Of a stretch of 33,954 nucleotides of DNA, positions 1 through 33,954 are shown one piece after another. Origin of the DNA: Candidatus Stahliibacteriota bacterium (GTDB lineage: Bacteria; Hydrothermota; UBA3073; JACQXS01); NCBI GenBank assembly GCA_016208615.1, contig JACQXS010000061.1, forward strand, positions 1-33,954, read 5' to 3'. Below the pieces are notes generated by a model. That model was not told the origin of the DNA and searched no databases. It worked only from the letters and a program-made list of their open reading frames with translations. The position numbers and the translations under genes were made by a program. Position 1 is the stretch's first letter; each line of letters begins with the position of its first letter.

Positions 1-625
1 CAATATCCCATATACCTGAAACATCCATCCCAAATAAGATATCAGAAGTATCATTTAAGATTTCGTATTTCTTTTGTAATCTATCTATTTCGTATGGGAT
101 ACCCCAAATTTGAGTTAATTCTAAACATCCTGCATTTGCTCCTATTTTCATACCTTCAATTCGGCGGTCCCGTTGAAGATGGTCATCCGCTTCCATACTA
201 AGCATAAGACCTTGACCAAAAGTAGAATGAAAATCACCCAACACCACAGAGATACGAGGAGTTGAAACTTCTACTCTTTTCCAAAATATACGAGTAAGAG
301 TAGTATCTTTAAGCCCAAATTCGTAGTCCCAATAAATAGTATGTAAAATATCTAATTCACCTGTAAATATGTTGGATTCACTTAATCTAATAGAAAGCAG
401 ATTCTCATTTATAGTACCGCTATCTTGACTAAACATACCCTGCCAGGTGCCATACCAAGTATCAAGAGTATTATTAAGCCGTAACTCCAAAGCAGAACTT
501 GGACTACTAATTGACAATATTAGGTAGAGAAACGCACTACTCGTTCTTAAAAACCACTTACTTATCGGTGTGCGTTGTATCCGGTGGGAGCATATTTTTA
601 AGCTTTTGTCTAAGTATTTCTTCAT
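1..625 (-). CDS. Exported beta-barrel-like protein, partial (runs off left edge)
   Basis: An open frame runs from an ATG at 625 to the window edge without a stop (about 208 codons). The N-terminus is basic, followed by a hydrophobic segment (around residues 28-42) ending in a signal-peptidase-like S-S-A site, so it is probably exported. The mature part is rich in aromatic and alternating residues, and the segment VVLGDFHSTFGQGLMLS followed by RRIEGMKIGA resembles the 'GDFY..FGRGL..S...R.IDG' pattern of large outer-membrane proteins such as DUF6029-type proteins in FCB-like bacteria. The start is uncertain: the only upstream ATG in frame overlaps the preceding thioredoxin gene by 68 bp, with GGAT-rich sequence just before it; the frame near position 550 has no ATG or GTG. 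Last visible gene of an operon with the two thioredoxin-like genes. Family assignment is by resemblance only. Confidence 0.6.
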   Translation of the reverse strand, partial: MKKYLDKSLKICSHRIQRTPISKWFLRTSSAFLYLILSISSPSSALELRLNNTLDTWYGTWQGMFSQDSGTINENLLSIRLSESNIFTGELDILHTIYWDYEFGLKDTTLTRIFWKRVEVSTPRISVVLGDFHSTFGQGLMLSMEADDHLQRDRRIEGMKIGANAGCLELTQIWGIPYEIDRLQKKYEILNDTSDILFGMDVSGIWDI

Positions 626-1046
626 CCTTTTTTGCAAACCCTATATGCTGGTATAAGAGTTCCCTATTTTTGCCAACAATAAAAGTATGAGGAATAGGTT
701 GGACTTGAAATTGGGTCATTACCTTCTTATTTTCGTCATAGAGGATTAAGAATTCCCACTTATGAGCTTTTACCATTAGCGGTACTTTGGCACGAGTACG
801 CGGCCCATCCTCATTTATGGCTACAAAAGTTACATCCTTGAACTCTTTACTTAACTTTTTCCATACATCCAATTCCTGTACACAACACTTGCACCAAGTA
901 GCCCAAAATTCAACGACAACTATTCCCTTACTTGTAAGAGAATCTAATACCACAATATCATTATCTAAACTACGGAGACTAAAATTAGGTGCATAACTCA
1001 ATTCACTATTGTGTTGAGTAAGAATTAAAAAAAGTAAAATTATCAT
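558..1046 (-). CDS. Exported thioredoxin-like protein (TlpA/ResA type, CKCC active site)
   Basis: 162 residues. A short hydrophobic N-terminus (first 10 residues) looks like a signal peptide or anchor, so it probably acts in the periplasm. The thioredoxin fold is marked by VEFWATWCKCCVQEL at about residues 46-60, with a redox C-K-C-C, and by IPHTFIVGK near residues 118-126, where the proline is the conserved cis-proline. Length fits the TlpA/ResA family, which reduces disulfides of exported proteins or cytochromes. The gene starts 11 nt after the stop of the selenoprotein thioredoxin gene, so the two are almost certainly co-transcribed and may form a redox pair. The active site has an extra cysteine between the two redox cysteines, which is unusual. 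The partner substrate is unknown. Confidence 0.88.
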   Translation of the reverse strand: MIILLFLILTQHNSELSYAPNFSLRSLDNDIVVLDSLTSKGIVVVEFWATWCKCCVQELDVWKKLSKEFKDVTFVAINEDGPRTRAKVPLMVKAHKWEFLILYDENKKVMTQFQVQPIPHTFIVGKNRELLYQHIGFAKKDEEILRQKLKNMLPPDTTHTDK

Positions 1047-1057
1047 AGTCTTATTGG

Positions 1058-1863
1058 CTATCTTGCGAGAATAAGTTTAGTAATCATTCTTGAATTTCCT
1101 GCTTCCAATACACAGAAATAAATACCAGAAACAACACTTTTACCAAACATATCTTTACTATCCCACACTATTTCTAACTCCGCATCCTTTATTTCCCATC
1201 CCCGAATAAGAGAACCAGATAAATCATAAATTGTCAAAGAGACCGAAGATGCTGCTTTTAACCATAAGTCTTTAGTCCCAAGTCTTATGTCTATAGTCGT
1301 GCTTTTAGTGAATGGATTAGGATAACTTGTAAGAGAAAGTTTAGCATCAGTTTTGGCTATTTCTTCAACCCCAACTAAGCATTCATCTATCCAATTCCTA
1401 ATTTGTGTCTCATTGAATCCTGACATCCAGCCCTTCACTGTTTGATTTGTATCTGAACAAATCACATAATTAAGAGGAATGTAATAAGAGCCCCCTCGTT
1501 CTGTCTATAAAGATTCCAAACCGATCCTGTCCCGTCACGCAAGAATAGGCATGAACTCTGACGAGCATATGTTTTAACTATATTCCAAGCTTCTTGTAAA
1601 TTAACTGTAATTACTCTAACCTGGCCTGTGTCATAATCATCTTGAATAGCTTTAAGTCTCGGTAACTCCGAGACACAACTCCCTCACCAACTTGTCCAAA
1701 AATTAAGTAATACAACCTTACCCGTAAATTCAGTTAAACTATGATTCACAAGTGCCGTATCAGGTAAAGTAAAATTAGGAGCAGGGCTCCCAGGACCAGG
1801 ACCTGCTAATAAAATACTTGCCCCCAACCATACTGCCACGACTGTTAAATATACCTTTTTCAT
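1058..1863 (-). CDS. Probable selenocysteine-containing exported thioredoxin with Por-type sorting domain (UGA-recoded; apparent frameshift)
   Basis: Start at 1863: ATG preceded by a strong AAGGAGGA Shine-Dalgarno site. Residues 1-20 are a clear signal peptide (MKKVYLTV...LLAG). A thioredoxin/AhpC-type domain follows, SPAPNFTLPD then KVVLLNFWTSW, immediately followed by UGA (1686-1684) and then GSC and VSELPRL in the same frame. The UGA therefore sits exactly where the first active-site cysteine belongs, giving U60-G-S-C63. The frame stays open to about codon 123; at a G5 run (1495-1491) homology moves to the -1 frame, which continues with YYIPLNYVI (the cis-proline region) and ends in a sorting domain with YPNPFTKSTTIDI, IYDLSG and GIYFCVLEAG. 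Reading UGA as selenocysteine is supported by the downstream hairpin and by the tRNA-Sec gene in this window. The frameshift may be a sequencing error, real decay or recoding; a pseudogene in which TGT/TGC became TGA remains possible. Confidence 0.8.
1656..1674 (-). promoter_or_regulatory. Candidate bacterial SECIS hairpin downstream of UGA
   Basis: On the minus strand the bases GTCTCGG (1674-1668), loop AGTTA and CCGAGAC (1662-1656) form a perfect 7-bp stem with a 5-nt loop. The stem begins 9 nt after the UGA and the loop G is its second base, 18 nt after the UGA. This agrees with the general bSECIS model as I remember it (stem of several bp, short apical loop with G in the first two positions, apical G about 16-37 nt from UGA). 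A T/T mismatch followed by G-U, U-A and U-A pairs can lengthen the stem. The hairpin lies in coding sequence and uses TCG and CCG codons that look GC-rich for this AT-rich gene, consistent with selection on the RNA. It would bind SelB. Confidence 0.7.
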
Positions 1864-1881
1864 CTCTTCCTCCTTAATTGA

Positions 1882-1909
1882 TATATACTGCAACAATGAG
1901 ATTTGTCAA
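1882..1909 (-). promoter_or_regulatory. Promoter of the selenoprotein thioredoxin operon
   Basis: On the minus strand TTGACA (1909-1904) is followed after 16 nt by TATATA (1887-1882), then AATTAAGGAGGAAGAG and the ATG at 1863. The -35 box matches the consensus. The -35 region is shared with the hicBA promoter as part of an 18-bp direct repeat. Confidence 0.6.
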
Positions 1910-1916
1910 GGAATAA
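1899..1916. repeat. 18-bp direct repeat, copy 1 (promoter -35 module)
   Basis: The 18 bases AGATTTGTCAAGGAATAA occur here and again at 2414-2431, bracketing hicBA. Each copy provides the TTGACA -35 box for a minus-strand promoter. Flanking bases (TGCAACA versus TGCTACA) are also similar, so the duplicated block is longer and slightly diverged. Confidence 0.8.
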
Positions 1917-1921
1917 AAATG

Positions 1922-2137
1922 TCATACCAATTTACTTAATTCATCAAGAGTAATACCTACTTTTTTAAGAATATTATGAAGTGTACCCTTTCTAATTTCT
2001 TTATGCAAGGGTATAACCACAGAAATATTTCTTTCTAAATTATGCATAAAAATATGGCTACCTCTCTGATGGTCTACCACAAACTCAATTCTTCTTAATG
2101 CTTTAACAACTTCTTTTCCCGAATAAACTCTTTTCAC
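1922..2137 (-). CDS. hicA: HicA family toxin (mRNA interferase)
   Basis: 71 residues, the usual HicA length. The compact double-stranded-RNA-binding-like fold is recognisable from [12 protein letters not shown] near the start, the RGSH motif with the catalytic histidine (about residues 25-28), VVIPLHKEI and [12 protein letters not shown]. HicA toxins cleave mRNA and tmRNA and arrest translation until the toxin is bound by HicB. The ATG overlaps the hicB stop by 4 nt, so translation is coupled with the antitoxin first. Antitoxin-first order is common for this family. All key residues appear intact, so the toxin is probably active. Confidence 0.93.
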
Positions 2138-2349
2138 AATGAAACTCCTACTTCACGAATACAAACATTAGGAGTTGACTTAATCTGATTGAGTTTTTTA
2201 AGTCCTTCTAAATAACAAATAATGGCTTCTTTTGCATTTTCCAATGCCTCTTCTTCTGTTTCACCCTGTGTAAAACAACCATCTAATGCAGGAACAATAA
2301 CATTAAACCCACCTTCTTCTGCTGGCTCCAAAATAATGTTAAAATTCAT
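2134..2349 (-). CDS. hicB: HicB family antitoxin
   Basis: 71 residues. The partial RNase-H-like fold of HicB is visible in [26 protein letters not shown] followed by the helix [19 protein letters not shown]. It neutralises HicA by direct binding. No C-terminal ribbon-helix-helix or HTH DNA-binding domain is present, so this is the short form; autoregulation, if any, would need another DNA-binding surface. The start is fixed by a strong GGGAGGTGA Shine-Dalgarno site a few bases upstream of the ATG at 2349. Transcribed from its own TTGACA promoter upstream and followed at once by hicA. Confidence 0.93.
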
Positions 2350-2367
2350 AGTTCACCTCCCTATTAA

Positions 2368-2424
2368 GAGGAGAGCAGAAACTCTCCTCCGTTTAATATT
2401 TGCTACAAGAATAAGATTTGTCAA
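2368..2424 (-). promoter_or_regulatory. hicBA promoter and leader hairpin
   Basis: On the minus strand TTGACA (2424-2419), a 17-nt spacer and AAATAT (2401-2396) form a promoter. Downstream of it GAGGAGAG and CTCTCCTC (2389-2382 and 2375-2368) form a perfect 8-bp inverted repeat with a 6-nt loop. The hairpin lies between the -10 box and the hicB ribosome binding site. It could be an operator, or an RNA hairpin that affects mRNA stability or anti-pairs with the purine-rich ribosome site; the sequence alone does not decide. Confidence 0.5.
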
Positions 2425-2431
2425 GGAATAA
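2414..2431. repeat. 18-bp direct repeat, copy 2
   Basis: Second exact copy of AGATTTGTCAAGGAATAA, lying 5 bp beyond the lepB stop codon and carrying the -35 box of hicBA. Confidence 0.8.
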
Positions 2432-2436
2432 GTTTG

Positions 2437-3126
2437 TTAATCAATAATTCTGCCCATCCTTTGCCAGCGTACCTTTTGCCATATTTTATACAAGGGTGGT
2501 TTGCTGTCCCATGAAAAATGTATCAGTAGTGGCTTACCGAGTAGCCATTTCTTATTTAAGGGTCCCCAGTACCTACCGTCGTATGAAAAATCCCGATTAT
2601 CACCCATTACAAATATACAATTAGCAGGTACTCTTACAGGACCAAAATTATCTCTCACCATCCTAACAGCGTTTTTGAACTCATTTTGCTCCCAGGCACG
2701 CTGATATTCAAAGGAAGGAGGTAAATCTGGTAATTTTGGATAAAGAGTAGGGTCACCAAAATAAGCATAACTATCAGTAGTCAGTTTGTTATTCACATAG
2801 AGACTCTTGTCCTTTATTTCTACTGCATCACCCTCTACGGCAATACACCGTTTAACAAAATCTTTACGCTCATATGGGTAGCGGAAAATTACAATATCTC
2901 CTTGTCTGGGCTCACGAACCTCTAATATCCGCTTATCAGTAAATGGGATTTTGATGCCATAGAAGAATTTGCACGCAAATAGCTGGTCACCTATAAGTAA
3001 TGTGGGCTCCATTGAACCTGACGGTATTCTATACGCCTGAACTATAAATGCACGAATTAGTAACACTGCACAGACAATAAAAACTATATCCTCTACCCAT
3101 TTCCTCATTTTACTTTTTTTCTTCAT
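2437..3126 (-). CDS. lepB: Signal peptidase I
   Basis: About 229 residues. A single N-terminal transmembrane helix (roughly residues 11-30) precedes PSGSMEPTL, where Ser38 is the catalytic nucleophile, and DFVKRCIAVEGD, where Lys92 is the general base. Box E, VMGDNRDFSYDGRYWG, lies near the C-terminus. The enzyme cleaves signal peptides of Sec-exported proteins on the outer face of the inner membrane, and this window encodes many such substrates. The start is taken at 3126 because AAAGGAG lies 5 nt upstream; a further ATG exists at 3147 without such a site. The gene overlaps the end of tadA by 17 nt, so the two are translationally coupled. Confidence 0.95.
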   Translation of the reverse strand: MKKKSKMRKWVEDIVFIVCAVLLIRAFIVQAYRIPSGSMEPTLLIGDQLFACKFFYGIKIPFTDKRILEVREPRQGDIVIFRYPYERKDFVKRCIAVEGDAVEIKDKSLYVNNKLTTDSYAYFGDPTLYPKLPDLPPSFEYQRAWEQNEFKNAVRMVRDNFGPVRVPANCIFVMGDNRDFSYDGRYWGPLNKKWLLGKPLLIHFSWDSKPPLYKIWQKVRWQRMGRIID

Positions 3127-3577
3127 CTTTCTCCTTTCTATTTTCATCTCTTATTATCTTAAAAAACTCATCTATGATGGACTTACACTCAGATTCAAGA
3201 ATCCCGGATACTATTTCAATTTTCGTATCCCTTATATCATAAACACTTCCCAATGCACCCAATTTTGTGTCTTTTGTCCCAAACACACATTTTGCAATCC
3301 TTGAATTCAATATAGCACCTGCACACATTGGACAGGGCTCTAAAATAACATAAATAGCCGTCCCATTCAGCCGCCAATTCCCAATAGTCCTGCAAGCACT
3401 GGTTATAGCAATGATTTCAGAATGAGCAGTCGGGTCCTGTAATTCTTCAACCTGATTAAACCCACGACCTATTATTCTATTATCCATAACAACAACCGCA
3501 CCCACAGGGATTTCATTATTCTCATAAGCTATTCTCGCCATCTTCAACGCCTCCCTCATCCAATAATTATCATCCAT
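3110..3577 (-). CDS. tadA: tRNA-specific adenosine deaminase TadA
   Basis: 155 residues, normal for the family. The zinc-dependent deaminase signature is intact: H52-S-E54 (the usual motif is H-A-E; Glu54 is the proton shuttle) and P-C82-P-M-C85. IPVGAVVV and RIIGRGFN are also typical. TadA converts A34 of tRNA-Arg(ACG) to inosine. The Ser in place of Ala in the H-x-E motif is tolerated in the wider cytidine deaminase family. The C-terminal tail is lysine/glutamate-rich and overlaps lepB. The start ATG follows the stop of the interrupted nuclease gene by one base, without an obvious Shine-Dalgarno site. Confidence 0.94.
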   Translation of the reverse strand: MDDNYWMREALKMARIAYENNEIPVGAVVVMDNRIIGRGFNQVEELQDPTAHSEIIAITSACRTIGNWRLNGTAIYVILEPCPMCAGAILNSRIAKCVFGTKDTKLGALGSVYDIRDTKIEIVSGILESECKSIIDEFFKIIRDENRKEKDEEKK

Positions 3578-3578
3578 C

Positions 3579-4376
3579 TTAAAAAAGGTTCATTTGAGAA
3601 TACTGTTCAAGATTTTCAAAAGCCAGAGTCCTATTACTATTCGGCACAATAATCCCGCCATAAGTATCAGCGGTTTTATTCACAGTATCAATACAGGATG
3701 AAATATTTTCATTTATCTCTTTACTTCCAAACCTCAAAACTGACCATCCTTGTGAAGTTAAGTAATTATTCCGTGCATTATCTTTCATGGCAATTTCTTT
3801 CTGTAGGTGATATGTATCGCCATCACACTCTACATCTAACTGCCCTGTTTTACAAAAAATAGCAAAATCAAGACAATAATTTACTTCCTCCACTCCCACA
3901 AAGAATTAGCGTTCTGCTTCAATGCCTTCTTGTTTAAACTCATACCAAACTATATCTTCTAATGGACTATCGTCAAAAAGGTCATTTATTTCAGTAGCTT
4001 TTAGTAATTTATCCAAAGTAGTCGGGATAAAAACTATTCTACGCCACCGCTTGCTAATAATAGGATGCGGAAGAGGTTTTAATTCACTAATAGTAATTTT
4101 GTAATAGTCATTCTCTGCCATATGATGTGAGGGTTCATCAGGCAGTAAGTCAATTCGTTTAACTACTTTACAATCTACAATCTCTGTAAAGTAATTTACC
4201 GCCCACTTCTCTGTGCCAAAGATTTTAGTCTGATAAAAGGCAAGATAATTTGCCTTCACTCTTTTAGGTGCACTTTTAACAGGTATGCGATACCATCTAT
4301 TATTTTGAGCTATTTCAAAATCTCGTCTGTTATTCATTATAGCTATAAGCACCTGCCTTTTATTAGAATTGCTCAT
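3579..4376 (-). pseudogene. DUF559/MTES_1575-type endonuclease-like protein interrupted by in-frame TAA
   Basis: Two open frames, 4376-3906 and 3905-3579, lie in one reading frame separated only by a TAA at 3908-3906. Reading through gives a continuous EGIEAER-(stop)-FFVGVEEVNYCLDFAIF, in which the stop most simply replaces a CAA (Gln) codon. The C-terminal part has the Vsr-like nuclease pattern LDFAIFCKTG, LDVECDGDTYH, DNARNNYLTSQGWSVLRFGSKEI. The N-terminal part is conserved with this arrangement in similar proteins as I remember them, but I know no function for it. The gene sits next to a restriction-modification pair, which suggests a defence or repair role. The stop could be a true nonsense mutation, a base-call error or readthrough; a downstream piece starting at 3899 would have no N-terminal domain. 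An earlier TTG start at 4394 is less likely. Confidence 0.75.
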
Positions 4377-4388
4377 ACCTAAACTAAT

Positions 4389-4438
4389 AACCAACCGTAA
4401 TATCTAATGTATGGCAAACATTAGACTGCTTGTTGGTT
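4389..4438. repeat. Nested inverted repeat between restriction gene and interrupted nuclease gene
   Basis: Outer arms AACCAAC (4389-4395) and GTTGGTT (4432-4438) enclose inner arms TCTAATGT (4403-4410) and ACATTAGA (4418-4425) with a 7-nt loop. The structure fills most of the gap after the restriction endonuclease stop at 4446. It could be a terminator without a T-run, an operator or a recombination remnant. Confidence 0.5.
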
Positions 4439-4445
4439 GACATAT

Positions 4446-5207
4446 TTACTTTTCAATTATTTCAAATCTATACGATTTTGATAATTGTATGCTGTTATAA
4501 TCATTTATGTCGTTAAACTCAAACTGCCAAAGTGAATAAAATTGTTCTCTTTTTTCAAAAAATAAAGTTCTTACTTTCTTTGTTGTATGATATGTCCACT
4601 GACGAAAAGGATAAAAAAGTTGTCTTATAATTATATTATCTGTCTGGCTGTTTTTGGCTTCAATTAATGCAACTTGATTTCTTCCTTCATATCCTGCGTC
4701 AACTTCGGTTTGAACACTCTCAACAGTTAATTGTTGTTTGCCTATTTTAAATGTGAACTGGGGCGTGTACTTTCTTCCTCGAATTGTTAATACAAGAGTT
4801 TCATCTTCTAAAAATGTTCTGACAAGACTTGAAGCATATGCAAAGTCTAAATGTTGCATTTCGGAATTCCCAATTAATGAAGTATCAAGCTTAAAGTCTA
4901 ATTTAGATTTGTATATTTTTGCAGTTTCATTAACTACAGGGATGTCAATATAACCTTCGCCTTTTACTATGGCATATTGACCATTTTTAACAGGGAGCAA
5001 AAATACTCCATTTTCAATAAATACTTCCGGTCTATCTTCCCGAGAGTCCTGTTTGCAAAGTATTCGCACTTCTTTCTCATTGGTCTTTTTAAAGTGAGCG
5101 GTGGCTTGTTTGATTTGCTCGGCGGATATTAAAAATGGTTCCTTTGCAAAATCATGTTTATGGATTTTGTACTTGTCAAATATTGTTTTCCAAGAATTAT
5201 TATTCAT
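4446..5207 (-). CDS. Type II restriction endonuclease (PD-(D/E)XK type, partner of the adjacent methylase)
   Basis: About 253 residues. The likely catalytic centre is VQTEVDAGYEGRNQVALIEAKNS near residues 160-185: acidic residues followed by E-A-K, the PD-(D/E)XK pattern. The following stretch IIIRQLFYPFRQWTYHTTKKVRTLFFEK is of the kind seen in type II restriction enzymes. The ATG at 5207 lies 2 nt after the methylase stop (a TTG at 5213 overlaps it), so methylase and nuclease are coupled with the protective enzyme made first. The recognition site cannot be read from sequence alone; the methylase resembles DpnA/MboI-group beta-class enzymes, so GATC is a guess only. Confidence 0.7.
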   Translation of the reverse strand: MNNNSWKTIFDKYKIHKHDFAKEPFLISAEQIKQATAHFKKTNEKEVRILCKQDSREDRPEVFIENGVFLLPVKNGQYAIVKGEGYIDIPVVNETAKIYKSKLDFKLDTSLIGNSEMQHLDFAYASSLVRTFLEDETLVLTIRGRKYTPQFTFKIGKQQLTVESVQTEVDAGYEGRNQVALIEAKNSQTDNIIIRQLFYPFRQWTYHTTKKVRTLFFEKREQFYSLWQFEFNDINDYNSIQLSKSYRFEIIEK

Positions 5208-5209
5208 AA

Positions 5210-6076
5210 TCAAAATAAGTTTGGTTGATTTATTAACTTGTTGTACCTTTTTATTGTTAAATTAAGATATTCCTCGTTTATGTCAATTCCAATGTATTTT
5301 CGGTTTTCAATAATCTTACAAGCTATTCCAGTGGTTCCACCACCATTAAATGGGTCAAGCACTATATCGTTATCTTTTGTAGAAGCTAATATAACTCTTC
5401 TAAGTAATGCAATTGGTTTTTGTGTAGGATGTTTACCAAATTCTTTCTCGTCAGGGTTGGGCGTTGGAATACTCCAAACTGATCGCATTTGCTTGGATGG
5501 AAACTTTATTTTGTCTTCCGGAAACTTTCCATTTTTCATTAATTCATAGTTGTAAGTATGTCGAGCTTTTTTTTCTTTTCTCGCCCAAAGTAATGTTTCG
5601 TGGCTATGGGCAAATACTGTACAACTCAAATTAGGCGCAGCATTTGGTTTGAACCATGTAATATCGTTTAATAAATGGAAGTTTAACTTTTGGAGTAAAT
5701 AACCAGTTTGATAAATATTGTGAAGGGTTCCACTAATCCAAATAGTTCCCGCTGGTTTTAATATCCTTCTACATTCAGCAATCCATGTTTCATGGAATTT
5801 TAAGTCAGCTTCAAACCCATTACTTTTGTCCCATTCGCCTTTGTTGACACTTACCATTTTACCAGCATAGCATGTAAATCCATCGTTACTTAATAAGTAT
5901 GGTGGGTCAGCAAATATCATGTCAACAGAATTGTCTGGAAGTTTCGAAATAACAGCCAAACAGTCATCATGATATAAGCAGAAGTCATTAGTTTTATAAA
6001 ATGGTTTAATGCTTTTTTGTGAGGTATTTTGAGCCATATATTCTATTGATTGTTCAAATACAATGATTTCTGTCAT
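5210..6076 (-). CDS. DNA adenine methyltransferase, beta class (type II R-M)
   Basis: 288 residues. Catalytic motif IV ADPPYLLSN is at about residues 56-64 and the SAM-binding motif DPFNGGGTTGIA is near the C-terminus (residues 241 on), so the motif order is IV before I, the beta-class arrangement. The stretch SNDGFTCYAGKMVSVNKGEWDKS and the HPTQKP box are typical of DpnA/MboI-type N6-adenine methylases. It should protect host DNA from the nuclease encoded immediately downstream. Two starts are possible, 6076 and 6037; neither has a clear Shine-Dalgarno site. The gene lies 185 bp from kbl with non-coding, repeat-bearing DNA between them. Confidence 0.85.
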   Translation of the reverse strand: MTEIIVFEQSIEYMAQNTSQKSIKPFYKTNDFCLYHDDCLAVISKLPDNSVDMIFADPPYLLSNDGFTCYAGKMVSVNKGEWDKSNGFEADLKFHETWIAECRRILKPAGTIWISGTLHNIYQTGYLLQKLNFHLLNDITWFKPNAAPNLSCTVFAHSHETLLWARKEKKARHTYNYELMKNGKFPEDKIKFPSKQMRSVWSIPTPNPDEKEFGKHPTQKPIALLRRVILASTKDNDIVLDPFNGGGTTGIACKIIENRKYIGIDINEEYLNLTIKRYNKLINQPNLF

Positions 6077-6188
6077 ACTTTTGGTTTTATCATATCCCGA
6101 TACTCAAATAAAAATCTGCCTATTCCGCCATATAAATTGCCCAGCAAATTCACCGCCCAATGAACAGAAAAGATAATACTGAATTCTA

Positions 6189-6221
6189 AATACTAAATTA
6201 TGAATTAAAAGATTTAGTATT
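6189..6221. terminator. Inverted repeat, possible terminator between kbl and methylase gene
   Basis: AATACTAAAT (6189-6198) and ATTTAGTATT (6212-6221) are perfect 10-bp arms with a 13-nt spacer and further flanking pairs (CT/AG after one mismatch). It lies just beyond the kbl stop on the minus strand. There is no clean T-run, so terminator function is uncertain; AT-rich motifs like this also occur as intergenic repeats. Confidence 0.35.
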
Positions 6222-6261
6222 CAGTATTTAGCGTTAATTAGTTTATCTGCCGCTGCATAAT

Positions 6262-7461
6262 CTAAATCACACTATATTTTTTACCTATTTTAGTAAATGC
6301 TTCTACTGCCCGGTCTACATTGTCAAAGCTATGAGCTGCTGACAATTGAACCCTAATGCGTGCCGCTCCCTTTGGGACTACGGGATAGTAAAATCCAACT
6401 ACATAAATGCCTTCATCTAACAAATCGGTTGCCATATTTTGCGATAATTTGGCATCGTTTTCAAATTTACCAAGCATTATAGGAACAATGGGATGGATCC
6501 CTTGTTTTATATTAAATCCCGCATCTGTCATCTTTTGCCTAAATCTCATAGTATTGGCTTCAAGCTTATCGCGTAGCTCGGTTGTCTCGGATAGTAAATC
6601 AAATACAGCAATATACGCACCTACAAGGGCTGGTGGCAAGGTATTTGAAAATAGATATGGCCGACTACGCTGACGATAAAGGTCAATTATTTCCTTATGC
6701 CCGGATATAAATCCACCCGAAGCACCACCCAGTGCTTTACCCAAAGTAGAAGTAATAATATCTACTCTACCCATAACTCCACGATATTCATGTGTCCCTC
6801 TTCCTGTTTTACCTAAAAACCCTGTAGCATGAGCATCATCAAACATTACCAGGGCATCATATTTATCTGCTAAATCACATATCTCGTCAAGTTTGGCTAT
6901 ATCACCGTCCATAGAAAATGCACCATCAGTAGCAATCATCCTGTATTTAGCGGTTTGTGTTTCTTTTAGCCGTGCCTCTAAATCTGACATATCAGCATGT
7001 TGATAGATAAATCGCTGTGCCTTACAAAGTCTAATACCATCTATAATGCTGGCGTGGTTAAGTTGGTCGGTAATTACTGCACAATCCTTATCAAGTAGGG
7101 CTTCAAATGTCCCACCATTAGCATCAAAGGCAGCGGCAAATAGAATTGTATCATCAGTGCCAAGGAATTTAGATACCTTTTCCTCCAAAACCTTATGTAT
7201 CTCCTGTGTCCCACAAATAAAACGCACTGAACTCATCCCAAATCCCCATTTATCAAGCGTCTTGTGACAAGCTTCAATTACCTTGGGATGACTTGAAAGT
7301 CCAAGATAATTGTTGGCACAAAAATTAAGCACTTTCTTACCGCCTTTAACTTCAATCTCCGGACTTTGAGGTGTGATGATAATTCGTTCACCTTTGAATA
7401 ATCCAGCATCTCGAATAGATTGAAGTTCCCTTTGTAAATCCCCTTTAACTTTACCGTACAT
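6262..7461 (-). CDS. kbl: Glycine C-acetyltransferase (2-amino-3-ketobutyrate CoA ligase)
   Basis: 399 residues, full length. It belongs to the alpha-oxoamine synthase group of PLP enzymes: [14 protein letters not shown] near the N-terminus, [16 protein letters not shown] at about 207-222 and [14 protein letters not shown] at 238-251, in which Lys242 should bind pyridoxal phosphate. The close match of [29 protein letters not shown] and overall length to Kbl favours this activity over BioF or HemA. It cleaves 2-amino-3-ketobutyrate with CoA to glycine and acetyl-CoA in threonine breakdown. No threonine dehydrogenase gene is in the window. AGAGGAGG just upstream of the ATG is a strong ribosome site. 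Its position between two restriction-modification systems looks accidental. Confidence 0.93.
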
Positions 7462-7525
7462 TTTACCTCCTCTTATAGTTTATCGTTTATAGTTTATATC
7501 CAGAGACAAAGATTTTCAATAGCCC

Positions 7526-8062
7526 TTATTCATAAAATTCATTTCTCAAATGACAGTGAGTGCCATTAAATTCTGTTCGTAACCGACACGGTGGCTTTTC
7601 GCCTTTTGTATAATAAATTAAATCCACTTTTGATAATGGACCAGCAACTTTTGCGAATGGGAATTCAAGAAAATCTCGGTTTTCTTTGATATATTCAAAT
7701 TTTACACAATAAAGATGTTCAAAAATTTCTTGTTTTTGTAATTCTTTAACCACAGATGCACTAAAAAGCCATGTGGCATCAAGGTTTTTATTGTATTCTT
7801 GGGTCTTGATGTTCACATAAATAGTTTCTTCAAGAAGAAGTATAATGACATCATAACCTCGCCAGTTTTTGAATTGAACTTTATCCTCACCAAAATAGTC
7901 TATCATATAGTCAATAGTATGTTTTTCTATCACATCAGATAGAGTTCTGGAAGATAATTCGAGTTTATGTTTACCAATTTTCACAGGTATCTGTAACGAA
8001 GCAAGATGGTTTTTGCATTTCTCAGTAAAAGTCTTAAGAAAGATTTTAGAGATATGGTTCAT
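7526..8062 (-). CDS. Putative restriction endonuclease of a methylase/zinc-ribbon cassette
   Basis: 178 residues of no family that I can name. A PD-(D/E)XK-like pattern is visible in WRGYDVIILLLEETIYVNIKT (about residues 68-88): an aspartate, a beta-strand, then V-N-I-K-T, with Asn where Glu/Asp is usual. The start overlaps the stop of the small zinc-ribbon gene as TAATG, so translation is coupled. Its place as last gene of an operon behind a DNA methylase with a specificity domain is the main reason to call it a restriction nuclease. The C-terminus is rich in Cys, His and Arg (PPCRLRTEFNGTHCHLRNEF), possibly another metal site. Catalytic activity is not proven by the sequence. Confidence 0.55.
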   Translation of the reverse strand: MNHISKIFLKTFTEKCKNHLASLQIPVKIGKHKLELSSRTLSDVIEKHTIDYMIDYFGEDKVQFKNWRGYDVIILLLEETIYVNIKTQEYNKNLDATWLFSASVVKELQKQEIFEHLYCVKFEYIKENRDFLEFPFAKVAGPLSKVDLIYYTKGEKPPCRLRTEFNGTHCHLRNEFYE

Positions 8063-8253
8063 TAGCCTTCTTCGCCTTTTATATAAGCAATGGCACAGTC
8101 GTCACATAAAGGCGCCCATGCATTTTTAGTATAAAAAGCCATATATTGATCTCCATCCTTTGGTACCTTTTCACTATCTACATAACCAAACCTTACTTCT
8201 ATTGCTGTGATTTCGTCATCAAATTCTTTATGACATATTTCGCATTTCCACAT
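8062..8253 (-). CDS. Small zinc-ribbon-like protein between methylase and nuclease
   Basis: About 63 residues from the ATG at 8253, chosen because GAGGGGGGAAA lies directly upstream. Two CxxC pairs, C-E-I-C at the N-terminus and C-D-D-C near the C-terminus, would bind one zinc ion. The body is acidic with aromatic residues. The gene overlaps the end of the methylase gene by 26 nt and the following nuclease gene by TAATG, so all three are expressed together. It might be a subunit of the nuclease, a controller protein or an unrelated passenger. I do not recognise a family. Confidence 0.7.
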   Translation of the reverse strand: MWKCEICHKEFDDEITAIEVRFGYVDSEKVPKDGDQYMAFYTKNAWAPLCDDCAIAYIKGEEG

Positions 8254-9718
8254 ACTTTCCCCCCTCAAGATTGTTTATTTCTTCTTCAAGATAATATATC
8301 AAGGAAGACATTTTATTTAACAGAGTGTCAGCCTTTTCACTCCTTCTACATTCGGCAAGAATGCTTTTATATCTTTTTTCAGTTTCTACTTGAATAATTT
8401 CGGGAACAAGTGGAATTGGTAATGACAATAGGTCAGTTTTATTTATACTTACGGTTCCAACTCCATGTTTTAAAAGCTTTATGGAGTCTTTACCAAATTT
8501 TGTTTTGAGATAAACTACAAGAAAGTAAGGATTGATTCCTTTAACCCTAAAAATGTGAATATAATCTGTTGCTATTCCTTCATCATCTTTGCTATTCACA
8601 ATTGCAACTCTACCCGCACAACCAACACCAACTCTTACAAACAAAATATCCTCAACCTTTGCATATGCATTTGGAAAATACATCTTGCTTGACTTATCAA
8701 TAAACTTTTTGTCTTTCTTATAGTTAATACCGATTTCAGTAATATTTGTAGCGTGAAGAAATCGCAAACCCTTATCTGAGAACTTCCTATCTTTGCCATA
8801 AAGAGTCTTTCCTGTTTTACAATAAATTATTAAATCTTTTAGGGGTTTAAATTCAATTCCTTTTTCTATTAGTTCTCTAACACTGTTTTTTCCAAAATTA
8901 TGATAATACGAGTGGTCCATCCTGTTAATTAAATCTGTAGCCCTTATTTTGATAGTATTGTTAATATTGCCTGACTTTTCAAGGTGGCTAATGTTCACAA
9001 AATAGTTTGAATTATCTTTTTTACTTTTTTGCAAAATGAGAATACTTGTTTTAGCAGAAGTCTCTTCAAAAACATTTCTTGGTAAACTTATAATATATTT
9101 CACTTCTGTTTCTTTCAATATAAACTCTCTTATATACTTATACTGAGGATTTGATAATATGCCCTCGGGCAATACAATTATTACAAATCCATTATATTTA
9201 CACAGACCTATAAATATTTCTAAGAAAAGAATTTCTATTGCTTGGCTTCGCATAAGCTTACCATTCCTGTGGGCTAATTTATAATTTAATAAAATTTGTG
9301 GTATTGCAATTCTATGAAACCAACTACTGAAAGGAGGATTGCCTACAACAATATCAAATCTACCGTTTGAAATAATGTTTTGTAACTTCCCGTTTTGCCA
9401 AGTTTCTTGTAAAAGAGCATTACCACAAAAGAAATTAGCATTTTGGAAGTTAAATTTTTCAAGCTCTTCAATAATCTTCCCATCAATATCTACCCCAAAT
9501 AGTTTCACTTTCTCCCATTTTCTTTGGGCAATTTTGAGGAATATACCATTACCTACTGCAGGGTCTATTATATTTTCAATTTTTGAATTTGGGATAAGCG
9601 AAAGTGCTTTTTCTACAGCGAACTCTGGGGTAAAATATTGATTATTGCTCTTCCTATTCTGATGTTTTTGAGTTTTAGTTTGTTCAAGAAGAAAAAGATG
9701 TTGATGAGCTAATTCCAT
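8228..9718 (-). CDS. N6-adenine DNA methylase fused to a type I-like specificity domain
   Basis: 496 residues. The N-terminal methylase part has NQYFTPEFAVEKAL, the SAM motif DPAVGNG (52-58), an acidic strand VDID and catalytic NPPF (127-130), the gamma-class order. From about residue 290 the sequence switches to an HsdS-like target recognition half: FKPLKDLIIYCKTGKTLYG, FLHATNIT, DILFVRVGVGCAGRVAIV, and SLPIPLVPEIIQ, ending in a coiled-coil-like helix. One polypeptide therefore both recognises and methylates DNA, as in type IIG/BcgI-like enzymes but without a nuclease domain; the nuclease is probably the gene two downstream. AGGAGA precedes the ATG. Divergent from the 9899 gene across a palindromic promoter region. 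Confidence 0.85.
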   Translation of the reverse strand: MELAHQHLFLLEQTKTQKHQNRKSNNQYFTPEFAVEKALSLIPNSKIENIIDPAVGNGIFLKIAQRKWEKVKLFGVDIDGKIIEELEKFNFQNANFFCGNALLQETWQNGKLQNIISNGRFDIVVGNPPFSSWFHRIAIPQILLNYKLAHRNGKLMRSQAIEILFLEIFIGLCKYNGFVIIVLPEGILSNPQYKYIREFILKETEVKYIISLPRNVFEETSAKTSILILQKSKKDNSNYFVNISHLEKSGNINNTIKIRATDLINRMDHSYYHNFGKNSVRELIEKGIEFKPLKDLIIYCKTGKTLYGKDRKFSDKGLRFLHATNITEIGINYKKDKKFIDKSSKMYFPNAYAKVEDILFVRVGVGCAGRVAIVNSKDDEGIATDYIHIFRVKGINPYFLVVYLKTKFGKDSIKLLKHGVGTVSINKTDLLSLPIPLVPEIIQVETEKRYKSILAECRRSEKADTLLNKMSSLIYYLEEEINNLEGGKYVEMRNMS

Positions 9719-9810
9719 AACATAGTCTCCTAACTCCTTTTAAAATTTAACGGCGGCATTTCATATAACTTAGTATTAGCCGATAGCAATACTTATCATT
9801 CCTTTGCTCT

Positions 9811-9836
9811 AAATGTCAAGTAAAAACTTGACATTT
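9811..9836. promoter_or_regulatory. Palindrome carrying divergent -35 boxes
   Basis: Arms AAATGTCAAGT (9811-9821) and ACTTGACATTT (9826-9836) are perfect 11-bp inverted repeats with an AAAA loop. Each arm supplies TTGACA reading outward, one for the methylase operon (minus) and one for the 9899 gene (plus). The -10 boxes are weaker (ATAAGT-like on minus, TAGAAA at 9851 on plus). A dimeric regulator binding here could control both genes. A terminator is unlikely because the flanking genes diverge. Confidence 0.5.
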
Positions 9837-9898
9837 TTGGAAGAGTAGATTAGAAAAAAGATACCCGCTCAAATAGATAGCGAGACAAAATAATCAAA

Positions 9899-11122
9899 AT
9901 GATATTACTTTTATTTATAGGGAGTTATCTTCTTATCCCAATGGACCTCACGCAGACTGACCATCTAAAATCATATGGCATTGCTTATCGTGCCTTGCAA
10001 TTAGGGATAAAGGTTGAGTGGCTACTTAATTATCGTGGTGGCAGCTTCCTAATGGAACAGAAAAATGAAGAATCTCAAATTGAAAACCTATGTAAAGTAA
10101 GGGGAGTTGGGTATGAAATAATAGGTGAAAATGCGGTGCAATCCATCTATGCTACTATAGAAGATGAAAATATGGACCGAGTTGAACTTACAGAGGCACC
10201 AAAAATTGCGGTCTATATGCCGCCTCATTCGTCACCTTGGGATGATGCGGTTAGTCTTGTGTTGGATTATGCTGAAATCCTGTACGATAAGATATGGGAT
10301 GAAGAAGTTTTAACTAATGTTCTTAGTGATTACGACTGGTTACATTTGCATCATGAGGATTTTACGGGTCAGTATGGTAAATTTTATGGCAGTTTTGCTA
10401 ATACAGGGTGGTTTAGGGAAGAAGTGAAAATCAATGAAACTATGGCTAAAAAGCTGGGGTTTAAAAAGGTTTGGCAATTGAAGCATTCTGTGGCTAAAAA
10501 GGTAGCCGAATATGTTAATAAAGGAGGCTTCGTATTTGCTATGTGTTCCGCGACAGAGACTATTGATATTGCACTCGCCGCATTCGGTATGGATATTGTG
10601 CCTTTGATTGACGGTGATAAGCAAGACCCATCCTGCCAGCAGAAGCTTAATTTTGCCAATACTTTTGCGTTTAAGGAGTTTGAGGTTGACCTTGACCCTA
10701 TGAGGTATAGACATTCAAGTATTGATGTCTCAGAAGAAGCCAGATTGCGTGGGCAACAAGTGTATTTTGAGTTGTTTAATTTTTCAGCCAAACACGACCA
10801 GATACCTACACTTCTTATTCAAGACCATACTAAAACAATAGCCGAATTTTTAGGTCAAACTACGGGATTTAAGAAAAATACTATTAAGGAAGGGGTGACC
10901 ATATTGGCTGATATACCGGGAACAGAAGAGGTAAAGTATATCTATAGTGACTATGGGAAGGGCTTTTTTACTTTTTTGGGTGCACATGACCCGGAAGATT
11001 ATGCTCATCTTGTAGGCGACCCGCCTACTCGTCTTGAGCTTCATCCAAATTCTGCGGGCTATAGGTTGATTCTAAATAATGTACTCTTCCCAGCAGCTAA
11101 AACAAAACAATTAAAAACATAA
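9899..11122 (+). CDS. Secreted protein of the family often labelled 'asparagine synthetase B'
   Basis: 407 residues. A hydrophobic N-terminus (about residues 1-13) precedes PMDLTQTDHLKSYGIAY, VEWLLNYRGGSFL, KIAVYMPPHSSPWDDAV, YDWLHLHHEDFTGQYGKFY and FVFAMCSATETIDIALAA. I recognise these as a conserved family in Bacteroidetes-like genomes, frequently labelled asparagine synthetase B although none of the class-II amidotransferase or ATP-pyrophosphatase motifs of true AsnB is present. The AMCSATE segment is reminiscent of a class-I glutamine-amidotransferase nucleophile elbow, but that is inference. The hydrophobic start points to export. Function is unknown. It is followed by purN after 14 nt, so the pair is probably co-transcribed from the promoter in the upstream palindrome. 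Confidence 0.75.
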   Translation: MILLLFIGSYLLIPMDLTQTDHLKSYGIAYRALQLGIKVEWLLNYRGGSFLMEQKNEESQIENLCKVRGVGYEIIGENAVQSIYATIEDENMDRVELTEAPKIAVYMPPHSSPWDDAVSLVLDYAEILYDKIWDEEVLTNVLSDYDWLHLHHEDFTGQYGKFYGSFANTGWFREEVKINETMAKKLGFKKVWQLKHSVAKKVAEYVNKGGFVFAMCSATETIDIALAAFGMDIVPLIDGDKQDPSCQQKLNFANTFAFKEFEVDLDPMRYRHSSIDVSEEARLRGQQVYFELFNFSAKHDQIPTLLIQDHTKTIAEFLGQTTGFKKNTIKEGVTILADIPGTEEVKYIYSDYGKGFFTFLGAHDPEDYAHLVGDPPTRLELHPNSAGYRLILNNVLFPAAKTKQLKT

Positions 11123-11136
11123 TACCTAAAAAGCTA

Positions 11137-11769
11137 ATGCCTAAAAAGCTAATAATCGGTGTGCTTGCGAGTGGACAGGGCAGTAATCTACAAGCAATTA
11201 TAGACAATGTAAGACAGGGCAAGTTGAATGCCAAAATAGGGTGCGTTATATCGGATAATCCGGCTGCCGTAGCATTAGAAAGGGCAAAAGAAGCTAATAT
11301 CCCGGCGTATTATATTTATCCGGGTGAATATAAGACTAAACTATCACCGGAGCAGGAGATTGCTTATGTAAAGTGCCTAAAAGAGTATAAGATTGAACTC
11401 ATTTGTTTGGCAGGGTTTATGAGAATCTTGCACTCTCACTTCTTGCAAACATTTAAGGGTAGGGTAATAAACATCCATCCCGCACTTTTGCCTTCATTTC
11501 CGGGCTTACATGCACAGGAACAGGCATTTAATTATGGAGTCAAAGTTAGTGGTGCTACGGTGCATTTCGTTGATGAAGAAGTAGATACAGGACCTATAAT
11601 TATTCAAAAAACAGTTAAAGTTAAAGAAAATGATACCCCAGAGCTACTTGCCAAGAGAATACTAAAAGTAGAACACCAAATATATTTCCAAGCAATACAA
11701 TTATTTGCAGAAGGCAGAATTAAAATAGAAGGCAGAAAAGCAAAAATAGTAGTAAGGAATAAGGAGTAA
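11137..11769 (+). CDS. purN: Phosphoribosylglycinamide formyltransferase
   Basis: 210 residues, normal for PurN. The enzyme transfers a formyl group from 10-formyl-THF to GAR in purine synthesis. Visible signatures are LASGQGSNLQAII, the phosphate-binding start, NIHPALLPSFPG (Asn112 and His114 catalytic) and FVDEEVDTGPII with the catalytic Asp at about 150. The ATG lacks a clear Shine-Dalgarno site; the preceding stop is 14 nt upstream and the sequence CCTAAAAAGCTAATG is partly a tandem duplication of the first codons, so the start may rely on coupling. No other pur genes are nearby. Confidence 0.95.
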   Translation: MPKKLIIGVLASGQGSNLQAIIDNVRQGKLNAKIGCVISDNPAAVALERAKEANIPAYYIYPGEYKTKLSPEQEIAYVKCLKEYKIELICLAGFMRILHSHFLQTFKGRVINIHPALLPSFPGLHAQEQAFNYGVKVSGATVHFVDEEVDTGPIIIQKTVKVKENDTPELLAKRILKVEHQIYFQAIQLFAEGRIKIEGRKAKIVVRNKE

Positions 11770-11795
11770 GCTTAATTTATATGGCTTATTTCTTA
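11760..11795. terminator. Bidirectional terminator-like hairpin between purN and the convergent oxidoreductase gene
   Basis: TAAGGAGTAAGC (11760-11771) pairs with GCTTATTTCTTA (11784-11795) over 12 positions, including two G-U pairs, with a 12-nt loop. It spans both stop codons of the convergent genes. No long T-run follows, so termination strength is uncertain. Confidence 0.45.
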
Positions 11796-12803
11796 ATGAT
11801 TAACTGCTATTACTTCGCCATTATTTTGTAATGACCTTTCTGCTAACTCTAAATACTTAATCACCCGCAATCCTACTTTACCATTTGTTTTTGGCTGTTC
11901 ATTCTTTTTCACACACTCGTAGAAGTGGTTAATTTCTACTCTTAATGGCTCTATATTTGAGAGAATTGGCACTATAATATCACCCGTCCGATAAGATAAT
12001 TGGAATTCACCAAAAGTTGTATGTTCCATTGCTGAAATCCCTTTATCAAATATTTTTATCTTCTGTGACGGGTCAGTGTCATCATAGATCACCATTTTTT
12101 GCGACCCAACTATGACTGTATTGCGCAGCTTGCTGGGTGCAAGCCACGAGACTTGAATGTTGACAAGTATATCTGATGGAAATCTAAAAGTTATAAATGC
12201 TATATCAGGAGTATCTTTTATTACGCTACCCTTTCCCACCGCCTGAACTGAAATAGGTTCTTCGCCAAGCCAATAAAATATAGTCCCAAAATCATGAGAA
12301 GCGAGGTCCCAAATAACTGATTCATCTTTCCTATGAATACCCAGATTGACACGAGTAGCAGAAATATAGTGTATAGTTCCTAATTCCTGCTTATCCAACA
12401 ACTCTTTAATTTTTATCACCGCGGGCGAGTATTCAAAAATATGACCCACCATCAGCGGGACATTATTTTGATGTGCCAGTTGAATAAGTTCTTCGGCTTC
12501 GGCAACTTTTGATACAAAAGGTTTCTCTATGAAGGTTGGTTTTTTAGCCAATATGCTTTGACGAGCTAATGGGTAATGCGAGTTTAATGGGGTAACGATA
12601 AAAACTGCTTGGATTTCAGGGTCGGTGAATATTTTATCACTATCACGAGTTATAGCTATCCCTGAATGTAGAGTAGCAATGCGGTCAAGCTTTTGAGCAT
12701 CCAAATCACAACAATACTTCAAGTCCCATTTGCTATCTTCATATAGAACTCTCACAATATTAGGACCCCAATACCCACATCCAATAACCGCTGCTTTTAT
12801 CAT
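11793..12803 (-). CDS. Gfo/Idh/MocA family NAD(P)-dependent oxidoreductase
   Basis: 336 residues. The Rossmann fold opens with AVIGCGYWGPNIVR (residues 5-18), and the family signature FIEKPFVSK has the conserved E93-K94-P95. GHIFEYSPAV and VIWDLASHDFGTIFYWLG are typical of members that act on nucleotide sugars, such as WlbA/WbpB-type UDP-sugar 3-dehydrogenases. Because it lies next to glycosyltransferases and a sugar- or lipid-type methyltransferase, a role in making a modified sugar for surface glycans is likely but the substrate is unknown. It has no Shine-Dalgarno site; its -10 box ends 7 nt before the ATG. Confidence 0.88.
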   Translation of the reverse strand: MIKAAVIGCGYWGPNIVRVLYEDSKWDLKYCCDLDAQKLDRIATLHSGIAITRDSDKIFTDPEIQAVFIVTPLNSHYPLARQSILAKKPTFIEKPFVSKVAEAEELIQLAHQNNVPLMVGHIFEYSPAVIKIKELLDKQELGTIHYISATRVNLGIHRKDESVIWDLASHDFGTIFYWLGEEPISVQAVGKGSVIKDTPDIAFITFRFPSDILVNIQVSWLAPSKLRNTVIVGSQKMVIYDDTDPSQKIKIFDKGISAMEHTTFGEFQLSYRTGDIIVPILSNIEPLRVEINHFYECVKKNEQPKTNGKVGLRVIKYLELAERSLQNNGEVIAVNH

Positions 12804-12810
12804 AAAAGAT

Positions 12811-12838
12811 ATTTTATTACAGAAGAATAAAAAGTCAA
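12811..12838 (-). promoter_or_regulatory. Promoter of the oxidoreductase gene, predicted leaderless
   Basis: On the minus strand TTGACT (12838-12833), 16-nt spacer, TAAAAT (12816-12811), then 7 nt and the ATG at 12803. Transcription would start at or within a base or two of the ATG. Confidence 0.6.
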
Positions 12839-12847
12839 CTATATTTT

Positions 12848-13561
12848 TTATATGCGCTTCTCTATCAGAATTAGTTGAGTATATGAGTAATGAGATAGGG
12901 GAGAGGCGGCTTTAAGAATCCATCTGTCAAATAAGGAGCAAAAAGAGTTAATTATCTTATATCTAAACCTAAATACACTACGGGCAAAAAGTTTCATAAA
13001 AAGGAAATCGGGAACAACGAGGGTTGTCTTAAAATAGGAATTGATAAGACATATATCTTTTCTAATTAACGGATGTTCATCCAAAGTTCCATATCTTGGG
13101 ATGCCATATTTACCTGCCAAATGAGTCCTGCAAAAAGCAATCACCGGATTGAAGCCAAATGTTTCAACAAATACGCCCCTGCCTCCCTTTTTAAGGATTC
13201 TGTAAATCTCGGGTATGGATTCGCTTATATTAGTATGATGTAGGCAATGTATTCCAAAGACGGCATCAAATTGTTCATCCTTAAACCCGAGCTGCTCGGC
13301 TTTCATTTTGCAAAAACTTGCCTCTTTTATTTGGCTTTGGGCAATTTTTAGCATATTGAGTGATATATCAAATCCAAACACATTAGCTCCTTTTTGTGTC
13401 AAAAGTGAACTACTAATACCTCTGCCTATTCCGCAATCCAGTATCTTTTTGCCCCTAATATCGCCTATCTCTTTAAGAGCATTTAACTCATAAATCCCGG
13501 GCTGATAGGAAATATCTTTTAATGAATTAGCAAAATTATTCCAAAACTCTTCTTCTTTCAT
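12848..13561 (-). CDS. Class I SAM-dependent methyltransferase
   Basis: 237 residues. KKILDCGIGRGISSSLL near residues 37-53 is the SAM-binding loop, FGFDISLNML the second strand, and FDAVFGIHCLHHT with RILKKGGRGVFVETFGF complete the Methyltransf_11 fold. The C-terminal third is basic and hydrophobic and may touch a membrane or lipid substrate. The ATG overlaps the end of the membrane glycosyltransferase gene by 26 nt, with AGGTG a few bases upstream. Substrate unknown; the context suggests a glycan, quinone or lipid intermediate. Confidence 0.85.
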   Translation of the reverse strand: MKEEEFWNNFANSLKDISYQPGIYELNALKEIGDIRGKKILDCGIGRGISSSLLTQKGANVFGFDISLNMLKIAQSQIKEASFCKMKAEQLGFKDEQFDAVFGIHCLHHTNISESIPEIYRILKKGGRGVFVETFGFNPVIAFCRTHLAGKYGIPRYGTLDEHPLIRKDICLINSYFKTTLVVPDFLFMKLFARSVFRFRYKIINSFCSLFDRWILKAASPLSHYSYTQLILIEKRI

Positions 13562-15020
13562 ATGTCAACACCTGTACCCTAAATTGAGGGAACTCTCTTT
13601 TTAATAATCTTCTTTTTATCTTATAGTCATTGTTTTCAAAAAAGCTAACTGCCTGAATGCAGTTGAAATCGTGGTCAAGCCACTCCTTGAACTTATGAAT
13701 TCGTGTATCATCGGATGAAAAGATGCCACTGCCACAAGTATAGACAAATATAACTTTCTCCTTTAAGGGCAGTGGGGACACCCCTTCCGATAGGAATCCC
13801 GATGATTCCATCGGAATCTGTCGGGACCCGCCCTTAAAAACCCTACTCCCCCGATATGTAGAATCTTCTGTTTTAGTAAGTTGCTCTTCTGTGTGTTCTG
13901 ATAGTTCCATAAGATTAGTTCCCTTGTAATACCACTTAAACGAACGATGATATGCTACTACTTGTGCTGTGTCAGTAATAGATTCTTTATGAACATACTC
14001 AGCTAACGACTGCCAATTATCTGTAAAGCTCTGATTATGATATTCTTTGTCCTTGTATAAGTTAATAATAGAATATGTGTCAAAAAAAGTAATCGCACCA
14101 AGTATAGTCAGAGAGATGGGGACTTTAATCTTTCCAATTCCTATGGCAGGAGCTAATGGAAGCAATAAAAAGACTAATACAAAATATAGAGTGCGGTATT
14201 TTATTTTTATTCTGGTTAATCCAAAAGTTAAAGTTGCTGCAAATATATATGCTGCGGGCAATACAATTTTCCAATTCCATGGTAATACTGTTTCACCTAA
14301 TGAAAAAGCATAAAAAGGATATAGTAATTTACTTCCTACATATAAAGCGGGTAGTCTATCAAAAGCAAGGACTTCAGCAGGAAATATTTGAACAAAGTGT
14401 ACTATCCAATAAGTAGTCCCAAGTAAAATAAATAATTGGCCCACAAGCCAAGATTTTAACTTATCTTTTATAGCTTGCCACCTGAAGCCGAAATAAATCC
14501 ACTCACCAAGCAGAATTAGAAACAAAAATGGACCGGAATAAAGCATAAGAATTGTTGTGATGACATACCACACCAGTCCAATATTTTCCTCCATCCAGCG
14601 AATAAAAAGATAAAGCGAAATAGAGGCAAGTAATATGGAGAGTGTAAAATCTTCTACAGTTCTTGAAAGTAAGATATAGAAAGGCGAAATAGTTGCCAGA
14701 TAAGCAACAATAAGAGCTACTTTTTTATCTATAAGCCTACGGGCTAATAAATATAATGGAATAATAGAAAGTATACCGAATATAATGGAAAGAGACCTGG
14801 TAGCAAATTCACTTGTATGGAATAGTTTAAGCCAAAAATGTAAAATTAAGCGAAAAAATGGATTGCGAATGTTGACTGCCAAAGATTCTGTAACAGGAGT
14901 TTGGGCTTCAGTAATTCTTATGAGTTCTTCACCCCGATAAGAGTGAGTATCTAATTTATAAATCCTTAATCCTACAGCGATAAGGGATAGAAGAATAAGT
15001 GTAAATACTTGTTTTTTCAT
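13536..15020 (-). CDS. GT39-like membrane glycosyltransferase (ArnT/PMT fold) carrying an inserted palindromic element
   Basis: About 494 residues. Roughly ten hydrophobic segments span the first two thirds. The first loop contains LDTHSYRGEELI, the position of the conserved acidic catalytic site in ArnT/PMT-type enzymes, followed by RNPFFRLILHFWLKLF and EFATRSLSIIFGIL, all typical of polyisoprenyl-phosphate-sugar-dependent glycosyltransferases. It would transfer sugar on the periplasmic side. The soluble C-terminal region contains about 25 residues encoded by a palindromic repeat (13762-13838) rich in Gly, Ser and Pro, likely a surface loop. ATG at 15020 is preferred; a GTG at 15026 lies just behind a weak -10 box. 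Confidence 0.8.
   Translation of the reverse strand: MKKQVFTLILLSLIAVGLRIYKLDTHSYRGEELIRITEAQTPVTESLAVNIRNPFFRLILHFWLKLFHTSEFATRSLSIIFGILSIIPLYLLARRLIDKKVALIVAYLATISPFYILLSRTVEDFTLSILLASISLYLFIRWMEENIGLVWYVITTILMLYSGPFLFLILLGEWIYFGFRWQAIKDKLKSWLVGQLFILLGTTYWIVHFVQIFPAEVLAFDRLPALYVGSKLLYPFYAFSLGETVLPWNWKIVLPAAYIFAATLTFGLTRIKIKYRTLYFVLVFLLLPLAPAIGIGKIKVPISLTILGAITFFDTYSIINLYKDKEYHNQSFTDNWQSLAEYVHKESITDTAQVVAYHRSFKWYYKGTNLMELSEHTEEQLTKTEDSTYRGSRVFKGGSRQIPMESSGFLSEGVSPLPLKEKVIFVYTCGSGIFSSDDTRIHKFKEWLDHDFNCIQAVSFFENNDYKIKRRLLKREFPQFRVQVLTYERRRVLE
13762..13838. repeat. Palindromic element inserted in frame within a coding sequence
   Basis: Outer arms TTTAAGGGC (13762-13770) and GCCCTTAAA (13830-13838) are perfect. 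Inside, TTCCGAT/ATCGGAA (13785-13791, 13810-13816) and GGAATC/GATTCC (13793-13798, 13804-13809) nest to form a long hairpin. Its GC-rich composition contrasts with the surrounding gene. The reading frame stays open through it, like the Rickettsia palindromic elements that insert into proteins. Confidence 0.75.
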
Positions 15021-15054
15021 TTTCACTCTGACTTATCGGAACGAGAAAATTAAC

Positions 15055-15082
15055 TTGCAAAACCTATTTTGTATCGTATAAT
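15055..15082 (+). promoter_or_regulatory. Promoter of the GT2 gene, predicted leaderless, with self-palindromic -35 box
   Basis: TTGCAA (15055-15060), 16-nt spacer, TATAAT (15077-15082), then 6 nt to the ATG at 15089 and no Shine-Dalgarno site. TTGCAA reads the same on both strands, and on the minus strand it stands 17 nt upstream of GATAAG near the GTG/ATG of the divergent membrane glycosyltransferase gene. Confidence 0.65.
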
Positions 15083-15088
15083 TCAAAA

Positions 15089-15826
15089 ATGGTAGAAAAG
15101 CAACAAGAAAAAAGGATTTTTTTTATTATTCCCGCATTTAATGAGGGGAAAAATATAGCAAAGGTAATTGAAAATATTGGAAATACAGTTTCTTATAGGT
15201 ATAAAATTATATTGATAGACGATGGTAGTTCGGATTTTTTGGCAAGTGAAGTTATAAAATCTTTCCCTAATGTGTTAGTTATTAGGCATTTAACTAATAA
15301 GGGATTGGGAGAGGCGATAAAAACAGGTTTCCTATATGTACTAAAGGAATGCAATGGAAAAGATATTATCGTTACCCAAGAAGCAGATAATACTTCTGAT
15401 GCACTAATCTTGGACTCTATAATAGAAAAAATAGCTGCTGGATATGATATTGTGGTTGCAGGTTATCATTCTGGTGGAGGGAAAATAATAGGAGTAGCAA
15501 ATATGCGTAAGATATTAAGTTATTTAGCAAATAGGGGGTTGAAAAATATTTGCCATATCAAAGGAATAAGCACTTATACTTCACTTTATCGGAGTTATTC
15601 TTGTGCGTTGATTAAGAAAGCATTTGAAGTCTATGGAGACCACTTTATTACTTACAATCGGTTTGCAAGTGTGCCTGAAATACTTATAAAATTGAGTAAA
15701 TTAAATGGTGTAAAAATTACAGAAGTTCCGGGAGCATTGAGAGGGGATAAGCGATTAGGAAAAAGTAAAATGAAAATAATAAGAAATATAGTTGATTATA
15801 TATGGTTATTAGTTAAAAGAATATAA
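15089..15826 (+). CDS. Family 2 glycosyltransferase (polyprenyl-phosphate sugar synthase type)
   Basis: 245 residues. FFIIPAFNEGKNIAKVI, ILIDDGSSD and NKGLGEAIKTGF are the GT-A fold signatures of dolichyl/undecaprenyl-phosphate mannosyl- or glucosyltransferases; TQEADNTSD carries the metal-binding acidic motif. Such enzymes load a sugar onto a lipid carrier, which a GT39-type enzyme such as the divergent neighbour could use as donor. No C-terminal membrane helices are present, so it is the short cytoplasmic form. Stop and next start overlap as TAATG. The promoter predicts a leaderless transcript. Confidence 0.88.
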   Translation: MVEKQQEKRIFFIIPAFNEGKNIAKVIENIGNTVSYRYKIILIDDGSSDFLASEVIKSFPNVLVIRHLTNKGLGEAIKTGFLYVLKECNGKDIIVTQEADNTSDALILDSIIEKIAAGYDIVVAGYHSGGGKIIGVANMRKILSYLANRGLKNICHIKGISTYTSLYRSYSCALIKKAFEVYGDHFITYNRFASVPEILIKLSKLNGVKITEVPGALRGDKRLGKSKMKIIRNIVDYIWLLVKRI

Positions 15827-16551
15827 TGGTAATAAAAGTTGTTATATCAAGTATAGGGTTGGCTTTTATTTTTCTTTTACCTATAGCTAAGAAATGTGAA
15901 ATAAGAATGAAAGTTGCCATTATTGGAACTATTGTCATAGGCAGTTTAACAGCAATAGCTACTATTTTACTAAAAGGGAATATATTTATAGAAATTGGGT
16001 TTATAGTTATATTTACTGCTATTATCGTGTTATATAGATTTTATAGGGACCCACCCCGTACACCACTGGTTGCAGAAAATGTAATCCTATCACCTGCAGA
16101 TGGAGTTATCAGATACATTAAGAAATTCAATGACTTAGATACTGTATTTAGTATAAATGAGGGATGGATTATTGGCATTACTATGACTTATATTGATGTA
16201 CATATAAATAGAAGTCCTATTGATGGCCGGGTAGTCTCAGTAAAACATATACTTGGTAAATTTTTATCCCTTAAAAGAGATGAAGCTCTTAATGAGAATA
16301 GGCGAACAATAGTAGTTATAGAGAATAGGAGTTTTAAGATAGGCTTAATTTTAACTGCCTCACGACTGGTGCGTAAAATACTTATATGGGTTAAAGAGAA
16401 TGAGCCAGTTAAAGCGGGTCAGAAAATAGGGAAAATAGTATTTGGCTCGCAGACTGATATTATTATTCCTATGCTGCCTGAGTTGCAGATAAATGTAAAA
16501 AAGGGCGAGCAAGTCTATGCAGGACTCACTATTCTTGCAGAATATAAATGA
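15826..16551 (+). CDS. psd: Phosphatidylserine decarboxylase-like protein
   Basis: 241 residues. Three hydrophobic segments occupy about residues 4-75. Then FYRDPPRTP and VILSPADGVIRYI are the classic Psd motifs, followed by ITMTYIDVHINRSPIDG. The self-cleavage site is probably FG207-S208-QTDI, where Ser208 would become the pyruvoyl group (archaeal/PSD-B-type proteins have G-S at this place). Normally it converts phosphatidylserine to phosphatidylethanolamine. It is embedded between two glycosyltransferases, overlapping the first (TAATG) and the second (ATGA), and no phosphatidylserine synthase gene is visible, so it may serve a special lipid made by this cluster. Confidence 0.85.
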   Translation: MVIKVVISSIGLAFIFLLPIAKKCEIRMKVAIIGTIVIGSLTAIATILLKGNIFIEIGFIVIFTAIIVLYRFYRDPPRTPLVAENVILSPADGVIRYIKKFNDLDTVFSINEGWIIGITMTYIDVHINRSPIDGRVVSVKHILGKFLSLKRDEALNENRRTIVVIENRSFKIGLILTASRLVRKILIWVKENEPVKAGQKIGKIVFGSQTDIIIPMLPELQINVKKGEQVYAGLTILAEYK

Positions 16552-17753
16552 AAGCAAAAAGCCAAACTATTACTAATATGAATGTTTGTATGGTAGTTCA
16601 CGCTTATTATCCGCATGACGAATCAAGAGTCCAAAGAGAAGCTATTGCTCTTCATCAAAAGGGGCATAAAATTGATGTTATATGTTTAAGAAAAGGAAAA
16701 GAAGCTATCTATGGTCAACAAGAGGATGGGATTAATTTCTATCGCCTACCTGTAACGAGAAGAGAAAAGCCAAGTATAGTTGGCTATATTTTTGAATACA
16801 GTGCTTTTTTTATATTAGCGAGCATAAAACTCAACTTACTTTTTTTGAGAAAAAGATATAAAATTATACAATTCCATAATCCACCCGATATACTTGTGTT
16901 TGCTGGACTTATTCCTAAATTATTAGGAGCAAAAATAATTCTTGACCTCCACGACCTGATGCCTGAGCTTTACGCAGCTAAATTTAATCTTAAAATAGAG
17001 CAGAGGTGTACCTCTTGGCTAATACGGGTACTTATTTTTGTTGAACAAATAGCTTGTAAATTTGCAGACTATGTTTTAACCGTAACCGAAGTATGGAGAA
17101 TAAGACTTTTAAAACGAGGAGTACAGAAAGAAAAATGTAGCGTTGTAATGAATTTGCCGGATGAAAGAATATTTAAGCATATAAAATATAATACAGAAGA
17201 AAAGGAGCATTTTAATCTTATCTATCACGGCACATTGGTAAAACGATATGGGGTTGATATAGCCATAAAAGCAGTAAGTATAATAAATATCCCTAATATA
17301 AAACTAAATATTATAGGAGATGGTGAAGAGTTAGAAGAGCTTATTAAGTTAGCTCACAGCCTTTCGCTTCAAGACAAGGTATATTTCAGTAAAAAGTTTA
17401 TTCCGGTTAATGTTATACCTGATATAATTGCTAAAATGGATGTTGGGCTTGTACCCAACAGGGTAAATATTTTTACTAATGATATATTAAATGCAAAACT
17501 ACTTGAATATGTGGCTAGTGGTATTCCGACTATAGTATCTCGCACTGCTGGAATAGAATATTATCTTGACGAATCAAAGGTAGTATTTTTTGAACCGGGT
17601 AATGCAGAGATATTAGCACAAAAGATACTATGGCTATATAATAATCCAGCAGAAAGAATTAAACTTGCTACTAATGCTAAGAAATTTTTAACCCAATATA
17701 ATTGGAGAAACGAGAAAGAGAAATATTGTGCTATAATTTCATCTCTTTCTTAA
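16548..17753 (+). CDS. Family 4 (GT-B) glycosyltransferase
   Basis: 401 residues. The N-terminal domain has VCMVVHAYYPHDESRVQREAIAL, as in UDP/GDP-sugar GT4 enzymes, and IILDLHDLMPELY. The C-terminal domain has LIYHGTLVKRYGVDIAIKA, KLNIIGDGEELEEL and KLLEYVASGIPTIVS with the E-x7-E-like region around LLEYVASG. It would add a sugar to a lipid-linked or surface glycan. Its ATG overlaps the stop of the psd-like gene (ATGA), so the three genes from 15089 form one operon. Its end overlaps the convergent ACT-domain gene by 23 bp. Donor and acceptor unknown. Confidence 0.9.
   Translation: MKAKSQTITNMNVCMVVHAYYPHDESRVQREAIALHQKGHKIDVICLRKGKEAIYGQQEDGINFYRLPVTRREKPSIVGYIFEYSAFFILASIKLNLLFLRKRYKIIQFHNPPDILVFAGLIPKLLGAKIILDLHDLMPELYAAKFNLKIEQRCTSWLIRVLIFVEQIACKFADYVLTVTEVWRIRLLKRGVQKEKCSVVMNLPDERIFKHIKYNTEEKEHFNLIYHGTLVKRYGVDIAIKAVSIINIPNIKLNIIGDGEELEELIKLAHSLSLQDKVYFSKKFIPVNVIPDIIAKMDVGLVPNRVNIFTNDILNAKLLEYVASGIPTIVSRTAGIEYYLDESKVVFFEPGNAEILAQKILWLYNNPAERIKLATNAKKFLTQYNWRNEKEKYCAIISSLS
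17713..17750. terminator. Bidirectional terminator candidate inside convergent gene overlap
   Basis: AGAAAGAG plus AAAT (17713-17724) pairs with ATTT (17736-17739) and, after a 3-nt bulge, CTCTTTCT (17743-17750). The hairpin lies within the overlapping ends of the GT4 gene and the ACT-domain gene, so it would end both transcripts inside coding sequence. Confidence 0.4.
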
Positions 17754-18246
17754 TTTCATCTACTATTTCAGGATGCTTATCTAATTGTCTTTTTTCAACT
17801 AATACCTTGATTTCAAACTCCTTACCAGCAGTTGTGCCAATAAAAGCCCACACATTTATATTGTATTTAGAGAATATTCCAAATATTTTAGCTCCTATGC
17901 CCGCTTGTTTAGAAAGGTTAGGACTTCGGATAATTACTTTGGCAAGCTCTTCTACATTGATACCCGCTGAAAGTAAGCCCTTAGCTTCCACCTCTTTAGT
18001 TATCTCAGATAAAAGATAGTTAGCCATATCCAAGTCTTCTTGTGCTACTTCTATAAGTATATCTGTTCGTTCCTTGCCTGGAACACTGACGGTGATAAAT
18101 GATTCTATATTTATATTATGCAAGGCAAGGGATTCGCAAATTTTAGCCCCTATACCAGGCTTATTCATCACAGAAGATAAAAGAATAAAAGGTGCTGATG
18201 TTTCTATTTCTACTTCTACCAAATTTTTTGGCTCTATATTATTCAT
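17731..18246 (-). CDS. Tandem ACT-domain protein (aspartokinase-like regulatory module)
   Basis: 171 residues holding two ACT repeats: the first with SSVMNKPGIGAKICESLALHNINIESF and DILIEV, the second with SPNLSKQAGIGAKIFGIFSKYNINVWAF and EIKVLVEK. ACT domains bind amino acids and regulate enzymes; the paired form and the KPGIGAKI pattern resemble the C-terminal half of aspartokinase, but there is no kinase domain. It may be a free-standing regulator. It starts within the stop of nadD (TAATG overlap), so the pair is co-expressed. The ligand is not predictable from sequence. Confidence 0.82.
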   Translation of the reverse strand: MNNIEPKNLVEVEIETSAPFILLSSVMNKPGIGAKICESLALHNINIESFITVSVPGKERTDILIEVAQEDLDMANYLLSEITKEVEAKGLLSAGINVEELAKVIIRSPNLSKQAGIGAKIFGIFSKYNINVWAFIGTTAGKEFEIKVLVEKRQLDKHPEIVDEIKKEMKL

Positions 18247-18821
18247 TATTCCCCCTTGTATAAGTTTTTCTCCCTTATATATGCTTCTACTTTATCAGGA
18301 ACAAGATACCTAATAGACTTTCCTTCTCTTATCTGTTGTCTTATAGCAGTGGACGAGATGTCTAATTTTAGGTTAATAAATTTTGCTTCTTTACGCAAAA
18401 TAGTAGGAATAGCAGTTTCCTGTTTGTTGGGACGAGTAAAAATTACAACCGTAGAAAGTTTCAAAATTTCAGCCGACTCCTTCCAATTCATAAAATCAAT
18501 CGCCTCGTCTATACCGATTAGTAAAAATAAATGTGATTTGGGGTTTGTAAGTTCTTTTAATGTGTCTATCATATAAGACACTCCACCCCTCTTGATTTCT
18601 ACATCCGAGACCTCAAAATAAGGATTACTATTAGTAGCAATTTTTGTCATCTCAAGTCTATCTTGGGCTGATGCTATAGGATTAGATTTGTGAGATGGGA
18701 TATTAGTTGGGAGAAATAAAATCTTATCTATCCTGAACTCTTCTCTTGTTTTTTCTGCGGCAATCAAATGAGCTATATGAGGTGGGTCAAATGTTCCACC
18801 AAATAATCCAACTTTATCCAT
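18246..18821 (-). CDS. nadD: Nicotinate-nucleotide adenylyltransferase
   Basis: 191 residues. [18 protein letters not shown] at residues 5-22 contains the nucleotidyltransferase H-x-x-H motif, [11 protein letters not shown] is the substrate-binding loop and [30 protein letters not shown] the C-terminal ISSTxIR signature. NadD makes nicotinate adenine dinucleotide in NAD synthesis. The gene has no Shine-Dalgarno site; its -10 box TACAAT ends 6 nt before the ATG, so the message is probably leaderless. It is divergent from the DUF4139 gene. Confidence 0.94.
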
Positions 18822-18827
18822 ACATAA

Positions 18828-18870
18828 ATTGTAGTCTCTAATACAAAAAAGTCAATATTTTATATTGACA
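18828..18870. promoter_or_regulatory. Divergent promoter with central palindrome
   Basis: GTCAATAT and ATATTGAC (18851-18858, 18862-18869) form a perfect 8-bp palindrome around TTT. It gives TTGACT on the minus strand (18855-18850), 16 nt from TACAAT (18833-18828) for nadD, and TTGACA on the plus strand (18865-18870), 16 nt from TAAATA (18887-18892) for the DUF4139 gene. A shared operator or simple back-to-back promoters both fit. Confidence 0.55.
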
Positions 18871-18909
18871 ATTTAATATAATATGCTAAATAAGTTAAAA
18901 GGGGGTAAG

Positions 18910-20538
18910 ATGTTAAAGGTACAAAAATTTATCTATTTCTTATTGCTATTGTCTGTAAGTGCCACAGCTGCAACAAGAAAAGAGATTAGGTCAAGGATTA
19001 CTGATGTAAGGATTTACTCTGAAAGGGCACTTATTACGAGAAGCGTAAGCGTTGAACTTTTGGCGGGTACTTATACTTTAGTATTCCCTAATTTACCTGC
19101 TACTCTATCTGATGAATCCATCAAGCTTAAAAGCAGTGCGTTAATAAGGATGGGCGAGATAAAGATTGAAAATGTATTCCTTGAGGAAGAACAAGAGCCA
19201 CAAATCGTAGAAATTAAGAAAGAAATAGAGAAACTCCAAATGGATAGTAGTGCTGTGGAAGATGCAATAAATGTACTACATTCTAAAGAAAAGTTTCTGG
19301 AATCAATTCAAGTAGCGTCCAGCAGTGCTATTTCAAAAGAGCTTGGTACAGCAAAGATAAGTCCATCAAGTTGGAAAGAAGGGCTTGGATTTTTAGTAGT
19401 AGAATTTGTCGCAACAAAAGAAAAGATTAGAGAAAAAATGAAAGAGAAGGAAAAAATTGTAAATAAGTTATCTGTATTAAGAGAGAAGTTGAATAATGTG
19501 TGGTCTGAGGTAGCGAGAGAAAAGAAGAATATATTAGTTGAGGCAGAAGTTAGTGGAGCAGGAGTGCATTCAATTGAGTTATCTTACATTTTACCGGGTG
19601 TAAGTTGGTTGCCATATTACGAGGTGCGAACAGTACCGCAGAAAGATGAAATAGAGGTTTCGTATTATGGTAAAATTCAACAAATGACAGGTGAGGCGTG
19701 GGAAGAGGTAACACTTGCTTTATCTACTGCCCAACCAATAATAGGGGCACAGGCACCAGAACTTATGCCGTGGTATGTAAAGGAGCCGGCTCCGGGGTCT
19801 GCTATAAGAACTATAAGAAGTAAAGGCAAAAGAGTTAAAGGAGAAGGATATGGAGATGAGGAAAATGTAGATGCTATGTCTCTTGAGATGGCGCAGGTGC
19901 CGGCATCTGTTCCCATAGAGGCAGGTGTTTCTACTGTGTTTGAAATAAAAGGCAGAAAGACTATTCCAAGCACGAGTGAGCCAACAAATATTCTAATTAT
20001 GCGTGAAAATCTTACACCAAAGTTTAAATATGTAACTATACCTAAACTTGCCGAGCGTGCCTATTTGCAATCAAAGATTAAGAATGAAACAAAGTATGTC
20101 TTTCTTGGCGGTCAGGTATCAGTATTTGTAGGTGGTGATTATGTTGGTAAGTCAGGGATTAAGAATATTGCGACTGACGAGGAGTTTGAGCTATCTTTGG
20201 GGGTTGATGATAGGATTAAAGTTAAAAGAGAACTGGTAAAGAAAATGAAAAGCGAGGCAGGTATTTTTAATAAAGCAGAGAAAATGGAGTATTTGTATAA
20301 AATTACAATAAAGAATTACAAAAATACAGCCATTGCCATTACCGTAAAGGACCAACTCCCTATATCGCAGGATGAAAAAGTTAAAGTAAGCGAAACTGAA
20401 CTTAATCCTAATCCCAGCAAGAAAGAGGTTAATGGAATTATAGAGTGGGGCTTAACACTTGAACCACAAGAGGAAAAAGAAATAAAAATTGGATTCGCAA
20501 TAGAATACCCACCGGGTATAAACATAGATATATTTTAA
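18910..20538 (+). CDS. Exported DUF4139/DUF4140 (mucoidy-inhibitor-like) protein
   Basis: About 542 residues. The start at 18910 follows AGGGGGTAAG, a good ribosome site; an ATG at 18883 lies in the promoter region and is less likely. Residues 1-20 are a signal peptide ending in A-T-A-A. The N-terminal part (ITDVRIYSERALITRSVSVELLAGTYTLVFPNLP) is DUF4140; a long charged helical region follows; then SYILPGVSWLPYYEVRT and GEAWEEVTLALSTAQP mark DUF4139. The C-terminus (YKITIKNYKNTAIAITVKDQLPIS, EEKEIKIGFAIEYP) is a beta-sandwich. Members are widespread envelope proteins with no proven biochemical role. The next gene starts 9 nt later but belongs to a restriction system. Confidence 0.85.
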   Translation: MLKVQKFIYFLLLLSVSATAATRKEIRSRITDVRIYSERALITRSVSVELLAGTYTLVFPNLPATLSDESIKLKSSALIRMGEIKIENVFLEEEQEPQIVEIKKEIEKLQMDSSAVEDAINVLHSKEKFLESIQVASSSAISKELGTAKISPSSWKEGLGFLVVEFVATKEKIREKMKEKEKIVNKLSVLREKLNNVWSEVAREKKNILVEAEVSGAGVHSIELSYILPGVSWLPYYEVRTVPQKDEIEVSYYGKIQQMTGEAWEEVTLALSTAQPIIGAQAPELMPWYVKEPAPGSAIRTIRSKGKRVKGEGYGDEENVDAMSLEMAQVPASVPIEAGVSTVFEIKGRKTIPSTSEPTNILIMRENLTPKFKYVTIPKLAERAYLQSKIKNETKYVFLGGQVSVFVGGDYVGKSGIKNIATDEEFELSLGVDDRIKVKRELVKKMKSEAGIFNKAEKMEYLYKITIKNYKNTAIAITVKDQLPISQDEKVKVSETELNPNPSKKEVNGIIEWGLTLEPQEEKEIKIGFAIEYPPGINIDIF

Positions 20539-20547
20539 AAAGAATAT

Positions 20548-22125
20548 ATGATTTTACTAAAAGAAGAGCTACTAAATATAAAAGAAGCAAGCGTTTGGGC
20601 TACAGAATATTTGGGCAAGACAGTTACTGCATCAAACATTAGTTACCTTATTCAATATGGTAGAGTTCGCAAAATAGGAGATAACGGGATGACACAAGTT
20701 TCAAAACAAGAACTTATAAACTATTACAAATCCTATAATGGTAATCGCGAGGTTTTGTGGAAAAACCAACTCGGCAAGGACTTAAACTGGGCATTATCAT
20801 TTGACCAATACAAAGAAGCTGAAACAACAAAACATGTTCACCGACTTCACCCATACAAAGGGAAATTCATCCCACAACTTGTAGAATACTTTTTGGATAG
20901 CCATACTGATAATTTCAAAAAGCAGGTTTATTTTAAAAAAGGTAGCATTGTTCTTGACCCATTTTGTGGAAGTGGGACAACAATGGTTCAAGCCAATGAA
21001 CTCGGTATGCATTCTATTGGTATTGATGTCTCTGCCTTTAATGCCTTAATTGGAAATTGTAAGATTATGAAGTATGACCTTATTGATGTTCAAACCGAGA
21101 TTAGTAGAATAACAAGATTACTCAAGGAATTCATTGCAAATTCTTATATTCTTGAATTTGAAGAAAATCTCTTACAAGCACTTTATGATTTCAATAACAA
21201 ATACTTTCCTGTTCCTGATTATAAATATAAACTTAACCGAGGAGAAATAAACGAAGATAAATACGGAGCAGAAAAAGAAAAAGAGTTTCTACCTATTTTC
21301 AACAAGCTCGTTAAAGAATATAACATAAAGATAAGACAGGATAAAGCAGATACCTTTCTTGATAAGTGGTATTCGCAAAACATTAGAGACGAAATTCAAT
21401 TTGTGTTTGATGAAATCAAAAAGATTAAGAGAATTAACACTCAAAAAATCATTAGTATTATTTTGAGTAGAACTATCCGTTCTTGCAGGGCAACAACTCA
21501 TGCAGACCTTGCAACGCTTATTGAACCAATTACAGCAACTTACTACTGTTCAAAGCATGGTAAAGTATGCAAACCACTTTTTTCAATCCTTAAATGGTGG
21601 GAAACATACACAAAAGACACTATTAAGAGGCTTTCTCAATTTGACAGATTGCGAACTCAAACATTTCAGTATTGTCTAACGGATGATAGTAGAACTATTG
21701 ATATATTTGGAGAACTTGAAAAGAGAAATGCTACATTTGCGGAGTTGGCGAGAAGGCAAAAAATCAAGGGAATTTTTTCAAGTCCACCATATGTTGGTTT
21801 AATTGATTATCACGAACAGCACGCCTATGCCTACGACCTTTTGGATTTCAAACGACAGGATGAATTAGAAATTGGCACGCTTTCCAAAGGACAGGGAAGA
21901 GAAGCAAAAGATGGCTACATACAAGGAATAGCAGAAGTGCTTAACAATTGCAAGAAGTATTTGGTTGATGACTATGATATTTTTTTTGTAGCAAATGACA
22001 AATACAATATGTATCCAACAATTGCCAAGAATTTAGGAATGCAAATCGTTGATCAGTTTAAAAGGCCTGTGCTGAACCGCACGGAAAAAGATAAGGGTGC
22101 TTATTCAGAAATAATTTTTCAATAG
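20548..22125 (+). CDS. DNA methyltransferase with N-terminal HTH-like domain (TdeIII-type R-M)
   Basis: 525 residues. Residues 9-60 (NIKEASVWATEYLGKTVTAS, ISYLIQYGRVRKIG, VSKQELINYY) resemble an excisionase/MerR-like helix-turn-helix. Then HPYKGKFIPQLVEYFL (motif X-like), VLDPFCGSGTTM (137-146, SAM motif I) and, after a 260-residue insert, FSSPPYVGLIDYHEQHAYAYDL near 409-430, where SPPY is the catalytic motif typical of N4-cytosine methylases. The C-terminus has DIFFVANDKYNMYPTIA. It should protect DNA against the nuclease encoded downstream. The HTH could allow autoregulation. It starts 9 nt after the DUF4139 gene with no strong ribosome site. Confidence 0.82.
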   Translation: MILLKEELLNIKEASVWATEYLGKTVTASNISYLIQYGRVRKIGDNGMTQVSKQELINYYKSYNGNREVLWKNQLGKDLNWALSFDQYKEAETTKHVHRLHPYKGKFIPQLVEYFLDSHTDNFKKQVYFKKGSIVLDPFCGSGTTMVQANELGMHSIGIDVSAFNALIGNCKIMKYDLIDVQTEISRITRLLKEFIANSYILEFEENLLQALYDFNNKYFPVPDYKYKLNRGEINEDKYGAEKEKEFLPIFNKLVKEYNIKIRQDKADTFLDKWYSQNIRDEIQFVFDEIKKIKRINTQKIISIILSRTIRSCRATTHADLATLIEPITATYYCSKHGKVCKPLFSILKWWETYTKDTIKRLSQFDRLRTQTFQYCLTDDSRTIDIFGELEKRNATFAELARRQKIKGIFSSPPYVGLIDYHEQHAYAYDLLDFKRQDELEIGTLSKGQGREAKDGYIQGIAEVLNNCKKYLVDDYDIFFVANDKYNMYPTIAKNLGMQIVDQFKRPVLNRTEKDKGAYSEIIFQ

Positions 22126-22136
22126 AAGAAAATGAT

Positions 22137-22244
22137 ATGAAAATTGAATTAGACGAGCAGAATGTCAATTCTATTAAAGATAGAATTGGAGATATAGTTG
22201 ATTGGAGAGGAGCAATTGAATTTGCCTTATTGTCTCTAAAATGA
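22137..22244 (+). CDS. Small acidic protein of 35 residues between methylase and nuclease genes
   Basis: ATG at 22137 opens a 35-codon frame (MKIELDEQNVNSIKDRIGDI, then VDWRGAIEFALLSLK) ending in TGA 19 nt before the nuclease ATG. The composition looks like a genuine folded helix pair, with DRIGDIVDWRGAIEFAL as an amphipathic core, and the codon use matches the neighbours. It begins 11 nt after the methylase stop. Too short to place in a family; a control or assembly factor for the restriction system is possible. Confidence 0.5.
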   Translation: MKIELDEQNVNSIKDRIGDIVDWRGAIEFALLSLK

Positions 22245-22263
22245 AAAGGAGGAGGAGAGTCTA

Positions 22264-23037
22264 ATGTTGAATAGTACTCAAAAAGAATATATAATTGATG
22301 TAATCAAAATCTGCATAAGAAACAAGTTCCGAAATTACAAACCAGAATCTAATAATATGCCTTTCCATTTTCGTCTATTGGGAAAGGACAGGATGGCTTT
22401 ATACTCTTTTATTCAGTCACTCAATACCACATTTGGAACATCAATCTTTGAACCTGTTGCAATAGTATTAGCCAAAAACAAATTCCAGAATGCCAAATCG
22501 CAATATGTTTTGGGAACAACTATCAGCCAAGGTTCGCAAAGTACTATTCAACAAATAATGAACAATCTTACATTGGGTACTAATCCTGATAAAAAAGCAG
22601 AAATTGATGCAATTAGAAAAGTTTGCCAACAAGGAAAAATAAATCAATTAAAAACGGTAAAAGTTGATTTGTTCATAGAAAACAAAGATAGTGAAATATT
22701 TCTTTTTGACTTAAAAACTGTAAAGCCCAATATCAGTAATTTCAAGGATTTCAAAAGAACATTGCTTGAATGGGTAGCCATTGTTCTTTCAACAAATCCA
22801 AATGCTAAAGTAAATACATTAGTTGCTATTCCATATAATCCATATGAGCCACAGCCATATGAACGGTGGACATTAAAAGGAATGCTTGACTTAGATAATG
22901 AACTTAAAGTAGCAGATGAGTTTTGGGATTTTTTAGGCAGTAAAGGTGCATACAATGAACTACTGGATTGTTTTGAAATAGCAGGAATTGAATTAAGACC
23001 AGAAATAGATGATTATTTTTCAAGATACAAAAGATAA
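22264..23037 (+). CDS. TdeIII-family type II restriction endonuclease
   Basis: 257 residues. VKVDLFIENKDSEIFLFDLKTVKPNI at about residues 137-162 is a clear PD-(D/E)XK centre (D...D-L-K), and FKRTLLEWVAIVL, VAIPYNPYEPQPYERWTLKGMLDL and EFWDFLG match what I remember of the TdeIII family. TdeIII of Treponema denticola is reported to recognise GGNCC; whether this homologue does is not known. A very strong ribosome site, AAGGAGGAGGAG, precedes the ATG, suggesting high translation from a message that begins with the methylase. It is followed 7 nt later by an unrelated outer-membrane protein gene. Confidence 0.82.
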   Translation: MLNSTQKEYIIDVIKICIRNKFRNYKPESNNMPFHFRLLGKDRMALYSFIQSLNTTFGTSIFEPVAIVLAKNKFQNAKSQYVLGTTISQGSQSTIQQIMNNLTLGTNPDKKAEIDAIRKVCQQGKINQLKTVKVDLFIENKDSEIFLFDLKTVKPNISNFKDFKRTLLEWVAIVLSTNPNAKVNTLVAIPYNPYEPQPYERWTLKGMLDLDNELKVADEFWDFLGSKGAYNELLDCFEIAGIELRPEIDDYFSRYKR

Positions 23038-23044
23038 GGCAAGA

Positions 23045-24901
23045 ATGAAAAAAATGAAAAAGATATATGCATATTTGGTTTTCTTGTTGGTTTCATTGCC
23101 TGTTTTTGGGGATGAAACTGAAACTGGGTGTGGTACATTTTCTGTGCTTGAGATTCCATTTGGGGCTCGTGGGTCTGCAATGGGAGGTGCATTTTGTGGA
23201 TTAGTAGATGATATAACAGCGATATGGTATAATCCGGCGGGCTTGGGACAAATAGTACGAAGTGAAGCACAATTCTGTCACCAAGAGTGGTTTCAAGGAA
23301 TTAGAGATGAATATGGTGGAGTAGGAGTTTTCACTGATTATGGAGTAATTAGTGGAGGGTTCTTATACTCTGGATGCTCAGGAATAGAAGGATATGATAG
23401 AAGCAATATGTATAAAGATAGTATAATGACTTCTGAGTATATACTTGCGCTTGCCTATGCAACAAAAGTGAGACAAAATTTATATCTCGGCTTATCATTA
23501 GAAGGGCTATATCAGAATTTAGACCCTAATAAGCCACAACTTCTTGGAGATAAAGGGAAGGCAATTGCTACCAGTTTAGGTGTACTTTGGAGAACCCGGG
23601 TAATAGGAATCGGCGTGAGTTTGCAAAATATAGGTACTCCCGTGATATATTGTTATCAATCAACTGAGCCGTTGCCCAAAAACATTAAATGCGGGCTCAG
23701 TATCTTGGTGACGAAAAATTTAGTAGCCTGCGCTGATATAAATGTACCACAATTTGGCAAAACTAACTACAATGTGGGAACAGAATATTGGATAAACAAG
23801 AACTTTTTTGCCCTCCGAACAGGATATAGCTGGGGAACTCTATCACCAAAGTATTTTAGTGCTATAGATGGAATATCAGCCGGGTTTGGAGTAAAGTTTA
23901 GGGACTTTGGATTAGATTATGCATATACAGGTTATGGTGAACTGGGATTGACGCACAGAATAAATATAAACTGGACTTTCGGTAAGCTACAAGCACCGAA
24001 GACAGGAGATATTGTAGTAGAAGTAGTTGATGCTGATACTAAGAAGCCCTTGCAAGCTATAATAATTATATCTATGACAGACCGCGAGGATACAGTTTTA
24101 ACCTCCCCCGTTAATGGTAAGATTGAACTTAAAGGAATCCCTGTTGGTGAGGTGCGTATTTTGGCACAGAAGGATTTTTATACCCCAAGCAGTGATACAA
24201 TTTTGTTAGAATTGTATGAAGTAGCCAAAGTGAATCTTGCTATACACTACACAGGACCAGAGGGAGTGCCGTCTGAAAAGCTTGTTAAAGATGGAATATG
24301 TGGCAGAATACTGGTTGGAAAGGTAACCGAAAAAGGGAAAATAGAACCCCTAAAAGATGGAATTGTAACTTTTGATGGACCTGCCTCAGGCACCGTAGAG
24401 ACTGATACAGAGGGCTGGTATAAAATCCCCAATGTCTTACCGGGAGATTATACTATTACAGTAGAGGCAAAAAAGCATGACTATTTCCCATCAGTGGTAA
24501 GAGATGTTAAAGTTGAGCACGAGAAAGCTACTTTACTTTACTGTACGCTTGAAAAAGTAAAAACTCTTCGCTTATTCTTTGAAACTGATAGAGCTTATAT
24601 TCATCCGCGAGACTTTGAAATATTGGACACTCTGTCCGGATTTATGAATAAATATAAAGAAAACACTTTTGAAATCCAGGGCCATACAGACCCAAGACAA
24701 CCCAAGAAATTTAGGAATAACGAAGAACTATCACAAGTACGGGCGCAAGCAGTAGCAGACTATCTGATTAAAAAGGAAATAGCAAAAGATAGACTTACTG
24801 TGAAAGGATGTGGGGCAGCAAATCCAATCGCTCCAAATGATACAGAAGAGGGGATGGCACTTAATCGTAGAATAGAAATCATAATCAACCCAGCACCTTG
24901 A
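23045..24901 (+). CDS. PorV-like beta-barrel with carboxypeptidase-type repeats and OmpA C-terminal domain
   Basis: About 618 residues from the ATG at 23045. A signal peptide (KKIYAYLVFLLVSLPVFG) is followed by FSVLEIPFGARGSAMGGAFCGLVDDITAIWYNPAGLG, the signature of PorV/UPF0164-type outer-membrane barrels, reaching to about residue 320. Two beta-sandwich regulatory-like domains follow (VVEVVDADTKKPLQAIIIIS and GRILVGKVTEKGKIEPL.. TDTEGWYKIPNVLPGDYTITVEA). The last 110 residues are an OmpA peptidoglycan-binding domain (LFFETDRAYIHPRDFEIL, IQGHTDPRQ, LNRRIEIII). One protein thus spans outer membrane to cell wall. PorV proteins help type IX secretion; whether this one does is inference. Confidence 0.88.
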   Translation: MKKMKKIYAYLVFLLVSLPVFGDETETGCGTFSVLEIPFGARGSAMGGAFCGLVDDITAIWYNPAGLGQIVRSEAQFCHQEWFQGIRDEYGGVGVFTDYGVISGGFLYSGCSGIEGYDRSNMYKDSIMTSEYILALAYATKVRQNLYLGLSLEGLYQNLDPNKPQLLGDKGKAIATSLGVLWRTRVIGIGVSLQNIGTPVIYCYQSTEPLPKNIKCGLSILVTKNLVACADINVPQFGKTNYNVGTEYWINKNFFALRTGYSWGTLSPKYFSAIDGISAGFGVKFRDFGLDYAYTGYGELGLTHRININWTFGKLQAPKTGDIVVEVVDADTKKPLQAIIIISMTDREDTVLTSPVNGKIELKGIPVGEVRILAQKDFYTPSSDTILLELYEVAKVNLAIHYTGPEGVPSEKLVKDGICGRILVGKVTEKGKIEPLKDGIVTFDGPASGTVETDTEGWYKIPNVLPGDYTITVEAKKHDYFPSVVRDVKVEHEKATLLYCTLEKVKTLRLFFETDRAYIHPRDFEILDTLSGFMNKYKENTFEIQGHTDPRQPKKFRNNEELSQVRAQAVADYLIKKEIAKDRLTVKGCGAANPIAPNDTEEGMALNRRIEIIINPAP

Positions 24902-27900
24902 AAGTATTAGCATTATTTATCTTGTTTCCCCTTATTATTTATTCTAATGAATATTCCCTATATCAAGCATATCAGAAATTTTTTGGCAACGGACCTCACA
25001 AATTATCTTCATACATAATTAAAGGGTCGGAGAAAATAAGTCTAAATAGCAACTTGTTATCAGATGAAGATTATTCAATTGATTATGAGAACAGCATAAT
25101 TATCCTTAATATTCCTACAACTTCACAAGATACAGTATTATGTGTCTATGAAAAGTTACCTTTTGATTTCTCCAAACATTATTTTCACCGTCAACCCACG
25201 CAGAAGGCAGAAACTGATGAGCAGAAATTAGAAGTAGCGAAACAACCCCCAACCCCTAACCCCCAACCCCTAACTGATAGTCGATTATATCTTATGGGGA
25301 CAAAGACTTTTGGCATTTCAGTAGGGACTGACCGTGATATTTCATTTGACCAGTCAATGCAAATAAATATGAATGGCAAATTATCCAAGAATACACGAAT
25401 AGAAGGAACTTTGCGAGATGATGGTACTCCACTTCAACCCGAAGGTACTACACAAGAGCTTAAAGAAATGGATAAAGTCTATGTGAATGTAAGTAGTGGT
25501 AATTATTCAGTAAGACTTGGAGATTTTGATTTCAGCCCCTCTTATAGCAAATTTGGTAAAATAGACCGTAGACTTGAAGGTATGATTGGCAAGTCCCAAC
25601 TTGAGGTAATGCCTCTCCTTAATCTTAAATCACAAATAGAAGTAGGTGGCGCATTATCTAAAGGGAGATGGATAAGAAAAGAGTTGACTGGAATTACAGG
25701 TAAGCAAGGTCCGTATGAACTTTCAGCACAAGGAATAACAGTAGCAGGCTCAGACAAGGTATGGGTGAATGGAAAACTTGTGACCCGTGGTAAAGAATAT
25801 ACTATTGATTATACGGCGGCAACGATAATATTTACTGCCCAACTTCCAATAGAAGATGACGATAAAATAGTTATTGAAGGACAGCAAAAAGATGAAAGCT
25901 ATCGCAGAAGTGCATTTATTGGTAGTCATACATCTGATAATTTCAATGTGCTATTATTTAAAGAAAACGATATGAAGGATTACCCGCTTTCATTTACAAT
26001 AACACCTGAACGCAAGGATTCACTAACAAAAATAGATTCTACATATGCATGGATAACAGGAGCTACTTATATTGGAGCTAAAAAGGGAAGCTACATAAAA
26101 AAAGATTCAATATACGAATATATGGGCTATCTTAATGGAGATTATGAGGTAAGTTTTACTCGTGTACCTGATGCAGATTATGAGTTTGACCCAATTCTTG
26201 GTGGCTATAAGTATGTAGGCACTGGCAATGGAGCGTATGTACCTAAAATCCGAATTCCACTGCCGCAGTCTAATTTATTAGTAGATGTAACATATACAAA
26301 AGAAATAAATAAGATAAAGTTTAGCATAGAGGGTGGAGTGACAAAATATAAGTCCAATGCTTTTGCTCAATATGAAGAGATGGGTAAAGCATTGGCAGGT
26401 CAAATAGAAATAGGTAGTCAAAAGTGGACACTGGGCGGTAATTTTAGAAATATAGATGGAAGTTTTAGGTTCCCGGGTACTCCCGATACGCTTGAACTTA
26501 AAAGGGGTGAGGTCTTTTTAGGTTTAACACCTGTCTCGTTCTTGCACACAGATACAAGAATAGCCAAGACTATTGATGATATCCAAAAGAGTGCCGAAAT
26601 TAATCTTACGATACAAAAATTACCAAGTCTATCTTATCGTTATCTGATAAATAAATTGAGAACTATAAATGAAGTTAGTAGTTCATATTATATTAGAGTA
26701 TTTGAGCCGTTTATTAGATATGAGATTGTAAATAATAAAGATAGTGCACAAGTCAATAATAGAGAGATAGGAGCCAGAAGTAAGTGGCTTAATCTCGTTC
26801 TAAAAGAAGAATTGCAAAACTTTAAGCTTGATAATCGGACATCCAGTATCTCTGTTTTGACTACTCCGCTCACTCTTACCTATACTTATAAGCAAATATT
26901 TACTAATCAGGTGACGGCTTGTGATTTGGGGAATATGATATTTGCGGCTAAAGGAGTTGAACTTGCCTACGACCTGACATCACTGGAACATAAAATGTAT
27001 GAAGAAGAATATTATCGAGTGGCGACACAAGAGGGCAGTTTTAGCCGTGACTCTACTACGGGTAGATATTACTATGACCCACACGGAGACTATGAGAAAA
27101 GACTTATTCCTTCGGATAGGTCAGCTATTTATAAAAACTACCGGCTATCACATAATGTTACTTTTAATCTTAATCAAGATGTCTATATCAAAATAGGTAC
27201 ACTAAAACAGGGTGAGGGTAATAAAATATACTTCTGGCAGAGAACACAAAAGGAAATAGATGACAGGAATCGCATTTCTTGTGGAACTAAGATATTTGAT
27301 ATTTATGCTAATTATTCAAAAGTAGATTATAGAGCAAATAGGACGGAGGAAATAATGAGTTCAGGGGATGAAAATGTATTAGAAGTCAATTTCCACCAAG
27401 AGCCATACGAAATTATCTATACTTCAAGGGGGACGAGAAATTGGGAACAGTTTGAGGTCGCACCTCTTAATTTGACTTGGCAAGAACAAGCTAATACAAT
27501 AGGAACGGGATACAACTTGCCTTTTAATCTTTACACTTTGCGGTTCTTATTACAAGGGGATGAAAGACAAATTGATGCGCCTCCTTATCAGACAACACAT
27601 TTTTATGGATTAAGTGGAGAGCCAAAAGTTGCTTATCTATTTAATGACAATAACTCTGTGGTTGGAAATCCCGCAGCAAGCGGGGGAGGTGGGATGAAAA
27701 GGATAGAGGGCAGATTTAAATTAACTAACTGGTTCATAAAAAATGATGCACCACCAAATATTAGTGTTATGTATCCACCAGGAATTAGTATGCAGTGGGG
27801 AATAGATTTTGTAGTGCTATCAGCAGCAAGAACAAATTACACCATAAGTTACCAAGGAACAAAAATACCTAACTATTCACCCGACCACACCTTGAATGCA

Positions 27901-27921
27901 GAAGTCAGGATAAATTTTTAA
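24898..27921 (+). CDS. Large exported beta-barrel protein (unknown family)
   Basis: 1007 residues. The start is TTG at 24898, overlapping the previous stop as TTGA, and gives a good signal peptide (MKVLALFILFPLIIYSNEYS). The mature N-terminus has an Ig-like portion, then a proline-rich linker encoded by a 14-bp tandem repeat. From about residue 130 the sequence is alternating beta structure, with GKLSKNTRIEGTLRDD, VRLGDFDFSPSYSKFGKI and RRLEGMIGK, resembling the barrel region of the partial gene at the left edge. Filamentous-haemagglutinin-like motifs are absent. The C-terminus ends in Phe (NAEVRINF), typical of outer-membrane barrels. Long barrels of this kind are found in FCB-like candidate phyla; some are type IX translocon SprA-like, but I cannot claim that. 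Confidence 0.75.
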   Translation: MKVLALFILFPLIIYSNEYSLYQAYQKFFGNGPHKLSSYIIKGSEKISLNSNLLSDEDYSIDYENSIIILNIPTTSQDTVLCVYEKLPFDFSKHYFHRQPTQKAETDEQKLEVAKQPPTPNPQPLTDSRLYLMGTKTFGISVGTDRDISFDQSMQINMNGKLSKNTRIEGTLRDDGTPLQPEGTTQELKEMDKVYVNVSSGNYSVRLGDFDFSPSYSKFGKIDRRLEGMIGKSQLEVMPLLNLKSQIEVGGALSKGRWIRKELTGITGKQGPYELSAQGITVAGSDKVWVNGKLVTRGKEYTIDYTAATIIFTAQLPIEDDDKIVIEGQQKDESYRRSAFIGSHTSDNFNVLLFKENDMKDYPLSFTITPERKDSLTKIDSTYAWITGATYIGAKKGSYIKKDSIYEYMGYLNGDYEVSFTRVPDADYEFDPILGGYKYVGTGNGAYVPKIRIPLPQSNLLVDVTYTKEINKIKFSIEGGVTKYKSNAFAQYEEMGKALAGQIEIGSQKWTLGGNFRNIDGSFRFPGTPDTLELKRGEVFLGLTPVSFLHTDTRIAKTIDDIQKSAEINLTIQKLPSLSYRYLINKLRTINEVSSSYYIRVFEPFIRYEIVNNKDSAQVNNREIGARSKWLNLVLKEELQNFKLDNRTSSISVLTTPLTLTYTYKQIFTNQVTACDLGNMIFAAKGVELAYDLTSLEHKMYEEEYYRVATQEGSFSRDSTTGRYYYDPHGDYEKRLIPSDRSAIYKNYRLSHNVTFNLNQDVYIKIGTLKQGEGNKIYFWQRTQKEIDDRNRISCGTKIFDIYANYSKVDYRANRTEEIMSSGDENVLEVNFHQEPYEIIYTSRGTRNWEQFEVAPLNLTWQEQANTIGTGYNLPFNLYTLRFLLQGDERQIDAPPYQTTHFYGLSGEPKVAYLFNDNNSVVGNPAASGGGGMKRIEGRFKLTNWFIKNDAPPNISVMYPPGISMQWGIDFVVLSAARTNYTISYQGTKIPNYSPDHTLNAEVRINF
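25246..25273. repeat. 14-bp tandem repeat, two perfect copies, in coding sequence
   Basis: CCCCCAACCCCTAA occurs twice head to tail and encodes part of the proline-rich linker PPTPNPQPL of the large barrel protein. 14 is not a multiple of 3, so a change in copy number would shift the frame: a possible phase-variation or hypermutable site. Confidence 0.75.
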
Positions 27922-27965
27922 GATTATGGAGTGCAAAAACTTTGTTTTTTGCAAAAGGAGGCATC

Positions 27966-29333
27966 ATAAAAAAGTATAGTGTTATTGTGCTATTGTCTCT
28001 TGTGCTCCTGTGCCTTTCTGCATTATTCTCACAACCGGATACGATTGTGAGAGTGGGAGCGTGTAAGACACCAGGATGTGCATGGAATATTATCGTGGTA
28101 GATACAATTGCTTACATTGCGGATTATGGTGCAATTACAGTAATTAATGTTTCGGCACCTTCAAATCCTGTGATGATAAGTAGCACACCATGGAGGGATT
28201 TTGATGCCATAGGCATTACTATTCAGGACACCATTGCTTATACTAATGAAATGAGGGATTACTCCTGTACCGTAAGTATTGCCAATCCTCATTCTTTATA
28301 TAAGATAGGGGGCTGTCGACTATCTCATCCAGGTCAATTCTGGTATCCTTCAGATATTTGTATAAAAGATACAATTATTTACTTGGCAGTGTCACAAGCA
28401 GGATTGTCAATGGTTAATATCGCTAATCCTTCTTCTCCTGAGACACTTGGAACTTATGATACCCCTGGATCCGCTCTGGATGTTATTGTTAGAGACTCAT
28501 TTCTTTTTGTCGCTGATTTTGATAGTCTATTGATTCTTAATGTGAGTAACCCTATATCTCCTTACCAGTTAGGAGCAGTAGATTTGCCCACTTCTTGTTG
28601 GTGGGGTATTAACATTTCTGGAAATTATGTTTTTATAACAGGTCAAAGTAATTGGGGGGGGTGCTCTGGGAGACTGTCAGCAGTTGATATTTCTAACCCT
28701 ACTTCACCTTATATAGTTAATACGATAGAAAATATTAGAGGTGACCCGCTTGATATTCAGATATTAGGCAACTATGCGTATATAACAGCGTGTGATTACT
28801 ATGAAAAAATAGATAAAAATCAACCATGGAGAATAAGTTGTAAAACGGATACGCCATTAGTCCAGGGTGGATTACGAATAGTTAACATCTCCAACCCTGA
28901 CAGTCTTTCGTTAGTTGCGAGTTATGATACTCCTTTTGATGCCCGTGGGCTGTTTGTAATAGATAAAGCAGGCGATAGATTGATATTTGTTGCCGATTGC
29001 GACAGCCTGCAAATTCTGAAACACATTGGTATAGGGATAGAAGGGAATGCAAAATTTAAAGTACAAAATGCAAAATTAGAGATGTATCCTAACCCATTTA
29101 TTAGCTTAACAACAATTAGCTACCAGATTCCAGAAATCAGAAGTCAGAGGTCAGAAGTCAGAATTCAGATATACGATGTCGCTGGTAGAATAGTAAAAGA
29201 ATTTAATCCTTTAACTACTAAACCATTTAACCAAGTTGTCTGGCGTCCCGAAAAGTTGCCACGCGGAATTTATTTTGCAAAACTAAATACGGGAACCTAT
29301 AAGTTAACCCAAAAACTAATCCTTCTCCATTAG
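27966..29333 (+). CDS. LVIVD-repeat beta-propeller protein with Por-type sorting domain (apparent AUA start)
   Basis: About 455 residues. Repeats of the type (V/I)A(D/Y)...L.I(V/L)(N/D)(V/I)S(N/D)P.SP, e.g. LLILNVSNPISPYQLG and LSAVDISNPTSPYIV, form a beta-propeller of LVIVD repeats, common in surface proteins. The C-terminus is a sorting domain with MYPNPFISLTTISYQI, IYDVAGRIVKEF and GIYFAKLNTG, which targets proteins for type IX-like secretion. The strong ribosome site AAAAGGAGG (27953-27961) is followed after 4 nt by ATA AAA AAG, which encodes KK plus a perfect signal peptide (YSVIVLLSLVLLCLSALFSQ); an ATG would be expected there. A TTG at 27942 could start upstream. A CAGAAGTCAGA-type tandem repeat (29131-29168) lies inside the sorting domain coding region. 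Confidence 0.82.
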   Translation: MKKYSVIVLLSLVLLCLSALFSQPDTIVRVGACKTPGCAWNIIVVDTIAYIADYGAITVINVSAPSNPVMISSTPWRDFDAIGITIQDTIAYTNEMRDYSCTVSIANPHSLYKIGGCRLSHPGQFWYPSDICIKDTIIYLAVSQAGLSMVNIANPSSPETLGTYDTPGSALDVIVRDSFLFVADFDSLLILNVSNPISPYQLGAVDLPTSCWWGINISGNYVFITGQSNWGGCSGRLSAVDISNPTSPYIVNTIENIRGDPLDIQILGNYAYITACDYYEKIDKNQPWRISCKTDTPLVQGGLRIVNISNPDSLSLVASYDTPFDARGLFVIDKAGDRLIFVADCDSLQILKHIGIGIEGNAKFKVQNAKLEMYPNPFISLTTISYQIPEIRSQRSEVRIQIYDVAGRIVKEFNPLTTKPFNQVVWRPEKLPRGIYFAKLNTGTYKLTQKLILLH

Positions 29334-29406
29334 GAGAGCAAAGGTGCAAAGAACACAGGAGTAAAAGGATACAAAAGATTAAAAAAATCAAAATTCAAAG
29401 AGTAGT

Positions 29407-29470
29407 TGTCATTCTGAGCAAAGCGAAGAATCTCTCTAATTTGAGATGCTTCACTTCGTTCAGCATGACA
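29407..29470. repeat. Imperfect palindromic intergenic repeat
   Basis: TGTCATTCTGA at the left end and TCAGCATGACA at the right end pair imperfectly, with GCGAAG/CTTCGT and CTC/GAG inside. Sequences of this type (GTCATTCTGAGC.. GAAGAATCTC) recur in many bacterial genomes. A degenerate half copy (GAGATGCTGAAACGAGTTCA) occurs near 30783. The whole 182-bp gap 29334-29515 upstream of hflX holds nothing else recognisable. Confidence 0.7.
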
Positions 29471-29515
29471 GTCTTCTATCATTTTGCATTTTGATATGTC
29501 ATTTTGATATTTACT

Positions 29516-30589
29516 ATGGAAAGGTTATTTCTTGTAGGCATATTAACTAAATATGATGAGCGGTGGGAAAAGATGGATTCCCTAAATGAACTTGCCTCAC
29601 TGGGTAAGACTGCCGGGGGTGAAATAGTAGAGCGTATATTACAGCGCAGAGATAGGATAGAGCCGCGTTTTTTTATAGGCAAGGGCAAGGCAGAGGAACT
29701 TGCGACCATAGCAGATGAGATTAAGATAGACACTTTTGTGTTTGACGAAGAATTGAGCGGTACTCAATTAAGGAATCTTGAAAATATAACAAAAAGAAAA
29801 GTAATCGACCGCACTGAACTTATACTTGATATATTTGCCCAAAATGCCCATAGCGAGGCGGCAAAAGTAGAAGTAGAGCTAACACAATTAGGATATGTAT
29901 TATCACGGCTTACGGGTAAAGGGATTGCAATGTCTCGACTTGGCGGTGGTATTGGGACAAAAGGGCCAGGAGAGATGAAACTTGAAATTGATAGAAGAAG
30001 AATTAGGGAACGCATAAAAGTATTGAAAAAAAGACTTGGCATTATTGAGGTGAGCAAAAGAATCCAATCCGCAAGAAGACAGAATTTGTTTAGAGTAGCC
30101 TTAGTAGGGTACACGAATGCGGGAAAATCAACAAGAATGAACCGGCTTACACGCTCTAATTTGTTAGTAGAGAATAAACTATTTTCTACATTAGATGCGA
30201 CAACCCGTATTATGTCATTAGATAATAGACATTCTAAACTTCTTATTACTGATACAGTTGGTTTTTTGCGAAAATTGCCCCACGGACTTATCACTTCTTT
30301 CAAATCTACCTTGCAAGAAGCAATAGAAGCGGATATCAGATTACATATAGTTGATATATCGCATCCTCATTGTGAATTACAACTATTAGTAGGGAATCAA
30401 ATTTTAGATGAACTGGGCGTAATAGGGCGGCCAATGATTTATGTTTTCAATAAAGTTGATCTTAATCCTGATATTATTCCAATGTTCCAGCAAAAATACC
30501 CAGATGCTATATTTATTTCGGCTTTACGAAAAGAAGATACGGAATTACTCAAGCAAAGAATCTGCTCTTTCTTTAAAAGTAGCAATTAA
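29516..30589 (+). CDS. hflX: GTPase HflX
   Basis: About 357 residues. The N-terminal glycine-rich domain has LNELASLGKTAGGEIVERI, FFIGKGKAEELA and the basic HflX stretch GGGIGTKGPGEMKLEIDRRRI. The G domain follows: G1 GYTNAGKST at about 198, G3 DTVGF at about 245 and G4 NKVD at about 312. HflX splits stalled ribosomes. The residue after the P-loop is Arg-Met-Asn instead of the usual Leu-Met-Asn, a minor variation. ATG at 29516 is preferred over an upstream TTG (29504). No clear ribosome site; TGATAT lies 5 nt before the ATG, so the transcript may be leaderless. Confidence 0.94.
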   Translation: MERLFLVGILTKYDERWEKMDSLNELASLGKTAGGEIVERILQRRDRIEPRFFIGKGKAEELATIADEIKIDTFVFDEELSGTQLRNLENITKRKVIDRTELILDIFAQNAHSEAAKVEVELTQLGYVLSRLTGKGIAMSRLGGGIGTKGPGEMKLEIDRRRIRERIKVLKKRLGIIEVSKRIQSARRQNLFRVALVGYTNAGKSTRMNRLTRSNLLVENKLFSTLDATTRIMSLDNRHSKLLITDTVGFLRKLPHGLITSFKSTLQEAIEADIRLHIVDISHPHCELQLLVGNQILDELGVIGRPMIYVFNKVDLNPDIIPMFQQKYPDAIFISALRKEDTELLKQRICSFFKSSN

Positions 30590-30797
30590 CATCTTGAAAT
30601 TTTAATTCTTTTATGGCTATTCTTCTTTCCCGCCAAGTCGGGATTTCCGCTTCGCTACAACAAGAAATTTAGTTGTCCAAATACCCTGCCACAAAATCAC
30701 TCCCGCCCCCGCCAAAACGGGATTTGTCAACAAGTCGGGATTTTCAACAAAACACTAAAATACATAAAAAGCAGAAATTATAGAGATGCTGAAACGA

Positions 30798-30860
30798 GTT
30801 CAGTATGACAATTTACAAGTTTAGCATAATAATTTACAAGTTCAGCATGACAATTTGCGG
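30798..30860. repeat. 21-bp tandem repeat, three copies
   Basis: Three adjacent 21-bp units start at 30798, 30819 and 30840, each of the form GTT(C/T)AG(T/C)AT.A.AATTT(A/G)C. The third is followed by the selC promoter. Units differ at a few positions, so the array is not very recent. Confidence 0.75.
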
Positions 30861-30896
30861 TGATTACACTTTTTCAGCAGTCTCGTTAAGTTTTTA

Positions 30897-30924
30897 TTGA
30901 CAAGATAAATGAAAGTGATAAAAT
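30897..30924 (+). promoter_or_regulatory. selC promoter
   Basis: TTGACA (30897-30902), 16-nt spacer and TAAAAT (30919-30924) lie directly upstream of the tRNA; transcription would start about 4 nt before its first base. This is a near-consensus promoter dedicated to selC. Confidence 0.75.
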
Positions 30925-30934
30925 ATTTTTATCT

Positions 30935-31029
30935 GGAGGTGGATAGGGGCTGGTGTCTCTACTGGACTTCAAATCCAGCTTTCCTGCCAAAAGTGGGAAG
31001 GTAGGTTCGATTCCTACACACCTCCGCCA
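30935..31029 (+). tRNA. selC: tRNA-Sec (selenocysteine, anticodon TCA)
   Basis: 95 nt with encoded CCA, the same length as E. coli selC. The anticodon arm CTGGA-CTTCAAA-TCCAG is identical to the E. coli one and carries TCA, which reads UGA. The D-arm AGGGGC-TGGT-GTCTCT has the Sec-specific 6-bp stem with a 4-nt loop. The variable arm CTTTCC..GGGAAG is a 6-bp stem. The T-arm is GTAGG-TTCGATT-CCTAC, and the acceptor stem is GGAGGTG with CACCTCC, then discriminator G and CCA. The eighth acceptor pair is G-A instead of a Watson-Crick pair. Its presence shows that the organism decodes UGA as selenocysteine; selA, selB and selD are not in the window. Confidence 0.95.
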
Positions 31030-31053
31030 AACATCTTGTAGAAAGGCTTTCAA

Positions 31054-32172
31054 ATGAAAAGTAAAGAGATAACCACAAGAAATTATACTAACCTGTTTGA
31101 TAGGGTAGCAGAAATTTTAGCCGAAGCAAAAACTAATGTAATAAGAGAAATAAATAAAGCTCAAGTACTGGCATACTGGGAGATTGGGAAAGAAATTGTT
31201 GAGTTTGAACAGAAAGGTAAAGTGAGGGCAGAATATGGGGGCGAACTAATTAAAAAACTTTCAAATGATTTAACTAAAAAATTTGGCAGAGGTTTTTCTG
31301 AGATAAATATTAGAAATATGAGACGGTTATATTTGGAATTTCCAACTCAGATTCAACAGACACCGTCTGTTAAATCTCAGAAATCGCAGACACTGTCTGC
31401 GGAATCTAAGAGGAAGCAAAAAACCAAGTCATTATCTTGGAAATCTGAAATAAGTCAGACACTGTCTGCCAAATTTGAACCTATGTTATTCTGGTCCCAC
31501 TATTGTGAGTTATTAAAAGCAGAAGAACCACTTGCTCGCTCCTTTTACGAACAGGAAGCAATCCAAAATAACTGGTCTGTAAGAGAATTAAAACGGCAAA
31601 TTAACTCTATGCTTTTTGAACGGCTGGTATTAAGCAAAAATACCAAAGCAGTCATGAAAATGGCAGAGAAAGGACAGGTTATAGAAAAACCAGAAGATGC
31701 AATCAAAGACCCTTATATTTTGGAATTTTTAAACCTTAAAGAAGAAATATCTTATACTGAAAGTCAATTAGAACAGGCGCTAATTGATAAACTCCAATAT
31801 TTCTTATTAGAACTTGGTCAGGGCTTTACTTTTGTTGCCCGTCAAAAAAGAATTACTATTGCTAATCGTCATTATCATATTGATTTAGTTTTCTACAATC
31901 GTCTATTGAAGTGTTTCGTTTTAATTGATTTAAAAACTGGTGAACTTGACCACGCAGATATTGGACAAATGAATTTTTATATCAATTACTTCAAGGAAAA
32001 TGAAAAACAAGAAAATGAAAATGACCCTATAGGACTTATTCTATGTGCAAAAAAAGATGATATATTTGCCAAGTATGTTTTAGGCGGATTAGATAACAAA
32101 GTATTTGCTTCAAAGTATAAATTAACATTACCTTCGGAGAAAGAATTGAGACTTAAACTAAAATCAATCTAA
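31054..32172 (+). CDS. YhcG/DUF1016 family PD-(D/E)XK nuclease
   Basis: 372 residues. The N-terminal DUF1016_N helical part has AYWEIGKEIVEFEQKGKVRAEYGGELI and GRGFSEINIRNMRRLYLEF. A variable hydrophilic linker (about 95-145) contains repeated SQTLSA blocks, then MLFWSHYCELLKAEEPLARSFYEQEA. The C-terminal nuclease has HYHIDLVFYNRLLKCFVLIDLKTGELDHADIGQMNFYINYF, with the catalytic D...D-L-K pattern. Such proteins are found near mobile and restriction elements. AAAGG lies upstream of the ATG, which is 24 nt after selC. It directly precedes a 5'-truncated RNase HIII gene, so it may mark an insertion. Confidence 0.88.
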   Translation: MKSKEITTRNYTNLFDRVAEILAEAKTNVIREINKAQVLAYWEIGKEIVEFEQKGKVRAEYGGELIKKLSNDLTKKFGRGFSEINIRNMRRLYLEFPTQIQQTPSVKSQKSQTLSAESKRKQKTKSLSWKSEISQTLSAKFEPMLFWSHYCELLKAEEPLARSFYEQEAIQNNWSVRELKRQINSMLFERLVLSKNTKAVMKMAEKGQVIEKPEDAIKDPYILEFLNLKEEISYTESQLEQALIDKLQYFLLELGQGFTFVARQKRITIANRHYHIDLVFYNRLLKCFVLIDLKTGELDHADIGQMNFYINYFKENEKQENENDPIGLILCAKKDDIFAKYVLGGLDNKVFASKYKLTLPSEKELRLKLKSI

Positions 32173-32188
32173 TTAAAAATCAAAAAGA

Positions 32189-33256
32189 TTGTCCGACTCT
32201 CGCGTTAAATCATTAAGCGAAGATATACAAAAATTATGTCCTTGTGATATAGTTGTCATCAGTCCTCCCAAGTATAATGAGCTTTATTCTAAATTGCATA
32301 ACCTAAATCGTCTACTTGCTTGGGGACACGCACGAGTAATTGAAAATCTGCTTAGCGGTGTGAGTCAGGGGACCCACACCTACCCGGGAATAAATAGTTG
32401 TGATACTGTTATAGCGGATAAGTTTGGTGATAAGAAATATATTGAAAAAGCTTTGATGTCAAAGGGCAAACAAATAACTCTTATTCAGCGTCCCAAAGCC
32501 GAATACGATATTGCAGTTGCCGCTGCTTCTATAATTGCCAGAAATGGGTTTATTGAGGAAATAGCGGCCCTTTCTACACAAATAGGAGTGCAATTACCTA
32601 AGGGTGCAGGCCCACAAGTAGAAGAGATGGCACAATCTTTGATAGAAAAACACGGCAATGAGATACTTAATAAAATAGCCAAACTTCATTTCAAGACAAC
32701 TAATAAACTTACTGTCATCACACCAAGAACCGACGCCCGACCCGTTCCGACACGAAACGGGTTAGGAGAACCGAGAGCCAATAATAGATTATGGGCACCT
32801 TGGAGAGCAGAATATATTTATTCTTCCAAGTCTGATGTCTGTATATTCTGTGAAGCCATAGCAAAAAAAGATGCATTTATATTATCTCGTGGTGCCAAAG
32901 GATTTGTAATTATGAATACTTTTCCATACAATAATGGGCATCTGATGGTTGCTCCGTACAGGCATATTGCTAATGTTGAGGACCTTACAGGAGAAGAGAT
33001 ATTGTTACTATTTGACCTTGTGCAAAAATCAGTTAGAGTATTAAAAGCAAAAATGCGACCCGATGGCTTCAATATAGGGATAAATCTTGGCAAAGTGGCA
33101 GGTGCAGGAGTTGAGGGGCATATTCATATACACATAGTGCCACGCTGGAATGGGGATACTAATTTTATGCCCATCACAGCGGAGACAAAAGTAATTTCCC
33201 AATCCCTTGAAGAAGCATATAAATTACTAAAAGAAGGGTTTGGGGAAATTCCATAA
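32189..33256 (+). CDS. 5'-truncated RNase HIII fused in frame to a HIT-family hydrolase
   Basis: 355 residues from a TTG. Residues 1-165 match RNase HIII from just after its first catalytic strand: SDSRVKSLSEDIQKLCPCDIVVISPPKYNELY, NLNRLLAWGHARVIENLL, IADKFGDKKYIEKALM, RPKAEYDIAVAAASIIAR and KLHFKTTNKL. The N-terminal domain and the DEAGKGD-type strand with the first two catalytic acids are missing, so RNase H activity is unlikely. After a linker (PRTDARPVPTRNGLGEPRAN) follows a HIT domain: RLWAPWRAEYI, CIFCEAI and GHIHIHIVPRW, the nucleotide-hydrolase H-x-H-x-H. The linker is encoded by a GC-rich palindrome (32740-32762), suggesting that two once separate genes were joined. No internal ATG or GTG suits a free HIT protein. 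Confidence 0.8.
   Translation: MSDSRVKSLSEDIQKLCPCDIVVISPPKYNELYSKLHNLNRLLAWGHARVIENLLSGVSQGTHTYPGINSCDTVIADKFGDKKYIEKALMSKGKQITLIQRPKAEYDIAVAAASIIARNGFIEEIAALSTQIGVQLPKGAGPQVEEMAQSLIEKHGNEILNKIAKLHFKTTNKLTVITPRTDARPVPTRNGLGEPRANNRLWAPWRAEYIYSSKSDVCIFCEAIAKKDAFILSRGAKGFVIMNTFPYNNGHLMVAPYRHIANVEDLTGEEILLLFDLVQKSVRVLKAKMRPDGFNIGINLGKVAGAGVEGHIHIHIVPRWNGDTNFMPITAETKVISQSLEEAYKLLKEGFGEIP
32740..32762. repeat. Short palindrome at the RNase HIII/HIT junction
   Basis: ACCCGTT (32740-32746) and AACGGGT (32756-32762) are perfect 7-bp arms around a 9-nt loop, GC-rich in an AT-rich gene. It encodes part of the linker between the two domains. Confidence 0.6.
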
Positions 33257-33262
33257 GAAAAA

Positions 33263-33778
33263 ATGGATAAAATTCTACCTGTTCTACCTGTTATCAACAC
33301 TGGTACCGTAATAGTAACAGCTGGCATCATTCTATGGTATACCATAGAGACTTATAGACTCAGGAGACAATCTGTTTTACAGACAGAAATACAAATTCGG
33401 CCACTTCTCATAATAATTCTTAAGGAAGATTTTACGATTAAAAATATTGGTAATGGAATTGCATTGAATGTTGAGATAGAGGATATTGTGATTGATATGA
33501 ATGAACCTCACAAGTTCTCTTTTGACAAAATAAATGCAATATCTCAAAACGAAGAAATTGGACTACCAAGGGTAAGGGTCTTTAAGGACGACCAAAAAGT
33601 ACCTGCGGATAGTTTTCAACTTCTTCCCTTTGTCGTAGGTCTTTATCCTCGCTATGCGAGTCGTAATTATGAATTCAGGTTGAGATATGAAAACATAAAC
33701 GGTGAGAAATATCAATCTATCGTGATTACTGGTAAAGACGGCGTTCATATTAAAGAGATATGTAAGGTTGGTTTTTAG
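33263..33778 (+). CDS. Membrane-anchored protein of unknown function
   Basis: 171 residues. One N-terminal transmembrane segment (about residues 9-27, VINTGTVIVTAGIILWYTI) is followed by RRQSVLQTEIQIRPLLIIIL and a beta-rich domain with FTIKNIGNGIALNVEIEDI, which resembles the recurring 'IxNxGxGxAxNV' pattern of small bacterial anchored proteins. No enzyme motif is visible. It starts 6 nt after the HIT gene and is followed by the next membrane gene without a gap, so the three are co-transcribed. Confidence 0.7.
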   Translation: MDKILPVLPVINTGTVIVTAGIILWYTIETYRLRRQSVLQTEIQIRPLLIIILKEDFTIKNIGNGIALNVEIEDIVIDMNEPHKFSFDKINAISQNEEIGLPRVRVFKDDQKVPADSFQLLPFVVGLYPRYASRNYEFRLRYENINGEKYQSIVITGKDGVHIKEICKVGF

Positions 33779-33954
33779 ATGAAGTGGAAATCTTTGCCTT
33801 TTAGAGAGCATCTACGCAAGACAGTATTACTTATAATTTTCTTAATCGTAGTGGGTGTGGGTTTATATTTATCTTTTGGTTTATATTGGTTAATTTTTGC
33901 ATATATTCTATTGGGGGGTAGTATATTTTCATATTTTCTGCCTACTTATTATTC
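33779..33954 (+). CDS. Membrane protein, partial (runs off right edge)
   Basis: ATG at 33779 directly follows the TAG of the previous gene and opens a frame of at least 58 codons to the window edge. After MKWKSLPFREHLRK come two hydrophobic stretches (VLLIIFLIVVGVGLYLSF and LIFAYILLGGSIFSYF), so it is an integral membrane protein. Not recognisable from this fragment. Confidence 0.65.
   Translation, partial: MKWKSLPFREHLRKTVLLIIFLIVVGVGLYLSFGLYWLIFAYILLGGSIFSYFLPTYY

Follow-up and report, generated by a model that had tools for sequence, protein, structure and literature searches.

A stretch of 33,954 nucleotides from a Candidatus Stahlbacteria (WOR-3) bacterium, here termed the window, was described in a first-pass annotation as carrying a complete selC gene, encoding the selenocysteine tRNA (tRNA-Sec), in which the eighth acceptor position is not paired. 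This raises the question of whether the gene serves a selenocysteine (Sec) pathway, and whether the mismatch sets its product apart from the tRNA-Sec of other bacteria.

The locus at positions 30935-31029 (forward strand) is a genuine and complete tRNA-Sec gene. It was the sole tRNA called in the window by ARAGORN, as tRNA-SeC(tca), with the TCA anticodon at 30969-30971 (forward strand; tRNA position 35), and the Rfam model RF01852 matched positions 30935-31025 over its full length (model positions 1-91) with a score of 73.5 bits (E = 1.9e-13), relative to a gathering threshold of 47. The minimum-free-energy fold produced the same cloverleaf with acceptor layer 8 open (-39.8 kcal/mol, z = -3.2). 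These analyses agreed on the features by which RF01852 members are recognized, namely the UCA anticodon, a 6-bp D-stem with a 4-nt loop (UGGU), a long variable arm (7 pairs), and G73 followed by a CCA encoded in the gene; the stem of the D-arm contains two G·U pairs, and the T-stem comprises 5 bp (GUAGG/CCUAC). The 17-nt anticodon stem-loop, CTGGACTTCAAATCCAG, was identical to that of the annotated E. coli tRNA-Sec, as had been claimed from the sequence alone. A search of the genome's contigs (2.12 Mb, assembly 83% complete) with RF01852 revealed no other tRNA-Sec, the next-best matches being ordinary Leu, Ser and other tRNAs. A 50-bit match on contig C37 was identified as a tRNA-Leu and, in another genome (G036), a 51.6-bit match was identified as a tRNA-Ser.

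This single selC very probably belongs to a standard bacterial Sec pathway. The gene would be transcribed from its own sigma-70-type promoter, and the tRNA would be charged with serine by SerRS, converted by SelA to Sec-tRNA using selenophosphate from SelD, and brought by SelB to UGA codons with downstream hairpins in selD, both fdhA genes and hdrA. The promoter proposed in the first-pass annotation was recovered as a promoter-like TTGACA-16-TAAAAT sequence at 30897-30924 (forward strand), recognized by consensus match (11 of 12 positions, with a TG before the -10 element) and ending 10 nt 5' of G1 of selC. It was the best among four sites found, relative to 1.4 expected, and consensus or near-consensus promoter-like sites are located at an equal distance 5' of selC in several relatives (e.g. 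G068, G070 and G012).

Rather than a low covariance score in a genome devoid of selA, selB and selD, the strong RF01852 match was accompanied by an intact selB (627 aa; contig C23:1949-3832; TIGR00475, 353.8 bits joined), a selD and an interrupted selA. The selD gene on contig C111 (TIGR00476, 374.8 bits) contains one in-frame TGA, which is positioned in the catalytic loop (KAAGUASK). Two genes encoding formate dehydrogenase alpha have a UGA at the canonical site, one on contig C87 (ARLUHSSTVAALAESFGRGVMTNHW), whose product has a twin-arginine-like signal, and one on contig C73 (ARLUHSPTVAGLAKAFGSGAMTN). Together with hdrA, discussed below, these are the genes in which an in-frame UGA was found at an established Sec position; as they were sought via the families PF00384, PF02662 and HdrA and in surrounding stretches, the list of selenoproteins is a minimum. 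When the SECIS regions of selD and both fdhA genes were folded singly, none showed an excess over shuffled sequences (z = -1.4, -0.1 and -1.0, respectively), and the folds were hence not used as evidence.

The first-pass annotation had taken selC as proof of Sec decoding in an organism where this capacity would otherwise be overlooked. A tRNA alone is no such proof, and selA is interrupted, though the combination of selB, the UGA-containing selD, fdhA and hdrA supports, from gene content, the assignment of this organism to a Sec-decoding lineage. In a search of 40 relatives, tRNA-Sec was always accompanied by selA, and only G016 had selA without a listed tRNA-Sec. With tRNA-Sec present in over a third of the phylum genomes surveyed, the capacity is hardly hidden, although a literature search, which did not cover all papers, found nothing joining Stahlbacteria with selenocysteine. 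On genomic grounds, Candidatus Stahlbacteria would join the lineages for which selenocysteine decoding is well supported. Counting against the standard-pathway reading are the interrupted selA, the assembly completeness, the location of selC apart from selA-selB, and the lack of significance of the SECIS folds.

The interrupted selA, a gene required for this pathway, is located directly upstream of selB on contig C23 (L022:3881-5087) with both halves present, approximately 79 codons (239 nt) being missing after ...GELIEIGG and the reading frame shifting before GTIIDLRPFGLPYEP. It is possible, albeit unlikely, that selA was truly deleted in this strain, in which case the tRNA, selB, selD and the UGA-containing genes would be relics of a Sec trait in early decay. 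Such a loss would be consistent with the position of both the deletion and the frameshift in a part of the contig that contains no runs of N, with the complete selA in all three same-family relatives, and with the result of a search for a second selA copy in the genome, in which none was found and the only other selA-like match scored 26.6 bits; however, the reading frames of selB, selD, hdrA and both fdhA genes are otherwise uninterrupted and have retained UGA at catalytic sites. The damage is also not confined to selA. A gene for a fumarate reductase/succinate dehydrogenase-type flavoprotein, likewise on contig C23 (L097:1494-3079), is split in two frames with an internal gap resembling that in selA (FAD_binding_2 positions 1-78, then 133-413), which suggests a general assembly fault. 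Along with an RNase H-type gene at the right end of the window that is without its N-terminal half, this gap makes assembly faults plausible in this metagenome-type genome.

We then considered the acceptor stem, which was as first described: seven pairs (GGAGGUG/CACCUCC) are followed by a G at 30942 that faces an A at 31018 (both forward strand). Descriptions of bacterial tRNA-Sec commonly list an eighth acceptor pair among its hallmarks, and the mismatch had been regarded as a departure from the normal eight pairs, with a comparison within the phylum suggested as a means of establishing whether it was lineage-specific. RF01852 was searched against 147 genomes of Candidatus Stahlbacteria/WOR-3, with matches in 56, and 55 complete tRNA-Sec from 54 of these genomes were obtained with ARAGORN following the exclusion of one tRNA-Ser and one gene cut by a contig edge. 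Acceptor layers 1-7 were standard in 54-55 of the 55 tRNAs, whilst layer 8 was standard in 16 (G-C in nine, U-A in six and C-G in one) and unpaired in 39 (G·A in 38 and A·A in one). As the first seven pairs are kept and the eighth is standard in so few, layer 8 varies freely without loss of the gene.

Non-pairs at this position were also widespread outside the phylum. Named genomes were scanned for selC of the GGAGGYG acceptor class with a pattern that left both sides of position 8 unconstrained, which retrieved at least 112 usable tRNAs. Among the 112 named matches listed, a sample rich in Actinomycetota and covering this one acceptor class, layer 8 was unpaired in 96 (U·C 50, A·C 18, G·A 8, A·A 7, C·A 7, G·G 5 and A·G 1) and paired in 16 (A-U 8, C-G 4, U-A 2 and G-C 2); since the 3' strand of acceptor layers 1-7 is prescribed by the pattern, these counts are silent on other classes and the pairing of layers 1-7 is partly built in. 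According to their records, the listed tRNAs with an unpaired layer 8 originated from the Actinomycetota, Pseudomonadota, Acidobacteriota, Bacillota, Verrucomicrobiota, Desulfobacterota and other taxa. The G·A at layer 8 is therefore common, and neither a lineage-specific trait nor an oddity. By this survey a Watson-Crick eighth pair, which the window selC lacks, is not a defining trait, and for a large class of bacterial tRNA-Sec the length of the acceptor is kept whilst pairing of its eighth layer is not required.

The number of residues in the acceptor establishes how this layer is to be read. Eight residues, A-CACCUCC, are still present between the T-stem and G73, which gives a 13-layer acceptor/T stack of 8+5 geometry, and layer 8 is thus a non-Watson-Crick layer that is tolerated at the usual stacking length. 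That the G·A instead signifies a true 7/5 (12-bp) tRNA-Sec like that of Cloacimonetes, or some other structural variant with different SelA/SelB recognition, is very unlikely. Such 7/5 types have been described, and share with the window selC seven canonical acceptor pairs and five T-stem pairs, but have seven residues between the T-stem and G73 (PMC5330540), whereas the window selC keeps eight residues on each acceptor strand, as in E. coli, and a non-paired layer 8 occurs in many lineages beside paired relatives. Still less credible is a look-alike that does not carry Sec, since the allo-tRNAs and selC*-type tRNA-Cys that exist in bacteria (PMC7609411) have U73, a GCA or altered anticodon and an 8/4 or 9/3 acceptor domain, in contrast to the G73, UCA anticodon, 6-bp D-stem, 5-bp T-stem without an A51a bulge and full-length RF01852 match of a tRNA whose genome also contains selB, selD and UGA-containing genes.

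The tRNA is hence best described as a member of the E. coli-type 8+5 class (RF01852), with which it shares the anticodon and its arm, the dimensions of the D-arm, the long variable arm, the spacing between T-stem and G73 and the encoded CCA, and from which it differs in the G·A (rather than C-G) at layer 8 and the two G·U pairs of the D-stem. The tRNA-Sec of other Candidatus Stahlbacteria (e.g. CSMAG_2384, L163/G082) have a corresponding acceptor (GGNGGYGG), the same T-stem and the same G·A. The tRNA-Sec itself holds little that is new; what is worth keeping is the dispensability of pairing at layer 8 in bacterial tRNA-Sec and a probable double-Sec HdrA.

The HdrA of this genome, encoded on contig C38 (L237:2969-5476), has a UxxU motif specified by two UGA codons 9 nt apart, which are followed by two tandem hairpins. 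The same arrangement was identified at nine further loci (L239-L243 and L259-L262), and among the 30 genomes read in detail the motif was UxxU in 10 (including that of the window), CxxU in 19 and CxxC in one. The CxxC gene, from G055, is without UGA, and tRNA-Sec was not found in the survey of that genome. The UxxU proteins share the sequence TMDUAIUILGPRMM or close variants of it, and form a single clade in a tree inferred with the two motif residues masked, which suggests that UxxU arose once in this sample.

Hairpin 1, located after the second UGA in all UxxU genes, is a 7-bp stem (columns 13-19 with 23-29) in which all 70 pair cells are paired and one C-G pair has changed to G-C in a compensatory manner; hairpin 2 was 95.7% paired, with a mostly GGUC-type loop. 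In the 18 distinct CxxU sequences, hairpin 2 was perfect whilst hairpin 1 was broken, with 70.6% of cells paired and one pair never formed. Hairpin 1 of the UxxU genes owes part of its pairing to an AAG-to-AGG change (Lys to Arg), and, as one evolutionary event separates the two groups, the contrast between them amounts to one observation and not ten. Read most simply, the pattern would mean that each UGA of hdrA has its own SECIS. It is somewhat favoured that the tRNA serves a Stahlbacteria HdrA with two Sec residues in UxxU, the closely spaced UGAs apparently having one hairpin each, and Stahlbacteria probably do have a double-Sec HdrA. HdrA has been given as CxxU, with one Sec only, in a 2026 review (PMC13188914). 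The reviewed protein is alike in having UGA at the second position of the motif and a downstream hairpin with a GGUC loop, but UxxU and the extra hairpin set the HdrA of the window's genome and of nine further genomes in the phylum apart from it; literature searches for an HdrA with two Sec residues returned nothing. The UxxU genes with their tandem hairpins would offer a natural test case for the way in which SelB matches SECIS elements to UGA codons that lie close together. HdrA genes with an in-frame UGA were also present in G066, G076, G077, G080, G086 and G113, for which no tRNA-Sec was listed, probably due to incomplete assemblies or strict filters.

With regard to its genomic setting, the window selC is solitary, located between a gene for an HflX-type GTPase (29504-30589, forward strand; PF13167, PF16360 and PF01926) and one for a YhcG/DUF1016 PDDEXK nuclease (31054-32172, forward strand; PF17761 and PF06250). 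A tie between the DUF1016 gene and Sec or selenium was considered, and nothing found supports one. In the same-family relatives G132, G133 and G134 (L090, L091 and L092), by contrast, selB overlaps selC by 12 nt, its TAG stop falling inside selC (GGA GGN GGA TAG, stop at +9 from G1). Overlaps of like kind between selB and selC have been reported in Gammaproteobacteria and Nitrospirae (PMC8124441). Within this family, then, either the detachment of selC or the selB-selC overlap arose.

A scan of the window for in-frame UGA codons yielded no credible selenoprotein, the only candidates being extensions at the start side of hflX and of a deaminase-type gene. Short near-repeats (tcagtatgacaatttacaagtttagcataa...) are present at 30790-30870, upstream of the promoter-like site of selC. 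At 32189-33256, a single open frame encodes a HIT domain joined to an RNase H-type C-terminal part, for which PF01351 is matched at positions 96-199 only.
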